Positions 1 to 64,000 of a stretch of DNA of 64,000 nt are shown here, one piece after another. The DNA lies in contig JALSOH010000006.1 of the NCBI GenBank assembly GCA_026986575.1, positions 124,001 to 188,000 on the forward strand, written 5' to 3'. How positions within the stretch are numbered: the first letter of the stretch is position 1; every line of letters begins with the position of its first letter. The notes below the pieces were generated by a model. The model saw only the letters and a program-made list of their open reading frames with translations, had not been told where the DNA came from and did no database searches. A program made the translations under genes and the position numbers. Origin of the DNA: Thermoproteota archaeon (GTDB lineage Archaea; Korarchaeota; Korarchaeia; Korarchaeales; Korarchaeaceae).

Positions 1-354
1 TGGCTGCCTGACTTCAAGTATTGGAACGATGAGTGTGCTAGGAAGTACAGCGGGATTCTTAGTTACAGGGAGACCGTAACTAGGAACTTGAAAATGGCGT
101 ACGACTATCCGCCCGGGGAGATGGTGCTGAGGCACTTGGTCCTCCCTGGGCACTTGAACTGCTGCACGGAACCCATCCTCAAGTGGATCTCCGATAATAT
201 CCCCGACATCTTGGTGAACATAATGGACCAATACAGGCCCGAGTACAGAGCCAGCAAGTTCGACGAGATAAACAGAAGGGTGACCACCGAGGAGATGATG
301 AGGGCCTACAGGCTAGCTGATGAGCTGGGCCTGAGATGGAGGTCGGTCAGCTGA
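1..354 (+). CDS. Radical SAM protein, PflX-like (COG1313), C-terminal part
   Basis: The reading frame is open from the first base and ends at TGA 352-354, so only the last 117 residues are present; the radical SAM CxxxCxxC motif lies outside the window. The visible part has the signature of the COG1313 family (homologs of pyruvate formate-lyase activating enzyme): WLPDFKYWNDECA at the left edge, HLVLPGH followed by a Cys-Cys pair, and VNIMDQYRPEY. Family members carry a 4Fe-4S cluster and cleave S-adenosylmethionine; the substrate of this subgroup is not established. Its 3' end overlaps the convergent kinase gene by 8 bases. Confidence 0.85.
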   Translation, partial: WLPDFKYWNDECARKYSGILSYRETVTRNLKMAYDYPPGEMVLRHLVLPGHLNCCTEPILKWISDNIPDILVNIMDQYRPEYRASKFDEINRRVTTEEMMRAYRLADELGLRWRSVS

Positions 355-916
355 TCGTGAGCAGGAGCCTGACGATTTTCCACCTCAAGTCCTCTAGACT
401 CCCCTCATTCAGGATGAAGTAGTCTGCTGCCGCGATGGCGTCCCCCAGATGGAAGGCCCTTATCTCCTCCCTATCCTCACCCAAGAATTCCTCATAACTT
501 TCCTTGTCGAAACCCATCCTCTTCCTCTTTAGTTGCCTCAGGAATCTCAGGTTCTTGGATGCCAGTATTGCTATCGTCACCACCTTGTCACCGAATCTAC
601 GTTCGAACTCTTCTATCTCCTCCAAATTCCTTATACCATTTACTACAAATCCCTTCCCTCCCTCCGTTTCCTCTATCCTCTTTATCACCAACTTAGCGAT
701 TGCTGAAGGCCCCATCTTACCTCTAAGCTCAATCCCCACCTTTCTCATGTTCTCCCTAGTTACGGAGAGCCCTCTTTTCCTAAGCTCGTCCAGCAATTCA
801 TCGCTCATCCTCAAAACCTTGAATCCCAGCTCCTCCTCGATTGCCTTGGCTGCCGCGTCTTTCCCGCTTCCGGGAAGTCCCACTATCAGGACTATTCTCC
901 CACCGATCTTTCCCAT
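347..916 (-). CDS. UPF0200-type P-loop nucleotide kinase (dephospho-CoA kinase-like)
   Basis: A 189-residue P-loop kinase. Walker A is GLPGSGKD at about residues 13-20, with D where most kinases have S or T, which is typical of the archaeal UPF0200 family. FVVNGIRNLEEIEEF near residue 90 is another family hallmark, and an Arg/Lys-rich lid (LKRKRMGFD) lies near residue 130. The family resembles adenylate and dephospho-CoA kinases, but the substrate is not known. The ATG at 914-916 lies about 26 bases after a TATA-like box at 937-947 on the same strand, so the mRNA is probably leaderless. It is convergent with the radical SAM gene to the left. Confidence 0.85.
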   Translation of the reverse strand: MGKIGGRIVLIVGLPGSGKDAAAKAIEEELGFKVLRMSDELLDELRKRGLSVTRENMRKVGIELRGKMGPSAIAKLVIKRIEETEGGKGFVVNGIRNLEEIEEFERRFGDKVVTIAILASKNLRFLRQLKRKRMGFDKESYEEFLGEDREEIRAFHLGDAIAAADYFILNEGSLEDLRWKIVRLLLTIS

Positions 917-936
917 CTAGGGGCGAGACCTTGGCA

Positions 937-947
937 TCCATATAAAG
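937..947 (-). promoter_or_regulatory. TATA box of the UPF0200 gene
   Basis: On the minus strand the sequence reads CTTTATATGGA. Its centre is about 26 bases upstream of the ATG at 916, the usual archaeal TATA-to-start distance, so translation probably begins at the mRNA 5' end. Confidence 0.55.
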
Positions 948-987
948 ATCAGCCCATACAGTGTCAGGGTCCATCCGGGGAGAGTGG

Positions 988-995
988 TTTTAAAG
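988..995 (+). promoter_or_regulatory. TATA-like box upstream of cas6
   Basis: TTTTAAAG lies 33-40 bases upstream of the ATG at 1028. A purine stretch (GGGGATC, about 1015-1021) lies shortly before the start and could be a weak ribosome binding site. Confidence 0.45.
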
Positions 996-1027
996 AAGAG
1001 CATTTACGGGAAACGGGGATCTAAAAA

Positions 1028-1843
1028 ATGATCTCAGTGATAGAGATAGAGGCCGTAAGTCAGGGTGAGGGTATAGTTCCCTTCACGGGTCCCCCTCTGA
1101 GGCGTGCCCTGTTTAAAGCTCTATCATCTCAGAACCCTCTGCTGGCAAAGGCTTTAGAGATGTCTTCCAACAAGATATTCATTGAAGCCTTCCTCAGGGA
1201 CAGGAGGCAGTTACCGTGCGGCTTTCAAGATGATCTCGTGTATTCGGGATCTGAATATAGGGGATCGGTCATTATATTCGATGATAGGACTCTCGCAGAA
1301 GCTGTGAAGGGGTGGGTTTACAAGAAACCCACCATAAAGATAAGGGATGTGCCATTTAAGGTGGTGGGATACTCTTATCAGGAGATCGAGATAGAGGACT
1401 TCATACAGGATCAGCCTTGCAAGAACTTCAGGATAAGGTTCCTCACTCCCACATGCTTTAGGAGGACATCGACCCCCTATTGCTACTTATATCCGAACTC
1501 CAAGATGGTGGTCTCATCGGCATCCGCGGTCTGGAATGCGCTGTCGCCTAAGAAAGGGCCAGAGACCAGGATAATGTCCATGTGGGCCGATTTGAGTGTC
1601 GTAGAGACCGGATATGAGTTGTGCACAACGAAACCTGTCGAGATAAGTGAGGGCAGGACGTTAGTGGGCTTCATGGGCTGGGTCAATTACAAGGTGGTGG
1701 ATCATCCCGAATGGCACTCCGGCTCCCATGAGGAGATGGCCACATGGCTCAACACCTACCTGAGATTCGCGGAATTGGTGGGAGTCGGATACATGAGAAA
1801 TGCGGGATTCGGTAAGATAAGGTTCGAAGTGAAGAGGAGGTAG
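1028..1843 (+). CDS. cas6: Cas6-like CRISPR RNA endoribonuclease, orphan
   Basis: A 271-residue RAMP-fold protein. The N-terminal half has PFTGPPLRRALFKAL near residues 18-32, the usual Cas6 'small domain' start. The middle contains FLTPTCFRR near residue 138, matching the Cas6 family motif FLTPTxFR. The C-terminus has the glycine-rich RAMP loop GVGYMRNAGFGKIR at about residues 251-264. Cas6 enzymes cut pre-crRNA within the repeat. No other cas gene and no repeat-spacer array is present in this window, so it must either serve an array elsewhere or have another RNA target. The catalytic residues vary in this family and I cannot assign them. The gene is convergent with speD, 4 bases apart. Confidence 0.8.
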   Translation: MISVIEIEAVSQGEGIVPFTGPPLRRALFKALSSQNPLLAKALEMSSNKIFIEAFLRDRRQLPCGFQDDLVYSGSEYRGSVIIFDDRTLAEAVKGWVYKKPTIKIRDVPFKVVGYSYQEIEIEDFIQDQPCKNFRIRFLTPTCFRRTSTPYCYLYPNSKMVVSSASAVWNALSPKKGPETRIMSMWADLSVVETGYELCTTKPVEISEGRTLVGFMGWVNYKVVDHPEWHSGSHEEMATWLNTYLRFAELVGVGYMRNAGFGKIRFEVKRR

Positions 1844-1847
1844 CTTG

Positions 1848-2240
1848 TCAGGCGAGGGCCTCCACGGGAAGTCCCTCTATTCTCTCCATGAGCGGGATTC
1901 CGCTCCTCATCTCTATAGCCTTGTGCCTCTTAGCCCTGAAGATTCTCTTCAGCTCAATGAATACCTGCCAGGTACTCTCAGCATCCTTACAGGACGATAT
2001 AGCCACAGTGACCAGTCCACGATCGGGCCACGTGTGCACAGCTGCGTGCGATTCCCCTATGATTGCTATGCTCAGGACACCTCCCTCCAGTCTCCTCTGG
2101 CTTAACACGTCGAACAGTGTAAGACCTGATCTCAGAACTGCTTCAACCAACGCGCTCTGGACGAATTCCACGTCATCGAGCATCTCAGGTTCCACATCGA
2201 GGAGCTCACCGACCACATGGAACTCAAAGGCCTTCACCAT
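1848..2240 (-). CDS. speD: S-adenosylmethionine decarboxylase-family pyruvoyl enzyme
   Basis: A 130-residue prokaryotic-type AdoMet decarboxylase homolog. The self-cleavage site is GESHAAVHTWPD; Ser64, in ESH, should become the pyruvoyl group. VTVAISSC follows and carries the expected catalytic Cys. The enzyme makes decarboxylated AdoMet for polyamine synthesis; in Crenarchaeota a paralog of this family is an arginine decarboxylase, and I cannot tell the two apart here. The frame is open upstream to 2267, but I chose ATG 2238-2240 because GGAGGT (complement of 2249-2254) lies 8 bases before it and a TATA box is at 2286-2295. Confidence 0.88.
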   Translation of the reverse strand: MVKAFEFHVVGELLDVEPEMLDDVEFVQSALVEAVLRSGLTLFDVLSQRRLEGGVLSIAIIGESHAAVHTWPDRGLVTVAISSCKDAESTWQVFIELKRIFRAKRHKAIEMRSGIPLMERIEGLPVEALA

Positions 2241-2285
2241 TTTACCGCACCTCCACCCCCATCTCATGGTGAGACCGCTCTAGCT

Positions 2286-2295
2286 CTTTAAAAAC
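2286..2295 (-). promoter_or_regulatory. TATA box of the speD-family gene
   Basis: The minus strand reads GTTTTTAAAG. It lies about 50 bases upstream of the chosen ATG at 2240, leaving a leader of about 20 bases that contains the GGAGGT ribosome binding site. Confidence 0.5.
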
Positions 2296-2646
2296 ATTAT
2301 GAAAATGGATCTGGCAGCTTTAGAGAATGTATAGAGCGTTTATATCTGGGTTTATAGCGTCTATAAGGGTTCTCTAATGAGCTAGGATAACTAAATCGAA
2401 AAAGATAATGTTAAACTCTCAATTTCAGGTTCTCACCTATGCTCTCAAGCTTTAAGCGGTTTTTATAACTATTTTAGTTTGCAAAGATCACTAAAAATGC
2501 CCTTTTCATACCAAAACGCTTCTCATCCAATTTATGAGGGCTTGATTGACTAGGAGGGGGGGAGGGGGGGAGGGGGGGTTTATATAGCCACAGATCTTTG
2601 TCCCCCAACCTCTCTCGGGTTCCCTCAAGCGATCCTTCAACCGTCC
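2296..2646. other. Non-coding AT-rich stretch with palindromic and G-run elements
   Basis: About 350 bases without a convincing gene between two minus-strand genes. It holds an AT-rich inverted repeat, TTATAG-CGT-CTATAA at 2352-2366, preceded by a similar imperfect copy at about 2329-2344. A long guanine tract is at 2553-2578 and a TATA-like TTTATATAG follows at about 2579-2587. No tRNA T-loop consensus, CRISPR repeat or structured RNA that I recognise is present. Confidence 0.5.
2553..2578 (+). repeat. Guanine-run repeat, three G7 tracts separated by single A
   Basis: The top strand reads GGA followed by three runs of seven G, each separated by a single A. Such a sequence can form a G-quadruplex in the plus strand or an i-motif in the minus strand. 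It lies just after the 3' end of the minus-strand gene at 2647, so the transcript of that gene would be C-rich here. Homopolymer length in such tracts is prone to sequencing error. Confidence 0.7.
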
Positions 2647-3690
2647 TCAGAAGAATCTCTCCAAGCTCCCGCTCACCTTGCGCTCTTCCTCCTCTGAAAA
2701 TCCCCTGACCATCCTCTCAAGAGTTGAGCTCCTGCTATCAAGTTCTGGCTCTTCGTTCAATTTGTTCGCCCTTTCTTCGACCCACTTCCTCAAGATTTCT
2801 TTGATGGCCTCCATCATAACCTCCTTCCAACGGGACATGTCCTCTGGGTCTATCCACTCATCTAGGTCCCTCTTTCCGAGCTCGTTATAGAATTCCTTAG
2901 TGTAGGCCTCACCCGTGGGTCTCCTACCTAGTGAGTAGAAGATCCATCCCAGAGATATCTTCTGGGTTATCTCAGCCCTGTCGCCTACTATGGAGAACTC
3001 CTCCTCTCTCAAAGCTACGAACTCGTCAACCCTGACAAGCTGACTGAGGTTGTCGTAGGTACTCTGAGCCTCATCCTCGATCACCCTGACGGCCTCCAAG
3101 CTCATCGAGAACTGCTTCCTGAACTCCTCCACCCCCCAGCTTCCAAGTAGAATGTTGATCTTACCCCTTATGTCCACATTCATGTCGTAGAAGTAGGGTA
3201 TCAGATCGGAGAGAATGGAGTGGATCTCCTCTAGGGGCTTCTCCCCTATGACTGATGAGTTGTCCGATGATCTAGTGAGGATCTCTGGGTATTCCGAGGA
3301 AATAGACGCGAGTTCCTTGATCTTAGGAAGCATCCTCTCAATTATGGCCAGACCTGATGATGCATCTAGCATTATTATGGGATTTTGTGCGAAAGCTGAC
3401 GCTGTACTACCGCCAGCCAGCCTGCCCAAGGTCCATAGGGAGTCCACAACCCTCCAATCTCCTCCATCCTCGATTAGGACTAGGGGATCAACCCTACCGA
3501 CCCTAGGCCTGTCGGGAGATGGGATCAGGTTTACGATGAAACCAGAACGAACGCTCTTCCCGTCCACTTCATATTCTCTAGTGGCTAGAAGGGACACGCC
3601 CGCCATCATCTCAATTATCCAAGGGGATTCCTCCTTTATGGCGCTGGCGAGGTAGTCAGCGTATTTCTCCCTTTCAAGCATGCAGGACAT
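2647..3690 (-). CDS. Unknown 347-residue soluble protein
   Basis: I do not recognise this protein. It is acidic and largely helical in its second half, with charged heptad-like stretches near the C-terminus (EILRKWVEERANKLNEEPEL). It has no signal peptide, no clear membrane helix and no nucleotide-binding loop. The only cysteine is near the N-terminus. The start ATG at 3688-3690 has another ATG three codons later. A TATA-like element on the same strand at 3737-3746 supports its own promoter. It follows the HisD-like gene on the same strand with a gap of 66 bases. Confidence 0.7.
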   Translation of the reverse strand: MSCMLEREKYADYLASAIKEESPWIIEMMAGVSLLATREYEVDGKSVRSGFIVNLIPSPDRPRVGRVDPLVLIEDGGDWRVVDSLWTLGRLAGGSTASAFAQNPIIMLDASSGLAIIERMLPKIKELASISSEYPEILTRSSDNSSVIGEKPLEEIHSILSDLIPYFYDMNVDIRGKINILLGSWGVEEFRKQFSMSLEAVRVIEDEAQSTYDNLSQLVRVDEFVALREEEFSIVGDRAEITQKISLGWIFYSLGRRPTGEAYTKEFYNELGKRDLDEWIDPEDMSRWKEVMMEAIKEILRKWVEERANKLNEEPELDSRSSTLERMVRGFSEEEERKVSGSLERFF

Positions 3691-3736
3691 TAACCACCCG
3701 GCACCTCCCGGGTCTCAACATACCTTCCGATAAGGA

Positions 3737-3746
3737 CTATATAACC
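3737..3746 (-). promoter_or_regulatory. TATA box of the unknown gene at 2647-3690
   Basis: The minus strand reads GGTTATATAG, centred about 50 bases before the ATG at 3690. It lies in the short gap after the HisD-like gene. Confidence 0.5.
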
Positions 3747-3756
3747 ATCACTCAAG

Positions 3757-5019
3757 CTACTGGCCCTTCATTAACCTCTCTATGTACCTCGCGTGGAAAT
3801 CCATACCCTCCAGCTCGGCTATCCTGACAGACAGGTCCCCGAACTCCTTTACCAGTTCATCGCTTCCTCTAACTGTAAGAACCGACTTCATGAAGTCGAA
3901 CAGGGTTAAGGGACCTCTGAACCTGCTATACCTAGATGAGGGTAGTCTCTGAGGTACGCCAAGGGCATAATCTGCTAGAGGGGACGGGGTGTCCCAAAGC
4001 ACAGCTCCCACATTGGTGAACCTCAGCTCCTCACCCGGATCTCCGAGTACGAGCACTCTGGCCGGAGATATAACATCTACGGCCTCCTCTACTTCCCTCC
4101 AGCCATCTAGCACTAGGACGTTGGCGTCATCGACGGCAGGCATGGAGAGGCCATCCAGTATCTCCTCTGTCTCTTTCGCGATCTCATTGGCAAGGGCCTC
4201 ATCCACCGTTAGCACCATCAGGAAGGTATCAAGTCCGTGCTCGGCTTGGGACACCAACTCCCAAGCTACCCTCTCGGCATCAACCCCCCTCCCGACTACG
4301 ACCACATGTTCAACGGGAGAAGATGGGAAGTCCACCGCAACATCTGGGGAGACCATTCTCTTGGCTACCATGAAGAGCAGATCCCCAGTTCCGAATATCT
4401 TCTGGACCTCCTGTATCGTCGTGGTTCCGTACGCCATGGCGGCGACCGCCACGGGGCCCCCGACCCTATACATCCTAGTGACGCCTGAGAGCTTCGCAGC
4501 AGCTAGGAGATGGGGACTGACCTGACCGCCAGCAAGAGGTGGAGTGAATACGTAGATCTGCTGGACGCCAGCTACCTTCGCGGGTACGGCGGTGTAGATC
4601 AAGGTGGAGAAGTAAGAGTACCCTTCGCCTTCCGGAACATGAATTCCTATCCTCTCAAGAGGAATCCACCTAACGCCGTACTCGCTCTCATTTCTCCTCA
4701 CTACGAAGTCCTCCACCCTTTGCATGGAGTAGAACTCCTTAACTCTCTCCACAAGCTCCTCAATGGTGTCTAGATCCCGGCCGATCTGGGAGAGGGCCTC
4801 ATCCATAGAATCTTCACTCACTTGAAACTCCTCCGGTGAGAGTTTAACGCCGTAAAGCCTCTCAGTGAACTCGGATACGGCCTCGTCCTCCCTCAACTTG
4901 ATCTGCTCTATAATGGGCCTCACCGATTCCCTGAAAACCGCCAGATCTATCTCACGGGATTCCAGTTCGACTAGGAATTTCCACGCATCCTTACCTTTCA
5001 AAATGCGCAGGGGTATCAC
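3757..5019 (-). CDS. Histidinol dehydrogenase-like protein lacking catalytic residues
   Basis: A 420-residue protein that aligns along the whole length of HisD. Conserved: VPAKVAGV near residue 145, VGGPVAVAAMAYGT near 186, SQAEHG (Q258, H261; E. coli zinc ligands Q259 and H262), ADY (D350; E. coli D360) and the C-terminal FHA (H409; E. coli H419). Changed: the catalytic Glu-His of the family motif PEHL is SPARVL here (A320, R321), the GPSE loop is SSPVEH, and the substrate-binding NHVLPT is VPQRLPS. True histidinol oxidation is therefore doubtful. No other his gene lies nearby. The frame opens with GTG 5017-5019 after GGTGAT. The fold assignment is sure; the function is not. Confidence 0.8.
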   Translation of the reverse strand: MIPLRILKGKDAWKFLVELESREIDLAVFRESVRPIIEQIKLREDEAVSEFTERLYGVKLSPEEFQVSEDSMDEALSQIGRDLDTIEELVERVKEFYSMQRVEDFVVRRNESEYGVRWIPLERIGIHVPEGEGYSYFSTLIYTAVPAKVAGVQQIYVFTPPLAGGQVSPHLLAAAKLSGVTRMYRVGGPVAVAAMAYGTTTIQEVQKIFGTGDLLFMVAKRMVSPDVAVDFPSSPVEHVVVVGRGVDAERVAWELVSQAEHGLDTFLMVLTVDEALANEIAKETEEILDGLSMPAVDDANVLVLDGWREVEEAVDVISPARVLVLGDPGEELRFTNVGAVLWDTPSPLADYALGVPQRLPSSRYSRFRGPLTLFDFMKSVLTVRGSDELVKEFGDLSVRIAELEGMDFHARYIERLMKGQ

Positions 5020-5176
5020 CCTGCCTTATGACTGGGCTATCCTTAAAATGATGGGCGCCCTCTACCTCAGGGGGGATGAGATAGCCATCCCAGAATGAGG
5101 GGACTCTAAAAATGATTTACCCAGGGGTAATCGACCCCCCACCTATGGAGCATGATATGGGCTGAAATCTCACTCA

Positions 5177-6103
5177 TCAGTATGCAAGGATCAGACCTTT
5201 CTCCCTATAGGCCCTTATGATTCTCTCCAAACCTTCTTCCAGCTCCACCTCGTACTTGAACCCTAGATCGTGCTCAGCCTTCCTCGTGTCAGCGAGCGTC
5301 CTGTAAACATAGTTCTTTATCGGGTTCTCCCTATACTCCAGCCTCAGATCGAGGCCCAACCTCCTTATCAACTCAGCTAACTCATTAAACGAGGTCTCCT
5401 TTCCGGTACCGACGTTGTAGACCTCGCAATCTTCACCTCTCTCCCAAGCCAGCAGGAAGGCCCTGACAACGTCTGTTACGTAGATGAAATCTCTAGTCTG
5501 CTTTCCATCACCGTATATGACGAAGGATCTGCCATCTAGCGCGGCCCATACCATCTGAGAGGCCACGTTTGCGAATGGACCCTTGGGCCTCTCGTTAGGC
5601 CCGTAAACGCTGAACAGCCTCAGTCCCACGCTTTCCACTCTGTGCAGCTCATAGTAGACCCTAGCCAACCTCTCTATCCAGTACCTCCCCTCTGTGTAGA
5701 AGTCTGTCGGGAAAACGGGCATATCCTCAGTGAACGGAGGATTGTTCCTGTTGTATAGGGAGGATGTTGACGCGTAAACGACCTTCGCACCTGACTCCTT
5801 GGCATATTCGAATATGGCGACGGCATCCCTCACAGCAATCGAGAGGAGATCAGGATTCTCTCGATACATCGGGCTCGAAGAGGGAATGCCTAAGTGGAAG
5901 ACTACATCGACGGGCGTCAATTCCCTGATGGAGGAAGAAGCTCCCTCCAAAAGTGTCGCACCCCTTTCCTTGAGGAGGTTGGCCACCTCCCTCGATCCGG
6001 TCATGAAGTTATCAATAACAACTACCTCTGCTCCATCCTTCAGAAGCTTCGCCGTTAAGTTGCTGCCTATAAACCCCGCTCCTCCAGTCACAACGGCTCT
6101 CAA
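5177..6103 (-). CDS. NAD-dependent sugar epimerase/dehydratase, extended SDR family
   Basis: A 308-residue GalE/WbpP-like extended short-chain dehydrogenase. The Rossmann loop TGGAGFIGSN starts at about residue 6, VIDNFMTG is the NAD-ribose binding strand, and YGDGKQTRDFIYVTDV is the nucleotide-sugar part. The Ser/Thr of the catalytic triad is in YASTSSLY. The YxxxK motif reads YTEGR (about Y136 and R140), so the usual Lys is Arg. The likely substrate is a UDP-sugar for surface glycans. I chose TTG 6101-6103 because MRAVVTGG is the canonical start and GGGTG lies 6 bases before it; the frame is open to 6112. Confidence 0.85.
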   Translation of the reverse strand: MRAVVTGGAGFIGSNLTAKLLKDGAEVVVIDNFMTGSREVANLLKERGATLLEGASSSIRELTPVDVVFHLGIPSSSPMYRENPDLLSIAVRDAVAIFEYAKESGAKVVYASTSSLYNRNNPPFTEDMPVFPTDFYTEGRYWIERLARVYYELHRVESVGLRLFSVYGPNERPKGPFANVASQMVWAALDGRSFVIYGDGKQTRDFIYVTDVVRAFLLAWERGEDCEVYNVGTGKETSFNELAELIRRLGLDLRLEYRENPIKNYVYRTLADTRKAEHDLGFKYEVELEEGLERIIRAYREKGLILAY

Positions 6104-6154
6104 TTGAAGCACCCGAATTCCGTCCAGCGAGAAAAATAATAATGTGGGAGGTGC

Positions 6155-7432
6155 TCAGGAGGACTTGATTATCTCAATGAGGTCGTCAGTCATCTTGTCA
6201 GCCTGATCCATGGTGACCGTGAGCGGGGGCTCGATCCTCACCACATTTCCAAACATGCCGCCAGTCCCGATTATGTATCCCCTCTTGAACATGCCCTCCT
6301 TGACCTTCTTCGTAAGCTCCGGATTCGGCTTCTTCCCGTCCTTGACGAGCTCAATACCTATGAAGAGGCCTCTCCCTCTCACCTCGCCTATAGATGGGAG
6401 AGCGGAGTCCCTGAGCTTCTTCATTATGAATTCTCCCACCTTATGGGCGTTCTCATGTAGCTTCTCCTCTAACATGACCTCTATCCCAGCGAGACCTGCC
6501 GCGCACGCCACCGGATTGCCAGAGAATGTGACGTTGTGATCTCCGGGCTCCCAAGCCCTGTCCACCTCATCCGTCGTCATGGTGCCAGCCAGTGGAAGTC
6601 CTGCTCCCAAGGCCTTGCCCATGGTCATTATATCGGCTCTGACATCCTCCCACTCGTGGGCGAAGATCTTACCGGTCCTCCCGAAACCGCTTTGCACCTC
6701 GTCCATTATGAGCAGGACGCCGTTCTCCCTAGCGATCTTCTCGAGTTCCTTCAACCAGCCATCGGGTGGGACTATTATCCCTCCCTCACCCATCACCGGC
6801 TCCATTATTATGGCGGCCACATTCTCCGATCCCAGATGGTACCTTATGTATTCGTCCACCTTCTCTAAGGTGTAGCTCTTGCAGGTCTCCACATCGCCGG
6901 GGAACCGGAAGCAGTAGGGGGAAGGAAGATGCACGACACCGGGATAGTTAGCGAAATGGCCTAAATGCCTCTTATACTTCCTCTCATGGGTGAGCGTGAG
7001 GGTCAGAGCTCCTCTACCGTGGAACGCGAAATCGAAAGCTATGACGTAGGCGCCAGTCTTACCCTGAACCTTCACCGAGTACTTCTTGGCCAGCTTTATT
7101 GCGCCTTCCACAGCCTCAGTGCCACTGTTGGCATAGTACGTCTTTTTGAGGTCCCCAGGAGCTATTTCCGCGAGCTTCTTGGCAAGCTCGAGAGCGGGAA
7201 CGTTGTAGTAGATCATACCTATGTGGGCGATCTTCTCCATCTGCTCCTTAACGGCGTTGACTATCTTGGGATGGGAATGACCGTAGTTAATAACTCCGAA
7301 TCCCGAGAAGAAGTCGAGATACTTGTTCCCATCCACATCCCAGATCTCAATTCCCTTGGCCTTTTCTAACACAATCGGGTATATTATTGGGTATGCACTC
7401 TGGAGGTAGGCCCTCCCATCCTCAACACTCAA
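6155..7432 (-). CDS. Class III PLP aminotransferase (4-aminobutyrate/ornithine type)
   Basis: A fold-type I, class III aminotransferase of about 425 residues. YYANSGTEAVEGAIKLA binds the PLP phosphate, MDEVQSGFGRTG contains the Asp that pairs with the pyridine nitrogen, and TMGKALGAGLPLAG carries the Schiff-base Lys. GMFGNVVRIEPPLTVT is the C-terminal signature. It transfers amino groups from omega- or basic amino acids to 2-oxoglutarate; the exact substrate cannot be read from sequence. It lies beside the branched-chain-type transporter, 90 bases downstream of livF, which suggests catabolism of the imported amino acid. I chose TTG 7430-7432 after AGGTGGT; TTG at 7453 is an alternative start. 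Confidence 0.88.
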   Translation of the reverse strand: MSVEDGRAYLQSAYPIIYPIVLEKAKGIEIWDVDGNKYLDFFSGFGVINYGHSHPKIVNAVKEQMEKIAHIGMIYYNVPALELAKKLAEIAPGDLKKTYYANSGTEAVEGAIKLAKKYSVKVQGKTGAYVIAFDFAFHGRGALTLTLTHERKYKRHLGHFANYPGVVHLPSPYCFRFPGDVETCKSYTLEKVDEYIRYHLGSENVAAIIMEPVMGEGGIIVPPDGWLKELEKIARENGVLLIMDEVQSGFGRTGKIFAHEWEDVRADIMTMGKALGAGLPLAGTMTTDEVDRAWEPGDHNVTFSGNPVACAAGLAGIEVMLEEKLHENAHKVGEFIMKKLRDSALPSIGEVRGRGLFIGIELVKDGKKPNPELTKKVKEGMFKRGYIIGTGGMFGNVVRIEPPLTVTMDQADKMTDDLIEIIKSS

Positions 7433-7522
7433 AATACCACCTGAGAAAGCCAATCGGGATTAGTGATAAACCTAACCTCTAGCCGTACGACCTCACAAAA
7501 AGATGGAGGAGGATGATCCTCA

Positions 7523-8239
7523 TCATTTGATTATGCCCAAGTACAGCTTAGCGAACTGAGGGTGCTCTAGTAGTTCTTTAGCGTTCCCTTCATATCTCAT
7601 AGTCCCGCTTACTAGAAGATATCCCCTATCCCCAACCTCCAGCGCTCTCTTTGCATGCTGCTCGACCATAACTATGGTCTGATGGTACTCATCCCTCAGC
7701 TCAACCACCTTATTGAGGACCTGCTTCACTAGGATGGGAGCTAGGTCGGTGGTCATCTCGTCCAACATGAGTACTTTGGGCCTCCTCATCAAAGCCATCC
7801 CTATCGCGAGCATTCTTCTTTCTCCACCGCTTAGGGTCCCCGCCTTCCTCTTCCTGAACTCCCTCAGCCTGGGAAACATGTCCAGAATCTCCTCTATTCT
7901 CTCAGGAACCTCTTCCCTAGGTAGAAGGTAGCCAGCTATCTTCAAGTTCTCCTCGACGCTTAATCCCGAGGCCACATTCCCCAGCTGGGGCAGGTAAGCT
8001 ATGCCCATCCTAGCCTTCTTATAGGCCGGGACCTTAGTGACATCCTGCCCCTCAAAGAGTACTTGACCCTTGTGAATGGTGGCTATCCCCATTATGCTGT
8101 TAAGGAGAGTAGTCTTACCCGCGCCGTTAGGCCCGACAACTACTGTTATCTCCCCCTCTCTCACTTCGAAGTTTATGTCGAACAGTACCTCTAGCTTTCC
8201 ATACCCAGAATACAAACCCTTCGTCTCCAGTATGGCCAT
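7523..8239 (-). CDS. livF: Branched-chain amino acid ABC transporter ATPase LivF
   Basis: A 238-residue ABC ATPase. Walker A GPNGAGKTT is at about residues 37-45, the signature LSGGERRML near 137 and Walker B VLMLDEMTTDLAP near 156; the short length and C-terminal ELLEHPQFAKLYLGI are typical of LivF. It powers uptake by the LivHM channel together with LivG. The ATG at 8237-8239 has GGGTGAT three bases upstream. It is 15 bases after livG and probably shares its transcript. The Walker B Glu is present in LDEM. Confidence 0.93.
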   Translation of the reverse strand: MAILETKGLYSGYGKLEVLFDINFEVREGEITVVVGPNGAGKTTLLNSIMGIATIHKGQVLFEGQDVTKVPAYKKARMGIAYLPQLGNVASGLSVEENLKIAGYLLPREEVPERIEEILDMFPRLREFRKRKAGTLSGGERRMLAIGMALMRRPKVLMLDEMTTDLAPILVKQVLNKVVELRDEYHQTIVMVEQHAKRALEVGDRGYLLVSGTMRYEGNAKELLEHPQFAKLYLGIIK

Positions 8240-8254
8240 AAGATCACCCGACCT

Positions 8255-9022
8255 TCATCCTATGTATATCTCGATTACCTTGGGGTTATTCGCGACCTCA
8301 TCAGGCAGTCCCTCTGCGATTAAAGTCCCCCTATCGAGGACGTACACGTAGTCAGCGAAAGGTAGGGCTATATCTATCCTGTGCTCTATCAGGAGGAAGC
8401 TGACATCCCACTGCTTCCTGAGGTTGCTCACGTAAGTCAGGATCTCACCAGCGTAGGCAGGATCTACTCCACCTATCGGCTCATCGAGGGCTATTAGCTT
8501 AGCTCCCGTTGCAAGGGCCCTAGATACCTCTAGCATCTTAAGCTGACCCCCTCCCAAGGTGACAGCGAGCTTATCCCAGTGATCCTCTAATCCCACGTGC
8601 CTTAATATCTCAAAGGCCTTCTCCACCTTCTCCTCTTCCTCCTCTATCCACAGTGATTTTATGGGCGCCTTCAATGGGCTCTCCCCTGAGTGGCTCATAG
8701 CCGCAAGTACGTTCTCTAAAACAGTGAGCCTCAAGAAGGGAGCGGGAATCTGGAAGGTCCTAACGAAACCGGCCCTGTAAACCTTGTGCGGGGGCCAGCC
8801 CGTTATATCTATCCCATCAAATACTACCCTGCCCCCATCGGGCTTTAGCACTCCAGTACATGTGTTGACGAAGGTGGATTTACCGGCGCCGTTCGGACCC
8901 ATGAGCATGGTCATAGAATTCCTCTTGACTTTTAGGGAGACGTTGTTCACTGCTATGAGACCGCCGAACCTCTTGGTCAGGTTCTCAGTGATCAGTATGT
9001 ACTCCTCCTTACTTTCAGCCAA
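8255..9022 (-). CDS. livG: Branched-chain amino acid ABC transporter ATPase LivG
   Basis: An ABC ATPase of the LivG subfamily, about 255 residues. Walker A is GPNGAGKST, the signature LGGGQLKML replaces the usual LSGGQ, and Walker B is LIALDEPIGGVDP. GFVRTFQIPAPFLRLTVLENV is the usual LivG Q-loop region. Candidate starts are GTG 9034, GTG 9031, ATG 9028 and TTG 9022. I prefer TTG 9022 because GGTGAT sits four bases before it, the spacing seen at many other genes in this window. It lies downstream of livK and immediately upstream of livF. Confidence 0.92.
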   Translation of the reverse strand: MAESKEEYILITENLTKRFGGLIAVNNVSLKVKRNSMTMLMGPNGAGKSTFVNTCTGVLKPDGGRVVFDGIDITGWPPHKVYRAGFVRTFQIPAPFLRLTVLENVLAAMSHSGESPLKAPIKSLWIEEEEEKVEKAFEILRHVGLEDHWDKLAVTLGGGQLKMLEVSRALATGAKLIALDEPIGGVDPAYAGEILTYVSNLRKQWDVSFLLIEHRIDIALPFADYVYVLDRGTLIAEGLPDEVANNPKVIEIYIG

Positions 9023-9124
9023 GAGCATCACCACGCATCCCGGTCGTCTGATTAAAATAAATGCTTTACCAAGTGTAAGATGCGAGATGTTAGTCGTAAA
9101 AAAGAAGAAAAGGTTTGAGAGGGA

Positions 9125-10516
9125 TTAGCTCTTGCCTAAGAGCTGGAGGAACCAATCGTTCCAAGTTATCTTTCCGGAGTCAGCGTGGTAGGTACCGGCT
9201 AGCTTCCAGACCCACTTGCCGCCCTCTTGGGCCGGCATGTAGAAGAAGTAGTCGGCGCTCGCCCTGTCTCCGTTCTTGTTAAGGACAATCACGCCGGAGG
9301 CGCCGTACCAGTGCTCTCCAATGGTGGGCAGCACCTTAGCAACGGCGACGGGATCGTAGGAGTCCACCAAATCGAGTGCTACGGCGACGGTCCACAGGGC
9401 ATCGTAGGCAGCATAGGCATAGCTGTCAGGCTCCCTTCCCAAGGTCTTCAGCACGTAGTTCTTTACCTTCTCCTTGATCTTAGTAGCGGCTCCGAATATC
9501 GGGCTCACGAACTTGGTGTCATAGGCGAACTTAGCCGCGTCAGGGTTGCTAGTTATTTCACTGAGCAAAGCAGTTCCGTCAGATCCTACCCATGGCACCT
9601 TCTTGAGCGAGTCATACTGGGCAGCCACAGCAGCGAACTGCACGTACTCGTTGAATCCTATGAAGGAGACTCCCACCTTGTCAGCTCCATACTTCTGGAT
9701 GAGCTGGCTCACTATGGAATCGAGCTGCGATACCACAGCGGAGAACTCGGTGGCCTGAGGATCGTACCTTATGCCTTTACCGTTCTTGGCGCCCCATATC
9801 TCTCCAGTCTCACCATGGGCCTTCAGTATCTTATCGAACTCCTCATCTATCTTCTCAGCTAGGGCAGTTCCCCACTCATCGCCCCTCCAGACCTGAACGA
9901 GGTACCTCACTCCCAACTGGTAGAGGGCGGTAGCACTAGCCGGACCCTGTATCTCATCGGTGGGACAGTACCTGTAAATCATGTCTCCGGGTATGGCGAG
10001 TCTCGGGGATGTGGAGGACTGGGATATCAGGAGCAGTTTGTTGGAGTCGACATAGTTCTTGAGCTCCTTGACCTCGGCGCTGCTCATCGGCCCTATGAAT
10101 ATCTTGACTCCCCTAGAGTGGAGAGCCTGTACCTTGTCCAGCGCGGTCTTCGGGTCGGTCGCAGTATCTTCATAGTACACCTTTATGCGCCAGTTCTCCC
10201 CTCTGGCAGCGAGCCAGTCATTTATCTCCTTCTCAGCTAACTCAAGAGCGGCCTTACTGTTCTCTCCGTAGGAGGAGAGACCACCAGTGAGGGCCAGCAG
10301 GGCCCCTATCGGGACCTCTCCCTTGAGCCCTGCGGCAGCTGCTCCAGCCTTGGTTACCGTCTGGGTTATGGTAACAGTCTTAGCTCCAGGAGCTCCAGCG
10401 GTTACAGTCGTGGTGACGGTCTTGACGCCGCCCCCTGCTCCACCCGCGGCCCATCCTATGCCTATCCCTATAATCAGGAGTATCAACATGAGGGCGTATG
10501 CGGTCTTGTCTGACAT
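9125..10516 (-). CDS. livK: Branched-chain amino acid ABC transporter substrate-binding protein
   Basis: A 463-residue type I periplasmic binding-fold protein. A hydrophobic N-terminal segment (MLILLIIGIGIGWAAGG) acts as signal or membrane anchor and is followed by a Thr/Val-rich tether, then the ligand domain starting at VPIGALLALTGGLSSYG. It captures amino acids outside the cell for LivHMGF. I chose ATG 10514-10516 because GAGGTGAT is four bases before it; the frame is open to 10612. A 16-base perfect palindrome (10528-10543) lies in front of the ribosome binding site. Confidence 0.92.
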   Translation of the reverse strand: MSDKTAYALMLILLIIGIGIGWAAGGAGGGVKTVTTTVTAGAPGAKTVTITQTVTKAGAAAAGLKGEVPIGALLALTGGLSSYGENSKAALELAEKEINDWLAARGENWRIKVYYEDTATDPKTALDKVQALHSRGVKIFIGPMSSAEVKELKNYVDSNKLLLISQSSTSPRLAIPGDMIYRYCPTDEIQGPASATALYQLGVRYLVQVWRGDEWGTALAEKIDEEFDKILKAHGETGEIWGAKNGKGIRYDPQATEFSAVVSQLDSIVSQLIQKYGADKVGVSFIGFNEYVQFAAVAAQYDSLKKVPWVGSDGTALLSEITSNPDAAKFAYDTKFVSPIFGAATKIKEKVKNYVLKTLGREPDSYAYAAYDALWTVAVALDLVDSYDPVAVAKVLPTIGEHWYGASGVIVLNKNGDRASADYFFYMPAQEGGKWVWKLAGTYHADSGKITWNDWFLQLLGKS

Positions 10517-10527
10517 ATTCATCACCT

Positions 10528-10543
10528 CGGGGTTTAAACCCCG
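10528..10543. promoter_or_regulatory. Perfect 16-base palindrome at the livK transcription start
   Basis: CGGGGTTTAAACCCCG is perfectly self-complementary. It ends right before the GAGGTGAT ribosome binding site of livK and lies about 25-30 bases downstream of a TATA box at 10563-10575, so it spans the expected transcription start. It could be an operator that blocks initiation, or a hairpin at the mRNA 5' end. Confidence 0.6.
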
Positions 10544-10562
10544 CTGAAGGTCATACCATCCC

Positions 10563-10575
10563 TTTATTTTAAAAT
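10563..10575 (-). promoter_or_regulatory. TATA box of livK
   Basis: The minus strand reads ATTTTAAAATAAA. It is about 25 bases upstream of the palindrome at 10528-10543 and about 50 bases upstream of the livK ATG. Confidence 0.5.
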
Positions 10576-10758
10576 GATTATGGCCGCATATCAGCAATAA
10601 GCTATTGGACATGGCGAATTATATTGAAGAGAGATGCTCTCTTTGACATTAGTTGTATCCAAGGAGGCTTGAAGTCATTAAGAGGAGCTCAGCTCTAATT
10701 CCCCTAATCTCCGCAAAGGGACCCGGATACACCCTCAGCGCAACTAGCAGCAATTATG

Positions 10759-10766
10759 TTTTTAAC
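10759..10766 (+). promoter_or_regulatory. TATA-like box of livHM
   Basis: TTTTTAAC is centred about 50 bases before the livH ATG at 10814. The 297-base space between livK and livH (10517-10813) otherwise holds only the livK promoter elements. Confidence 0.45.
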
Positions 10767-10813
10767 AATCCTGAAGGGAGTTGAGAAGAGTGGGTTAAGT
10801 TGGGGTGATCCTA

Positions 10814-11779
10814 ATGCAGATTCTCGCTGGGCCGATAGTACAGATCCTTATGACAGCAATAGGCTTCTCAGGCGGGCTGGCCTTGGCTGCCGCCGGGATA
10901 ACTCTAATATATATGACCACAGGCACCTTCAATTTCGCTCATGCCTCTATGACTGCATGGGGATTCTATATCGTATTTTCACTATACAAGGTGCTGCTAG
11001 GGGGAAATCCCTACTTGTACTTTCCAGTGGCATTCATATTCTCCGGTATCCTAGGAGTCATCACCTATCTAGTAGTGAACAGGTGGCTATTGAAGAGAGG
11101 GGCTGACATGGTCACCCTAATGATGTCGACACTGGGCGTTGACCTCGCCTTCTTCGCATTCATTAACATATTTGCAGATTACCTGACGGCCACATATAAG
11201 GTCAACACTAGACTGATTGTCTTGACCACTGAGGATATAATATTAGGCAAGATTGGCACCTTCCCGTTTAAGGCAATAACGGTAATCTCGGTCGCGATAG
11301 TCGTAGGAATGGCTCTATTCTTCTACCTACTCCTGAACAGAACCAAGTTCGGAATAGCCTTCAGGATAACGGTAGAAAATCCATCTCTAGCCTCAATACT
11401 GGGGATAAATACCGAGACGATTTACCTCTTCGCATGGTTCATGGGAGGAGCGATGGCTGGGCTGGGTGGAGCTATATTGTCTCTAGTGATCAGCGGTACA
11501 CCTACCGTCGGGAACACTGTGATAGTACCAGAATTCGCCGCATCAATAGTGGGAGGTCTCTACTCAATATATGGCGGACTAGTTGGAGGATTCCTAATTG
11601 GTCTCAGCCAGAAGCTGATAATAAACTGGTTAGGAAGCGTACTGGGAGGCAACATAGTGGTTTACGAGCCCATCATACCTCTGCTCATAATGGCTGCGAC
11701 GCTTCTGCTCTACCCAGAGGGTCTCGCTGGTATAGATTGGAGGAGAATCTTCTCGAGATCGAAGTCTAGCAGGAGGTGA
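10814..11779 (+). CDS. livH: Branched-chain amino acid ABC transporter permease LivH
   Basis: A 321-residue polytopic permease with about eight membrane helices. Family features include GLALAAAGITLIYMTTGTFNFAHA near the N-terminus and the cytoplasmic coupling loop TKFGIAFRITVENPSLASILGINT. FAASIVGGLYSIYGGLVGG is the C-terminal signature. It forms the membrane channel with LivM. I chose ATG 10814-10816: GGGGTGAT lies four bases before it, while GTG 10805 is inside that site. It is divergent from livK and followed by livM after 5 bases. Confidence 0.92.
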   Translation: MQILAGPIVQILMTAIGFSGGLALAAAGITLIYMTTGTFNFAHASMTAWGFYIVFSLYKVLLGGNPYLYFPVAFIFSGILGVITYLVVNRWLLKRGADMVTLMMSTLGVDLAFFAFINIFADYLTATYKVNTRLIVLTTEDIILGKIGTFPFKAITVISVAIVVGMALFFYLLLNRTKFGIAFRITVENPSLASILGINTETIYLFAWFMGGAMAGLGGAILSLVISGTPTVGNTVIVPEFAASIVGGLYSIYGGLVGGFLIGLSQKLIINWLGSVLGGNIVVYEPIIPLLIMAATLLLYPEGLAGIDWRRIFSRSKSSRR

Positions 11780-11784
11780 TAGTT

Positions 11785-12864
11785 ATGATGGAGGGCATAC
11801 TTGAGTACCTCTACAATCCCCTTGTGCTGAGCATCCTAGTTAATATGGCCGTATTCCTCATAGTTACCTTAAGCCTCAACCTAGAAACTGGATTTGCGGG
11901 CATTCCACAGTTCGGTAGGGTGTTAGCAGTTATAGCTGGAGCTATAGGCGCAGGTGCGATAGCAGGAAGGATGATGGCGGCTATGATGGGATTACCTGCA
12001 GGTATCGAATATGTAGGGGATCAGAACTTCGTGATCGTAGGAGAGTTAAACAAAGCCCTGGAATCAAGTCCCCTCCTATCGATAGGAGCTCTCATTCTTA
12101 GTTTGGCTGTGGCGGCAGTAATGGGAGGTATAATGGGCTATCTAGCATCCTATCCAGCGATAAGGTTGAAGGAAGCCTACTTAGGCATCACCCTGCTAGC
12201 TTTCGGCGACGCACTCCAAATAGTGGGAATGTACTACGATCCCTTGGCAGGTGGAACAGCGGGAATAGTAGTCCCCGATGTCTTCAGGTTCGTGGGGACA
12301 GGGGAAATAAGGTTCCTCAGCAGCACATTGATAATACTGGGAATAGCTATCTTGGTATACCTGTATGTCCAAAGGCTAGCTAGATCGCCCTTCGGCAGGG
12401 CCCTCAAGGCCATGAGAGATAATGAGCTCGCTGCCAAGGTATACGGGAAGGACATTGTAAGTTTGAGGGCCAAAACCTTAATCATAGGAGGCGCGCTGGC
12501 TGGGATGGGGGGTGCTCTCTGGACCCTTTACACCGGGAGCTTCAAAGCCCTCACCTACAACAGGCTTACTTGGACCTTCTGGCCTTGGGCGTTCATGATG
12601 TTAGGAGGTACTGGAAATAACCTCGGTATAGTTCTCGGTACCTTGGTATTCTCCACCGTCAGAAGTCTGATCTATGCGTACAAGACTGAACTGACGGCAT
12701 TCATACCAATAAATCCAAATTGGCTTGAGTATCTCCTGATTGGCGTCATAATAATCGCAATTGCCTTGTTCAGACCTCAAGGAATACTTCCAGAGAAGCC
12801 AGAGCTTCCACTATCGAAGAAGAAGATCGAGAGCATAAGGGCTTCCCTAGCTAAGGGAGACTGA
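11785..12864 (+). CDS. livM: Branched-chain amino acid ABC transporter permease LivM
   Basis: A 359-residue permease. LNLETGFAGIPQFGRVLAV near the start and SPFGRALKAMRDNELAAKVYG, the coupling helix, are typical of LivM, as is LIIGGALAGMGGALW. GAGGTGAT lies four bases before ATG 11785; ATG 11788 is also possible. It completes the livHM operon. Its last 14 bases overlap the convergent PgsB-like gene, which is tight packing but without damage to either product. Confidence 0.92.
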   Translation: MMEGILEYLYNPLVLSILVNMAVFLIVTLSLNLETGFAGIPQFGRVLAVIAGAIGAGAIAGRMMAAMMGLPAGIEYVGDQNFVIVGELNKALESSPLLSIGALILSLAVAAVMGGIMGYLASYPAIRLKEAYLGITLLAFGDALQIVGMYYDPLAGGTAGIVVPDVFRFVGTGEIRFLSSTLIILGIAILVYLYVQRLARSPFGRALKAMRDNELAAKVYGKDIVSLRAKTLIIGGALAGMGGALWTLYTGSFKALTYNRLTWTFWPWAFMMLGGTGNNLGIVLGTLVFSTVRSLIYAYKTELTAFIPINPNWLEYLLIGVIIIAIALFRPQGILPEKPELPLSKKKIESIRASLAKGD

Positions 12865-13891
12865 GTACTCCATCTCCACTTTTTCCTATCAATGTGGGGA
12901 TTTCATCCTTGACACCAAGTCTGGGGAGCAGGCACCTCACTAAACTACCCCTCCTATTTCCCGTTATGAATAGAGGTGATCCACTCCTTCTGACTTCACT
13001 TAGGAGAAGGTCCACCCCCTCGCAGGAGTCGGGGAGGTTCATCTCTCCGACCCTCTTGGAAAACTCGTAAGACCACTCTCCAGCCACGGCAACCTTCGAG
13101 TAGTCGACCCATCTCTCCCTAATCATTTTGAGAAAGGCCCATGTCCTCCCGGGCCTGTCCCTTCTGAGCTGAATGAAGATGAAAGGGCTTTCACCCAGCC
13201 ATCTAACCAAAAGGGTCGCGCTATCCGGATCATTAACCTTAGATGCGTCAAAGTAAACTATTCCGTTAATCTCCTTCCACCTAAGCTTCTTCTTGATTGC
13301 CTCAAGGTAAGCATCGATGTTCACACTTCCTAACCCGAGGAATTCCAAGATTTCGTTCAGAAGGACCGGGATCTCAGCACCCGGCAGGTGGGGGTGGGCA
13401 GGTCCGACCCTTACGAGCTTCTTGGCTTTTTTACTCATTATATCGTTTAAGTGATCGTTCGTCTCACCGCTGAACACTATTTCCGCTTTTCCAAAGGAAG
13501 AAGCAATGGATCTGGCTATTTTCTCCCTAGTCCTGCCCATCTCCTCCACGTGATCTAACCTCACATTGGTCACAGCAACGATTTGAGGCTTAACGAAGAG
13601 ATCGTTGAATACCCTCATCGTGTAAGGGGACACTCCCTGATTCTCTAGAACGCAATAATCCGAATGTGGAACGCTGAAGAGATTCTCGTAAAGCCTAGTG
13701 GGTCCTCTACGCCTCAAGATCTTGACGTCCTTTCCGATACAAAGAAGAGGGAGTGTACCAGTGACCTTGCAGAAAGAGGTCTTCTTCCTATAAACTACCT
13801 CACTGTGCAACGAAATGGATAAGCTTGTCTTCCCCCTAGTCCCTTGGACGGAGATCCTCGTATCGGCTATCCTCCAAGGCGGGCCCCTCAT
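12851..13891 (-). CDS. pgsB: PgsB/CapB-like Mur ligase-family amide ligase
   Basis: A 346-residue ATP-dependent ligase of the PgsB/CapB type. The P-loop is VQGTRGKTSLS at about residues 14-24, and KVTGTLP with its following Glu-rich part is the family acyl-phosphate region. VAVTNVRLDHVEEMGRTREKIARSIA around residues 105-125 is the PgsB signature. PgsB polymerises glutamate through the gamma-carboxyl group in capsule formers. Usual length is about 390 residues, so this one is slightly short at the C-terminus. The ATG at 13889-13891 follows GAGGGG; it is 9 bases downstream of the pgsC-like gene, so the two form an operon. The polymer made here is unknown. Confidence 0.8.
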   Translation of the reverse strand: MRGPPWRIADTRISVQGTRGKTSLSISLHSEVVYRKKTSFCKVTGTLPLLCIGKDVKILRRRGPTRLYENLFSVPHSDYCVLENQGVSPYTMRVFNDLFVKPQIVAVTNVRLDHVEEMGRTREKIARSIASSFGKAEIVFSGETNDHLNDIMSKKAKKLVRVGPAHPHLPGAEIPVLLNEILEFLGLGSVNIDAYLEAIKKKLRWKEINGIVYFDASKVNDPDSATLLVRWLGESPFIFIQLRRDRPGRTWAFLKMIRERWVDYSKVAVAGEWSYEFSKRVGEMNLPDSCEGVDLLLSEVRRSGSPLFITGNRRGSLVRCLLPRLGVKDEIPTLIGKSGDGVLSLP

Positions 13892-13900
13892 TCAATCCCC

Positions 13901-14344
13901 TCACACTTTTAGAAAATTAACTAAAATGGAGGTCACGGACAGCTGTAACGTAAAGAATATTGCCGAAAAAGTGACCGTCAATTCCGGTTCTCGCGACGTA
14001 TGTATGTCGTAGGATAACAGTCCAGGGAGCGTGGAAATCAAGAGATACTCGATGCATAAGGAGTTGAAAGTCATAATGAGAACGGTGACGGAGCTGATGA
14101 TGCTCTGAAGAAAGAACATTCTCATTCCATAGAACAGGAATTTCCTGTACACCAGCTCCCCAGCTAAATACGACGTTATAGAACTTACGATGATTACCGG
14201 AATTGATTCAGGCATCAGCGAGGAGAAGGAAGCCAGCAAAGGAATGGACAGGGACACCGCTCTGAAGCTGAACCTTTCATATGCAACCCATACAATAGAA
14301 AGAGCAATGATCAATGATGCGTAAGCCACTATTACTCCTTCCAT
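13901..14344 (-). CDS. pgsC: PgsC/CapC-like membrane protein
   Basis: A 147-residue polytopic membrane protein with about four or five hydrophobic helices, the same size and topology as PgsC/CapC (about 149 residues). LVYRKFLFYGMRMFF, near residue 65, matches the family's basic loop between helices, and PELTVTFSAIFFT is near the C-terminus. PgsC forms the membrane part of poly-gamma-glutamate synthase with PgsB. Sequence identity to the bacterial family appears low, so the assignment leans on the adjacent pgsB-like gene, which follows after 9 bases. No PgsA-like gene is nearby. Confidence 0.65.
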   Translation of the reverse strand: MEGVIVAYASLIIALSIVWVAYERFSFRAVSLSIPLLASFSSLMPESIPVIIVSSITSYLAGELVYRKFLFYGMRMFFLQSIISSVTVLIMTFNSLCIEYLLISTLPGLLSYDIHTSREPELTVTFSAIFFTLQLSVTSILVNFLKV

Positions 14345-14417
14345 CTCCGCTAGAGCCCTTGAATTACAAATAACGGTTTATGTCAAAAGGCGAAATTCGA
14401 ATCGTGATGTTAAAGAC

Positions 14418-14430
14418 CTTAATATTTAAT
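14418..14430 (+). promoter_or_regulatory. TATA box of gdhA
   Basis: CTTAATATTTAAT lies about 50 bases before the gdhA ATG, giving a leader of about 25-30 bases. Confidence 0.55.
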
Positions 14431-14445
14431 AGCTTTCGGACCTTC

Positions 14446-14473
14446 ATATCCACGACCCTTCAAGGGGGGATAT
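14446..14473 (+). promoter_or_regulatory. Inverted repeat in the gdhA leader covering the ribosome binding site
   Basis: ATATCC (14446-14451) can pair with GGATAT (14468-14473), and a weaker inner pairing CCC/GGG (14456-14458 with 14464-14466) lies between. The purine-rich ribosome binding site GGGGGG before the ATG at 14477 falls inside this structure. Folding would limit initiation; this is inferred from sequence only. Confidence 0.4.
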
Positions 14474-14476
14474 CCT

Positions 14477-15745
14477 ATGTCCACGGAACTCAATCCATGG
14501 GAAGTTGCCCTTAAGCAGCTTGATAAGGCTGCTAAGGTTATGAATCTCGATCCCGGACTACATGCGATTTTGGCCAAGCCCAAGAGGGTCCTCGAGGTGG
14601 CCCTCCCCGTCAAGATGGATGATGGATCCATAAAGGTCTTCACTGGGTGGAGGGTCCAGCACAACGACGCTAGGGGGCCCCACAAGGGAGGTATAAGGTA
14701 CCACCCCAACACCGATGTTAACGAGGTCAAGGCTCTAGCCATGTGGATGACTTGGAAGACCGCCGTCGTTGATGTGCCCTATGGTGGTGCCAAAGGAGGA
14801 ATACAGGTAGATCCTCACAAGCTCAGCCTTGCCGAGCTAGAGAGGCTCACTAGGAGATACGCCTATGCAATAGCCCCCATAATCGGTGTGGATGCCGATA
14901 TTCCTGCTCCCGACGTGTACACCTCCCCGAGGGAAATGGCTTGGATAATGGACACCTACAGCATGCTCAAGGGCTACCCCGAGCCCGGTATAATCACCGG
15001 CAAGCCGCTCGAGATAGGCGGTAGTGAGGGCAGAGTGGAGGCCACCGCTAGAGGTCTGCAATACACCGTTGAGGAGGCGCTTAAAGTCCTCGGTATAGAT
15101 CCGAAGGGAGCCACTGCTGCCGTGCAGGGATACGGTAATGCTGGTTACTTCTCCGCCAAGTTCATGCATGAGCTCGGTATGAAGGTCGTGGCAGTGAGCG
15201 ACACTAGAGGCGCCATCTACAACCCCGACGGCCTCGATCCCGATGCCGTGCTCGAGCACAAGAAGAAGACCGGCAGCGTGAAGGACTTCCCTGGCTCCAC
15301 TCCGATAGCTGCAGATCCTATAGAGGGTAACAAGAAGCTGCTCGAGCTTGATGTGGATGTGCTGATCCCTGCTGCAATTGAGAATGTAATAACTAAGGAG
15401 AACGCCGACAATGTGAAGGCAAAGATAGTGGCCGAGGCTGCCAACGGTCCGACCACGCCTGAGGCTGATGAGATACTGTTCCAGAAGGGCGTGCTTATAA
15501 TACCTGACATCCTCGCCAACGCCGGTGGTGTGACCGTCAGCTACTTCGAGTGGGTGCAGGCTAGGACTAGGGAGTGGTGGGACATAGACACCGTCAGGCA
15601 GAAGCTCAGGGCCAAGATGACCAAGGCCTTCAGGGACGTCTACAACAAGCACAAGGAAATGAACATAGACATGAGGACCGCTGCTCTGGTACTCGCTGTC
15701 GGCAGAGTGGCCAAGGCCATGGAGATCAGGGGCATTTGGCCCTGA
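14477..15745 (+). CDS. gdhA: Glutamate dehydrogenase
   Basis: A 422-residue hexameric-type glutamate dehydrogenase, the usual length. [21 protein letters not shown] and [13 protein letters not shown] (catalytic Lys) form the substrate site, and [14 protein letters not shown] is the NAD(P) Rossmann loop. [19 protein letters not shown] is the family C-terminal motif. It converts glutamate to 2-oxoglutarate and ammonia and recycles the amino acceptor for the aminotransferases of this window. It has its own promoter and a T-rich tract after the stop. The coding part is richer in GC3 than its neighbours, consistent with high expression. Confidence 0.97.
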
Positions 15746-15747
15746 AC

Positions 15748-15775
15748 TTTCTCTTTCCTTTTTATTCAAATTTTA
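15748..15775 (+). terminator. Pyrimidine-rich terminator after gdhA
   Basis: A run of T and C with T5 and T4 stretches begins 3 bases after the gdhA stop, typical of archaeal intrinsic termination without a hairpin. Confidence 0.55.
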
Positions 15776-15891
15776 ACTACTTTAATCTGGAAAAAGCCCA
15801 AGAAAATGTGAGGACCTTTTGTGCACTACCTAGAACCGTTAAAACAGGAGGGGAGAAGGAACATAAGTCCCGTTGGGTGATTATGACCCAG

Positions 15892-17355
15892 CTACCTCTG
15901 GAGGACCCCTACCTCATGGGCAGATTTGACTTCGGAGACCAATTCCTCCCACAGCCTCTCGTTGAACTCACAGCTGGGATCTGGTCCGAGAGGATCTCCG
16001 TAGTAGGCGTAAGCCCTCGCCCTGCACCCTCCACATATATACCTGTAGGGACAGAAGGAGCAGTAATGGGAATCCCTATCCCTCAACTTGTTGAACAGCT
16101 CGTTATTCTGCCATACGTTTAGGAAGCCATCCCTAAGGACGTTGCCCACGACAATGGGCATGAAGACGCAAGGTTGTATATCTCCATTATGCTCTATGGA
16201 GCAGTATATCCTTCCCGCACCGCATCCTCCCAGAAACTCTCCAAGAGCGAAGCCAGCCGCCATGTACTCGTCTGGTATGCTCAAGTCAGCGAAATGCGTC
16301 GGAGCGAGCTTTCCTCCCCTGTCAACTCCCTTCAAGGAGACTACGGCATATATAGGACTTGTGGAGAAGGCTTGTAGTCTCCCTGAAGACAGCTCTTCGT
16401 AAAGTAATTCAAGTACCTCATTCCTCTCCTTCGGAGATAGGTCCATCTCAACGATCTCCTTTCCCCTACCAGTCGGTATGAAGTTGAAGGCTATGAAGCG
16501 ATCGACCCTCAGCTCCTTCGCTAACTCTATCATCTCTGGGAGCTGCTTATAGTTAATTTTAGTGACAGTCGTAGCGATGCCTACCTCCAGACCCGCACTT
16601 TTCGCATTCTTGATGCCCTGCACTGCTCTCTCCCATGCTCCCCTCACCCCACGGAACCTGTCGTGCTCCTCTGGATACGGAGAATCTAGGCTCACCTCTA
16701 CATATCTTACCCCTATCTGCTTTAACCTCTCAGCGACATCCGGTCTTATCAGGGTCCCGTTTGTAGCCACACTGACGTACATCCCAGTTTCAGCCGCCTT
16801 TCTGGCCACGATCCAAAAATCAGGGCTCATAAGGGGCTCCCCTCCAGAAAAGGAAAGCGCAGCCACTCCAGCCTCGTCTAGTTGCCTGAGCACCTCGAGC
16901 TTCTGATCTAAGGTGAGCTCATCAGGTGCTGGGAAGGGTCCCGCGTTAGCGTAACAGTGCTTGCATCTGAGATTGCACCTCTTAGTAAAGTCCCACACGA
17001 CCATGAAGGGAGCGTAAAGCCTCTGGGGCCTAGTGATACCGTAGTAAGCTATTCCTAGGAGAACGTTGGCGACACCCCTCCTCATATAGGCATCTTTTAG
17101 ACCATTCCTGAGGGATTCCTCATTTACACCGAATCTAGATGCGGCCTTGGAGAGTATTAAAGTAAGCGTGGAGGAGAGAGTCCTCTCCTTCAAATTAGTC
17201 GGCTCCTCCACTCCCGCGTAGATTCCTAGAAGCTTAACGATGTTCTTAGGAGGACCTAACCTCCTTATAACCGAGCGAGTTAGTGGATTACCAAGGAGCC
17301 TCCTCAGGAAGTAGATCAGATCGTTAACCTCCACTCCACTCGCCCGCTCCTCCAT
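15892..17355 (-). CDS. Radical SAM/SPASM domain protein
   Basis: A 487-residue radical SAM enzyme. The AdoMet cluster motif is CNLRCKHC, with LSFSGGEPLM as the GGEP strand. The SPASM C-terminus is rich in Cys: GGCGAGRIYC, GDIQPC and CSFCPYRYICGGCRARAY, enough for one or two auxiliary 4Fe-4S clusters. An N-terminal helical domain of about 110 residues precedes it. This architecture occurs in peptide-maturation enzymes and in heme-modifying enzymes of the AhbC/NirJ type; no partner gene here decides between them. The start ATG 17353-17355 is chosen because the upstream extension to 17520 is AT-rich and unlike the family. Confidence 0.85.
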   Translation of the reverse strand: MEERASGVEVNDLIYFLRRLLGNPLTRSVIRRLGPPKNIVKLLGIYAGVEEPTNLKERTLSSTLTLILSKAASRFGVNEESLRNGLKDAYMRRGVANVLLGIAYYGITRPQRLYAPFMVVWDFTKRCNLRCKHCYANAGPFPAPDELTLDQKLEVLRQLDEAGVAALSFSGGEPLMSPDFWIVARKAAETGMYVSVATNGTLIRPDVAERLKQIGVRYVEVSLDSPYPEEHDRFRGVRGAWERAVQGIKNAKSAGLEVGIATTVTKINYKQLPEMIELAKELRVDRFIAFNFIPTGRGKEIVEMDLSPKERNEVLELLYEELSSGRLQAFSTSPIYAVVSLKGVDRGGKLAPTHFADLSIPDEYMAAGFALGEFLGGCGAGRIYCSIEHNGDIQPCVFMPIVVGNVLRDGFLNVWQNNELFNKLRDRDSHYCSFCPYRYICGGCRARAYAYYGDPLGPDPSCEFNERLWEELVSEVKSAHEVGVLQR

Positions 17356-17565
17356 ACTAGGTCCAATACAAAATATAGCACGACTCTCGAATAAAATATT
17401 TTCTATTTTTCCATGACAAGCGGTATATAAAATCCTAATAAATAAAACCCCGCATATATCAATTAATTTTTGAGAAAGGTGATGATTGCAGCTATATAAG
17501 GATTGGCGGGGCTCCGTCAATGGAAAAATTATTCCGATTAATGGAATATTGTGCTGATGGGAATG

Positions 17566-17574
17566 TTTATAAAT
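17566..17574 (+). promoter_or_regulatory. TATA box of ssb
   Basis: TTTATAAAT is about 45 bases before the ssb ATG at 17616 and lies inside the longer upstream open frame, which argues against a start at 17520. Confidence 0.55.
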
Positions 17575-17615
17575 CCATCAGAGGAGCTAGGCCAACGCCT
17601 CTTGAGGCGAGTAGT

Positions 17616-18050
17616 ATGTCGACCAGCAAGAAAGTATCCGAGCTAAGACCCGGAGATAATAGCGTCAACGTTAAGGTCCGGGTCATCGAAGCGGGCGAAC
17701 CCCGCGTTGTAGAGACTAGGAAGGGCCCCCGAACTCTTTCGGAGGCCACTGTCGGGGATGAGACCGGAAGGGTCACCCTGACCTTGTGGGGAGACCACGC
17801 TGGAAAGCTGTCCGAGGGACAGGTCGTTGAGCTCCAGAACGCATTCACCACCGTCTATAGAGGAAAGGTACAACTCAACTTGGGTAATTTGGGCAGTATA
17901 GCCGAGGCAGAGGATTCCGACGTTGTTCCAGCTGATCAGATTCCAGAGGATGTTCCGGAGGCCCCCGAGGATTACAGGCCTCCTAGGAGAAGGAGGAGCT
18001 ACGGAGGGTACGGAAGGGATAACAGCTACAGGGGCAGGCCTAGGTGGTAG
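17616..18050 (+). CDS. ssb: Crenarchaeal-type single-stranded DNA-binding protein
   Basis: A 144-residue protein with a single OB fold and a flexible tail, the same plan as Sulfolobus SSB (148 residues). SVNVKVRVIEAGEPR, TLSEATVGDETGRVTLTLWG and GKVQLNLG match that family closely. The OB fold covers about residues 1-110; the tail is Pro/Glu then Arg/Gly/Tyr-rich. In Sulfolobus it coats single-stranded DNA and helps melt promoters. The ATG at 17616 is favoured by the family N-terminus and the TATA box at 17566-17574; it has a weak GAGGCG site. The tail is basic where the Sulfolobus tail ends acidic. Confidence 0.93.
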   Translation: MSTSKKVSELRPGDNSVNVKVRVIEAGEPRVVETRKGPRTLSEATVGDETGRVTLTLWGDHAGKLSEGQVVELQNAFTTVYRGKVQLNLGNLGSIAEAEDSDVVPADQIPEDVPEAPEDYRPPRRRRSYGGYGRDNSYRGRPRW

Positions 18051-18277
18051 GGTCTCCACCTAATCTCAATATTTTATTACAAATCCGGTTTTTATGCTAA
18101 AATTTCTACTTCTCTTCCATATAACAGGTCATACCAATCAATATAATGTATCTCATGATTTCATTAATCATAATTAATTATTTTATTTTTCAATAGTAGG
18201 AACTTACTCGGAATTTTAACTAGATGATAATTTAAATAGGTGTTAAAGCCAAATCTAGTTGGAGCTGATGCACGCCC

Positions 18278-19654
18278 ATGAGACCTAGCTATATAATGCT
18301 GGCTTTCCTTCTAGCGTTCTTGTTCTTACTTTCTCCGTTATACGCACTTTCCTCACCTGAGGATGCAAAACTATATCTGAAACCCACGAGTGATACCTAC
18401 ATTTCCAAGGAATGTAGAGATTGCAAGATGTTCAATGAAAGCGAACTCAGAGTGGGGATGGAAGCTATTAAAGAGAGAAATCCTTTCGTTATCTCTCATG
18501 TAGAGTATAGGGTGATCCTCAGGGGCCCCTACAGCTCGCTGATAAAATTCAACTTATCCGAGATACCACCTGGGGCCGAAATAAAGCTTGCTAGACTCTG
18601 GCTTTACGTCAAGGAACCTCCTGAGGGCGGTTTGAAACTTCTACTTTACGTTTTAAGGGAGAAGTTCAATGACACGGAGACCACGTGGATTTACAGGACT
18701 AGCAGGGCTCGGTGGAAGACCTCCGGGGGGTACGCCGAACCAGACTATCTTACTAAGATCAGGGTGGACGAGACCCTCTCTGAAGGAAGGTCTGTAGGTT
18801 TCTTGGTAACAGACTATGTTAAGAGGGTCCTAAGTGGCCAAATAGAGGATTATGGACTGATAATAAGGCCAGATGTCGGCAAAGTGGAAGTCTCGGACTT
18901 CGGATCATCCTCGCACATGAATTTATATGTCGACTTCTACAGCAGCGAAGGTGCTGTTAGGGAGCACAAGAGCAAATATGTCCCCACACTTTACGTCGAG
19001 TTCGTCAAACCAACAGCTATCCTGAACATATCGAAGGACAGGGTAACTCTAGAAAGGGGAGAAAGTACCGAAGTAACTCTCATGGAAAGTGGGACCTTCC
19101 TTGGAAGTGTTGGACTTGGATACAGGATTGTAGAGGCCCCAAGTCTGAAAGTAGGCCCGCTTAAGATTACAATATCCAATTATACCAAGGAACCGGGATT
19201 CTCTGCCAATGTAAAGGTGGAAGCCAGCAAATACGCGCCCCCAGGGAAGTACGTGATAGAGTTCTATCCCGATACCTTCGGATATGGATCAGATGTAGTC
19301 GAATGGGGAAAGGTCAATCTTACCGTCACCGTTTCAGGAGAAACGGGAACCGAGGTTACATCGACTACTGAGTCCCAAACCGAAACCGGAACGCCCCCAA
19401 CGCAGACATCCGAGATCGGAACAACCACTCAGTCAACTATTGAGACATCTACCACAGAGTTCACGGGGACGGGAACTAGACCGACTAGCGGACCTCAAGG
19501 AGGTTCGTTCGCCCCTCAGTCCACAAGCAAGACAGCGATTACAGTCACTAGGACCACGACCAAGCCGCGCAGCCTAAGTCCTCTCACAGTAGCACTGGAA
19601 ATAATTGTGGTTGTACTTCTGGTGGCGGCCTTCCTGCTGATCAGGAGGAGGTAA
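18278..19654 (+). CDS. Cell-surface protein with DNRLRE-like domain and C-terminal anchor
   Basis: A 458-residue secreted protein. A signal peptide covers residues 1-25 (LAFLLAFLFLLSPLYALS). The LYLKPTSDTYIS start and LIKFNLSEIPPGAEIKLARL strand pattern, residues 30-240, resemble the DNRLRE beta-sandwich domain of surface and polysaccharide-binding proteins. A second beta domain follows to about residue 360, then a Thr/Ser-rich stalk of about 75 residues, suited to O-glycosylation, and a C-terminal membrane helix ending RRR. It is therefore held in the membrane with the bulk outside. A TATA-like AATTTAAATAGG is about 45 bases upstream. The ligand is unknown. Confidence 0.75.
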   Translation: MRPSYIMLAFLLAFLFLLSPLYALSSPEDAKLYLKPTSDTYISKECRDCKMFNESELRVGMEAIKERNPFVISHVEYRVILRGPYSSLIKFNLSEIPPGAEIKLARLWLYVKEPPEGGLKLLLYVLREKFNDTETTWIYRTSRARWKTSGGYAEPDYLTKIRVDETLSEGRSVGFLVTDYVKRVLSGQIEDYGLIIRPDVGKVEVSDFGSSSHMNLYVDFYSSEGAVREHKSKYVPTLYVEFVKPTAILNISKDRVTLERGESTEVTLMESGTFLGSVGLGYRIVEAPSLKVGPLKITISNYTKEPGFSANVKVEASKYAPPGKYVIEFYPDTFGYGSDVVEWGKVNLTVTVSGETGTEVTSTTESQTETGTPPTQTSEIGTTTQSTIETSTTEFTGTGTRPTSGPQGGSFAPQSTSKTAITVTRTTTKPRSLSPLTVALEIIVVVLLVAAFLLIRRR

Positions 19655-19669
19655 CAAGTTCCCATCACT

Positions 19670-19678
19670 CTTTTTTAT
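19670..19678 (+). terminator. T-run after the DNRLRE-like gene
   Basis: CTTTTTTAT, 16 bases after the stop codon at 19654, is a likely archaeal intrinsic terminator. Confidence 0.45.
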
Positions 19679-19785
19679 TGCACCTTACCTTATAGGGTAA
19701 GAAATTCAACAAATTAAATTGGATATCGAACCTATCACCCTAACAACCGTTAAATTTTCCTCTTGGGGGGAAGTAAGGTGATCAT

Positions 19786-21075
19786 TTGACTGGGCCTATG
19801 GTCGAATTCTCAGCTTGGACTAGGCTCATCCCTGAGTCAGAGATAAGGAGGTTACTGAAGTATAAGGTGAAGTACTACTTCGCTGGGGGTAAACCGGGAG
19901 TCCTACCCCTAGGTGCCTTTCCGATGATACTAAATACCCTAGCCCTCCAAGAGCTTGAGAGCATATTCTCCGGAAGGGAGGTCGAGGTGATAGAGGACTA
20001 CAACTACGGACCGACTGACGGTCTTCCAGAGGTAAGGAAGGTAATGGCCAATATGATGAGGGAGAGGGACGGTATAAATCTAGACCCTGAGGAGGGATGG
20101 AAAGAGGTCCTGATAACCACAGGTTCTCAGCAAGCCATTCACCTGATACTGGATGTCCTGCTCAATCCGGATGATCTGGTGATAGTACCGGCCCCCGTTT
20201 ACCTCGGATTCGTGAATGTGGTCACCAAGTTCAGGGGGCAGGTGATAGCCGTACCCGGGGATAAGCAGGGGATGATTCCAGAGTACGTGGATAAGGCCAT
20301 AGACAGGGCGATCAACAAGTTCGGTAGGAAACCCAAGCTCATATATGTAGTGGCTGATTCTGACAATCCGTCCGGAACTACAATGCCGGAGAACAGGAGG
20401 AGGGATCTCCTAGATGTTGCGAAGGATAAGGGGCTGTATCTGGTAGAGGACGCAGCCTACAGGGAGATACAGTTTAGGGGAGAGAGACTCAAGCCTATAC
20501 GGGCCTTCGATGATGATGGGAGCACCGTCATATACATGAGGACAACCAGCAAAGAAGTCGCGGTGCTCAGGGTCGGGTACAACCTCATGCCCCCCGAGGT
20601 AAGAGAAGAGGTCATCAAGGCCAAGGGCTACAACGACCTCTGCACCCCCACGATAACCCAGAAGATCGCCAAAGTGTACTACGAGAAGTACTTCCCACAG
20701 TTCATAGAGAAGGTGAGGGAAGGCTACAGGAAGAGGTACGAGGCCATGGCCAAGGCGATAGACGAGGACTTCCCGGATGGCGAGAGAACCGATCCCACCG
20801 GCGGGTTCTTCATATGGTGGGAGGCTCCTAGGAAAGATTTCGACTCCAAGAAGTTCTTGGAGGAGGTTGCCATACCCAATGATGTACTGTATGTCCCCGG
20901 ACAGGCCTTCTACCCACTCAAGGGATACATATTCCATCCCGAGAGCGGCGACTTGGTGGATGCATCTAACAGCCCGACCAACGCCCTTAGACTGAGCTAT
21001 TCCTACATGGAGCCTGAGGTCATTGAGGAGGGCATAAGGAAGCTGGGATCTCTTCTGAAGGAGTATCTATCCTAG
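19786..21075 (+). CDS. Class I/II PLP aminotransferase (LysN/aromatic-type)
   Basis: A 429-residue fold-type I aminotransferase. YNYGPTDGLPEVRKV, ITTGSQQAIHLILDVL and DSDNPSGTTMP are family motifs; VEDAAYREIQF carries the Tyr that contacts PLP and YMRTTSKEVAVLRVGY contains the Schiff-base Lys. The closest groups are archaeal 2-aminoadipate (LysN-like) and broad-range aromatic/branched-chain aminotransferases; the substrate is not decided by sequence. The start TTG at 19786 has AAGGTGAT three bases before it; the alternative ATG 19798 lies too far from that site. It probably works with glutamate dehydrogenase in amino acid breakdown. Confidence 0.88.
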   Translation: MTGPMVEFSAWTRLIPESEIRRLLKYKVKYYFAGGKPGVLPLGAFPMILNTLALQELESIFSGREVEVIEDYNYGPTDGLPEVRKVMANMMRERDGINLDPEEGWKEVLITTGSQQAIHLILDVLLNPDDLVIVPAPVYLGFVNVVTKFRGQVIAVPGDKQGMIPEYVDKAIDRAINKFGRKPKLIYVVADSDNPSGTTMPENRRRDLLDVAKDKGLYLVEDAAYREIQFRGERLKPIRAFDDDGSTVIYMRTTSKEVAVLRVGYNLMPPEVREEVIKAKGYNDLCTPTITQKIAKVYYEKYFPQFIEKVREGYRKRYEAMAKAIDEDFPDGERTDPTGGFFIWWEAPRKDFDSKKFLEEVAIPNDVLYVPGQAFYPLKGYIFHPESGDLVDASNSPTNALRLSYSYMEPEVIEEGIRKLGSLLKEYLS

Positions 21076-21093
21076 AAAAGATTCTTCCTCACT

Positions 21094-21104
21094 ATTTTTC
21101 CTTT
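21094..21104 (+). terminator. T-run after the aminotransferase gene
   Basis: TATTTTTCCTT about 20 bases after the stop is a likely terminator and precedes the fumarase promoter. Confidence 0.4.
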
Positions 21105-21174
21105 GCAGGAGCATGACAGCGTTCATAAAGCGTTAAATAATTTACCTCCCGCTTCTTTGGCGGGGGTTTCCCCT

Positions 21175-22053
21175 ATGCCGGATTTGAAGGAATCCATCAA
21201 GAGTGGTATAGTGACCATGATGAGAGAGGCCGCTTTTAACGTCCCAAGGGATGTAAGGGAGGCCCTTCAGAGGGCATATGAGATTGAGGATAACCCCGTG
21301 GCCAAAGCCAACTTGAAGGCAATCCTCAGGAACATAGAGGTCTCCGGAAAGACCAAGCTACCTATGTGCCAAGATACTGGAACTCCAACCTTCTTCATCG
21401 AGCTGGGTGAGGACTTTCCGCTGAAATCTGAACTAAGATCCCTGATAGAGGAGGCGGTCAGAACCGCCACGAGTGAGATTCCCCTCAGGCCCAACGCGGT
21501 AGATCCTTGGACCTACAAGAACTCAGGCGATAACACCGGGAGGTATGTGCCGATAATTCACTTGGAGCTGGTTCCGGGCTCCGAGATGAAGGTAATTTAC
21601 CTCGCTAAGGGAGGGGGGAGTGAGAACACATCAAAGCTTTACATGCTGAGCCCTGTCTTGGGCTTAAAGGGAATAAAGAGGGCGGTCATAGATGCAATGC
21701 TCGATGCCGGTCCGAAGCCCTGTCCGCCCATAGTGGTAGGGGTTGGTGTGGGAGGCAGCGCGGACATGGCGCTGAAGCTCGCGAAGAAGGCGACCTTTAG
21801 GAGACTGGACGAGCCTAATCCAGACCCCAAGCTGGCTGAGATAGAACAGGAACTGCTGGAGAAGATAAACTCCCTCGGGCTGGGGCCCATGGGCTTGGGA
21901 GGGAAGACCTATGCTTTAGGCGTCAAGATAGAGTGGGCTCACAAGCATCCAGCCAGCCTTCCCGTTGGAATAAACACTCAATGCTGGGCATTCAGGAGGT
22001 CCGAGGCAGTGTTTGACAGCAGCGGGAACATGAAGTTGCTGGTTCCCCCATGA
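21175..22053 (+). CDS. Class I fumarate hydratase, alpha subunit
   Basis: A 292-residue alpha subunit of two-subunit iron-sulfur fumarase (tartrate dehydratase-like). The three cluster cysteines are visible: PMCQDTGTP, PKPCPPIVVGVG and NTQCWAFRR. AKGGGSENTS and GPMGLGGKTYALGV are further hallmarks. With the beta subunit it interconverts fumarate and malate. I chose ATG 21175, since the TATA-like TTAAATAAT at about 21133-21141 lies inside the longer open frame. The leader contains CCCGC/GCGGG and GGGG-TTT-CCCC pairings just before the start, which could modulate initiation. Confidence 0.92.
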   Translation: MPDLKESIKSGIVTMMREAAFNVPRDVREALQRAYEIEDNPVAKANLKAILRNIEVSGKTKLPMCQDTGTPTFFIELGEDFPLKSELRSLIEEAVRTATSEIPLRPNAVDPWTYKNSGDNTGRYVPIIHLELVPGSEMKVIYLAKGGGSENTSKLYMLSPVLGLKGIKRAVIDAMLDAGPKPCPPIVVGVGVGGSADMALKLAKKATFRRLDEPNPDPKLAEIEQELLEKINSLGLGPMGLGGKTYALGVKIEWAHKHPASLPVGINTQCWAFRRSEAVFDSSGNMKLLVPP

Positions 22054-22066
22054 GGAGGTGAATCTT

Positions 22067-22666
22067 ATGGCCGAGTACAGGTTGAGGACTCCTATATCTG
22101 AGGAGGATGTTAGGAAGCTCAAGGTAGGCGATATCGTCTATCTAGACGGGATAATTATAACCGGGAGGGATCAGGTACACAGGAGGGCCTTGGAGCTCGC
22201 AGCTAAGGGGGAGAAGGACAAGGTCCCTGTCAACTTGGAGGGAATGGCCCTCTATCACTGTGGCCCCATAGTCAAGAAGATAGATGATGAGTGGAAGATA
22301 TTCGGTTTTGGCCCGACGACCAGCGCTAGGATGGAGAGCGTCGAGGCGGACTTCATCAGGGAGTTCAAGGTAAGGCTGATTATAGGTAAGGGAGGGATGT
22401 TCGAGAAGACCACGCAGGGAATGAAGGAGTACGGCGCCGCCTACCTGGCCTATCCCGGTGGAACTTCGGCCGTGGCCACCAGTGCGGTGAAAAGAGTAGT
22501 TGATGTCCACTGGCTGGATCTGGGCACGCCTGAGGCGATGTGGGTCGTTGAAGTCGAGAACTTCGGTCCCACCATGGTCGCCATAGATTCCCATGGTAAT
22601 AACCTCTATACCGATGTGCTGAGCAAGGCCAAGAAGGTGGCTGAGGAGATAAAGGCCAAGTTCTGA
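22067..22666 (+). CDS. Class I fumarate hydratase, beta subunit
   Basis: A 199-residue beta subunit of class I fumarase. It starts LRTPISEEDVRKLKVGDIVYLDG, the family N-terminus, and contains GPTTSARMES (substrate binding) and IGKGGM. GAAYLAYPGG and VKRVVDVHWLDLGTPEAMW are also conserved. It completes the enzyme with the alpha subunit encoded 13 bases upstream. GGAGGTGA lies six bases before ATG 22067; GTG 22058 is inside that site. In this lifestyle fumarase would serve a partial citric acid cycle or fumarate produced from amino acids. Confidence 0.93.
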   Translation: MAEYRLRTPISEEDVRKLKVGDIVYLDGIIITGRDQVHRRALELAAKGEKDKVPVNLEGMALYHCGPIVKKIDDEWKIFGFGPTTSARMESVEADFIREFKVRLIIGKGGMFEKTTQGMKEYGAAYLAYPGGTSAVATSAVKRVVDVHWLDLGTPEAMWVVEVENFGPTMVAIDSHGNNLYTDVLSKAKKVAEEIKAKF

Positions 22667-22690
22667 ACTTCTCATGAGATAAAATCCTCT

Positions 22691-22702
22691 CTCCTCTTTT
22701 TT
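22691..22702 (+). terminator. T-run after fumarase
   Basis: CTCCTCTTTTTT, about 25 bases after the beta-subunit stop, is a probable terminator. Confidence 0.45.
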
Positions 22703-22713
22703 GGAACGTATTG

Positions 22714-22731
22714 AAACGTTCTAGAACGTTT
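22714..22731. promoter_or_regulatory. Perfect 18-base palindrome, candidate operator
   Basis: AAACGTTCTAGAACGTTT is perfectly palindromic and the half-site GAACGT occurs once more at 22704-22709. It lies just upstream of a TATA-like GTTTACATA at about 22743-22751 that serves the small gene starting at 22783, the position expected for a regulator that assists or blocks transcription factor B. Confidence 0.6.
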
Positions 22732-22782
22732 TAGATAATCATGTTTACATATCCCTCCCTCACATAATATGTGGAGGTAGAT

Positions 22783-23076
22783 ATGGCCAGCTTGGTCGAA
22801 TCATCTATTTTCTCGCTCGAATCTATGGGATTCAAGGTCCTCTACTGGAGAATAGACAGGGGACGGGTGGAGGTCATACTCAGGGCACCGGAAGGAGACT
22901 TCACTAGCGCTCTTTCGAAGATGAGAAGGGATCTAAAGGCCAAAAGGGTAGCATTGGAGGTATCTATGGAAGGAGGGGAGCTCTTGGTCAGGATGAGCTT
23001 CGAGCTCGGGAAACCTCCCAAGGGACTTAAACCAAGGGGCCTGAATGACCTACTCGCTTGGGGACCTACGCTCTGA
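22783..23076 (+). CDS. Small protein of unknown function
   Basis: A 97-residue protein that I do not recognise. It has an alternating charged and hydrophobic pattern compatible with a small alpha/beta fold (SLESMGFKVLYWRIDRGRVEVILRAPEG) and no membrane helix or signal. ATG 22783 is preferred because GGAGGTAGAT precedes it; GTG 22771 is an alternative. It is headed by a palindromic candidate operator and a TATA-like box, which suggests regulated expression. Its last 11 bases overlap the small convergent gene that follows. Confidence 0.7.
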   Translation: MASLVESSIFSLESMGFKVLYWRIDRGRVEVILRAPEGDFTSALSKMRRDLKAKRVALEVSMEGGELLVRMSFELGKPPKGLKPRGLNDLLAWGPTL

Positions 23077-23215
23077 CCTTAGCCCTCTTTAATGAGGTGA
23101 GAAGTTCGGCCGTCGCTAATACAGAAGCTATATCCTCTGGATCCTCGAAATTCATTTCCTCCAGCGTTCTCAAGTAGCGAATATATGCCCTTCTGAACGC
23201 CCTTTCCTCCCTCAT
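23066..23215 (-). CDS. Very small protein of unknown function
   Basis: A 49-residue, Arg- and Glu-rich helical protein (MREERAFRRAYIRYLRTLEEM) without a recognised domain. The start ATG 23213-23215 is about 30 bases after a TATA box on the same strand at 23241-23250, consistent with a leaderless mRNA. An upstream ATG at 23269 would put the TATA box inside the gene, so I reject it. It ends in an 11-base overlap with the convergent gene. Confidence 0.5.
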   Translation of the reverse strand: MREERAFRRAYIRYLRTLEEMNFEDPEDIASVLATAELLTSLKRAKVRA

Positions 23216-23240
23216 TCCCAGCGGCAATTTGACCCTACGA

Positions 23241-23250
23241 TATAAAAAGA
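23241..23250 (-). promoter_or_regulatory. TATA box of the small gene at 23066-23215
   Basis: The minus strand reads TCTTTTTATA, centred 30 bases before the ATG. Confidence 0.45.
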
Positions 23251-23290
23251 ACGTATAACTAATAAACAATATCTAGGCCAGCCTATTTCT

Positions 23291-24094
23291 TCAAATTTTC
23301 CCACTAACTAACGAACCATCTGGCATAACGGCGATTTCCGGAGTTATCCTTGCCTTTCTTAACCTCTCTCTGACGCTGGGATACAAAACCACTAGTTCAG
23401 GCTCGAAATCCCTTACTAGAGTTGGATCCAGCTCCCTAAGCCTCTCCAGAAGTTGGGAGACCTCTTCCTCCTTTGAAAAGCTGATCACTGCTGATACGTG
23501 TACGCTGGCTCCGCTCTCCAACAGGTTCCTTAACCCTTCTAGTTGAAGGAAAAACCCCTCCTCTTTGGCGCCTGTCAGTTTAGAGAACTGCTCAGGGGTT
23601 GTTCCCTTCAGAGATACCCTCACATGAATGTGATCTCTCGCTAGATCTCTAGCATAATTCTTGTCTGAGAGGAGTATGGCGTTCGTCTCAAGTATGAAGA
23701 GGAGGCCGCTCCCTTCCAATTCTTCGATCAGTTCGATGAGGTGGCCCCTCCCTATGGTCGGTTCAGCACCGCTGACCCTTACCTTGGAGAACCCACGCCT
23801 CCTAGCTCCATCTATTAGAATTTTAGCCACTTCCTTGGGTGAGTAGAACCTACCCAATTCCATATTGACGACATGACGGAAGCTCCAGCAAAAGATACAT
23901 CTCAAGTTGCACCCAACGGCATCGGCGGTGAAGATGCCGCCGTAAAATCTGGTGGGGCGGAATCTATAGTATCTCCTGAGCTGCCCCTCCAACGAGGGCT
24001 TAGTGACCTTCTCCTCGACGATCCTCGAGAGGGTTAGGGGATCATACCCCCCTATTAACGCGAGAGTCTCTTGGCAATGTCCCTCCCGATCCAC
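23291..24094 (-). CDS. Radical SAM protein of unknown substrate
   Basis: A 267-residue radical SAM enzyme. The cluster motif is GCNLRCIFCWSF at about residues 61-72 and the GGEP strand reads VRVSGAEPTIGRGH. No auxiliary-cluster Cys-rich tail is present. The N-terminus (about 60 residues) and the CIFCW pattern recall archaeal radical SAM proteins related to activases, but I cannot name a substrate. Its start GTG 24092-24094 lies 40 bases inside the end of the upstream flavoprotein gene, so the two are cotranscribed and probably translationally coupled. Confidence 0.82.
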   Translation of the reverse strand: MDREGHCQETLALIGGYDPLTLSRIVEEKVTKPSLEGQLRRYYRFRPTRFYGGIFTADAVGCNLRCIFCWSFRHVVNMELGRFYSPKEVAKILIDGARRRGFSKVRVSGAEPTIGRGHLIELIEELEGSGLLFILETNAILLSDKNYARDLARDHIHVRVSLKGTTPEQFSKLTGAKEEGFFLQLEGLRNLLESGASVHVSAVISFSKEEEVSQLLERLRELDPTLVRDFEPELVVLYPSVRERLRKARITPEIAVMPDGSLVSGKI

Positions 24095-25446
24095 ACTCCC
24101 GAGGCAGATGCCTGAACTAGTCCCCTAGAGACGCCGGCGCCATCGCCACCTGCGTAAAGTCCCTCAATGGTCTTGGTCTCCAAATTCTCCTTGAGATCCA
24201 GCTTGGCCGTGTGAAGCTTCACCTCTATCCCGTAGAGCAGGGTGTGGTCCGACGCTATCCCAGGCATTATCTCGTTCATTGCCTGTAGCATCTCCAGTAT
24301 ATCTTTTAAGTAGCGATAGGGAAGGACGAAGCTCAAATCTCCGGGAACGGCCGACGGGAGCGTAGGCTTTACTATACTGCGGCCCAACCTAGAGGGAGTG
24401 GATCTCCTCCCTCTCTTGAGGTCGCCGAACCTCTGGATGATGGGCTGATTGCCCGCTATGTTGTTGGCCATCCTAGCTATGCTGAGAGCGTAGGATATCG
24501 TGTCTTTATAGGGCTCTGTGAACTTGGTCGTGACGAGAACTGCGAAGTTCGTGTTATCTGTCTTGTAATCCTCCCTAGCCACTCCATTCACGGTTACAAT
24601 TCCCCAATAGGATTCAGTGACCACCTCCCCCCCAGGGTTGACGCAGAAGACTCTCACCCTGTCATCGAAGGTCTCGCTGTAGTAGATCAGCTTCGGCTCG
24701 TACAGAACCTCAGTGAACTCCTCCATGACCTCATAGGGCACCTCTACCCTAACACCGAGATCCACCTTGCCCCCCTCCACCTTTATGCCCAATCTCTTCG
24801 CCTCTCTAACGAGCCAACTAGCGCCTACCCTGCCCGGGGCCACCACCACGTACTTGGATAGGAGCTCCTCACCGTTGGATAGCTTCACCCCCTTGACTTT
24901 GCCGTTCTCCACTAGAATGTTGTCAGCCGCGATACCGAATCTGAAGACGACCCCCATCTCCAGAAGCCTCTTCCTGAAGTTCATGAGGACTTTGTAGCCG
25001 CCATCGCTCCCCATGTGCCTTATCCTGAAGGGGATCAACAGGAGCCCGGCCCTCAGCGCCTTGCTCTTCAACATCTCAATGGCCCTCCTGTTCTCACCGT
25101 ACACCTTCTTCGGAGCCCCTAAATCTAGGAATACCTTGTCTACATAGTCTATCAGTTCCCATACAACCTTCTCGCCTATGACGCTAGCTAAATCACCACC
25201 TATGTCCTTGGTTAGGTTGAGCTTGCCATCGCTGAAGGTCCCGGCTCCTCCAAATCCCGACACTATATCGCAGACCGGGCAGGCCAAGCACTTCCCCACA
25301 CTCTTCAATGGGCACTTTCTACCCTCTAGGTCCTTACCAAGTTCGACTACAATGACTTCAGACTCTGGAGCAAGCCTCTTTATCTCCATGGCGGCGAAGA
25401 GCCCGGTGGGTCCCGCACCTACTATGACGACATCCCACTCGCTCAA
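24055..25446 (-). CDS. FAD-dependent oxidoreductase, COG2509 family
   Basis: A 463-residue flavoprotein. The N-terminal dinucleotide loop is VVIVGAGPTGLFAAMEI. CPLKSVGKCLACPVCDI, near residues 45-61, is the Cys-rich insertion typical of COG2509 and is followed by GFGGAGTFSDGKLN. The C-terminus has the FAD motif GLYAGGDGAGVSRGLVQA. Members are predicted dehydrogenases; the natural substrate is not established. The overlap with the downstream radical SAM gene suggests a shared task. The ATG 25444-25446 is directly followed by MSEWDVVIVG, the normal family start. Confidence 0.9.
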   Translation of the reverse strand: MSEWDVVIVGAGPTGLFAAMEIKRLAPESEVIVVELGKDLEGRKCPLKSVGKCLACPVCDIVSGFGGAGTFSDGKLNLTKDIGGDLASVIGEKVVWELIDYVDKVFLDLGAPKKVYGENRRAIEMLKSKALRAGLLLIPFRIRHMGSDGGYKVLMNFRKRLLEMGVVFRFGIAADNILVENGKVKGVKLSNGEELLSKYVVVAPGRVGASWLVREAKRLGIKVEGGKVDLGVRVEVPYEVMEEFTEVLYEPKLIYYSETFDDRVRVFCVNPGGEVVTESYWGIVTVNGVAREDYKTDNTNFAVLVTTKFTEPYKDTISYALSIARMANNIAGNQPIIQRFGDLKRGRRSTPSRLGRSIVKPTLPSAVPGDLSFVLPYRYLKDILEMLQAMNEIMPGIASDHTLLYGIEVKLHTAKLDLKENLETKTIEGLYAGGDGAGVSRGLVQASASGVWIGRDIAKRLSR

Positions 25447-25467
25447 CAGTTTCCCTTTCGGTTCCCG

Positions 25468-26181
25468 TCAGGTGAGTGATAATAAACCCTTCTCTCTGGA
25501 GAGGTAGGAGAGGGTTCCCAAGTAGCTGCCTTCTAGCGTGAGCACATCTGTCGCTTCAGGGTCTATGCACTTGGGGAACACGGGACCCCTCTCCCTCATC
25601 CGGAGTAGATCTCCATAACCCAGTATGTCATTGAAAGCGGGGACCACCACCAGTGTACGTGGAAGGTAGTTGCATGTGGTCTCGGCTATCAACCAGACAG
25701 GCATCTTGCCGAGGCCCTTGATCAAGATGGCCGGGTGGACATGCCCCATCACCCCGAACTCGTACTCAGAGGATTCAGGCGGGGGAAGGGCATGACCGTG
25801 AAACACCCACACCTCATCTAGGGGGACGCCCCTAGGCCCTCTGACATCACAGGAGTCCCCTACCACGCTTACTATACCCCCATCGTGATTCCCGGCCGTG
25901 AGGACGATCCTTGGAAAGGCGGCAGAGATCTCCTTGAGGAACTTCCTCACTCTGAATCTAGAAGAGAGGCCGATAGAGTGCTTCAAATCCCCTGCTATGA
26001 TCAGACCATCAGCTGGTCCCAAGGAGAGGAGCTTCTTGGCTAGGTGTTCGGTCCTATCGGGTATGTAGACCCCCTCCTTGGCGAGCTCTAACTCGAATCC
26101 CAAGTGGAGGTCGGCTATGAGGATCCACCTTTTCCCATCAACCTTTATCTCTAGGGCCGGGCTTCCCCATATGGGTTCCAT
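25468..26181 (-). CDS. Archaeal metallophosphoesterase (COG1407)
   Basis: A 237-residue calcineurin-like phosphoesterase. The metal-binding motifs are complete: ADLHLGFE, GDLKHS, TAGNHD, VFHGHA and GHVHP. COG1407 members are archaeal and often sit beside Lhr helicase genes, though not here; they are predicted nucleases or phosphatases. The ATG 26179-26181 is 26 bases after the TATA-like box at 26203-26212 on the same strand, so a leaderless mRNA is likely. The longer open frame to 26301 would overlap the divergent SWIM gene heavily and is rejected. Confidence 0.88.
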   Translation of the reverse strand: MEPIWGSPALEIKVDGKRWILIADLHLGFELELAKEGVYIPDRTEHLAKKLLSLGPADGLIIAGDLKHSIGLSSRFRVRKFLKEISAAFPRIVLTAGNHDGGIVSVVGDSCDVRGPRGVPLDEVWVFHGHALPPPESSEYEFGVMGHVHPAILIKGLGKMPVWLIAETTCNYLPRTLVVVPAFNDILGYGDLLRMRERGPVFPKCIDPEATDVLTLEGSYLGTLSYLSREKGLLSLT

Positions 26182-26557
26182 CGTGGGAGGGTGTAGTGAG
26201 GGACTTAAAAGGTATGGGACACTGAGCCAGCTATCGTGGGGCAGCGCGCTCAAGGCGCTCAAGTCCGCCCTGAAGGGCGGGGTCGAGAAACACGTCTTCA
26301 AGCCCAGTGGCAGATACGTATACGTGGTCAGGGGACCAACGGGCCCCCATCTGGTTATGGGGGATCTGGCATGTTCCTGTTTGGACTACTACCTGAACGT
26401 CGTAATCAGGGGTAAGAGGAAACTGTGCTATCATATAGCTGCTGCCATCATATCGGAAGAAGAGGGAACTTTCAGGGTTATAGAGCATAGAGATCCGGAA
26501 TTCATAGGAGTAATCAAGGGAGTTATCTCAGCTGAGGGTCTGGGTCCAGATCCCTAA
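26171..26557 (+). CDS. SWIM zinc-finger protein
   Basis: A small protein of about 110-128 residues with a SWIM domain: LACSCLDYYLN followed by KLCYHIAAAI gives the pattern C-x-C-xn-C-x-H. Similar short archaeal SWIM proteins are thought to bind nucleic acid or partner proteins. The start is uncertain. ATG 26171 would overlap the divergent phosphoesterase start by 11 bases; GTG 26183 in the same frame would avoid this. The family usually has only about 25 residues before GGVEKHVF, so even the GTG may be too early. Confidence 0.75.
   Translation: MGSIVGGCSEGLKRYGTLSQLSWGSALKALKSALKGGVEKHVFKPSGRYVYVVRGPTGPHLVMGDLACSCLDYYLNVVIRGKRKLCYHIAAAIISEEEGTFRVIEHRDPEFIGVIKGVISAEGLGPDP
26203..26212 (-). 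promoter_or_regulatory. TATA box of the phosphoesterase gene
   Basis: The minus strand reads CCTTTTAAGT, centred 26 bases from the ATG at 26181. The sequence is nearly symmetrical (ACTTAAAAGG on the plus strand) and may also direct the SWIM gene. Confidence 0.5.
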
Positions 26558-26607
26558 TCGTTGATAGGCGAAGCCTTTTTATCTCTCAATTATCCCTTTC
26601 GACGTAA

Positions 26608-27378
26608 GTGGTGATGATGGAGATCGAGGAGGAACTCGATAGGGAACTGCTTTCAACATATCACAGAAGGATCCTAAAAGAGATCGTGGCTAAGAAGATA
26701 GCCGGGGACATTCTTTTCAGCCAAAACATAGGGCTGGCCATGAGGAAGTGGAGGGAGTATTTCGGCATTAAGCAAAGCGAGTTGGCCAGGCTGCTAGGAG
26801 TATCCGCATCCGTAGTTTCGGACTACGAGTCGAGCAGGAGGAAGAGCCCGGGATCCCTCGTCCTCAGAAGATTCATAATGACCCTCCTCGATGAGGATGA
26901 GAAGAAGGGAGGGGCGGTAATCAGGACCCTAGTTAGGACGACCGGGATGATCCCGCTCCTCTCGAGTGTCATAGACATGAGCGAGTTCACACTTCCTATA
27001 GAGTTGGAGAAGTTCTTGGAGGTCATAGAGGGTAGGATAGTTGTTGAGGCCCCTCAGCCCACATACATTCACGGATATACTGTCATAGACAGCATTAAGG
27101 CCATACTCAGCCTGAGCGGATCCGACTTCATGAGGCTCTTCGGCACCTCCACCGAGAGGGCCCTCATCTTCACCAAGGTATCGGCTGGCAGGAGCCCCAT
27201 GGTGGCCCTCAAGGTCATAGACATAAGGCCCAGTCTAGTGGTCCTCCACGGACCTCAGCCGGATAACGTGGATAAGCTTGGTATGAAGCTGGCTTCCACC
27301 ATGAGAGTACCTCTGGCTGTCTCTATGATAGAAGATGTATATGAGCTCGTGGAGAGGCTCAGGGAGTTAACCGGCTGA
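26608..27378 (+). CDS. XRE-family HTH transcriptional regulator (COG1709-like)
   Basis: A 256-residue DNA-binding protein. The helix-turn-helix is at about residues 50-80: FGIKQSELARLLGVSASVVSDYESSRRKSPG. The C-terminal half (from about residue 100) resembles the archaeal COG1709 effector domain, with LFGTSTERALIFTKVSAGRSP. It probably regulates transcription in response to an unknown ligand. A TATA box TTTTTATC at 26576-26583 lies about 28 bases before GTG 26608, suggesting a leaderless start; ATG 26614 or 26617 are alternatives in the same frame. It is convergent with the DMT transporter with no gap. Confidence 0.85.
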   Translation: MVMMEIEEELDRELLSTYHRRILKEIVAKKIAGDILFSQNIGLAMRKWREYFGIKQSELARLLGVSASVVSDYESSRRKSPGSLVLRRFIMTLLDEDEKKGGAVIRTLVRTTGMIPLLSSVIDMSEFTLPIELEKFLEVIEGRIVVEAPQPTYIHGYTVIDSIKAILSLSGSDFMRLFGTSTERALIFTKVSAGRSPMVALKVIDIRPSLVVLHGPQPDNVDKLGMKLASTMRVPLAVSMIEDVYELVERLRELTG

Positions 27379-28191
27379 TCATCCCGCCAAGATCGCGCCC
27401 GCTATTACCAAAGCAGATCCCACCAGCCCCTCTGCACCCAGATTTTCACCCGTCAGCAGACCTAGGGCTACTGCAGATGCCGGTTCCACGTTGGATACTA
27501 TACCAGCGGTTCCAGCTTCCACCTTACCCACTCCTTTAGCGTGCAGGTAGTAAGCTAAGAAGGATGTGAATATCCCCAAATAAATCACGGACGTTAAGAA
27601 CGGTGGATTCAGCTCATACCTATCTAGGAAGAGGAAAGGAGCTAGCTCAAGCGCCGACCAGGGTTGAGGCCCTAACCCGACTTCCAAGGCGGAATATCCG
27701 GAGGTCATCAATTTTCTCGCCATCAGAATTATCCCCGAGTAGGCTATACTGCTCCCCAGTCCAAAGAGGATGCCGCCTAAGTTTGGATTGCCTATATTTG
27801 GAAGCTGGGTCAGGAAGGCGCCTATGCCAGCTAGGAACAGCGCGATCACCTTCTTCTTGGTTATCCCCTCACCTAAGAACACGGAAGCGAACAAGACGAC
27901 GAGCGCTGGAGCCGTGTATAGTAGGACAGCCGCGATTCCCATACCTGAGAGCATAACGCTGAACATGTAAGTGAGGAACAAAGGCCCTGTGAACAGCAAG
28001 CCTAGGAGAATCAGATTCCTGTCAAAGACCTTTCTTCGAAGAACTACTAGGGCGAGAATCGCGCTGACAGCCGCCCTAAAAGCGCTGATAGAGGCTGGAC
28101 CCGCTCCGGCTGATAGAGCTATTTTAGTAGCGACACCTATTGTTCCCCACAGGAACGCCGCTGCTGCGACGTAGACCCTACCGTCGGCCAA
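27379..28191 (-). CDS. EamA/DMT-family metabolite transporter
   Basis: A 270-residue membrane protein with about ten hydrophobic helices in two EamA repeats. AAFLWGTIGVATKIA and SISAFRAAVSAILALVVLRRK are typical of the first repeat, and GTAGIVSNVEPASAVALGLLTGENLG is the hallmark of the second. Members export amino acids or related metabolites; the substrate is not predictable. It starts with TTG 28189-28191 after GAAGGTG. It ends at the base after the stop of the convergent regulator. Confidence 0.88.
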   Translation of the reverse strand: MADGRVYVAAAAFLWGTIGVATKIALSAGAGPASISAFRAAVSAILALVVLRRKVFDRNLILLGLLFTGPLFLTYMFSVMLSGMGIAAVLLYTAPALVVLFASVFLGEGITKKKVIALFLAGIGAFLTQLPNIGNPNLGGILFGLGSSIAYSGIILMARKLMTSGYSALEVGLGPQPWSALELAPFLFLDRYELNPPFLTSVIYLGIFTSFLAYYLHAKGVGKVEAGTAGIVSNVEPASAVALGLLTGENLGAEGLVGSALVIAGAILAG

Positions 28192-28262
28192 TGGCGGACA
28201 CCTTCATAGCCTCTAGACCGCAGCATGGAGGAGGGGCTTTTTGAGACTACTGTCGTATGGTG

Positions 28263-28269
28263 TTTATTA
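28263..28269 (+). promoter_or_regulatory. TATA box of the surface protein at 28294
   Basis: TTTATTA is centred about 28 bases before ATG 28294, so the mRNA is probably leaderless. This box lies inside the longer upstream open frame and argues against a start at 28225. Confidence 0.5.
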
Positions 28270-28293
28270 CGCTTTCTCCCTATCTCGAGATCG

Positions 28294-29184
28294 ATGAGGA
28301 TAGGAGTAGCGGCTATATCCCTGATCGTGTTGCTCACCATATCTTTAGCGTCGTTGGATGCCGCCCCGATCAAGGCGAGGGTCCCAATCTATGTTCCGGC
28401 GAACCTGCCGGTCACTGGAACCGTATGCTTACCTTCAGCGCTGGCCGCCGGCCTGAAGGCCAAGCTCTACGTCGACGACGCCTTCGTTGACGAGGGATCG
28501 GCTGATGAGGTGGGATGCTACAAGGTCACCATAAAACCACTCACCCCGGGCAGGCACGAACTCTACGCCGAGATCTACAAGGGAAGCATAAAGATCGCGG
28601 AGATATCAGCGGAGGTCATAGCTATCGAGGGGATGATAACGGTCAGGCCCGATCCACTGGCCACCTTGAGGAGGGGGGAGACTAAGAAGGTCTCCCTCTT
28701 CATAGAGAACAAGTCCCCCGTCAACATGAGCAATGTTAGGGTTGAGATAGAGGCCCCGTTTCCCATTTACGCCGAGCGCATGACCAGGGTAAGGAACTTC
28801 GTGGTCAGGGGATCCATCGGAGATCTGAGAGTTAATGAGACGAGGGAGATAAGGATGGAACTCGCGATCCCCTCGAACTTCAGGCCGGGCACCTACACCC
28901 TCAAGATAAACATGACCTACGTTGTGGGCGAGTCCACCTACTCGGCTCCGCTTGGAGTGTCCGTAATAGTGTCCCAAGAGGGAGCAGAGGTCCCGCGAAC
29001 CCAGCAGGCTACATCCCAAACCACCTCTCCTGCATCCACGGTCACATTCCAGGATAGGAGCACCACCTCGCCAGAATTTGAGGTTCAGGAGGAGCCGACG
29101 CCAGCTTGGCTCTTCCTCCTAATCGCCTTCGTCGGTGCGCTGGTTGTCGGCTTGGTGCTCTGGATGGTGACCAGATCACACTGA
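28294..29184 (+). CDS. Secreted protein with Ig-like domains and C-terminal membrane anchor
   Basis: A 296-residue protein of unknown role. A signal peptide (MRIGVAAISLIVLLTISLASL) is followed by a beta-rich part; residues about 105-210 (LRRGETKKVSLFIENKSP, FRPGTYTLKINMTYVVGES) look like a CARDB or NEW3-type Ig-like domain. A Ser/Thr/Gln-rich linker and a C-terminal helix (WLFLLIAFVGALVVGLVLW) follow, so it is anchored with the domains outside. The overall plan matches the surface proteins at 18278 and 55005. Confidence 0.7.
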   Translation: MRIGVAAISLIVLLTISLASLDAAPIKARVPIYVPANLPVTGTVCLPSALAAGLKAKLYVDDAFVDEGSADEVGCYKVTIKPLTPGRHELYAEIYKGSIKIAEISAEVIAIEGMITVRPDPLATLRRGETKKVSLFIENKSPVNMSNVRVEIEAPFPIYAERMTRVRNFVVRGSIGDLRVNETREIRMELAIPSNFRPGTYTLKINMTYVVGESTYSAPLGVSVIVSQEGAEVPRTQQATSQTTSPASTVTFQDRSTTSPEFEVQEEPTPAWLFLLIAFVGALVVGLVLWMVTRSH

Positions 29185-29213
29185 ACCGATAAACGTTAAA
29201 ATCCTAAATTTTC

Positions 29214-29231
29214 TCTCCCCTCTGGGGGAGA
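29214..29231 (+). promoter_or_regulatory. Hairpin sequestering the TIP49 ribosome binding site
   Basis: TCTCCCC (29214-29220), a TCTG loop and GGGGAGA (29225-29231) form a perfect seven-base-pair stem. The right arm is the only purine-rich ribosome binding site before the ATG at 29234. A TATA-like CGTTAAAATCC lies at about 29193-29203. Pairing would hide the site; this is inference from sequence. Confidence 0.5.
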
Positions 29232-29233
29232 AC

Positions 29234-30592
29234 ATGGTCGAGATAGAGGAGATAGGCGGAGAGCTGAGGATGGAGAGGATAGGAGCGCACAGTCACATAA
29301 AGGGACTCGGGCTGGACGAGAGCGGCAGGGCGAAACAGGTAGCGGATGGGCTGGTCGGCCAGACTAGGGCTAGGGAAGCGGCCGGTCTGGTAGTGATGAT
29401 GGCAAAGGAGGGGAAACTGAGTGGGAAGGCGGTACTGCTTGCAGGTCCTCCCGGTACCGGGAAGACCGCCATAGCCGTGGCCATGGCTAGGGAGTTGGGG
29501 GAGGACGTTCCGTTCATCCAGCTGAGCGGATCCGAGATATACAGTACTGAGAGGAAGAAGACCGAGGTCCTGATGGAGGCAATGAGGAAGGCCATAGGTG
29601 TCAAGGTCAGGGAACTGAGGAAGGTCTACGAGGGAGAGGTCAAGGAGCTGGACATCAAGATGGGGTCCAGTCCCTACAATCCCTTTGTGAAGGTCCCTCA
29701 AGAGGCCGTGATAACCCTGAAGACCACGGATGAGGAGAAGAGGATAAGGGTCGGACCGAACGTGGCTAGGCAGCTCGTGGAATTCGGGATTGCTGAAGGG
29801 GACGTGATAATGATAGACGCCAAGGACGGTAGGGTGTCCAAAGTCGGCAGATCCACCGAATCGTTCTCATACGATCTGGAGGCTGAACAGCTCGTGCCGA
29901 GGCCGGATGGACAGGTCCTCAAGGAGAAGGAGTTCGTGTACGTGCTCACATTAGACGATCTGGATAGAATGGTGGCTAGGAGGAGGAGCGGTGGTGGTCT
30001 GTTCTCCCTACTCTTTGGAGTCGAGGAGAAGGAGATAGATCCCGAGGTGAGGGCCGCCGTGGATCAGCAGGTGAAGGAATGGGTCGAGATGGGCAGGGCT
30101 GAGATAGTGCCAGGAGTGATGTTCATAGATGACGCTCACTTGATGGATATAGAGGCTCTGAGCTTCATTTCTAGGGCCATGGAAAGCGAACTTGTACCCA
30201 TCATAGTGATGGCCACCAACAGGGGGATCACCAAGATCAGGGGGACGGAGATAGAGGCTCCCTTTGGCATGCCCCTTGACCTGCTGGACAGGCTCGTGAT
30301 AATAACCACTGACAAGTACAGCAAGGAGGAAATAGGCCACATACTCAAGATAAGAGCTAAGGAGGAGGGGGTGAAGCTAAGTGATGACGCCCTCGAACTT
30401 CTAATGGAGCTAGGTACCAAGAAATCCCTCAGGTACGCCGTTCAAATACTTGGAATAGCAGGTGTAAGGATCAGGTCCAGAGGTAAGGAGGAGATAGGCA
30501 GAGAAGATGTGGAAGAGGTGGCTAGGAGATTCAGCGATGTTAGGGAGGCGGTAGATCACCTGAGGAGGTATGAGGAGGAGCTGCTCAAATAA
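29234..30592 (+). CDS. TIP49/RuvB-like AAA+ ATPase
   Basis: A 452-residue archaeal homolog of RUVBL1/2 (Pontin/Reptin). Walker A GPPGTGKT is at residues 71-78. SGSEIYSTERKKTEVL and an inserted OB-like domain II (about 125-235) follow. Walker B reads MFIDDAHLMD at about 296-305, where eukaryotic and most archaeal members have FIDEVHMLD, so the catalytic Glu is Asp300. Sensor 1 is IVMATNRG, then APFGMPLDLLDRL. In eukaryotes the family acts as a hexameric assembly chaperone in chromatin remodelling and snoRNP biogenesis; its role in archaea is unclear. A hairpin covers its ribosome binding site. Confidence 0.93.
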   Translation: MVEIEEIGGELRMERIGAHSHIKGLGLDESGRAKQVADGLVGQTRAREAAGLVVMMAKEGKLSGKAVLLAGPPGTGKTAIAVAMARELGEDVPFIQLSGSEIYSTERKKTEVLMEAMRKAIGVKVRELRKVYEGEVKELDIKMGSSPYNPFVKVPQEAVITLKTTDEEKRIRVGPNVARQLVEFGIAEGDVIMIDAKDGRVSKVGRSTESFSYDLEAEQLVPRPDGQVLKEKEFVYVLTLDDLDRMVARRRSGGGLFSLLFGVEEKEIDPEVRAAVDQQVKEWVEMGRAEIVPGVMFIDDAHLMDIEALSFISRAMESELVPIIVMATNRGITKIRGTEIEAPFGMPLDLLDRLVIITTDKYSKEEIGHILKIRAKEEGVKLSDDALELLMELGTKKSLRYAVQILGIAGVRIRSRGKEEIGREDVEEVARRFSDVREAVDHLRRYEEELLK

Positions 30593-30595
30593 CCC

Positions 30596-31870
30596 TCATC
30601 TCCCTCTCATTTTGAAGAGAGTGCATCTCTCCCCCTGAAACACGGGTTGGGCTCTCAACCTCCTCACGAGAGCTTCAGCCTTTGATGGAAGCGCTGAACC
30701 CTTTGCTGAAGATCCCATATGGGAGGGCTGACATACCAGCATGTAGCTGGCCCCCTCAGGCGTGGATGTCACATCGAAACTGAGGGTCTCCGCCCAGTAC
30801 CTGATCTTCACATCGGGGACGAAGATCGGAGAGCGGTACCTATCTAAGATGTACTTCATCTCATTGAATGTAGCCATGTCCACGGTGGGTCTCACCGTGG
30901 AAGCTAGTGTGAACCCTGAGGAGGCCACGAGCACCAGCGCTAGGACGGCGAGTATTCTCCCTCTCCCCACCTCGGCCTTCCCTCTAGAGAGTACGGCAGA
31001 TAGAGGTATCCCCCCTAAATTGCGAAACCTCATTACCCAACCTCTCCCGTAGACGGGGAGGCTGAACAGTAGCGAGACGAGACCTAAGGAGCCGTGCATC
31101 GGCTCCTTGTTCTTGTACCATGACCAGAGGAGAAGAAGGGAGGACACCAAGGGCACCAAATCTAAAAGACCCGAAGGTCCCACCTCTCCCTCGGCCACCT
31201 GTTCAACGAGGGCCACCCCTTTGGACACATCACCCCCGACTATCCAGGGCTGGAGAAAGGCTAAGGCGAGGAGGGCTGAACTAATTGAGGCCAAGGTCAT
31301 TGCCCTCCTGTCCCTCCTCAGTAAAGCGTAGAGGATAGAGAGGCCTACCGTGAACCCGAAATCCAAGATGTGGGTGAGCATGACCAAGAGAACCGAGATC
31401 GCCGCGCCCACCAAGTCCCTCAACTTCCCCTCTCTCCCGTACCTCAACGCGAAGAAGAGCCAAGAGAATACCCATATCAGACCGAAGGCGTTCTTCACGA
31501 AATCGGTAACCAGTCTAACAGTATAGTAAGAGGTGGTTAGTGCTAAAACCCCCAAGACGGCTGCCTCGTCATCTCCATCAACTTCCCTGAAGTACATGAA
31601 GGCCGGAATGAACATGAGCGAGGATATTATTGGGACCCCCACATTCACCGCCAAGATGTTATCTCCAGTAGCGAAGTAGAAGGGAAGCAGCAGGTAGAAG
31701 GTCAGTGGGGGATCTGGATGCCTGAGAGTCCAGTAGCTGGCTATCCAACTCACTTGGGCGGAGTAGTAGGGCCCATCTATTAGGGGAAGTAGGGGGGTCC
31801 TGAAATAGGCGTAGATGTAGAGAGCCAGTGGGACGATCAGGAATAGGAGCCACCTCATCCCTTTAACCAT
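30596..31870 (-). CDS. Polytopic membrane protein, GT-C glycosyltransferase-like
   Basis: A 424-residue membrane protein with about nine hydrophobic helices in the first 310 residues and a hydrophilic C-terminal domain of about 100 residues. LPLIDGPYYSAQVSWIA near the N-terminus, with Asp in the first loop, then LRHPDPPLTFYLLLPFYF, resembles GT-C enzymes (PMT/ArnT/STT3 type), which transfer sugars from lipid carriers outside the cell. The similarity is structural and weak. GTG or ATG starts near 31870 overlap the end of the small upstream gene by 16 bases, so they form one operon. Confidence 0.65.
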   Translation of the reverse strand: MVKGMRWLLFLIVPLALYIYAYFRTPLLPLIDGPYYSAQVSWIASYWTLRHPDPPLTFYLLLPFYFATGDNILAVNVGVPIISSLMFIPAFMYFREVDGDDEAAVLGVLALTTSYYTVRLVTDFVKNAFGLIWVFSWLFFALRYGREGKLRDLVGAAISVLLVMLTHILDFGFTVGLSILYALLRRDRRAMTLASISSALLALAFLQPWIVGGDVSKGVALVEQVAEGEVGPSGLLDLVPLVSSLLLLWSWYKNKEPMHGSLGLVSLLFSLPVYGRGWVMRFRNLGGIPLSAVLSRGKAEVGRGRILAVLALVLVASSGFTLASTVRPTVDMATFNEMKYILDRYRSPIFVPDVKIRYWAETLSFDVTSTPEGASYMLVCQPSHMGSSAKGSALPSKAEALVRRLRAQPVFQGERCTLFKMRGR

Positions 31871-32091
31871 TTCTCCACCTCCTCTCTCAGGAAATCAGGG
31901 AGCTCGTCGAATGGGATGATGGTTGTTCTCGCCCTAATATACGGCAGATCTTTATCTTCAAAACTACTGACGGCCAATACTCCTCCCTCGAACAGGTAGT
32001 ACGATATCTCCCCAATTACCTTGAGCGGAATAGCCTTCTCGGGGGTTACGCCCCTCAACCTCCCCTTGACCTCCCTCAGACTCAAAGCCAC
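31855..32091 (-). CDS. Small protein of unknown function
   Basis: A 78-residue soluble protein with no recognised family. It has a beta-rich middle (AIPLKVIGEISYYLFEGGVLAVSS) and an acidic, helical C-terminus (FLREEVEKWLKG). The frame begins with GTG 32089-32091; TTG 32083-32085 is better spaced from GAGGGG and may be the real start. It precedes and overlaps the membrane protein gene and is probably cotranscribed. A TATA-like CTATATC region at about 32135-32141 separates it from the divergent secreted protein. Confidence 0.6.
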   Translation of the reverse strand: MALSLREVKGRLRGVTPEKAIPLKVIGEISYYLFEGGVLAVSSFEDKDLPYIRARTTIIPFDELPDFLREEVEKWLKG

Positions 32092-32173
32092 CCCCTCGCC
32101 GAATTAGCCTGCAGCATGAAGGTACTTCGCTTCCTCCTATATCAAACTTTTTCATGCTTGTGCCTGCCTGAAC

Positions 32174-33685
32174 TTGGGTGATAGCACGAAAGCTAGCTGG
32201 AAGCTACTGGCCATTGTAATCACACTCGCAGTGGTGCTCATCCCCCTGCCCCACCTGAGCGCTCAAGGTACCTTGACATGGTACGATCCCTTGGAGGAAC
32301 CGCAGCTACCTCAGCTGGATGTGAAGGCCATGCATATATCTTGGAACGGCAACATCACACTCGCGTTTGAGTTCTACGGAACCCCCTCGGTGGAGAACTT
32401 CACCGTGATAGGCAACGTGTATCTGGACAGGCTCGTGGAGGGTGAGGGCGTACCCGAGGGCGACGTTAAGGGAGCGGACTACAGGCTGGTGTTCTCCGTG
32501 AACCCCAACCGGACGGCCTGCTCAGTGCAGAGGTTCAACTCACTTAAGAATGGATGGGACACTCTTGCGGCCGCCTGCTGGGTGAGGATGGAGGGGGGGA
32601 GGGTGATACTCACCACTCCCAATGTGACGGCGGCCTTTCCCAAGGGAGAATTCGGTGTCAAGGCGTACATGTGGATGGTCGAGAGAGACGACTTCGACTG
32701 GGTGACTTACAAGCTGAAAAAGGAGGGAGCGGCGAAAATAGACGGGAAGCTAGGGGACTACGGTGCCCCTACAATACTGGACCCCGTCGGGGATGCCGAC
32801 AGGGTAGCCGATTACAAGGAACTTTACGTTAAGGACGACTTCTACAGGATTTACTTCGCGATAGTACCTGTGGACGGGCTAGGCTGCAACTTGAGAGGTT
32901 ATGGGGCGAGGCTGGAGAGGTTCTTCAACATATATGTGGATGCGGACCTTAACAGGAGCAACGGGCATGAGCTGTGGGAGAGTTACCTCTACAGGTGCAA
33001 TCTGACGGGCAGGATGTGGGAGAGGCTTCCCACTAAGGCTATATACGTGTCAAATCCCGCCCTTAGGAGGAAGGGCGTGATGGTCGGTGATGTGTTCGAG
33101 TCCTACGTGTACTTGGGTCCGGTGAGAAGGCAGATAGTTGATCACGGCAAGCAATTCGGCCTAAGGGCCAGCGTGGTGACTAGGCTTATGGACGCGATCC
33201 CAGATAGTGGGTGGCTCATCTACCGCAAGGATCACCTCTCCTCAAGCTCCTTCGAGGTGACCGGTCCTGATGTGGACATTAGTATGAGTAAGGATCTCTC
33301 AGACAGATTCAAGGCCTTCGGAAAAGCGTCAGGGCTTTACAGGATAACATTAGGAGGTCCAGCAGTCAATCCGTCCTACGGCGAGCCGGTAAAATTCGTT
33401 AAAGGAGAGAACGGCCTCTTCTATGGGGTTGAAATCGGCAACACGACCTACTGGGCGTCCTACGGACGCAGGGACTTCGCGGTAGTCGGAATCCACGAGG
33501 CTGGAGAGGGGATTTACATCACCGCAGCTGGTGTGACTAGGTTCGGGACCAGAGCCGCCTTGATCTGGCTCAGCGAGAACATGCCCTTGTTAAAAGAGGG
33601 GATATACGTCCTGAGCTGGATCGATGATGGAGACGGCAAGGTGGAGATCAGCGAGATAGGGGTGGTAACAGTTGAAGGATCCTAG
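32174..33685 (+). CDS. Secreted protein of unknown function
   Basis: A 503-residue exported protein. Residues 1-31 form a signal peptide (LLAIVITLAVVLIPLPHLSAQG). The rest is beta-rich with many Tyr, Asp and Gly, and carries likely N-glycosylation sites such as NFT, NIT and NTT. It ends with an EF-hand-like loop DDGDGKVEISEIGVV that may bind calcium. No membrane anchor is visible at the C-terminus. The TTG at 32174 is the only plausible start between the TATA-like box near 32138 and the signal peptide. Its last 14 bases overlap the next gene. Confidence 0.65.
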   Translation: MGDSTKASWKLLAIVITLAVVLIPLPHLSAQGTLTWYDPLEEPQLPQLDVKAMHISWNGNITLAFEFYGTPSVENFTVIGNVYLDRLVEGEGVPEGDVKGADYRLVFSVNPNRTACSVQRFNSLKNGWDTLAAACWVRMEGGRVILTTPNVTAAFPKGEFGVKAYMWMVERDDFDWVTYKLKKEGAAKIDGKLGDYGAPTILDPVGDADRVADYKELYVKDDFYRIYFAIVPVDGLGCNLRGYGARLERFFNIYVDADLNRSNGHELWESYLYRCNLTGRMWERLPTKAIYVSNPALRRKGVMVGDVFESYVYLGPVRRQIVDHGKQFGLRASVVTRLMDAIPDSGWLIYRKDHLSSSSFEVTGPDVDISMSKDLSDRFKAFGKASGLYRITLGGPAVNPSYGEPVKFVKGENGLFYGVEIGNTTYWASYGRRDFAVVGIHEAGEGIYITAAGVTRFGTRAALIWLSENMPLLKEGIYVLSWIDDGDGKVEISEIGVVTVEGS

Positions 33686-34304
33686 GCTAGTCCCAGTCGA
33701 GATAGCTGTGATGCTCCTCCAAGAGGTCCCTCAGAAGGCGCTCCGCGGAGTAGATCTGAAGCAGATAAGGGCTGAGGCCCAAACCCTAGTCTACAGCTTC
33801 ATGTCGTTGGAGGATCTGGCCGAGCAGGGAATGCTGGATGGGTTGGTTGCTAAGGGAAAGGAGCTACACTCCGTTTGGAGGGAATTGAGGGAGAGAGCCA
33901 GATCCCCGTCCGACGCCCTGAACGCGGCCAAGGTGAGGTTCGCAGCGATAACCTTGGAGGGCCTTCCTAACCGAGTCGGTAGGGAGCAGAGGCTGTACAG
34001 TGGGGTTGATTCGCTCTGGGGAACCATTGTCTCTATTAAACCGTTCGATGGACTCAGAGCGACCGTGGTGGACGCGGGCGAGAGGTTCAATGTGGTCACC
34101 AACCTGCAAGTGAGGGAGGGGGATGTGGTGGCCTTCGCCGTACTCCCCCCAAAGAGGTTCGGTTCTTACGTCTCGGAGGGCATGTTCATAGAGGCGGAGG
34201 GGGAGGGTAGGAGCGGTCAACCGGCCGTTCCAACCGAGAAGGGTAAGGGATCAATAGAGGCCGTTCTAAGAGAGGAGGCGGCTAGGCTTAAAGTGAAAAT
34301 ATGA
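33672..34304 (+). CDS. Predicted RNA-binding protein with C-terminal EMAP-like domain (COG2517-like)
   Basis: A 210-residue soluble protein. The N-terminal 110 residues are helical and charged. The C-terminal OB-fold-like part, about 112-180, shows the EMAP/tRNA-binding pattern: VVDAGERFNVVTNLQV, VAFAVLPPKRFGSYVSEGMFIEAE. This matches the predicted archaeal RNA-binding family COG2517; the RNA target is not established. It starts with TTG 33672 after GGGGTGG and overlaps the preceding secreted-protein gene by 14 bases. Confidence 0.72.
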   Translation: MKDPRLVPVEIAVMLLQEVPQKALRGVDLKQIRAEAQTLVYSFMSLEDLAEQGMLDGLVAKGKELHSVWRELRERARSPSDALNAAKVRFAAITLEGLPNRVGREQRLYSGVDSLWGTIVSIKPFDGLRATVVDAGERFNVVTNLQVREGDVVAFAVLPPKRFGSYVSEGMFIEAEGEGRSGQPAVPTEKGKGSIEAVLREEAARLKVKI

Positions 34305-34314
34305 AGATCTAGCC

Positions 34315-35310
34315 CTAATCCTCCCCTCTCAACTCTCTCAGCAGGTTCCTCCAGAAGAGGTAGTCCTGCTCGGCTCTGTACAGTTCTGACCTACCAGTTA
34401 GGTAGGAGTCCCATCTCCTAGCGTACTCCAGAAGAAGGTCGTCGTGGTACCACCTTCCCAAGAAGTAAAGGAGCCTCACATGGAGTCTGTGGTAACGCTC
34501 ATCTGCCATTCCGTGCTTCGTGGAATAGAGGGACCAGTTCCCCGTATCATAATCTGGGAGCATCCTGTGCAGGGTCCCGAGTCCCTCCATAACGAGCTGA
34601 TAACCTCCGCTATCATTCATTAGACAGCTGTAAATGGTCAATCCCTTCAAGGACAACATGAAGCCGTTGAGCACCAAATCATCTGGGGAGTTAGAATACT
34701 CCAAGAAGAACCTTCCATAGATGGTATTCACGGAGAATCCACCCTCATTTCTCGGGATCAGGAAACTGTTCGCGAAACCCTTCGCCGCTCTCAGGTATTT
34801 AATGCCGCCAAATTTCCTGTATGCTATGGCGTAGTAGCCAGCAGCCAGCCCCTGACTCAGGGAGGAGTTCCAAGGAATCCCGGGAGCTTCCCATTGAAAG
34901 TAGTAGTTGAAGAACAACGCGTTGTCCTTCTCCTCCGCATATGAGAGCATCCAATCCATTATCTCCCTGAACTCACTCCAGTTCCTCCTGTACTGCAGGG
35001 CCTCCGTGGCTAGGTTCATCGCATTGGTGGGATGGACATTGAAACCCTGTCCTCTTATTTAGACGAGAGGGACGCCCACGCCCTCAGGTCTGTACCTCTC
35101 GAACTCCGAAGGCATTCTGACCCTCTCAAAGTACTCCAGATCCGCCTTCAAGGAGTCGATCAGCTGCTTCCTCGCGACTTCCCTGCTCCAGACGAGGTGC
35201 ATCCTTAGCAAAGTGTCTAGGACGTCAGCTAGGATGTAGTTCATCCCGCGCCTGTCTACAGTTCTGTGCTCGTGGCGGGGCGACGGAATTAGGAGAACCG
35301 CTAACAACAA
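34315..35310 (-). pseudogene. D-glucuronyl C5-epimerase-like gene interrupted by in-frame TAA
   Basis: One reading frame of 331 codons is broken by TAA at 35059-35061. The part after the stop continues without a break: IRGQGFNVHPTNAMN, then WNSSLSQGLAAGYYAIAY and PDDLVLNGFMLSLKGLTIY, the C-terminal signature of glucuronyl C5-epimerases, which act on uronic acids in sulfated polysaccharides. The part before the stop supplies the N-terminal region. A signal peptide-like stretch (TKIFLASLLLLAVLLIPS) extends upstream to about 35349, perhaps from a CTG start after GAGGT inside the neighbouring gene. Either a nonsense mutation, a sequencing error or two separate polypeptides would explain it; I favour a recent mutation. 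Confidence 0.75.
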
Positions 35311-35329
35311 GAGGGAGGCCAGGAAAATC

Positions 35330-37018
35330 TTAGTTTGCTTTCCAACCAGTTGACCTCACCTCAACCACCCTGTCCCTGTAGAACGAGAGGGGACACACAT
35401 CATTGCATACCCCGCACCTCGTGCACCTATCAGGAAGTATTCGGGCCTTTCCTTGGATTTCGATCGCCCCAAATTCGCAGTATTCCCTGCAAACTCCGCA
35501 TCCTGTGCAAGCGGATCTGGCGATCAGGCCTCTAACCCCCTCCAACTCACCCTTGTACGCGATAAGTCCCTTCTCCTTACTAACGACCTCCACCGTGAAG
35601 TCCCTGCCCGATATCTTACCATTCATGACCACCCCCAGACTGTGAGCTAACGATAGGAATGTCTCTACGTCGAAGGGATCGATGACTAGGAGCTTCCCGT
35701 GCGAATCAGGGGTCATAGTCACCAAAGCCCTTCTCCTCTCGGGACACAACTGCTCCATCCTCCGAGGTGGGTGGATCCACCTCCATACCCCGTACTTGAT
35801 CCAGCACTCGCCTAACCCTTCTTTTGATGCGTACTCCAAGAGGAACGAGTGCCACCGTTCCCATAGACTCGGATACTGTTCCTCCAACTTCTCAAACTCG
35901 GAGAGTCTGGAGGCGGAGCACAGGTAGCATCCTAACCTCTCGAACCCCCTCTGGTAGAGAGGATTGATCTTCACGGATCTCAGTCTCAGATAAAGCCAAG
36001 TCTGTAAAGCGCTCCATTCGTTAATCGGCGCCCCCGTCAGGAACCCGGGGAGCCACCTGTTTCTCCAGATCGGAGGACTTCTCATCCTGGCAAGGGACTC
36101 GAACTTCCTCTGCCCCACCAAGGTGAGTCCCGGAGCTAAATCCCTCAATGCCCTATAGGTTGGGAGGAGCTTTATCACCTTACAGCACCACCTGTAATCC
36201 CTCGCAGGAGGTCCGAATTTGCCCACATTCTCCCAGAAAGCATTTCCGGCGTCGCCCACTACATCGTATCCAACATCCTCCACGAACCTCAGCGTCTCGG
36301 GAAGCTCTAAACCCGTATCATTGAAGTAAACCAGATGGTCCACGCCACTCCTCCTCACGACCTCCAAGAGGGCTGAACTATCCTTCCCACCGGAGAACGA
36401 CACTATGGTCTTACCCGCGCGCTTCGATGCCCTCCACACGAATCTAATGGCCTTGGACTCGTCAGAAAGTAAGCATGGTTCATTCACCTTCAGAACACGA
36501 TTCCAACTGCTTTTCTCCTCTAATAGGGTGTCTCTTGGCTTGAACACCCGGGCAACTACATACCTGTCGCCTACCCTCTCCGCCAACCCGTTCTCCAGTA
36601 ACTTGAACTTAGGACCTCCATCAGCACGCCCGACTATCTCACCCCTCTTCCCTCCTAGGCTAAGGGTCTCCATCCTGTGACCTATTCTGTCGATGGATTG
36701 CTCGAGCGGTTTGAAGTACCACCTCATCTCGTATAAGTCGAAGAAGAGATGTCCAAGGACTCCCCCGTCGGATATAACCTCGTAAGCGGTATCCAAATAG
36801 GGAGCCCTGCCAAAGAGAACGACCTCACTCCGTATGAGCTCGTTATAGGTTCCTGAACCGAGCTGCTCGTCCACAACCCTCTTGAGCAGCTCGAGGTCCG
36901 CGCTTGTCGCGGGTCTGGGATCGCTGGTCTTGGACGTCGGGACTATCCTGATCTCCCTCTCGGCGCATCTCCTAGAGACAACGGGCACATTCTCCTGGAC
37001 GCTCCAGTGCAACCTCAT
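35330..37018 (-). CDS. PP-loop (PAPS reductase-like) protein fused to a 2x[4Fe-4S] ferredoxin
   Basis: A 562-residue multidomain protein known from many archaea. An N-terminal region of about 190 residues probably includes a PUA-like RNA-binding domain. The PP-loop VSFSGGKDSSALLEV at about 208-222 is an ATP pyrophosphatase site of the PAPS reductase fold; WCCKVIKLLP and GCYLCSAS supply conserved cysteines. The C-terminus has two ferredoxin motifs, CTGCGVCREYCEFGA and CTRCGVCNDVCPLS. The combination suggests redox-dependent sulfur transfer or thiolation of RNA rather than sulfate assimilation. It overlaps the start of the epimerase-like gene and is divergent from egsA. Confidence 0.9.
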   Translation of the reverse strand: MRLHWSVQENVPVVSRRCAEREIRIVPTSKTSDPRPATSADLELLKRVVDEQLGSGTYNELIRSEVVLFGRAPYLDTAYEVISDGGVLGHLFFDLYEMRWYFKPLEQSIDRIGHRMETLSLGGKRGEIVGRADGGPKFKLLENGLAERVGDRYVVARVFKPRDTLLEEKSSWNRVLKVNEPCLLSDESKAIRFVWRASKRAGKTIVSFSGGKDSSALLEVVRRSGVDHLVYFNDTGLELPETLRFVEDVGYDVVGDAGNAFWENVGKFGPPARDYRWCCKVIKLLPTYRALRDLAPGLTLVGQRKFESLARMRSPPIWRNRWLPGFLTGAPINEWSALQTWLYLRLRSVKINPLYQRGFERLGCYLCSASRLSEFEKLEEQYPSLWERWHSFLLEYASKEGLGECWIKYGVWRWIHPPRRMEQLCPERRRALVTMTPDSHGKLLVIDPFDVETFLSLAHSLGVVMNGKISGRDFTVEVVSKEKGLIAYKGELEGVRGLIARSACTGCGVCREYCEFGAIEIQGKARILPDRCTRCGVCNDVCPLSFYRDRVVEVRSTGWKAN

Positions 37019-37029
37019 TTCCGCTCAAC

Positions 37030-37038
37030 TTTTTATTA
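37030..37038 (+). promoter_or_regulatory. TATA box of egsA
   Basis: TTTTTATTA is centred about 25 bases before ATG 37059, fitting a leaderless mRNA. The divergent gene starts at 37018, so the two promoters overlap. Confidence 0.55.
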
Positions 37039-37058
37039 GATCTAGTCATGAGGGTTAG

Positions 37059-38099
37059 ATGCCACTTAAAGAGCTCAACATCAATGTGCCTTATATAATT
37101 CGCGTCGGGAGAGGGTCTATCTCCGAAGCCCCATCCCTCATTTCGGAGGCGCTGGGCGAGAGGGGGAAAACCCTCATCTTAGGTAGTAGGAGTATATGGC
37201 CAGAGGTGGAGTGGCTCTCATCCGAGTTACAGGCGAAAGGATTAGATACCAAGGTGGCTAAGGTGGGGGCAGCATCCCCTGAGGAGGTCTCTAGGCTTGT
37301 AGGTGAGGGCAGAGGATCTTCCCTCGTAATAGGAATAGGTGGCGGAAGGAACATAGATGTTGCCAAGGCTGTGGCCCACGATCTCGGGGCCAAGCTAGTT
37401 TCCATACCGACCACCACATCCACCGACGCCATGGCAACCCCCTTCGCCATTCTGTGGGAAGGAGGGAGATCCAAGGCGGTCAAGGGTGCAACACCCTTGC
37501 TCCTCATAGCCGACCTAGATCTGATATGGAGGGCCCCCGAGAGGCTCCAGTTCTCGGGATTCGGCGACTACATTGCCAAGGTAACCGCTCTCCCCGACTT
37601 GGAACTTGCCTACATGCTGGGCAGGGAGGAGAACTTCAGCCCTGTGGCCGTATCGATGGCTTACCAGTTCACGGAGATGCTCATAGAGGTGGCCGATGGA
37701 ATACCCGTGAGGGACGAGGAAGTGTGGAAGCTCTACGTACTCCTCTTGGCCTTGGATGGCATGCTCATGAGCATGTGCAACACCACTAGGATAGCCGCGG
37801 GTAGTGAACATCTCTTCGCCTACGCATTAGAGGAGGTAACTGGGAAGGAGCTTCTACATGGGGAGACTGTTGGTCTAGGTTCCGCCCTGCTGGCTCCCCT
37901 CCACGGGATAGATAGGGAATATGTGCTCGATGCTTTAGACAGGGCATCCCTACCCACGAGCTTCTCCGACTTGGGAGTGTCCAAGGAAGAGGTGGCTACC
38001 GCGCTCACCATCGCTCATAAAATGAGGAACTGGTATACAGTGCTGGGGGAGGGAATGAGCCGGGAAGCCGCTGAGAGACTGGCTGAAGGCCTCGCCTAA
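37059..38099 (+). CDS. egsA: sn-Glycerol-1-phosphate dehydrogenase
   Basis: A 346-residue enzyme that reduces dihydroxyacetone phosphate to sn-glycerol-1-phosphate, the backbone of archaeal ether lipids. IGGGRNIDVAKAVAHDLG binds NAD(P), SIPTTTSTDAMATPFA lies at the active site, and the zinc ligands are in GFGDYIAK, AAGSEHLFAY and LHGETVGLGS. The usual SHDG of the family is STDA here, a mild change. Length fits EgsA. It is the clearest lipid-biosynthesis marker that the organism is an archaeon. The stop overlaps the convergent proC gene by 4 bases. Confidence 0.93.
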   Translation: MPLKELNINVPYIIRVGRGSISEAPSLISEALGERGKTLILGSRSIWPEVEWLSSELQAKGLDTKVAKVGAASPEEVSRLVGEGRGSSLVIGIGGGRNIDVAKAVAHDLGAKLVSIPTTTSTDAMATPFAILWEGGRSKAVKGATPLLLIADLDLIWRAPERLQFSGFGDYIAKVTALPDLELAYMLGREENFSPVAVSMAYQFTEMLIEVADGIPVRDEEVWKLYVLLLALDGMLMSMCNTTRIAAGSEHLFAYALEEVTGKELLHGETVGLGSALLAPLHGIDREYVLDALDRASLPTSFSDLGVSKEEVATALTIAHKMRNWYTVLGEGMSREAAERLAEGLA

Positions 38100-38899
38100 T
38101 CGCCCTCATTGAGTTTCTTGGCTATCTCCTTAGCTCTCTTGGTGGCGGCCTCAACGGCCTTCATCACGGCGGTCCTTATACCGCTCTCCTCCAAGTAGAA
38201 TATGCCCTCTATGGTCGTCCCAGCCGGGGTGAGGACCATCTCCTTTATTTCCGCGGGATGCCTCCCTGATTCGAGGTAGAGCTTCGCCGTCCCGAACACC
38301 GTGTAGGCCGAGCTCAGGTAAGCGAAGTCCCTCGGCAGACCCACCTTCAAACCAGCGTAGGCCATGGCCTCTATCAAGGTCGCTATGTAGGCAGGGCCGC
38401 TCCCGCTCAACGCAGTGACTGCATCCATCAGCTCCTCGTCAACCTCGTGGGCCTCTCCCATCTCTTTCAGGAGCTGTACAACTACAGCTTCATCCCTAGA
38501 GTCTAGGTCTGGTCCCTTAGAGTAGGCGGTGAAAGAGGCCTTTACCATCACAGCTATGTTCGGCATCGCCCTGACTATCTTGGCTCCGGGCGCGGCGGCC
38601 TTGAGCTTCTTTATCGGAACCGCTGCAGCCACAGATATTACGATCTTACCCTCCACCAAGTCTGAGATCTCCTTAAGCACATCGACAGCCTTGTAAGGTT
38701 TGACGGCGATTATCACTATATCGGAGCTGGCAGCGACCTCCCTGTTGTCGCTAGTCACCCTAACGCCCAGCCTCCTCAACTCCTCCAGCTCGTGCAACTT
38801 CCTCCTAGAGGCTATCACGGACCATCTGCCACTCTCGACCAGTACCTTGGCCATAGCGGAACCGATCTGACCTGCCCCTATTATACCAACGTTCCTCAT
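38096..38899 (-). CDS. proC: Pyrroline-5-carboxylate reductase
   Basis: A 267-residue enzyme for the last step of proline synthesis. The N-terminal NAD(P) loop is VGIIGAGQIGSAMAKVL, VIIAVKPYKAVDVLKEI is conserved, and the C-terminal signature ALSGSGPAYIATLIEAMAYAGLKVGL together with TPAGTTIEGIFYLEESG forms the active site at the dimer interface. The ATG at 38897-38899 begins at the canonical MRNVGIIG. It is convergent with egsA. Confidence 0.95.
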   Translation of the reverse strand: MRNVGIIGAGQIGSAMAKVLVESGRWSVIASRRKLHELEELRRLGVRVTSDNREVAASSDIVIIAVKPYKAVDVLKEISDLVEGKIVISVAAAVPIKKLKAAAPGAKIVRAMPNIAVMVKASFTAYSKGPDLDSRDEAVVVQLLKEMGEAHEVDEELMDAVTALSGSGPAYIATLIEAMAYAGLKVGLPRDFAYLSSAYTVFGTAKLYLESGRHPAEIKEMVLTPAGTTIEGIFYLEESGIRTAVMKAVEAATKRAKEIAKKLNEGD

Positions 38900-38943
38900 A
38901 TTCGCAAACCCTCATCCGATCTCTTAAAAATTGAGTGTGGAAT

Positions 38944-38957
38944 GGGGCTCGAGCCCC
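38944..38957. terminator. Perfect 14-base palindrome directly after a stop codon
   Basis: GGGGCTCGAGCCCC starts at the base after the TAA of the winged-helix gene (minus strand) and is followed on that strand, about 13 bases later, by a T5 run. It could act as terminator or mRNA-stabilising hairpin. It also lies about 45 bases upstream of the proC start. Confidence 0.5.
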
Positions 38958-39245
38958 TTACAGCGCGAGGGAGTAGAGGCCGTCCTCAGATCTCTTCACT
39001 ATCCCCTTCCTTGCGAGAGACCTCATCTTGGCCGCTACCTTCTGCGTCGAGAAGCCAGCCTCTTTCGCTATCTCACCGCACTTGGCGGGCTTTCCTATCT
39101 TCTCCAAGGCCTTCAATATCTTCTTAGCATCCTCATCCACGTCAAGTGCCTCTATCTTGATCTTCTCGGTCTTTTTGGCCTTTGTCTTCCTACTAGAGGT
39201 TTTTTTCGTGCTCTTAGACTTGCTACCTCTCTTCTTACAGGGCAT
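38958..39245 (-). CDS. Lysine-tailed winged-helix DNA-binding protein
   Basis: A 95-residue basic protein. The first 30 residues are almost entirely Lys, Ser, Thr and Arg (KKRGSKSKSTKKTSSRKTK); the remaining 60 form a winged helix: AKKILKALEKIGKPAKCGEIAKEAGFS as helix-turn-helix, then KMRSLARKGIVKRSEDGLYSLAL as the wing. A disordered lysine tail before a winged helix recalls linker-histone-like chromatin proteins, but the domain itself is of the general archaeal transcription-regulator type. The ATG 39243-39245 has AAGGTGAT three bases before it. High expression would favour a chromatin role; sequence alone does not show it. Confidence 0.8.
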   Translation of the reverse strand: MPCKKRGSKSKSTKKTSSRKTKAKKTEKIKIEALDVDEDAKKILKALEKIGKPAKCGEIAKEAGFSTQKVAAKMRSLARKGIVKRSEDGLYSLAL

Positions 39246-39450
39246 TAGATCACCTTTCGCTTGGACCCACGAGCAAAATTAATACTTTACTTTTGAAATA
39301 ACTGATTAAGGCAAGGGAATCTACGAGGGGTCGCAATCCTTTATCATTAAGATCTTTAACTCTCGCGGTGAGACGGCTTCCTTGCCAGTTTACGTCGAAC
39401 GTTGAATTACATCTATTAAATATGATATGACCGTAAATGATGGTGGGGCT

Positions 39451-39708
39451 ATGATCAAGGTGATCGATTGGAACAATTTCCCCGATGTCCCTGAAGGTTT
39501 CTCCAAGTTGGATCTCGCTGAGGTCAAGAGAGTATATGATTACGAGCTCCCTCCTCTCGTCGTGTACGCCGGAGTCGCCGAAGACCGTGAAGGCCATGTG
39601 ATCCCAGTTGTGGCTGTAATAGAGGAAGGTACAGAGATAGCCAAGCTTTATATTCTCGAGAAAGGAGAGGAGAGCGTAGAGAGGGAGCTTATAGCTTCTC
39701 TCGTGTGA
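39451..39708 (+). CDS. Small protein of unknown function
   Basis: An 85-residue acidic protein without a recognised family; PPLVVYAGVAEDREGHVIPVVAVIEEGTEIAKLYILEKG suggests a small beta-rich fold. The ATG 39451 has GGTGGGG upstream and a TATA-like TATTAAATATG at about 39413-39423 lies inside the longer frame from 39427. A 115-residue open frame on the opposite strand (39250-39597) overlaps it, but that frame lacks a ribosome binding site and family resemblance. The gene is followed by a T-run and the fatty-acid oxidation gene. Confidence 0.65.
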   Translation: MIKVIDWNNFPDVPEGFSKLDLAEVKRVYDYELPPLVVYAGVAEDREGHVIPVVAVIEEGTEIAKLYILEKGEESVERELIASLV

Positions 39709-39712
39709 GGAA

Positions 39713-39725
39713 CTTTTTTCTTTTT
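39713..39725 (+). terminator. T-run after the small gene at 39451-39708
   Basis: Two T runs (six and five T) separated by C follow the stop within a few bases. Confidence 0.45.
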
Positions 39726-39753
39726 ACAAACCCCCTCTCGTGGGGTGGTCCTG

Positions 39754-41694
39754 TTGATCCGTCGGATTGCTGTTTTAGGAGCTGGTACGATGGGGCATGG
39801 TATTGCACAGGTAGCTGCTATGGCTGGATATAATGTGATAATGAGGGACATAAAGGAGGAATTCGTTCAGAGCGGGCTTAACAGGATAAGGGCTAGCTTG
39901 GAGAAATTCGTTAAAAAGGGCAAGATGTCAGAGGAAGAAATGAATGAGGTACTATCAAGAATAAAGACGACTCTTGATCTAGAAGAGGCCGTCAGGTATG
40001 CAGATTTCGTGATAGAGGCTATTCCAGAGGTTTTCGACATAAAGGCCGATACTTTCAGGACGGTGGATAGGGTAGCACCTCGCCATGCCGTGATGGCCAC
40101 AAACACGAGCAGCCTTCCCATAACCGAACTGGCAGCAGTCACCTCGAGGCCTGACAAGTTCGTTGGAATGCACTTCTTCAATCCCCCTCAGTTGATGAAG
40201 CTTGTCGAAGTAGTCAGGGGAGCGAAGACCTCCGATGAGACGGTCAACATCACGGTGGAGTTGGCGAAATCCATGGGAAAGGTGCCTGTAGTCGTGGCCA
40301 AGGATGTCCCAGGCTTCATCGTGAACAGGGTGCTGGTAAGGTGGCTTAACGAGGCCTGCCTCATTATGGAGAGAGAGGGAGTGGACAAGCTCCTCATAGA
40401 TGCTGCACTCAAGGGTAAGGCGGATCTCCCGATGGGTGCCTTCGAGCTGTCAGATTTCATCGGTCTTGACGTGATGAGGGACATAATCGATGCGATGGTC
40501 CAGAGAGGCTTCATCCTCACCCCGTGTAAGAGCTGGAAGGAGCTCCCTGAGGGTGGAAAGCTGGGCAGGAAGAGCGGCCAGGGCTTCTACGACTGGTCCT
40601 CAGGGAGACCCAACATACCTGCTGATCCCGATGCGCCCTTCGATCCATTGGAGGTCCTGAGCATGGCCATAAACGAGGCAGCGTGGTTGGTAAGGAGTGG
40701 AGTAGCTTCAGCAGAGGATGTTGATAAGGCCGTCGTACTGGGGCTCAACTTTCCGAAGGGGCCCCTCAAAATGGCTGATGAGATAGGATTGGATAGGGTA
40801 AAGGCGGTAATAGAGGCTAAGAAGGAAAAGTACGGCCTCCCGGAGTACGAAGTGGATCCACTAATCGCCGAGAAGGTGGACAGAGGAGAGCTGGGAGTGA
40901 AATCTGGCAGAGGTTTCTTCGACTATGGACTCAAGGAGAAGGAGTTTGGATCGGTCCTGTACCGAGAAACCCCACCGATCGCTTGGATCATCGTTAATAG
41001 GCCGGACAAGCTCAACGCGATCAACACGGATGTCGTGGAGGGAATAATGTCGTCGCTCGACGAAGCTGAGAGCGAGGCCATCAGAGTGGTGGTGATTACT
41101 GGAGAGGGAAGGGCGTTCAGTGCGGGAGCCGATGTGACCATGTTTAAGGAGCTAAAACCCATTGAGGCCTTTGAACTCTCAAAGAGGCTTAATGAGGCCT
41201 TTAGAAGGATAAGAGAGTTCCGAAAACCTGTCATCGCTATGGTGAACGGTTTTGCCTTGGGTGGAGGCTTGGAACTAGCGATGGCATGTGATCTGAGGAT
41301 AGCCAGCGACAGGGCGCAGTTCGGACAACCCGAGATAACCTTGGGGATAATAACCGGAGCGGGTGGATCCTACAGGCTCCCTGAACTTGTGGGAATAGCC
41401 AAGGCCAAGGAGCTCTTGTTCACTGGGGATCTCATAGGCGCCGACGAGGCCCTCAGGATAGGATTGGTGAACAGAGTCGTCCCTCACGATAAACTGGAGG
41501 AGGAAACTAGGTCATTGGCCATGAAGATAGCTGAGAGACCAGCGAAGGCCCTAGAGATATACAAGGCCCTCCTGAACGGCACCAAGTTGGATGCGGAGAC
41601 CTTGGCTTTTGGACTGGTATTCGGGACAGAGGACTCTAAGGAGGGAATAAACTTCTTCTTAGAGAAAATGAAGCCCGAGTTCAAGGGTATATGA
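39754..41694 (+). CDS. 3-Hydroxyacyl-CoA dehydrogenase/enoyl-CoA hydratase fusion
   Basis: A 646-residue bifunctional protein. The dehydrogenase comes first: IAVLGAGTMGHGIAQVA binds NAD, HFFNPPQLMKLVEVV contains the catalytic His, and VVVAKDVPGFIVNRVLV is conserved. The crotonase part starts at about residue 400: NGFALGGGLELAMACDLR forms the oxyanion hole and EITLGIITGAGGSYRLPELVG carries the catalytic Glu. This order (dehydrogenase then hydratase) is known in archaea and may serve crotonyl-CoA/3-hydroxybutyryl-CoA interconversion or beta-oxidation. TTG 39754 is six bases after GGGGTG; GTG 39745 is the alternative. Confidence 0.93.
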   Translation: MIRRIAVLGAGTMGHGIAQVAAMAGYNVIMRDIKEEFVQSGLNRIRASLEKFVKKGKMSEEEMNEVLSRIKTTLDLEEAVRYADFVIEAIPEVFDIKADTFRTVDRVAPRHAVMATNTSSLPITELAAVTSRPDKFVGMHFFNPPQLMKLVEVVRGAKTSDETVNITVELAKSMGKVPVVVAKDVPGFIVNRVLVRWLNEACLIMEREGVDKLLIDAALKGKADLPMGAFELSDFIGLDVMRDIIDAMVQRGFILTPCKSWKELPEGGKLGRKSGQGFYDWSSGRPNIPADPDAPFDPLEVLSMAINEAAWLVRSGVASAEDVDKAVVLGLNFPKGPLKMADEIGLDRVKAVIEAKKEKYGLPEYEVDPLIAEKVDRGELGVKSGRGFFDYGLKEKEFGSVLYRETPPIAWIIVNRPDKLNAINTDVVEGIMSSLDEAESEAIRVVVITGEGRAFSAGADVTMFKELKPIEAFELSKRLNEAFRRIREFRKPVIAMVNGFALGGGLELAMACDLRIASDRAQFGQPEITLGIITGAGGSYRLPELVGIAKAKELLFTGDLIGADEALRIGLVNRVVPHDKLEEETRSLAMKIAERPAKALEIYKALLNGTKLDAETLAFGLVFGTEDSKEGINFFLEKMKPEFKGI

Positions 41695-41703
41695 TCTTCA
41701 TCC

Positions 41704-41720
41704 CTTTTTTCTTTTCTGTT
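41704..41720 (+). terminator. T-run after the dehydrogenase/hydratase fusion
   Basis: A T- and C-rich tract with a T6 run begins about 10 bases after the stop codon. Confidence 0.45.
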
Positions 41721-41744
41721 CTTCCCTAGGAAAAAGGTAGGGAA

Positions 41745-41951
41745 TCAGACCTGAACAATGTATATGTCCTTGCAGGCCTTCACGGCGTCGTAGGATATGG
41801 TCCTTCGTTCACCTCTCCTTCCAGTGGAGACCACTAGAGCAGCCAGCCTTCCCTCCACATCGTCGAAAACAAAATCCTCAGTTATCCCCAGATATTGACC
41901 GTCACTCGTGTAGACCTGCATCTCATAGAGTTCCGAAATCTTCCTAGCCAT
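41745..41951 (-). CDS. PRC-barrel domain protein
   Basis: A 68-residue single PRC-barrel domain. KISELYEMQVYTSDGQYLGITEDFVFD is typical of the archaeal short PRC proteins, which occur in many copies and may act as adapters in RNA processing or cell division. The ATG 41949-41951 has GAGGTGAT three bases before it, and this site overlaps the stop codon of the upstream synthetase gene, so the pair is cotranscribed. Confidence 0.85.
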   Translation of the reverse strand: MARKISELYEMQVYTSDGQYLGITEDFVFDDVEGRLAALVVSTGRRGERRTISYDAVKACKDIYIVQV

Positions 41952-41955
41952 ATGA

Positions 41956-42648
41956 TCACCTCAGAATGATCCTAGCGTCAACGACCTTTATTCCCTTTGG
42001 ATATGCGATAACCGGATTTAAATCCATCTCGGCTATCTCCTCAATGTCAAGTCCTATCTGACCCACCTTTATGAGAGCATCCTTGAGGGCCTCCAGATCA
42101 ACTGGTTCCATTCCCCTGAACCCGGTCAGCAGCTTGTAGGCCTTGATCTCTCTCATCATGGAGTCCGCGTCGTATTCTGAGAGAGGAGCTACCCTGAAGG
42201 AGACATCCCTGTACACCTCGACGAATATACCTCCCAGTCCGAACATGACTGTGGGTCCGAACTGGGGATCCCTGATCAGACCTATTATTAGCTCTAGACC
42301 TTGGGGGGCGAACTCCTGAACGAGTATGCCAGTTATCCTCGCGTTGGGTACGTTGGCCTTCACGCTCTCCAGAATATCCCTATAAGCATTTCTGACCTCT
42401 TCCTCAGTTTTCAGGTTCACCTTGACCCCGCCGACATCGCTCTTATGGATGACATTCGGAGATACTATCTTCAGAACGACAGGAAATCCTATCTCCCCAG
42501 CGGCCTCGACAGCCTCATCCTCGCTTCTAGCTAAGTGTATTTTAGTTACGGGTATTCCGTAGCTGGCTATGAGTTCCTTGGCTTCATGCTCTAGGAGGAC
42601 CTTCCTTCCCTCCTCCTTGGCCTTGGCAACGATCTCTCGAGGCTCCAA
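41956..42648 (-). CDS. acdB: ADP-forming acyl-CoA/acetyl-CoA synthetase, beta subunit
   Basis: A 230-residue ATP-grasp subunit. LLEHEAKELIASYGIPVTK is the family start, VVLKIVSPNVIHKSDVGGVKVNL binds ATP, and LVQEFAPQGLELIIGLIRDPQFGPTVMFGLGG and AEMDLNPVIAYPKG complete the fold. With an alpha subunit it converts acyl-CoA, ADP and phosphate to acid, CoA and ATP, the energy-yielding step of archaeal amino acid fermentation. The alpha subunit gene is not in this window. TTG 42648 is chosen because GGTGAT is four bases before it; GTG 42657 is inside that site. Confidence 0.93.
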   Translation of the reverse strand: MEPREIVAKAKEEGRKVLLEHEAKELIASYGIPVTKIHLARSEDEAVEAAGEIGFPVVLKIVSPNVIHKSDVGGVKVNLKTEEEVRNAYRDILESVKANVPNARITGILVQEFAPQGLELIIGLIRDPQFGPTVMFGLGGIFVEVYRDVSFRVAPLSEYDADSMMREIKAYKLLTGFRGMEPVDLEALKDALIKVGQIGLDIEEIAEMDLNPVIAYPKGIKVVDARIILR

Positions 42649-42720
42649 TGAGATCACCGGTAGATCCGGCGGGTATAGTAAATAAAGTTGTCACGCCTGA
42701 TGGTCCCAAAATGAGGAAGA

Positions 42721-44004
42721 TCAGGGCCACCAGAGGCCCTTCTTCAACCTCTTCAGCTTGATGATGCTCCTAGTGACCCTTCTCGTGGGTCTCTCCTTCT
42801 TGGCCCTCTTGACCTTCTCGCGTTTCTCCTCTTCCTCCTCTCTTTCCTTCGGTCTAGCTCTCAAGGCCCCCTTCGGCACGTAGTACCTTCCAGACCTGTC
42901 CTTCTCGAGCAGTCCAGTGACTACGAGGGCCTCAAGTCTGGAGTAGGCGAGTGATATGGGAACCTCGGCCTCTATGGCCACCTTCTCCAAGCCGACGGGT
43001 CCGCCATTGAAGTTCCTTAGTATAAGGTCCAATTCCCTTCTCATCTTCGGTGGGGCCTTCTTCACATACTCTATTATCTCCCTCTCGGCATCCAGCACTT
43101 TATCGAACACATACATATCCACCTGACTCCTACCCAGTATGACGGCCACATCTAGGCTTTTGGAGAGTAGCTCGAGCAGCCTCGCAGGATTGCCCTCAGC
43201 GACTCGATTGGCTGCGAGTACCACGTCTTCCGTCAACGGATCGAGAGGAGACTCCGGCTCTCTGGCTCTGAACTTGCTCAACCTCTTGGAGATCAAGCTG
43301 ATGGCCTCATCGTCGGTTAGGGGAGGTAAGGCTATCCTCTCGTGCACCCTCGACGTCAAGGCCGGGAACCTCTTATCCAGCTCCTCATAGGCCTCGTCGC
43401 TCATGGCCATGACTACCAATATGCCCTCGGGCATCACGGAAACTATCTCCCTTATCATCTCGAAGAAGAAGAAGGACCACCTCTCGTCGGCGTACATCAT
43501 GTTGTGCACATCGTCAAGCAGCAGCGCTGAGGGCGCTATCGAATCTAAGGCCTTCACTATCATTCTCCCCGCCTCAGCAGGGGAGGTCTTCAGCTGATCG
43601 AGTTCCTCGTCGGTCAAACTCTCCGGCATTCCCAAGAGGACCTTCTTCAGGGCCTTCGTTATACTCCTAGAGAGCTCGTAGGAGGTTATGAGGAGATTAT
43701 CTATTATGTCGGGTCCCTCTACGACCGATATCTCTTGATATATGGAGTCTAGCTCCGCATTGGTGTAGGAAAACTTGAGAAGATGGAGCCTCAAGCTCCT
43801 ACCGGATCCGGGAGGTCCCGTCAGGGCGACGAATGCGGAAGCCACCCCAGACATGGCCTCCGCAGCTAGAGAGTCTAGGATATCGTCTACCCACTGCTTG
43901 CTGAATATGGAACTCGGGTCCTCCAACTCGATGATCGACGATCTCAGAAAGGGATTCCTGTACAGCCCTAGAAGCTGGTGGTAATGGCTCGGGCTGGCGG
44001 ACAA
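42721..44004 (-). CDS. ORC1/Cdc6-like AAA+ ATPase with degenerate Walker A and basic tail
   Basis: A 427-residue AAA+ protein. Walker A reads GPPGSGRS at residues 63-70, with Arg69 in place of the invariant Lys. Walker B is LLLDDVHNMM at about 161-170, and LTSRVHERIALPPL contains the arginine-finger region. A winged helix follows at about 340-390 (AIEAEVPISLAYSRLEALVVTGLLEK). The last 50 residues are Lys/Arg/Glu-rich. The plan resembles Orc1/Cdc6 initiators but could also be a STAND- or MoxR-like regulator; the altered P-loop suggests weak ATP turnover. TTG 44004 follows GAGATGAT. Confidence 0.75.
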   Translation of the reverse strand: MSASPSHYHQLLGLYRNPFLRSSIIELEDPSSIFSKQWVDDILDSLAAEAMSGVASAFVALTGPPGSGRSLRLHLLKFSYTNAELDSIYQEISVVEGPDIIDNLLITSYELSRSITKALKKVLLGMPESLTDEELDQLKTSPAEAGRMIVKALDSIAPSALLLDDVHNMMYADERWSFFFFEMIREIVSVMPEGILVVMAMSDEAYEELDKRFPALTSRVHERIALPPLTDDEAISLISKRLSKFRAREPESPLDPLTEDVVLAANRVAEGNPARLLELLSKSLDVAVILGRSQVDMYVFDKVLDAEREIIEYVKKAPPKMRRELDLILRNFNGGPVGLEKVAIEAEVPISLAYSRLEALVVTGLLEKDRSGRYYVPKGALRARPKEREEEEEKREKVKRAKKERPTRRVTRSIIKLKRLKKGLWWP

Positions 44005-44077
44005 CTTTTATCATCTCCCAGCTTGGAGCACTCATCTCCCTTAAAAAAGGCTCGGAGCCATAGGGAAAATAAGCCTA

Positions 44078-44212
44078 ATGTCGCAAAGGTGCTCGATTCA
44101 AGGTAGGCTTGAGGACCCTGCTCCACCTTTGGACCTCTCTAGCCAAGAGATCAAGGACCTGATCCTCTCCTTCGGTGGCCCACCTCTGACCTTAGGGAAC
44201 ATGAACAGGTAA
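44078..44212 (+). CDS. Possible 44-residue protein
   Basis: A short open frame from ATG 44078 to TAA 44212 with no recognised homology (SSQEIKDLILSFGGPPL near its end). A TATA-like CTTAAAAAAGG at about 44040-44050 lies about 33 bases upstream. It could be a small leaderless gene or chance; the same promoter region also fits the ATPase gene on the other strand. Confidence 0.3.
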   Translation: MSQRCSIQGRLEDPAPPLDLSSQEIKDLILSFGGPPLTLGNMNR

Positions 44213-44221
44213 CATCCTTTC

Positions 44222-44449
44222 TCAGTGCAGACTCGATATGGAAGGGAACTTTCTCAGCAAGGAGGAGCCCTCCAAAATCCCCCATCTGTCAATACTGTCT
44301 TTCTCTAGCCGAAAGCCTTTCCTGCCAATGAGCCGGTTCAGAGCGTCTATCTCAAAAACAGGGGCATTTGCGTCGATGAGTAACTTTCCTCCGCTATCTA
44401 TACGCCACCCAGGCGCTTTTACGAGCACGCGACCCAGATCTATGTGCAT
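44222..44449 (-). CDS. Possible small protein of unknown function
   Basis: An open frame of 75 residues from ATG 44449 (MHIDLGRVLVKAPGWRIDSG) to 44222. No family recognised. A TATA-like AATAAATA on the same strand at about 44473-44482 is at leaderless distance. Codon use differs from the neighbours: several CGT, CGC and CGG Arg codons where this genome prefers AGG and AGA. It may be a recent acquisition or not a real gene. The frame is open to 44473. Confidence 0.4.
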   Translation of the reverse strand: MHIDLGRVLVKAPGWRIDSGGKLLIDANAPVFEIDALNRLIGRKGFRLEKDSIDRWGILEGSSLLRKFPSISSLH

Positions 44450-44473
44450 ACGAAGAATTACCATAAAGCCCAT

Positions 44474-44738
44474 ATTTATTCATAACTTCCCCATCCTAGG
44501 GAGAATTGTCAACAATTTGTCGGTCTTACACGGAAATCTCTATCCGTTAAGCATGGGTCAGATCCATTGAGGGTTCCATGATTTCTTCACTACAGTGAAG
44601 CCCCCCTTTCATCTCTCTGTTCTCCCCTTCGCACGCTATAGTGGGATACTGGATGGAATTAGACCTCTCTCAGCGACATAACCGATAACCGCATATCGGT
44701 ATCACTGCCGATTGGGAAACTCGCATCCAATCCTCAAC
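44474..44738. other. Non-coding stretch upstream of aEF-2 with two inverted repeats
   Basis: About 265 bases without a gene. Inverted repeats are CTTCACT-AC-AGTGAAG at 44585-44600 and ACCGATA-ACCGCA-TATCGGT at 44681-44700. No tRNA, SRP RNA or RNase P RNA signature is visible. They may be binding sites for a regulator of aEF-2 or part of an unrecognised RNA. Confidence 0.45.
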
Positions 44739-44748
44739 CTTTTTAACT
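44739..44748 (+). promoter_or_regulatory. TATA box of the aEF-2 gene
   Basis: CTTTTTAACT is about 42 bases before the TTG start at 44786, leaving a leader of about 15-20 bases with GGTGAT. Confidence 0.55.
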
Positions 44749-44785
44749 CCGATTGTGAGGGACCCATGACGGTAGGTGATAGGAT

Positions 44786-47005
44786 TTGCAGAAGTATAAG
44801 AAGGTTATAGAGCACCTACAGGGCCTTATGAAGGATCCCCGGAACATAAAGAACATAGGCATCATAGCTCACGTCGATCACGGCAAGACCACGCTCTCCG
44901 ACAATCTACTCTCGGCTGCTGGAATGATCAGCGACAAGATGGCAGGGGAGATGCGAGCGCTTGACTATCACGAGATAGAGCAGGCCAGGGGTATAACGAT
45001 AAAGGCAGCCAACATCTCCCTATACTATCAGAAGGACGGCAGGGAGTACGCGATAAACTTGGTGGACACGCCGGGCCACATAGACTTTACTGGCCATGTG
45101 ACGCGATCCCTTAGGGTCATAGACGGTGCCATAGTCGTGGTCGATGCTGTGGAGGAAGTAATGGTCCAGACGGAGACGGTGACGAGGCAGGCGTTGGAGG
45201 AGAGAGTGAGGCCGCTCCTCTTCATCAATAAGGTGGATAGGCTCATAAAGGAACTCAAGCTCACTCCTCAGGAGGTCCAGCAGAAGATTCTCAGGATAAT
45301 AAGGGAGTTCAATAACCTGATCGAGGCATACGCTGAGCCTGAGTTCAGAGACAAGTGGAAGGTCAGGTGGGACAACGACAGCGTGGCCTTTGGTTCCGCC
45401 CTCCACGGCTGGGGTCTCACCAACTCGATAGCCGCCAAGAAGGGGATCAAGTTCTCCGACATAATAGACTCATACGCTGAGGATCCGGACGGGGTCATCC
45501 TGAGAAAGGAACTACCGGTCCACGAGGCCCTCCTAGACATGGTCACCCTTCACGTTCCAAGTCCCGTCGAGGCCCAGCCCTACAGGATAGACAGGCTGTG
45601 GAAGGATCAGCACGATGAGGAGATAGTCAGGGCCCTGAAGGCGTGCGACCCTAACGGCCCTCTCATCGTTGGAGTCAATGCCGTCAGGGTGGATCCCCAC
45701 GCTGGCGTAGTAGTTACCGGAAGAGTCTTCAGCGGTACTCTCAGGGAGGGCGAGGAGGTATACCTACTCAACGCGAAGAAGAAGCAGAAGATCCAGCAAA
45801 CCAGCATCTACATGGGTCCATACAGGCTCAGAATGGAGGAAATTCCGGCCGGTAACATAGCGGCCGTCTTGGGACTCACCTCAGCTAGCTCGGGAGAGAC
45901 TGTAATAGCTCCTGATATAAAGGAGAGGGTACAGCAAGGGTTCGAGGCCATAAGGTACGTGACCGAACCCGTGGTTACTGTGGCAGTTGAAGCTAAGAAC
46001 CCTCAAGACCTACCTAAGCTCATAGATACACTGAGGAAGCTCACACTCCAAGATCCGAACTTGGTGATGATTCACAATCAGGAGACTGGGGAAATCCTCC
46101 TCAAAGGAACAGGGGAGCTTCACCTCGAGATATCCCTCTATGAGGTGAAGAAGGCTGGGCTGGAGTTCGAGGTCAGCGAGCCCACCGTGGTCTACAGGGA
46201 GAGCGTCAAGGGACAGAGCGACGTCGTGCTAGCCAAGTCGCCCAACAAGCTGAACAGGCTCTGGGTCACCGCCTCACCCCTCGATGAGAAGGTGATCAAC
46301 CTCATCCGCGAGAGGAAGGTCAACGAGAGAATGGACAGCAGGAGCGTGGCCAAGATACTCAGGGAGGAGGGGGGAATGGAAACCGACGATGCTAGGAATG
46401 TCTGGAAGATAGACGAGGAGAACTACAACCTATTCATAAACAGAACGGTCGGAGTGCAAAGGTTGGACGAGGTCAGGGAGATCTTGAAGCAGGGCTTCAT
46501 GTGGGTCATGAGGGAAGGACCTCTAGCTGGAGAGCCTGTAATGGGCGTGGTCATAAGGCTGGTCAACGCCATGATACACGAAGACCCAGCCCACAGGGGT
46601 CCGGCGCAGCTCACCCCCGCCATAAGGAGGGCTATATTCGGTGCCATGCTGAGCGCCGATCCAGTACTGCTCGAACCGATCTACGAGATACAGGTCTCCA
46701 CGCCGCCCGAACTGATAGGGTCCGTGATATCCCTCATATCCCAAAAGAGGGGCAAGGTAATAGGAGTGGAGGAAAGAGGTAGGGTAAGCGTTGTGAAAGG
46801 CTACATACCGGTCAGGGAGACTCTCGGAGGCTTCAGCAACGAGATGAGGAGCGTCACCAGCGGTAGGGCCTTCTGGCAGACCAAGTTCTCTCACTGGGAG
46901 CCCTTACCCAAGAGTCTGATGGAGCAGGTCATCTTGGAGATAAGGAGAAGGAAGGGCATGAAGGAGGAGATACCCAAAGCGGAGGAGTACATGGATACCC
47001 TCTGA
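44786..47005 (+). CDS. fusA: Elongation factor 2 (aEF-2)
   Basis: A 739-residue translocase that moves tRNAs and mRNA on the ribosome. GTPase motifs: IAHVDHGKTTLSDNLL (G1), RGITIKAA (G2), VDTPGHIDFT (G3) and INKVDR (G4). Domain IV carries AMIHEDPAHRGPAQLTPAIRR; the His before RGPAQ is the residue that becomes diphthamide in most archaea and eukaryotes and is conserved here. Length is normal (about 730). The start TTG 44786 follows GGTGAT after five bases. It has its own promoter and a T-rich tract after the stop. Confidence 0.98.
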   Translation: MQKYKKVIEHLQGLMKDPRNIKNIGIIAHVDHGKTTLSDNLLSAAGMISDKMAGEMRALDYHEIEQARGITIKAANISLYYQKDGREYAINLVDTPGHIDFTGHVTRSLRVIDGAIVVVDAVEEVMVQTETVTRQALEERVRPLLFINKVDRLIKELKLTPQEVQQKILRIIREFNNLIEAYAEPEFRDKWKVRWDNDSVAFGSALHGWGLTNSIAAKKGIKFSDIIDSYAEDPDGVILRKELPVHEALLDMVTLHVPSPVEAQPYRIDRLWKDQHDEEIVRALKACDPNGPLIVGVNAVRVDPHAGVVVTGRVFSGTLREGEEVYLLNAKKKQKIQQTSIYMGPYRLRMEEIPAGNIAAVLGLTSASSGETVIAPDIKERVQQGFEAIRYVTEPVVTVAVEAKNPQDLPKLIDTLRKLTLQDPNLVMIHNQETGEILLKGTGELHLEISLYEVKKAGLEFEVSEPTVVYRESVKGQSDVVLAKSPNKLNRLWVTASPLDEKVINLIRERKVNERMDSRSVAKILREEGGMETDDARNVWKIDEENYNLFINRTVGVQRLDEVREILKQGFMWVMREGPLAGEPVMGVVIRLVNAMIHEDPAHRGPAQLTPAIRRAIFGAMLSADPVLLEPIYEIQVSTPPELIGSVISLISQKRGKVIGVEERGRVSVVKGYIPVRETLGGFSNEMRSVTSGRAFWQTKFSHWEPLPKSLMEQVILEIRRRKGMKEEIPKAEEYMDTL

Positions 47006-47018
47006 GCCTCCTTCACTT

Positions 47019-47042
47019 TATCTCTTGAGATATCTCTTGAGA
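47019..47042 (+). repeat. Tandem 12-base direct repeat after aEF-2
   Basis: TATCTCTTGAGA is repeated exactly twice, head to tail, 14 bases after the aEF-2 stop codon; GAGATATCTC at the junction is self-complementary. It precedes a T-rich terminator-like tract at 47059-47073. Confidence 0.75.
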
Positions 47043-47058
47043 GCTACATCCCATTACT

Positions 47059-47073
47059 TCTTCTTTCCTTTTT
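47059..47073 (+). terminator. T-rich terminator after aEF-2
   Basis: CTTCTTTCCTTTTTA, which reaches into the stop codon of the convergent phosphatidyltransferase-family gene. Confidence 0.45.
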
Positions 47074-47644
47074 ATGAGTCATGAAGCTTACTGACCCTTC
47101 TTAGGAAAATAAACGCCCTCTCCAAAGCGGTCAGATAGTTGAGTATGGCTATGGCGAGCAATCCCACCCTGACTTGGTTCAGAGCGCAGAAGAGTGCGGC
47201 CAAAAGCACCCTCTCAGCTCTCCCGGTCAGGCTGTACTGTGTTCCGGTAACCCTCAAAGACTCCGCCTTAGCCCTTATGTAGCTCACTAACATGGAGGAA
47301 TGGATAGCCAGTGCCGCCAAGAGGAGATCCCCCGAGTAGATCCCCATGCCTAGGAGGAGTATGCCGTCCTCAACCCTATCGACCACCGAGTCTAGAAAAG
47401 ACCCTAGCACGCCCACCTGACCCATTCTTCTAGCTACCGCTCCATCTAATGCATCGGAGAAACCGGCTAGGATGATTAGTACGGCCGCTCCTACGTAATT
47501 CCCCACGTACAGGTAGAAGAAGGACGCGATAGTTAGGAAGAGCCCGAAAAAAGTTACTGAGTTGGCTGTAAATCCCATAGAAACCAACCAACCGGCAATT
47601 CTGTCCATGAATCCGGAGACACGGTCCCTGAGCATCTCTAGCAT
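47072..47644 (-). CDS. CDP-alcohol phosphatidyltransferase family (archaetidylinositol-phosphate synthase-like)
   Basis: A 190-residue membrane enzyme with about five helices. The catalytic motif D-x2-DG-x2-AR-x8-G-x3-D-x3-D is complete: SDALDGAVARRMG then GSFLDSVVDR. It joins CDP-archaeol with a polar head group; in archaea the closest characterised group makes archaetidylinositol phosphate from myo-inositol phosphate. The ATG 47642-47644 has AAAGGTG upstream; ATG 47635 is an alternative. It is divergent from trmJ. Confidence 0.87.
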   Translation of the reverse strand: MLEMLRDRVSGFMDRIAGWLVSMGFTANSVTFFGLFLTIASFFYLYVGNYVGAAVLIILAGFSDALDGAVARRMGQVGVLGSFLDSVVDRVEDGILLLGMGIYSGDLLLAALAIHSSMLVSYIRAKAESLRVTGTQYSLTGRAERVLLAALFCALNQVRVGLLAIAILNYLTALERAFIFLRRVSKLHDS

Positions 47645-47710
47645 TTTATGGCACCTTTTTTCAACATCGGACTGGCGATCCTTTTTTATCTTTATCTGAG
47701 GAAATTCGAG

Positions 47711-48424
47711 ATGCCAGATCTCGTGGTCATACTGGTGGAGCCGGAGAAGGCAGATAATGTGGGGATGATAGCTAGGGCGATGAAGAACTTCGGCTTCAAG
47801 AGGCTAAGGATAGTGAGACCCATGTTCGAGTCCTTCGACAGGGCTTTAGCTGCAGCGATGCACGCAAAGGACGTGGTCAACGAGGCAGAAATACTCACAA
47901 CGTTAGAGGAAGCCAGAGAGGGAATTGACCTCCTGATCGGGACAACGGCCAGAGTGAGCAGATACTCCTTGGACAGGAGAGCCATCCCAATAAGAGACCT
48001 CCTGAGGGAGCTCACTTGGAACGCAACCTACGGCCTAGTGATGGGTAGGGAATCAGTGGGGCTCACGACCGAAGAGCTGGCCTTCTGCGACGTCGTCACC
48101 ACCATACCGTCGAGCGAGGAGTACCCGGCCCTGAACTTGGCCAATGCTACGGCCATACTCCTCTACGAATTCTTCCTGATGTTCAAGGACTCAACCCGCT
48201 TCCAAGAAAAGCCCGTTCCCCGCGAGGTGAGGGAGCTAATGGTTAACTATATAAGGGACATTGTGAATGCCATTGAGCTGGCGGACCACAAGAGGGAGAG
48301 GGTCGTCCCTCTCTTCAGGAGGATAGTGGAGAGGACCTTCCCCTGTGGTATGTCCGCCGGTGAGGCCACCTACCTAGTAGGGATTATAAAGGCCGTTAGG
48401 GACAGGTTGGTGAAGGTGAGGTAA
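47711..48424 (+). CDS. trmJ: tRNA/rRNA 2'-O-methyltransferase, TrmJ-like SPOUT family
   Basis: A 237-residue SPOUT (SpoU) methyltransferase. Motif 1 NVGMIARAMKNFGF, motif 2 GLVMGRESVGLTTEEL and motif 3 IPSSEEYPALNLANATAILLYE form the AdoMet knot. Archaeal TrmJ methylates the ribose of tRNA nucleotide 32. The ATG 47711 matches the family start MPDLVVILVEP; the frame is open to 47648, but a TATA-like CTTTTTTATC at about 47676-47685 lies in that extension. It heads a run of translation and RNA genes. Confidence 0.9.
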   Translation: MPDLVVILVEPEKADNVGMIARAMKNFGFKRLRIVRPMFESFDRALAAAMHAKDVVNEAEILTTLEEAREGIDLLIGTTARVSRYSLDRRAIPIRDLLRELTWNATYGLVMGRESVGLTTEELAFCDVVTTIPSSEEYPALNLANATAILLYEFFLMFKDSTRFQEKPVPREVRELMVNYIRDIVNAIELADHKRERVVPLFRRIVERTFPCGMSAGEATYLVGIIKAVRDRLVKVR

Positions 48425-48425
48425 T

Positions 48426-48947
48426 ATGTCCCTGAGACCAGCGAGGAACTATAGGGCGCTGCAGAGGCCCTACACCCGGAAGGAGTACATAAAGAGCATC
48501 CCCTACAGCAAGATCAACAAGTTCGACCACGGCAACGTGCACGGGGATTTCGACTACGAGGTGAGGCTCGTAGCGGATGCTAGCTTCCAAATCAGGAGCA
48601 ACGCTCTAGAGGCTGCGAGGATGACCATCCTAGCCCAACTCAGAAAGAGGACCCCATCGGACGAGTACTACTTCTTCAAGATAGTCCCCTACCCCCATCA
48701 CATACTCAGGAAGCACGCAATGGCCGGTGTTCACAAGGCGGAGAGGCTTCAGAAGGGTATGAGGCTGGCTTTCGGTAAGCCCGATGGCAGAGCGGCTCAG
48801 ATAAGGAAGGGCGACACCATCCTGTTCATAAGGGTAAAGGAGGAGCACTTGGACGTGGCCAAGTACTGCGTCAAGCTGGCGAAGCTCAAGATCCCTCACA
48901 TGACCAAGGTGGAAGTGGTCAAGCTAGATGGAAAGGCCGAGGGATAA
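48426..48947 (+). CDS. rpl10e: Ribosomal protein L10e (uL16)
   Basis: A 173-residue large-subunit protein. The N-terminus RPARNYRALQRPYTRKEYIKS, the middle SNALEAARMTILAQLRKR and GMRLAFGKPDGRAAQIRKGDT are hallmarks of the archaeal and eukaryotic L10e family, which sits near the tRNA elbow in the large subunit. It begins one base after the trmJ stop and overlaps the next methyltransferase gene by 20 bases, so the block is an operon. Confidence 0.97.
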   Translation: MSLRPARNYRALQRPYTRKEYIKSIPYSKINKFDHGNVHGDFDYEVRLVADASFQIRSNALEAARMTILAQLRKRTPSDEYYFFKIVPYPHHILRKHAMAGVHKAERLQKGMRLAFGKPDGRAAQIRKGDTILFIRVKEEHLDVAKYCVKLAKLKIPHMTKVEVVKLDGKAEG

Positions 48948-49548
48948 GAAGGAGCTGGAGATATTTCTTCAGAGGCTCAAAGACCTGAAAAACCCCAAGC
49001 CGGAGCTGGAGCAACACTCCACCCCTCCAGACCTCGCTTCCTCTTTAATCCATTTGGTATACCTCATGGGCGATCTGGAGGGATCGAGGGTCGCAGATCT
49101 CGGGTGCGGTAACGGCATATTGGCGATAGGCTCGGTCCTGTATGGGGCATCATACGCCATAGGCGTGGACATAGACCCAGAGGCGGTGGAGGTAGCCAAG
49201 GAGAATGCCGAAGCAGTAGAGGTTTCGGATAGAACTGAGTTCGTGGCGATGAATGTCTCAAACTTCGAGGAGAAAGTGGATGTGGTTATACAGAATCCCC
49301 CTTTTGGAGTAGTGCGCAGGCACGCGGACCTTAAGTTTTTGGATAAGGCACTTCAGATCTCTAGGGTGGTTTACTCCATACACATGGCTGGGAACTCTAG
49401 GTTCCTAGCCGAGTATGCCTCTAAGAGGGGAGCTAGGCTGACTCACGTCGAGAGATGGCCCTTCCCCCTCAGGAGGATCTTCTACTACCACAGGAGGAGG
49501 GTTGTCAGCATACCCGTGGAGATGTTGAGGTTCGAGGTGATATCGTGA
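48928..49548 (+). CDS. METTL5-like RNA adenine methyltransferase (COG2263)
   Basis: A 206-residue class I methyltransferase. VADLGCGNGILAIGSVL binds AdoMet, IGVDIDPEAVEVAKENAEAVEV follows and VVIQNPPFG is the N6-adenine-type catalytic NPPF motif. The homologous human METTL5 modifies 18S rRNA; the archaeal family is predicted to act on 16S rRNA. It overlaps L10e at its start and the csl4 start at its end, confirming a tight operon. Confidence 0.9.
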   Translation: MERPRDKKELEIFLQRLKDLKNPKPELEQHSTPPDLASSLIHLVYLMGDLEGSRVADLGCGNGILAIGSVLYGASYAIGVDIDPEAVEVAKENAEAVEVSDRTEFVAMNVSNFEEKVDVVIQNPPFGVVRRHADLKFLDKALQISRVVYSIHMAGNSRFLAEYASKRGARLTHVERWPFPLRRIFYYHRRRVVSIPVEMLRFEVIS

Positions 49549-50123
49549 GGGAAAGGAGGATCGTGGTTCCCGGAGAGAGGCTGGGAGTTGTTGAGGAGTT
49601 CATACCCGGAGAGGGGGTCAGGGAGGAGAGAGGTACCCTCTACTCCATTTACTTGGGTTCCTTACAAGAGAAGGACATCAATGTGTCCGTAAGACCCTTT
49701 AAGAAACCTATACTTCCCCTCAGACCTGGGGAGATAGCCTTAGGAGAGATAAGGAGTGCTGACAGGAGCGTCTACCATGTCCACCTCACAGCCCTCGTGA
49801 AACCGAGGAGAGCTCTGCTCTCCCCTCCCGTTCAGGCGGTGATGTCCAAAAGACCCCCTAACGTGGGAGCTAGGCCAAGCGATATCGTTCTCGTGAGGAT
49901 AAACTCCATCGACAACGGTACAGTGACGGTTACGATGGGAGGGCCGCCCGACTTGGGCGTCATACTGAGCTTCTGTCCCACTTGCGGTGCGCCCCTGAGG
50001 AAGGGTGTGGGGTACACCTTGGTGTGCGAGAGATGTGGTAAGGTATATTTAGACAAGAAGATCAGTAGCAGATACGGGTGGAATCCCTTCAAGGAAGGGC
50101 TGATAAGGTATGTCAAGAGGTAG
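49545..50123 (+). CDS. csl4: Exosome subunit Csl4
   Basis: A 192-residue RNA exosome cap protein. An N-terminal beta domain (VVPGERLGVVEEFIPGEGV), an S1 domain (about 65-140, with LRPGEIALGEI) and a C-terminal zinc ribbon (CPTCGAP and CERCGK) are in the family order. It binds the Rrp41-Rrp42 ring and recruits RNA or DnaG. GTG 49545 is three bases after GAGGTGAT and four bases before the end of the upstream gene. The upstream extension to 49455 is in another gene and is rejected. Confidence 0.93.
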   Translation: MRERRIVVPGERLGVVEEFIPGEGVREERGTLYSIYLGSLQEKDINVSVRPFKKPILPLRPGEIALGEIRSADRSVYHVHLTALVKPRRALLSPPVQAVMSKRPPNVGARPSDIVLVRINSIDNGTVTVTMGGPPDLGVILSFCPTCGAPLRKGVGYTLVCERCGKVYLDKKISSRYGWNPFKEGLIRYVKR

Positions 50124-50757
50124 CCTCCTAGACAAGAGGAGTTTCGTGCTCTCGCTCTCTCATGATGAGCTGGAAGACTTCCTTGAGTATCTGGAGAGGA
50201 GGATGGAAGGCAGGGATTACTCCTACAAGTATGTGACTGGCTCAGGCCTGAAGATAACCCTCTTCGGCACCAGGGAGGAGAATAAGGCAGCGGAGAGTGT
50301 GGTGAGAAGATCTTACAGGAACTTCAAGATAGTGAGGAATCCCGTCGGGGGGCTCTACAGGTACCCGTCGGAGTGGTTGATGGAGCATGGTGGAGGTGTC
50401 TCCATGAGCCTCCTGACCCTCTCGCTGAAGGGAGCTGGCCTCACGGCTAACTGGAAGAAGGACCTCCTCTACACTGAGCTGGAGCCAGAAGAGATGGTGG
50501 ATCTAATGTCCGAACTCAGGACCCTAGTCAACGAGATAAAGTACGAGATAAGGCAGAGGAAGGCTAGGGAGGTGGTGGTAGCAGCTGCCGTCAATGCTGG
50601 CGTGTCCCCAATCGAGGTACTGGACTTAGCTGAGGAGGAGGGCCTGCTAGAGAGGGACGAGAGGGGGATGTGGTGGTTCAGGGCGGATCCCGAGCTCGTG
50701 ATGGATACCCTGATAAGGAAGCTATCGGAGACGGAGGTAGATGAGGATGGATATTGA
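50110..50757 (+). CDS. Conserved archaeal protein, DUF2067-like
   Basis: A 215-residue protein. The overall pattern resembles the archaeal DUF2067 family, which I recall near exosome and RNA polymerase genes; the match is not certain. KYVTGSGLKITLFGTREENKAAESVVRRSYRNFK looks like an RNA-binding or K-homology-type alpha/beta unit, and the rest is helical with a winged-helix-like end (VSPIEVLDLAEEEGLLERDERG). It overlaps csl4 by 14 bases and rpoL by about 11, consistent with a role in RNA metabolism. Confidence 0.7.
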   Translation: MSRGSLLDKRSFVLSLSHDELEDFLEYLERRMEGRDYSYKYVTGSGLKITLFGTREENKAAESVVRRSYRNFKIVRNPVGGLYRYPSEWLMEHGGGVSMSLLTLSLKGAGLTANWKKDLLYTELEPEEMVDLMSELRTLVNEIKYEIRQRKAREVVVAAAVNAGVSPIEVLDLAEEEGLLERDERGMWWFRADPELVMDTLIRKLSETEVDEDGY

Positions 50758-51043
50758 GGTAAAGGAGATCGGACCTAGTGAGATAAAGGTCGTGATCAAG
50801 GGTGAGACGTACACCCTTCTGACCCCTATAGTTGAGGAGCTTAACACTCGCGATGATGTGGAGTTCGCTGGTTACGATGTCCCCCACCCCCTTAAGGAGG
50901 AGGGGATAATCTTCCTGAGGGTCAGGGATGGCCTTGATCCGAGGAAGATCCTGAGGGAGACCGTAGAGAAGCTCATAAAAGAGTATGAGGGTTTAGAGAA
51001 AAGCTTCAGGGAGGAATTGGAGAGGCTAGCTACCGGAACATGA
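50747..51043 (+). CDS. rpoL: DNA-directed RNA polymerase subunit L
   Basis: A 98-residue Rpb11/RpoL subunit that dimerises with RpoD in the archaeal polymerase. KGETYTLLTPIVEELN replaces the usual GExHTLxNxL and AGYDVPHPLKEEGIIFLRVRDGLDPRKILRE matches the family. ATG 50747 is chosen for its GAGGTAGAT site four bases upstream; ATG 50741 is two codons earlier. It ends the operon and overlaps the convergent peptidase gene by 14 bases. Confidence 0.93.
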   Translation: MDIEVKEIGPSEIKVVIKGETYTLLTPIVEELNTRDDVEFAGYDVPHPLKEEGIIFLRVRDGLDPRKILRETVEKLIKEYEGLEKSFREELERLATGT

Positions 51044-52250
51044 GCCTCGGTATATCCATGTAAGCCCTCACAACCTTTTTCAGAGGGTCCAAGTCTAGGT
51101 ACTCGTCCTGCACGTGCGCCCTCGCTCCCGGACCCAGTATTATAGATGGAATGCCCGCAAAGGACCAGAGTATCTCGGCATCAGTGTACCCTGTCCCGTA
51201 GGAAAGCTCTACCTTACCTTCCAGATCTTTCACGACCTTCTTCGCAGCGTTCAGCAGTCTGGTAGCCTCTTCGGTATCGGGCAGCATGTAAGGTGGCCTG
51301 TTCATGCCAATCTCCTCGACATCAGCTCCGATGTCCCTGCCCAGCTCCCCTAGCCTCGGTGCCAGCTCCTGCCTCAGCCCCTCGATCACGTGCTCCACCA
51401 AGCTGGAGTAGCGCCTCCTCAACTCTTCTATGTCCTCCCCGTAAACTATCCTCCTGTCCACCAAGAATTCGGCCTCACTAGGTATCTGATTTATAGCTCC
51501 ACCCGCCCTGAAGACGTTTATCGAGAGGGGCGGCCTTATTTCACTATCTAACGTCACCTTGGGTATCTTAATCGGATTAGTGTAGTCGTAGCTCTCCTTG
51601 AAGGCCCTCACCACCTCCATGGCCAGATATATGGCATTCACCGCGTAGTCAGGCCTCGATCCGTGACCTGCTACTCCCCGGACCTTGATCTTCATCCTCA
51701 GCTTACCGTTGTGGCCTATCCTGATGATTAGCTTCCCATCCTTATCGACGGAACCCTCTCCCACTATACCCACAGCCTTCTTTCCCTGCAGGAACGTCTT
51801 AGCGAGGTGGAGAGCTCCTCTCATGTTCTCCAGGGTGTCATCGCCGCCTTCCTCTCTTACTACGGCGGTGTACATCAGAGGGAGGTGGGTGCAGTTGGCC
51901 AGCTCCGCGTAAGCGACGGCCATGGCAGCTAATCCGCCCTTCATGTCCGAGCTGCCGAGGCCGTAGAGCTTGTCTCCCTCGATGACGGGGTCAAAGGGAT
52001 CTTTGGTCCATCCCGGCTGAGGGGGGACGGTGTCCATGTGCCCGTTGTAGAGGAGGTACAGGGGACCCTCACCGCTCATCGATATGACGTTCCCGACCTC
52101 ATCCCTCCGTACCATCAGTCCCTTGTCTGCCAACCAGTCAGCGAGGAATTTGGAGATTTCTTCCTCGCTTCCTATCACACTAGGGATACTGACTAACCTC
52201 CTAGTCAGCTCAACAGCCTCTCTGTAAAGTTCCTCATAATCCCTGCACAT
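51030..52250 (-). CDS. M20-family metallopeptidase/deacylase (ArgE/DapE-like)
   Basis: A 406-residue zinc hydrolase. Metal and catalytic motifs: YNGHMDTVPP, GLGSSDMKGGLAAM, VVREEGGDDT, then GHGSRPDYAVNAI (dimerisation domain) and YTDAEILWSFAGIPSI near the end. The family removes acyl groups or cleaves dipeptides; a role in peptide breakdown fits the neighbouring oligopeptide transporter. ATG 52248-52250 has GAGTGAT three bases before it. The longer frame to 52313 crosses a TATA-like region near 52275. Confidence 0.9.
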   Translation of the reverse strand: MCRDYEELYREAVELTRRLVSIPSVIGSEEEISKFLADWLADKGLMVRRDEVGNVISMSGEGPLYLLYNGHMDTVPPQPGWTKDPFDPVIEGDKLYGLGSSDMKGGLAAMAVAYAELANCTHLPLMYTAVVREEGGDDTLENMRGALHLAKTFLQGKKAVGIVGEGSVDKDGKLIIRIGHNGKLRMKIKVRGVAGHGSRPDYAVNAIYLAMEVVRAFKESYDYTNPIKIPKVTLDSEIRPPLSINVFRAGGAINQIPSEAEFLVDRRIVYGEDIEELRRRYSSLVEHVIEGLRQELAPRLGELGRDIGADVEEIGMNRPPYMLPDTEEATRLLNAAKKVVKDLEGKVELSYGTGYTDAEILWSFAGIPSIILGPGARAHVQDEYLDLDPLKKVVRAYMDIPRLMFR

Positions 52251-52355
52251 GGTATCACTCGGGAGTCTTGAGGTCGAATAACTTAACCGCGCCGGGTGGG
52301 ATCTCCCACTCATGCGAGCCGCAAACTTATTGAATTTTCATGTACTGAATACACG

Positions 52356-52594
52356 ATGTCAAAGGCCATAACCATATCAGATGATGTATACAAGGAACTG
52401 CTCAGGATAAAGGAGAAGAGATCATTCTCGGAGGTCATAGGTGGGCCTCCTAAAAGAAAGGAGAGGTAACTCCCATGTATTGCTCATGCTATTCAGCACG
52501 ATGAGTAAAGAGAGGTATGAGGAAATGAAGAGAGCTGTGGGAGAGTTAGAGGAGGAGTTCGAGAGATGGGGGCGGTCCTTGACACGAACATCGT
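52356..52594 (+). pseudogene. VapB-type antitoxin gene with frameshift
   Basis: The start MSKAITISDDVYKELLRIKEKRSFSEVI is typical of archaeal COG1753 antitoxins. After GTC ATA (52435-52440) an extra base shifts the frame: the original frame stops at 52467, whereas the next frame continues as VGLLKERRGNSHVLLMLFS and ends EELEEEF-like to TGA 52592-52594. That tail has the usual antitoxin composition. The intact gene would overlap the VapC start by 29 bases, as is normal for these pairs. The frameshift is seen directly; whether it is real, programmed or a sequencing error is open. Confidence 0.7.
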
Positions 52595-52945
52595 GATGGA
52601 AATAGCAGCGGGAAATAAGGAGGTCCTAGATAAGATTCTATCCCTAGATGATGAGTTCTATCTGACTACCATCAGCAGATTCGAGTTGTTTTCCGGAAAT
52701 CTGACCGATAGGGAGAAGTTCTGGATAGATCAGCTGGTAAATCCCTCTCGACGATGATTCCTCCGAGCTGGCAGCAATGTTATTCAAGTCCCTAAAAGAA
52801 GGAGGAAAGGACTGTATCGCTGAGGGACCTCTTCATAGGAGCCATATGTGTGTCCAACGGACTTTCTCTGATAACTTTGGATACAGACTTCCTAGTCCTT
52901 CAGGATCACGGCCTTGAACTCCACCTGCCCGGGGATCGGCGGTAG
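52566..52945 (+). pseudogene. VapC-type PIN toxin gene with two frameshifts
   Basis: The start GAVLDTNIVMEIAAG carries the first PIN Asp, and FYLTTISRFELFSG the conserved Glu. The frame then breaks at about 52738 (one extra A in GTAAATCCC) and at about 52809 (one extra G in AAAGGAC). Read across both, it continues IPLDDDSSELAAMLFKSL and TVSLRDLFIGAICVSNGL, which supplies the third Asp, and LITLDTDFLVLQDHGL with the fourth. PIN toxins are Mg-dependent ribonucleases. All three breaks in this pair are plus-one. The tail overlaps the 3' end of the convergent oppF by 40 bases. Confidence 0.75.
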
Positions 52946-53919
52946 AGGTGGCAGGCCACGAACCTGCCCTCCTCCACCTCCACAAGCTTAGGCTCATCCT
53001 TATTGCACGGCTCAAAAGCCTCTACGCATCTTGGATGGAATATGCATCCGTTCGGCAAGTCTATGGGGCTTGGAACGTCTCCCTTTATCGGGACCTTCTT
53101 CAACTTCCTCCTGTAATCCACTTGACCCTTGGGAACAGCTTCGACGAGTGCCTTAGTGTATGGATGCTTGGGATCGAGTATCACGCTATCTGCAGGTCCT
53201 AGCTCCACTATTTTCCCCAAGTACATGATGGCCAGCCTGTCGCACATGTGATAGGCCACCGACAGGTCGTGGGTTATGAAGAGGTAGGTAAGACCGTACT
53301 TCTCCTTGAGATCGAGCATTAGCTTAAGTATGCCTGCCCTTATAGACACATCAAGCATGCTGACTGGCTCGTCGGCTACCACGAACTTGGGGTTCAGTAT
53401 CAGCGCCCGAGCAATGGCCACCCTCTGCCTCTGCCCCCCAGACAGCTGGTGGGGGTACCTTATCATGAAGTCCTCGGGAGGCTCCAGTCCCACATCCTTC
53501 AAGGCTTGATAAACCATATCGAACCTCTCCTCCTCGCTTCGAACTCCATGTATGCGGAGAGGTTCCTCCACTAGATCGTAGATTGTCATTCTAGGGTTCA
53601 GGGACTCGTAGGGATCTTGGAATATTATCTGCATCCTCCTCCTGTATTCCTTGAACTCTCCTTTGGGTATTTCGTAGATATTCCTACCTTCAAAGAGGAC
53701 CTGTCCCCCAGTCGGCTCCAGCAACCTGACCAGAAGCCTGCCGGTGGTGCTCTTTCCGCATCCCGACTCTCCTGCTAAGCAAAAGACCTCATTCTCCTCA
53801 ATTGTGAAATTGAGGTCGTTAACTGCCTTCACGAACTTCTGCTCTCTACCCTTCAGGATGTCAGACCAGCTCCTCCTCACGGGGAAGTACTTCTTGAGAC
53901 CCCTGACCTCTATCAGCAT
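52906..53919 (-). CDS. oppF: Oligopeptide ABC transporter ATPase OppF/DppF
   Basis: An ABC ATPase of 337 residues from ATG 53919. Walker A GESGCGKST, signature LSGGQRQRV, Walker B VVADEPVSMLD and the C-terminal oligopeptide-type Cys-rich loop (GCIFHPRCVEAFEPC) are all present; the loop binds an iron-sulfur cluster in some relatives. MLIEVRGLKKYFPVRR is the family start and AGGTGAG lies four bases upstream; GTG 53928 is inside the site. With OppD it energises peptide uptake. The last 14 or so residues differ from the family because the frame runs into the decayed toxin gene. Confidence 0.93.
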   Translation of the reverse strand: MLIEVRGLKKYFPVRRSWSDILKGREQKFVKAVNDLNFTIEENEVFCLAGESGCGKSTTGRLLVRLLEPTGGQVLFEGRNIYEIPKGEFKEYRRRMQIIFQDPYESLNPRMTIYDLVEEPLRIHGVRSEEERFDMVYQALKDVGLEPPEDFMIRYPHQLSGGQRQRVAIARALILNPKFVVADEPVSMLDVSIRAGILKLMLDLKEKYGLTYLFITHDLSVAYHMCDRLAIMYLGKIVELGPADSVILDPKHPYTKALVEAVPKGQVDYRRKLKKVPIKGDVPSPIDLPNGCIFHPRCVEAFEPCNKDEPKLVEVEEGRFVACHLYRRSPGRWSSRP

Positions 53920-53928
53920 GGCTCTCAC

Positions 53929-54921
53929 CTAAGATGTCTTACCTGCAATCAGGTGACAGGCCACGAACCTGCCCTCCTCCACCTCCACAAGCTTAGGCTC
54001 CTCCTTATCACAAGGCTCGAACCTCTTCGGGCAGCGGGGATGAAATCTACATCCAGGCGGGGGTTCCAGCAGATTTGGCGGGGATCCCGGTATATATTCG
54101 AACCTTCCCTTCTCCCCCACGCCTATCCTTGGGACCGCCCTCACCAGCAGCTCCGTGTAGGGATGAAGGGGATCATCCACTATCTTGTCGGTCGGCCCTA
54201 TTTCTACTATCCTCCCGGCGTACATTATCGCAATCCTATCCACCAGTTCGAACATGGTAGTGAGGTCGTGGGTTATGAAGATAAGCGACATGTTAAACTT
54301 ACTCCTCAATTCCTTGAATAGGTTGAGGATCTGGGCCTGAACCACCACGTCGAGGGCGGTGGTAGGTTCGTCAGCTATGACAACGGGGGGATTGAGTGCC
54401 AAGGCCATGGCGATCATGACTCTCTGCCTCTGCCCCCCGGAGAGCTCGTGAGGGTAGCTCCTAACCCTTTGTCTGCCTACCCCCACCAGATCAAGCAGTT
54501 CTTCCGCTCTGGCTAGCGCATCATCCTTACTCATCGCCTCGTGGGCCAATATCGCCTCGGCTATCTGATCACCGACGGTGTACACGGGGTTCAAAGCATT
54601 CATCGCAGCTTGGGGTATAACGCTAATTTCTTTCCACCTTATTTTCCGCATCTCGTCCTCTGAGAGCGGAACTACGTCCCTTCCGTTTACGTAGATCCTA
54701 CCTCGGATTATCCTACCAGGAGGTGGAACTTCCTTTACTAAAGAGTATGCTACTGTACTCTTTCCACACCCAGACTCCCCAGCTAATCCAAAAAATTCGC
54801 CTTTCTTCACCTGAAACGTCACATCCGAAGCAGCATCGACGACGCCGAAGCTCGTCTCGTACACAACTTTTAACCCTTCTACGGCCAGCACATGCTCAGA
54901 GGGACCGCTAGATAGTGACAT
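53929..54921 (-). CDS. oppD: Oligopeptide ABC transporter ATPase OppD/DppD
   Basis: A 330-residue ABC ATPase. Walker A GLAGESGCGKSTVAYSL, signature ELSGGQRQRVMIAM, Walker B VVIADEPTTALDVVVQ and the C-terminal GCRFHPRCPKRFEPC are typical of OppD. It partners OppF, encoded 9 bases downstream. The ATG 54919-54921 is preceded by GAGGTGAA. It is divergent from the oppABC genes; the short shared region must hold both promoters. Confidence 0.93.
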   Translation of the reverse strand: MSLSSGPSEHVLAVEGLKVVYETSFGVVDAASDVTFQVKKGEFFGLAGESGCGKSTVAYSLVKEVPPPGRIIRGRIYVNGRDVVPLSEDEMRKIRWKEISVIPQAAMNALNPVYTVGDQIAEAILAHEAMSKDDALARAEELLDLVGVGRQRVRSYPHELSGGQRQRVMIAMALALNPPVVIADEPTTALDVVVQAQILNLFKELRSKFNMSLIFITHDLTTMFELVDRIAIMYAGRIVEIGPTDKIVDDPLHPYTELLVRAVPRIGVGEKGRFEYIPGSPPNLLEPPPGCRFHPRCPKRFEPCDKEEPKLVEVEEGRFVACHLIAGKTS

Positions 54922-55004
54922 TTAAAGGCATTCACCTCGAGCCCCAGCTAGGGCCTTCTAAAAAACCATTGCGGCCCCATAAAACGTCATATGAGGTGCA
55001 AGTT

Positions 55005-56822
55005 ATGAAGCGTGGTTCGAGTCTCGCGAGCATTCTATCCGCCCTACTTTTAACTGCCGTTATAGCCCTGCCGAGCATCCCCGTCGGTCTTGCTGAGGAG
55101 CCTACACTTCGAATCGCTTTACCCAGCCCACCTCAGACCTTGAATGCTTGGTCTGATACCTCTACTTGGACGATTATCACCCTTGACATGATCTACGAAC
55201 CATTGGCGACGACTGACCCGGACGGCAAATACATACCTTGGCTGGCCGAATCTTGGGAGGCATCTCCCGACGGTAAGGTCTGGACGATAAAACTGAGGAA
55301 GGATGTGAAGTGGCAGGATGGAAAGCCCTTCACTGCTGAGGATGTTAAGTTCACCTTCGAGTACTTCAAGAAGGATGTCACCGCCAAGAGAGGCCACTCC
55401 GATATGGACTACTTGGATCATGTGGAGGTAGTGGACGATCACACAGTCAAGCTCCACCTGACCGAGCCGTTCGTAGCCGTAGTAAATACGATGCTAACCA
55501 ACCCGATACTGCCCAAGCACATCTGGGAGCCAATAGTCAGCAAGGACGGCTTCGTTGCCTCGAAATATGAGCCGAAACTCAGTGAAGTCGTAGGCACAGG
55601 TCCCTTCAAGGTAGTAGAGTACAAAACCAACGAGTACGTCAAGCTAGTGGCTAACGAGAACTACTGGAAGGGAGCTCCTGCTGTGAAAAACGTCGTGATC
55701 CAGTTCGTTAAAGAGGGAGATACGCAAGTCCTGATGATAAAGAAGGGCGAGATAGATGCCGCTATACACCTCGCCATAAACCCAGCGGTCGAGAAGGACC
55801 TGAAGGCCGCTGGAGTTAAGGTCCACAGGTACCTAAGGCCCTACTTCTACCACTGGGGTTTCAACCTCAAACACTTCCCGTTCACAGAGAAGAAGTTCAG
55901 GAAGGCCATGGCGTACGCGATAAACCTGACCGAGATAGTGGAGATAGCTAGGCTCGGAGCTGGAGAGCCCGGGAGCTATGGAGTGATGCCAGCGGTCTGG
56001 AAGGATTGGTACTGCGAAGAAGCCGGTAAGATGTATTCCTACAACCCGGAGAAGGCCAAACAGCTTCTGGACGAGCTAGGATGGGTTGATAAGGACAATG
56101 ACGGAATAAGGGAGACCCCCGACGGTAAGGACGTGGCCTTCGAGATATACCCGCCGAGCTACGATCCCGCTAGGGTCAGGGCCGCTGAGATGATAAGGGA
56201 CTACCTCAAGGAGATCGGAGTGAAGGTCACCGTACAAGTGGGTGACTGGAAGGGTGTGGTGTGGCCCGGAATAAAGGCCCACAAGTTCGACAGTTTCATC
56301 CTCGGTGCTGGTCCGACCGAGCCCGACCCCGACTGGATGAGGCTCAGGTTCAAGACGAACGCCTCCGCTAACTACTACGAGCTATCCGACCCCGAGCTCG
56401 ATCAGCTGCTTGAGGAGCAGGCCGTGACCTTGGATGTGGCCAAGAGGAAGGAGTTGGCCTGCAAGATACAGCTCAAACTTGCCGATCTGCTGCCGCTGAT
56501 AACTCTCTACTATCCTGTGATAATCAACCCCTACAGGACGGACAGGTTCGAGGGATGGGTCCCGATAAAGTTCGACTGGATAATAAACAGGTGGACCATG
56601 CTCAACCTCAAGCCTAAGGCAAAGCCGACCCCGACCCAGACTCAGCCTCCCAAGACCACGGCTCCAGCTACGACACCAGCTCCCTCACCCGCTCCAGCCA
56701 CCACATCAGCCCCAGCTACGACACCAGCTCCATCAGGGCCTGACATGACCATGATAGGCGCAATAATAGTTCTCCTAATCATCATAATAGCAGCGGTCTG
56801 GCTGTTCCTAAAGAAGAAATAG
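55005..56822 (+). CDS. oppA: Peptide ABC transporter substrate-binding protein with C-terminal anchor
   Basis: A 605-residue family 5 solute-binding protein. A signal peptide (ASILSALLLTAVIALPSIPVGLA) precedes the ligand domain: LAESWEASPDGKVWTIKLRKDVKWQDGKPF is the family signature. After residue about 540 comes a Pro/Thr/Ala-rich stalk and a membrane helix (MTMIGAIIVLLIIIIAAVWLF) ending KKK, so the protein is tethered at its C-terminus as is usual in archaea. ATG 55005 is preceded by GAGGTGCA; the frame extends to 54915 inside the oppD region. Confidence 0.92.
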   Translation: MKRGSSLASILSALLLTAVIALPSIPVGLAEEPTLRIALPSPPQTLNAWSDTSTWTIITLDMIYEPLATTDPDGKYIPWLAESWEASPDGKVWTIKLRKDVKWQDGKPFTAEDVKFTFEYFKKDVTAKRGHSDMDYLDHVEVVDDHTVKLHLTEPFVAVVNTMLTNPILPKHIWEPIVSKDGFVASKYEPKLSEVVGTGPFKVVEYKTNEYVKLVANENYWKGAPAVKNVVIQFVKEGDTQVLMIKKGEIDAAIHLAINPAVEKDLKAAGVKVHRYLRPYFYHWGFNLKHFPFTEKKFRKAMAYAINLTEIVEIARLGAGEPGSYGVMPAVWKDWYCEEAGKMYSYNPEKAKQLLDELGWVDKDNDGIRETPDGKDVAFEIYPPSYDPARVRAAEMIRDYLKEIGVKVTVQVGDWKGVVWPGIKAHKFDSFILGAGPTEPDPDWMRLRFKTNASANYYELSDPELDQLLEEQAVTLDVAKRKELACKIQLKLADLLPLITLYYPVIINPYRTDRFEGWVPIKFDWIINRWTMLNLKPKAKPTPTQTQPPKTTAPATTPAPSPAPATTSAPATTPAPSGPDMTMIGAIIVLLIIIIAAVWLFLKKK

Positions 56823-56836
56823 CCTCAACCACCAAT

Positions 56837-56848
56837 CTTTTTCTTTTT
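56837..56848 (+). terminator. T-run after oppA
   Basis: CTTTTTCTTTTT, 15 bases after the oppA stop, probably terminates part of the transcripts so that the binding protein is made in excess over the permeases. Confidence 0.4.
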
Positions 56849-56886
56849 CCGCTCATAGCCCGCGAGGTCCCTGGGGTGTTAAATGA

Positions 56887-57864
56887 ATGGCAAGCTACAG
56901 TGTGTTCTTGATCAGGAAGGTCTTCGCCATATTCCTGACGTTTATCGCCGCCGTGACCTTCGTCTTCATAATGGTCAGGCTGGTCGGAGACCCCTTTGGC
57001 ACCTTAGTTCTAGAGGATCCCAGAATAACTCCCGAGCAGATAGAGAAGATCAAGGCCGTATACGGGCTGGATAAACCGCTTCACGAGCAATACATTGATT
57101 TCATTCTCAACACTTTCAAGGGGGAGTTCGGGTACTCCCTCCACTACCAGAGGCCGGTCATGGATGTCATCATGGAGAGGCTGCCGTGGACACTCCTCCT
57201 TCTCCTCCCAGCCATCATAATCTCCACAATCCTAAGCATATACACAGGTATGAAGACCGCTTGGAAGCATGGCACTAGGTATGATGTGGTGGTGACCTCG
57301 ACAGCCCTCTTCATCAGGAGTACCCCTCACTTCTGGCTCGCTCTGCTCTTCCTGATGTTCTTCGGCTACTACCTTGGACTGTTCCCTCTAGCTGGATCGG
57401 TAACGCCGGCGAAGGAGTTTCCGTCCGTGCTCGACTACCTCGCCGACATAGCTTGGCACGCGGCCCTCCCTATCACCGTTTTGGTGGTCAGGGAGATCGG
57501 GATGTACATGCTCTACATGAGGAACGCGATGGTCGAGGTCATGGGTCAGGACTTCGTCTGGATGGCGAAGCTAAAGGGGTTAGCGGAGAGGACCGTCATG
57601 TACAGGCACGCAGCTAGGGTGGCGATCCTGCCCATGGTCACGGTAACGGCCCTGAGGTTCGGTTTCATGATAAATGGAGCGATTCTAACGGAGACGGTGT
57701 TCAGCTACCCCGGCATGGGAAGGCTCATCTTCGACGCCATAATGAACGATGATTACTTCCTCGTCCAAGGGGCCTTCATCATAATGACGGTCACGGTTCT
57801 CCTCGCTAACTTAGTGGCCGATCTGCTCTATGGGATACTCGATCCTAGGGTTAGGGTGACCTGA
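56887..57864 (+). CDS. oppB: Peptide ABC transporter permease OppB/DppB
   Basis: A 325-residue permease with about six helices. KIKAVYGLDKPLHEQYIDFI is the N-terminal family motif. AKLKGLAERTVMYRHAARVAILPMVTV is the coupling loop and ILTETVFSYPGMGRLIFDAI the C-terminal signature. GGGGTG lies upstream, 12 bases before the ATG. It forms the channel with the next gene, whose ATG overlaps this stop codon. Confidence 0.93.
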   Translation: MASYSVFLIRKVFAIFLTFIAAVTFVFIMVRLVGDPFGTLVLEDPRITPEQIEKIKAVYGLDKPLHEQYIDFILNTFKGEFGYSLHYQRPVMDVIMERLPWTLLLLLPAIIISTILSIYTGMKTAWKHGTRYDVVVTSTALFIRSTPHFWLALLFLMFFGYYLGLFPLAGSVTPAKEFPSVLDYLADIAWHAALPITVLVVREIGMYMLYMRNAMVEVMGQDFVWMAKLKGLAERTVMYRHAARVAILPMVTVTALRFGFMINGAILTETVFSYPGMGRLIFDAIMNDDYFLVQGAFIIMTVTVLLANLVADLLYGILDPRVRVT

Positions 57865-58790
57865 TGGCAGCAGTCAGGAAGGAGGAACTGATCAGGAACC
57901 TCAAGAAGACGGGATGGCAGAGAAAGGTACAAGGGGTAAAGGAATTCCTAGGTATAGTCAGAAGCCACAAGGCATCGCTCTTCGGATCCATCTTGCTCAC
58001 GATCATAGTAGTGATGGCCCTTTTCGCTCCCTACCTAGCGCCCTACGACCCCTACAAGAGAACTGGCAGACCCTTGGAGCCTCCGAGCTGGAAGCATCCG
58101 CTGGGCACCAATGACGCTGGCCAAGATATACTGAGCGAGCTGATCTATGGAGCTAGGATCTCCCTCATGATAGGAATAGTATCGGCGGTTTCGGCCGTGG
58201 CCATAGGCGTGGTGGTAGGGATGGTCGCTGGCTACAAGGGAGGCAAGGTGGACGAGGTGCTCATGAGGATAGTGGACCTCTTCATGGTCATGCCCAGCCT
58301 TCTCTTGGTGATCTTCCTGGCTATGGTCTTCAAGGGCACGTGGCTAGGAACCCAGATGTTCTTAGTACTCATCGTGGCCATAGCAATAACGAGCTGGCCC
58401 ACCGTTGCTAGGGTGGTCAGGAGCATGATACTATCGCTCAAGGAGAGGCCCTTCGTGGAGAGTGTCAGGGCCTTGGGAGCCTCGGATGCCTACGTGATGG
58501 CCAAGTACCTGCTGCCGAACACGGCTCCCCTCATACTGGCGGAGACTCTCCTGAGAACGGCAAGCAACATGATAACCGAGGCATCCCTCAGCTTCCTAGG
58601 TCTGGGAGATGCTACCCAGAAGAGCTGGGGTATGATGCTCCACTATGCCTTCTCGAGGCAGGCCATAGTGCTTGGACTCTGGACATGGGTCATTCCTCCA
58701 GGCCTGATGATATCGCTGAGCGTCCTATCCCTGTTGCTCGTTGGACAAGCATTGGAGATCTATGTGAATCCGAGACTGAGGAGGAGATAG
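57864..58790 (+). CDS. oppC: Peptide ABC transporter permease OppC/DppC
   Basis: A 308-residue permease. LFAPYLAPYDPYKRT, HPLGTNDAGQDILSELIYGARISL and AEASLSFLG-like EASLSFLGLGDATQKSWGMM are typical of DppC/OppC; VRALGASDAYVMAKYLLPNT is the coupling helix. It completes the transporter together with OppABDF. Its start overlaps the oppB stop by one base, indicating coupled translation. Confidence 0.94.
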   Translation: MAAVRKEELIRNLKKTGWQRKVQGVKEFLGIVRSHKASLFGSILLTIIVVMALFAPYLAPYDPYKRTGRPLEPPSWKHPLGTNDAGQDILSELIYGARISLMIGIVSAVSAVAIGVVVGMVAGYKGGKVDEVLMRIVDLFMVMPSLLLVIFLAMVFKGTWLGTQMFLVLIVAIAITSWPTVARVVRSMILSLKERPFVESVRALGASDAYVMAKYLLPNTAPLILAETLLRTASNMITEASLSFLGLGDATQKSWGMMLHYAFSRQAIVLGLWTWVIPPGLMISLSVLSLLLVGQALEIYVNPRLRRR

Positions 58791-58843
58791 ACAGACGTAC
58801 ACAGCAGTAATATAAGGGAGCAACAACCCTTTTCACTATCTTT

Positions 58844-59164
58844 CTAGTCCCCTAGGTTGGCTATCCTGATTCCCCTTCGCCTCACTTCAGAGAGTAGCTC
58901 AGAGGACTCATTCACAACGATTATATCGGGAGGGAGACCGGCATCCAGCAGATTTCTGATCTCCTCATCTAGCAGGGAGAAATAATCTAACTTCTCCAAG
59001 GGAACTATCACTATATCCACGTCACTCTCCCCGGGAATGGCGCAGCCCTCTACGAGCGAGCCCACCACGTATGCCTCCTTCACTAAGCCCGATAGTTTCC
59101 TTCCTATCCTCTCGATTACCTCCCTCAAATCTTCCAAGGAGACGGTCCTCACTGGATCAGTCAT
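58844..59164 (-). CDS. Minimal nucleotidyltransferase (MNT-like) domain protein
   Basis: A 106-residue nucleotidyltransferase of the Pol beta fold. VGSLVEGCAIPGESDVDIVIV is the GS-x-D-x-D active site. MNT proteins usually pair with HEPN toxins, which they inactivate by AMPylation. No HEPN gene adjoins; instead a short unknown open frame ends at its start with an ATGA overlap. The start ATG 59162-59164 is within that overlap. It is convergent with oppC. Confidence 0.85.
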   Translation of the reverse strand: MTDPVRTVSLEDLREVIERIGRKLSGLVKEAYVVGSLVEGCAIPGESDVDIVIVPLEKLDYFSLLDEEIRNLLDAGLPPDIIVVNESSELLSEVRRRGIRIANLGD

Positions 59165-59292
59165 CTTTCACAATCCCCCCGCAGCTCCTTTATTATCTCC
59201 TCCATCAGATCCAGATCTTCTTCGGACAATGATGGGATTACCCCGTAATACCCCTTTTCCCTTACAGAGTATGCCTTGGAAATTCCCTTCAC
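59161..59292 (-). CDS. Possible small protein coupled to the MNT gene
   Basis: A short frame ends with TGA at 59161-59163 in the sequence ATGA, sharing bases with the MNT start codon, which suggests translational coupling. The likely start is GTG 59292 (about 43 residues); in-frame sequence continues to about 59340 with no better start. It contains ISKAYSVREKGYYGVIPSL and an acidic tail SEEDLDLMEEIIKELRG. I do not recognise it. It could be a short partner replacing HEPN. Confidence 0.4.
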   Translation of the reverse strand: MKGISKAYSVREKGYYGVIPSLSEEDLDLMEEIIKELRGDCER

Positions 59293-59420
59293 AAGCTCTT
59301 TCTTTGAGCCCCCAACTCTTCCCTCCTTTGATTCTAGAGTTTATTCAAAATTTGTTACTTTATCATCAAGTAAATTATTAACGATAATGTTTATAAGATG
59401 ATTAAATTATTATAATTATA

Positions 59421-60725
59421 ATGGTCAGAGATACAAGAAGAATTGCCATCCAAAGAATGTGGATTTTGCTGACTTCTCTTTTCTTTGTTGTATCCTTAGT
59501 TATTCCTTTAGCCGTCTCAGTAATAGCGTCGGACTATTCCTATGACATGTCAATAAGTCTCACGAGAAGTGATCTATGTCAGAGTAAATTACCTTACTTC
59601 AATGTACTAGATTCTGGTACAAACAATATATCTTCTTCTCTAAGAGATGTCTACATAATTCCCGAATCAGAGATGCTGTTAATGAAAAAAGCTTTCGAGA
59701 AAGACTTCATGAGTTTAAGCAGAGAATATGTTAAGTATATGAACAGTTATAGCATTAAATACTTAAATATATCACGTATAGACAGGTGAGAGTGCGGGTT
59801 CCCACCGGTATTCTTTACTGCCGAAGAATGGCATATCCTTATGAATAGAGTAGTTACTCTAGACAAAGAGTTAAGGACACTACTAAGAATGTACAATATG
59901 GCCTTCAAGATCAACATATTAATACCTCCAACGGCTAATTCGTCTTATATCATTGCTAGTAGTAAGATCATTAAAAAATACGCTGAAAAACTTGAGAATA
60001 TTAAGCTAAGTATGATATTTATTATCGACTTAACAGGCAAAATCAACAGTCTATCGTTGGAGGATACGTACCATGTTCTCAGGGAAGTATCGGAAATAAC
60101 AAATATTCCCATGCAATTGGCCTTAGGCGGTCTCTTTGGAAAGAAAGTACTCGTTACTCCACAAAATAGATCAATTCTCACTAATTTTCAAACATTCAAA
60201 GACGTATTGACCAAGACCGCTGAAAGTAAGAGCATTCTCTCATCCTGCAGCACAATGTCTTGGTCTTGCAATACCATTTATAGCGGGGGGATATATGTTA
60301 ATAACGTTAACATGGATACGAAATGGTGGTATTGGAGGTACTTTCCCAGTCTGATTCCTTCAGGTTGTAAATATTACCATCCCTCTGAGTACGGTGCTTG
60401 TGATATACATTACGAAAGAGAGATGTTTTTCTACGCACAAGAGGATATAACATGGGGGCTTATTAATTTTTACGGAGCAGAATATGCATATAACTGCAGG
60501 TATCATAATCCAGATCCGAACAGCTATTGTGGATCAGCAAACACCTTAATCCATTCCACGTGTGCAATTAAATACGCTGATTTAGGTAGCAGGCTATACA
60601 GCCCGGGTTACTATATCTACGCATATTATACACTTACCAATCCATGCCCGTACTGTAGCTACTGCGGATGTTATTCAACGTGTGGGTATCCACAAATGTT
60701 TATAATCAATGTCATTGTACCATGA
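59421..60725 (+). pseudogene. AT-rich gene for a Cys-rich secreted protein, interrupted by in-frame TGA
   Basis: One frame of 434 codons is broken by TGA at 59787-59789. The codons after it continue as ECGFPPVFFTAEEWHIL without a shift, then join the ATG at 59841. The N-terminus has a signal anchor (WILLTSLFFVVSLVIPLAVSV). The C-terminal third is rich in Cys (13 in the last 150 residues, including NPCPYCSYCGCYSTCGYP) and in Tyr and Trp, suggesting a disulfide-stabilised extracellular domain. Base composition is far more AT-rich than the surroundings. A nonsense mutation or sequencing error are most likely; recoding is possible but unsupported. No family recognised. Confidence 0.65.
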
Positions 60726-60789
60726 GATCAATAATTATCATAGCTAACAAATACTCCCCTATTTTTATGACCGTGAAAGGTGAATACTG

Positions 60790-63447
60790 ATGGAAAAACT
60801 GGAACATTTTATATTTCTAGTGATTTTAGTAATTGCTATCCTGACTATAGCCTATATTTTCGATAATTATAATTACTTAGTTTCTAGTGTTTCTAGTACT
60901 AAAATAATTAAAACCAATAATATTACTACTAACAGAGCCAATACAAGATGTACAAACACCAGTAGAGAAGCTATTGGAAAAATAAATGCTTCTAATATCG
61001 GATTAAGGGAAAGACTTAATGCCTCTTTGTTCTTCATTGATGACTTGAACTGTGATGGCGTAACCGACTTGATCGTGGCAAAAGGTGATGAGTTATCTGG
61101 TGTCTCGCTATCCCACGGGGAGAAACGGGTTCTCTGGAAGTACGATGCAAAGGGGTCGATAACGGCCCTCTCAGTAATCGAATCCGATGAAGGCGCGCCC
61201 GTTGTTCTGGCGAGCTTCACCTATGAAGGGAGGATCTACGCGCTTAAAATGGGTCAGCTACTGTGGACTTTCAGCCCCTCCGATGAGGCGACTAGAGGCA
61301 GCTATCTTTTCATCCCTATCATAAAGACGGGCGACCTCAACGGGGATGGGAGAGATGAAGTGGTGGCTTACGAATTCTACACGACAGAGATGTACGCGCT
61401 GAGCCAGGATGGAAGGCTCCTCTGGAGGATTAAGGTCAATCAATCCGTGGAAGGGCTTACAATAGCTGACTTGAACGGCGATGGAAAGGGGGAGATAGTG
61501 TACAGTGGATATGAGCCTCCTGAAGGGACACCCTTCCCCCAATCGGTGAGCTACCTCTTGGGCCTCATCAACGGTGAGGGCAAATCACTATGGAAGGTGA
61601 GGGATGCTGCTTACCGACACTCCGAGCCATTGGTGGTAGATTTAGATGGTGACGGCACTCCAGAGATAGTTACTGGATGCAGGGAAGGCCTTTGCGTGCT
61701 GAACGGAGAGGGTGTCCTTGAATGGACCTTTAAGACATCCCCCGGAACCTTCAGGCCAATCTCCGGCGATTTGAACGGAGATGGCAGGCCAGAGATCGTT
61801 TTCGCTACGGTGAACGGTTCTGTTTACGCGGTGAGCTTCGATGGCGGAGCGGTCTGGAGGTATGACGCAGGCAGTATGGACTCCTCTCCCCTAATGTGGG
61901 ATGTTGATGGCGACGGACAGAGCGAGATTCTGATCCCGTGCGAGGATGGATTGAAGGTCCTAAGTCGCAACGGTACTGTTGAGTGGGTGTACGGGAAAGA
62001 GAGCCTCAGTGTAGCCCACGCAGACGTAGATGGAGACAGAGAGGGAGAACTCTTGGTATTGACTCCATCCGGTCTAGAGGTCCTCGATAGCACCAGATAT
62101 CGATTGGAGGTGGAAACCCACCCTTACGAGATCGTCGTCAGGTTAGAGCAAGACATAATACCCCTGACCGCGCAGGAGAGGAGGATCTTCATAAAATCCA
62201 CAGCCGCCACCTTCTACAGAATCAACGATTTCGAACTCGCCCTGAACGCCCTCCCCGGCAAGTACGAGATCGGCTTGATGGTAGGTAATTGGGTCGCGGC
62301 CACGCGAAGGGTGGTCGTCCCTTGGACTCCGACCATGGAGTGGCCGAGCCCATCAGGATCTGTTTCTAGGAGCTTCTTGGTGAGATACGCCACTGGCAAG
62401 GGGATAAGTATCGAACATGAAGAGACCCCCTTTCCCGACTATACTCTGACTCCCCTCATCGGAGATGTTGATGGGGATGGTAGCCCAGATCTAATCCTCA
62501 TGGACGGTAGGGAGATGCAGATATTCGATATGAGCGGGAGAGTCGTTGAAGTTCAGCTGGATAGCGAAGCTAGAGGGGGAATTATAGCCGATCTGAACGG
62601 GGATGGCATCTCTGAAGTCCTAGTAGTGGAAAGGAGGGAGGTTCAGGCGTTCTCCCACCTTACCAATCTATGGAACTTCAAGGCTGAGAACGGTGAGGAG
62701 TTCACTGGAGCGGCGATAACGCCCGTGGGGAGGGAGAAATGGCTGGTCATCACTGCAAGATCGAGCGTCTACTCCCTCACACCTGAGGGCACCTTGAAGT
62801 GGAAGCTGAGCCTAGGTGGAGAGCTGTCGCCACCGGCCATGTCAGATATCGATAATGACGGTGAATTTGAGGCTGTGGTAGCCGTTAATCTAGGTAATAA
62901 GTCTGAGATCTTTGCAGTGGATGAAGGGGGAACTCCCAGCCCGATTATCTCGATGAACGCAGGTGTGAGGGAGATCCTCGTATCTGATATTGGAGGCGAC
63001 GGCACCAAGGATCTCGTAATGCTGTGCAATTCCGGCTTATACATCAAATCAGGGGAAAACATCGTTCTAATTCTACCGGATGCCTATCCACCAGCAATAG
63101 CCGACATCGATGGAGATTCGAGGATAGATGTAGTGGCATCCTCCAAAGAGGGTATCCTCACGATAGTCACGGCCGAGGGCGTCAGGAAGTTTAGCTTAGG
63201 GTTTGAAGCCGCCTCTCCACCTGTAGTAGTCGATCTAAAGAATGAAACTTCTAAAATTCTATTAGGTGACTACCAGGGACGCCTACACCTCATCGACCTA
63301 GAGGGGACCGCAACATCTACGATCAAGGTATCTCGCTTTCCCGTGAGGGGAGTCTATCCCGTGGATTTGGATTCGGACGGTCGCTTGGAAGTGGTATTCA
63401 CAGACCTCGAGGGAGTTCACGTGCTCTCCTCGGGTCATCTTCCTTAA
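60790..63447 (+). CDS. Large surface protein with FG-GAP/VCBS-type repeats
   Basis: An 885-residue protein with an N-terminal membrane anchor (about 9-30) and a body of many FG-GAP-type beta-propeller units. The calcium-binding loop recurs: DLNGDGRDEVV, DLNGDGKGEIV, DLDGDGTPEIV, DVDGDGQSEIL, DIDGDSRIDVV and others, so I count more than ten. FG-GAP propellers mediate adhesion or ligand binding as in integrin alpha chains; some relatives bind pyrroloquinoline-like folds. The first 80 codons are AT-rich and Asn/Thr-rich while the rest has normal composition. Its end overlaps the antisense tail of the nucleotidyltransferase gene. Confidence 0.82.
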   Translation: MEKLEHFIFLVILVIAILTIAYIFDNYNYLVSSVSSTKIIKTNNITTNRANTRCTNTSREAIGKINASNIGLRERLNASLFFIDDLNCDGVTDLIVAKGDELSGVSLSHGEKRVLWKYDAKGSITALSVIESDEGAPVVLASFTYEGRIYALKMGQLLWTFSPSDEATRGSYLFIPIIKTGDLNGDGRDEVVAYEFYTTEMYALSQDGRLLWRIKVNQSVEGLTIADLNGDGKGEIVYSGYEPPEGTPFPQSVSYLLGLINGEGKSLWKVRDAAYRHSEPLVVDLDGDGTPEIVTGCREGLCVLNGEGVLEWTFKTSPGTFRPISGDLNGDGRPEIVFATVNGSVYAVSFDGGAVWRYDAGSMDSSPLMWDVDGDGQSEILIPCEDGLKVLSRNGTVEWVYGKESLSVAHADVDGDREGELLVLTPSGLEVLDSTRYRLEVETHPYEIVVRLEQDIIPLTAQERRIFIKSTAATFYRINDFELALNALPGKYEIGLMVGNWVAATRRVVVPWTPTMEWPSPSGSVSRSFLVRYATGKGISIEHEETPFPDYTLTPLIGDVDGDGSPDLILMDGREMQIFDMSGRVVEVQLDSEARGGIIADLNGDGISEVLVVERREVQAFSHLTNLWNFKAENGEEFTGAAITPVGREKWLVITARSSVYSLTPEGTLKWKLSLGGELSPPAMSDIDNDGEFEAVVAVNLGNKSEIFAVDEGGTPSPIISMNAGVREILVSDIGGDGTKDLVMLCNSGLYIKSGENIVLILPDAYPPAIADIDGDSRIDVVASSKEGILTIVTAEGVRKFSLGFEAASPPVVVDLKNETSKILLGDYQGRLHLIDLEGTATSTIKVSRFPVRGVYPVDLDSDGRLEVVFTDLEGVHVLSSGHLP

Positions 63448-63872
63448 GACGATTCTAATCATCACCTCGAAATCTCTCTGAATCTGCTCCACTATGAATC
63501 TCATGATAGAGACCATGCCAGGTAACCTTTCCAGCAGCACCTCTCCCTCCAGTACTTTCGCCCTGAACCAAGGTGGGGCGTAATCTATTACCCTCACATC
63601 CACGGGAATCCCTATGATGCGGCTTAGCTCATCCGATAAGGTCTCCTCGTAACAAGGCAGCTCCTCGTAAGAGACCTGCCACCGGTGAGGACTCCGACAT
63701 CGATATCCCTGAACACGGACGATGAGATGAAGCCCCCGTAGACTATGGCAGCTAGGATCTCCTCTCTAGGTAGGAGGGCCTCGAGCAACCTACGCTTAAC
63801 TTCCCCTTTCTCAGGGTCAGAGAGCCTGTAGAAGGTGAACCTCTGCCTGTCCTCACGGATTCTCAAAGACAT
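63298..63872 (-). pseudogene. MNT-family nucleotidyltransferase gene with frameshift
   Basis: The N-terminal part (from ATG 63872) holds the active site IVYGGFISSSVFRDIDVGVL. At about 63678-63682 the frame breaks: the original runs to a stop at 63624, but a frame shifted by minus one continues QVSYEELPCYEETLSDELS, IIGIPVDVRVIDYAPPWF and LEGEVLLERLPGMVSIMRF, the expected C-terminal part of a 130-150-residue nucleotidyltransferase. The end of that second frame runs to 63298 in antisense to the FG-GAP gene and is probably not native. It overlaps the HEPN gene by 20 bases, a classic pair. Confidence 0.75.
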
Positions 63873-64000
63873 AAGCCCTCACCTTCTCTAGGAATGACTC
63901 TATCGCCTCTATTCCGCCACCTCTTGCCTCCTCATACAATCTGAGTGAGATAGTCCACCTCCCGGTACCTGTGGACGAGCATGTTCCTCAGCGATGCGAG
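63853..64000 (-). pseudogene. HEPN (DUF86-type) toxin gene with frameshift, cut by the window end
   Basis: The minus strand reads LASLRNMLVHRYREVDY, containing the HEPN RNase motif R-x4-H (RNMLVHRY), then a break at about 63941-63952 where one extra base (CTCA repeated) shifts the frame. In the next frame it continues LRLYEEARGGGIEAIESFLEK and VRAYVFENP to TGA 63853-63855, the usual end of DUF86 proteins. The 5' end lies beyond 64000. The toxin would cleave RNA and be restrained by the adjacent MNT protein. Confidence 0.65.

Follow-up and report, generated by a model that had tools for sequence, protein, structure and literature searches.

A PgsB- and PgsC-like gene pair beside glutamate dehydrogenase in Korarchaeia as a candidate gamma-polyglutamate synthase without PgsA

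Could two adjacent genes of a korarchaeon form a poly-gamma-glutamate synthase that works without PgsA? The question arises from a 64,000-nucleotide stretch of archaeal DNA, here called the window, in which an initial annotation had recognized a Mur ligase-like enzyme with the PgsB signature and a PgsC-sized membrane protein, encoded 9 bases apart and placed next to glutamate dehydrogenase (GDH) and an amino acid transporter. The features of the locus are listed in Table 1.

Table 1. Genes and intergenic region at the pgsC-pgsB locus, in window coordinates.
Feature	Position	Strand	Description
pgsC-like (capC)	13901..14344	-	membrane protein of 147 aa, helical throughout; leads the pair
pgsB-like (capB)	12851..13891	-	Mur-type amide ligase of 346 aa that lacks a membrane anchor at its N-terminus; follows pgsC
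pgsC-gdh intergenic region	14345..14476	.	132 bp, presumed divergent promoter region
glutamate dehydrogenase (gdh)	14477..15745	+	divergent from pgsC; NF040817 GdhA_Arch, E = 6e-194
livH/livM-type branched-chain amino-acid permease genes	10805..12864	+	convergent with pgsB

Both reading frames were found as described, separated by a spacer of 9 bases (13892-13900), and pgsC and pgsB are probably carried on one transcript. The pair is real and not a chance arrangement of open reading frames, because it recurs in adjacent form within the genus and beyond it and because its dN/dS values, measured against the closely related genome G015, are low (0.12 for pgsB and 0.22 for pgsC); both genes are under purifying selection. 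The 3' ends of pgsB and the convergent livM-like gene overlap by 14 bp. On the opposite side, the 132 bp between the divergent pgsC and gdh contain conserved blocks, TTAATATTTAATAG upstream of gdh and GTCAAAaGGCGAA on the pgsC side, which are kept across 9 genomes whose PgsC proteins share 46-91% identity. The gdh gene has a single match in the window's own genome. Further along the window, at 18278-19654, a 458-aa open reading frame has a secreted appearance, with a signal-like stretch at its N-terminus, a Thr/Ser-rich tail and a C-terminal hydrophobic segment; it has relatives in 5 fetched loci and may possibly be a surface protein.

The best named family of the window ligase in a profile search was PgsB (TIGR04012; 64.9 bits, E = 5e-18), followed by FolC (23.2 bits, E = 4e-5), MurF (E = 0.014) and the remaining Mur-type models (E of at least 0.12). 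The pMur models gave no match to the window ligase at E ≤ 10, and in a Pfam search it matched Mur_ligase_M alone, just below the cut-off of that model. Its TIGR04012 score lies under the curated equivalog cut-off of 222.7 bits, as do those of two haloarchaeal relatives (85.6 and 103.8 bits). TIGR04012 is nevertheless matched by all 22 aligned relatives of the ligase (best E = 3.7e-27) and is the family that most members match. When a profile of the ligase family was compared by hhalign with Bacillus subtilis PgsB, a reference sequence validated against TIGR04012 at 573 bits, the two aligned over 291 columns covering both the ATPase and the C-terminal domain (probability 99.2, E = 9e-20). The window ligase contains the motifs GTRGKT, ENQ and LDH, as well as the C-terminal ND..S/RxDRxxR motif of PgsB, and the hhalign alignment pairs NDPDS/RRDRPGRT of the family with NDASS/RADRVDRT of B. 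subtilis PgsB. Columns invariant in the family include the GxRGK P-loop, the E-N at the SECMA position of PgsB, the LDH histidine, ND..S and R..R..R.

The ligase could alternatively be an enzyme of the folylpolyglutamate synthase or Mur/pseudomurein type whose substrate is a small cytoplasmic molecule; the membrane protein would then be an unrelated neighbour. The weak FolC match is in line with this reading, and so are the best PDB fold matches of the AlphaFold model of the ligase (pLDDT 88), which are FolC and MurD; the fold is of the FolC/Mur kind, and a UDP-binding domain at the N-terminus is not evident in the 346 residues. We nevertheless judge this reading highly improbable. In the same search the PgsB score far exceeds that of FolC, which falls well under the folC cut-off (162.65 bits), and the C-terminal motif is that of PgsB. 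The lysine that follows the DH motif in archaeal FolC (EKIAKEKAG), which we take to be the carbamylated lysine, is replaced by I or F in the ligase family and by F in PgsB. In a maximum-likelihood tree, from which bacterial Mur ligases were left out, the ligase family and PgsB stand apart from archaeal FolC with support 100/100; the exact place of B. subtilis PgsB within this tree is unsure because its branch is long. A PgsC-like partner also accompanies the ligase constantly in archaea, which argues against an unrelated neighbour. By sequence alone, the window ligase gave no useful match and B. subtilis PgsB no match among solved structures. The window ligase is related to PgsB/CapB but falls short of full membership under the curated bacterial models. 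Its sequence contains no N-terminal hydrophobic membrane anchor of the Bacillus PgsB type, so that contact with the membrane would have to come via PgsC.

For the 147-aa protein of the window, the best Pfam match was CapC (PF14102; 19.9 bits, E = 0.0011, below the cut-off of 27 bits). The same model is matched by 11 of 18 relatives of this protein (best E = 2.6e-14), and its gathering score is passed by a paralogue from another genome of the genus (locus L053; 54.1 bits) and by archaeal relatives (52-95 bits). The family profile aligned by hhalign with B. subtilis PgsC, which scores 131 bits against PF14102, at E = 7e-7 and probability 91.9. The protein is strongly hydrophobic, and its AlphaFold model is all helix (pLDDT 93.9); the model had no match at E ≤ 0.001 in a fold search of the PDB, and a sequence search of the PDB gave no solved relative. 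Wherever the gene was found it adjoins pgsB. The protein is homologous to PgsC/CapC at the profile level, a small helical membrane protein encoded next to pgsB. The profile searches therefore uphold the initial annotation in the families best matched by the two proteins, but not at the curated cut-offs, which both miss. A ligase closer to Mur enzymes or FolC, together with a membrane protein outside PgsC, was the result that would have told against that annotation, and the opposite was observed.

The pair was present in 14 of the 16 Korarchaeum-genus genomes, the window's own included, the other two being 63% and 70% complete. We take genome G009 to be K. cryptofilum, and the genus name Korarchaeum as used here rests on that genome. 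All three genomes of the sister genus (the Methanodesulfokora group), which belongs to the same family of the class Korarchaeia as the window genome, have the pair as well. A sequence search of the remaining genera of the family found none, and no relatives of the pair were found in the viral contigs searched. About 40 other archaeal loci carry similar pairs, with no GDH found nearby; haloarchaea commonly have them, and they also occur in Methanosarcinaceae, Methanomicrobiaceae and one Acidilobaceae metagenome-assembled genome (MAG), so that the expectation of poly-gamma-glutamate synthases in only "a few haloarchaea" was too low. Across Korarchaeia and euryarchaea the two genes mostly overlap or lie no more than about 25 bp apart. 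Profile evidence gives most archaeal PgsB loci a PgsC-like neighbour, in contrast to a BLASTp survey of 2015 in which PgsC was not found in archaea (PMC4497714). CapB and CapC have been published for Haloquadratum walsbyi (PMC1544339), and CapB in Korarchaeota is already reported in a further paper (PMC11915815). We found no description of the korarchaeial PgsC partner, the block with GDH or the absence of PgsA in the literature searched, which covers few subscription journals. One Korarchaeum-genus genome contains a second, divergent PgsC-PgsB pair (L053, G005:C18, 6036-7759), which comes immediately after a transporter operon of the liv type and a gene resembling Amdase/EutA, and whose ligase groups as sister to one in an Acidilobaceae MAG.

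The two neighbours named at the outset fared differently. GDH is divergently adjacent to pgsC in all 17 Korarchaeia loci. The amino acid transporter does adjoin the pair in the window but is absent in several relatives; a liv transporter as constant partner was rejected, as it lies beside pgsB in part of the loci and elsewhere lies on the GDH side or is missing, and the livH/livM permease genes are probably not part of the system. The gene order in the window is livM(+) / pgsB(-) pgsC(-) gdh(+) / radical-SAM(-), compared with livM(+) / gdh(-) pgsC(+) pgsB(+) / radical-SAM(-) in G009, an order found reversed in G010 and G011. Some members of the genus thus appear to have undergone an inversion that turned pgsB, pgsC and gdh around together as a single block. 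The distal neighbour of the pair varies by locus and includes livM, radical SAM, aminotransferase and FAD-enzyme genes, among others.

It is possible that GDH stays next to the pair by positional inheritance and has no metabolic link to it. In a genome of a related genus (G018, L151), gdh is followed after about 178 bp by an FAD-enzyme gene, the same one that borders the pair in Methanodesulfokora (L048-L050), with no pair between them. This junction resembles a vacant site for the pair, so that pgsC and pgsB come or go together, and their adjacency to GDH could reflect an inherited position and a shared promoter region. The short intergenic region could by itself hold the genes together, and the non-korarchaeal pairs have no GDH match in the fetched flanks. 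On the other hand, GDH was never lost while the distal neighbours changed, and the trio seems to have been inverted together; the statistical weight of this constancy is modest, because it amounts to about 4 distal changes against none. We give positional inheritance a substantial chance, somewhat short of even. It competes only with the GDH step of the explanation favoured below and does not exclude the remainder. The association with GDH is real, but because position may simply be inherited it is no more than moderate evidence for a metabolic link.

Between the window and G009, identity is 81% for GDH, 74% for the radical SAM protein and 68% for LivM, compared with 34% for PgsB and 24% for PgsC; here and among relatives, the two proteins of the pair (12851-14344) diverge far faster than all neighbours compared. 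The K. cryptofilum-group PgsB is closer to that of Methanodesulfokora than to that of the window. We considered whether the window clade had exchanged its pair for another in place and rejected this, as GDH shows the same pattern (85-86% vs 81%), which makes vertical descent with fast divergence the simpler account.

With divergence this much faster than in the slow neighbours, the substrate could have changed. The pair may be a PgsB/PgsC relative with a different gamma- or beta-linked product, such as a mixed polyamide or glutamate tails on a surface glycan, lipid or S-layer protein. Such a product would also be in keeping with the missed bacterial cut-offs, with the lack of detectable PgsA and Gamma_PGA_hydro (see below), and with a published proposal that links haloarchaeal CapB to glutaminylglycan, a poly-gamma-L-glutamate carrying oligosaccharides (PMC11915815). 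However, the PgsB-type motifs are invariant across the whole family and the constant GDH neighbour points to glutamate, and we consider a different product unlikely.

Accessory functions are sparse. As the initial annotation had it, the pair occurs without PgsA: PgsA/CapA (PF09587) had no match in the window genome (completeness 99.7%), nor in any of the other genomes of the two genera that carry the pair. Gamma_PGA_hydro was found in none of the 25 genomes searched. Gamma-glutamyltranspeptidase is present in part of the genus and was not found in the window genome. The only match of the Asp/Glu-racemase superfamily in the window genome is weak (41.7 bits), and a similarly placed match in a relative has Amdase/EutA as its best family. 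The racemase-superfamily gene beside the second PgsC-PgsB pair in G005 was rejected as a source of D-glutamate, its best match being Amdase/EutA and its position the end of a liv-type operon. A locus of the window genome (L147) has a racemase-family match and adjacent open reading frames arranged much as in G005, with no PgsB match. In B. subtilis, PgsB and PgsC without PgsA suffice at high expression and give an L-rich polymer (PMC6029982); other Bacillus work, as cited in that paper, held all three, PgsA included, to be essential.

These results lead us to propose, with fair but not high confidence, that the pair is a two-component, PgsA-less, L-glutamate-using gamma-polyglutamate synthase. 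PgsB, as an ATP-dependent ligase of the Mur/FolC type, would convert the carboxylate of the growing chain to an acyl phosphate and add L-glutamate through a gamma-amide bond. PgsC would probably hold PgsB at the membrane and probably share in polymerization and in export of the chain, and the glutamate would be drawn from a pool controlled by the divergently encoded GDH. A more specific scenario, in which a minimal korarchaeial PgsC-PgsB synthase free of both PgsA and anchor is deployed with GDH as one unit and coats peptidoglycan-free cells with poly-gamma-L-glutamate, or in which the fast-evolving lineage of the window now makes some other gamma-linked polyamide, is speculative and we regard it as rather doubtful. 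If the proposed synthase is real, gamma-polyglutamate synthesis extends to Korarchaeia, PgsB and PgsC alone can be a synthase core, and a thermostable PgsA-less pair would be a simple system in which to work out the mechanism of PgsC. It also supplies a concrete hypothesis about an envelope polymer in a lineage that has scarcely been cultured.

Among known systems, FolC has in common with the window ligase the fold of the ATPase and C-terminal domains and gamma-glutamyl amide chemistry, whereas the window ligase lacks the FolC lysine, has another C-terminal motif and a membrane-protein partner, and scores far lower against the FolC model. The pseudomurein ligases pMurC/D/E share the archaeal Mur ligase fold and give weak profile matches in some relatives, but the window ligase, at 346 aa, has no separate N-terminal domain evident. 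The CapC-CapB pairs of haloarchaea and Methanosarcinaceae have the same PgsC-PgsB order, with genes that overlap, and the same ligase family, with about 30% identity. Unlike the korarchaeial pairs, they show no GDH match in the fetched flanks; their PgsC is often about 387 aa long rather than 147 aa, and their PgsB often has an extra N-terminal region that the window ligase lacks. At such loci (L103, L084 and others), both of the long PgsC proteins examined contain two CapC matches, and the extra region of PgsB matches DUF1508 (L103) or HVO_2922 (4 alignment members). With the B. subtilis system PgsB-PgsC(-PgsA-PgsE), in which PgsBC is the essential core of the poly-gamma-glutamate synthase (PMC6029982), the korarchaeial pair shares a Mur-type ligase with PgsB motifs and a small PgsC encoded by adjacent genes. 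It differs from that system in its gene order, C-B as against B-C-A in Bacillus, in the lack of a detected PgsA and of an N-terminal anchor on the ligase, and in scores under the curated cut-offs.
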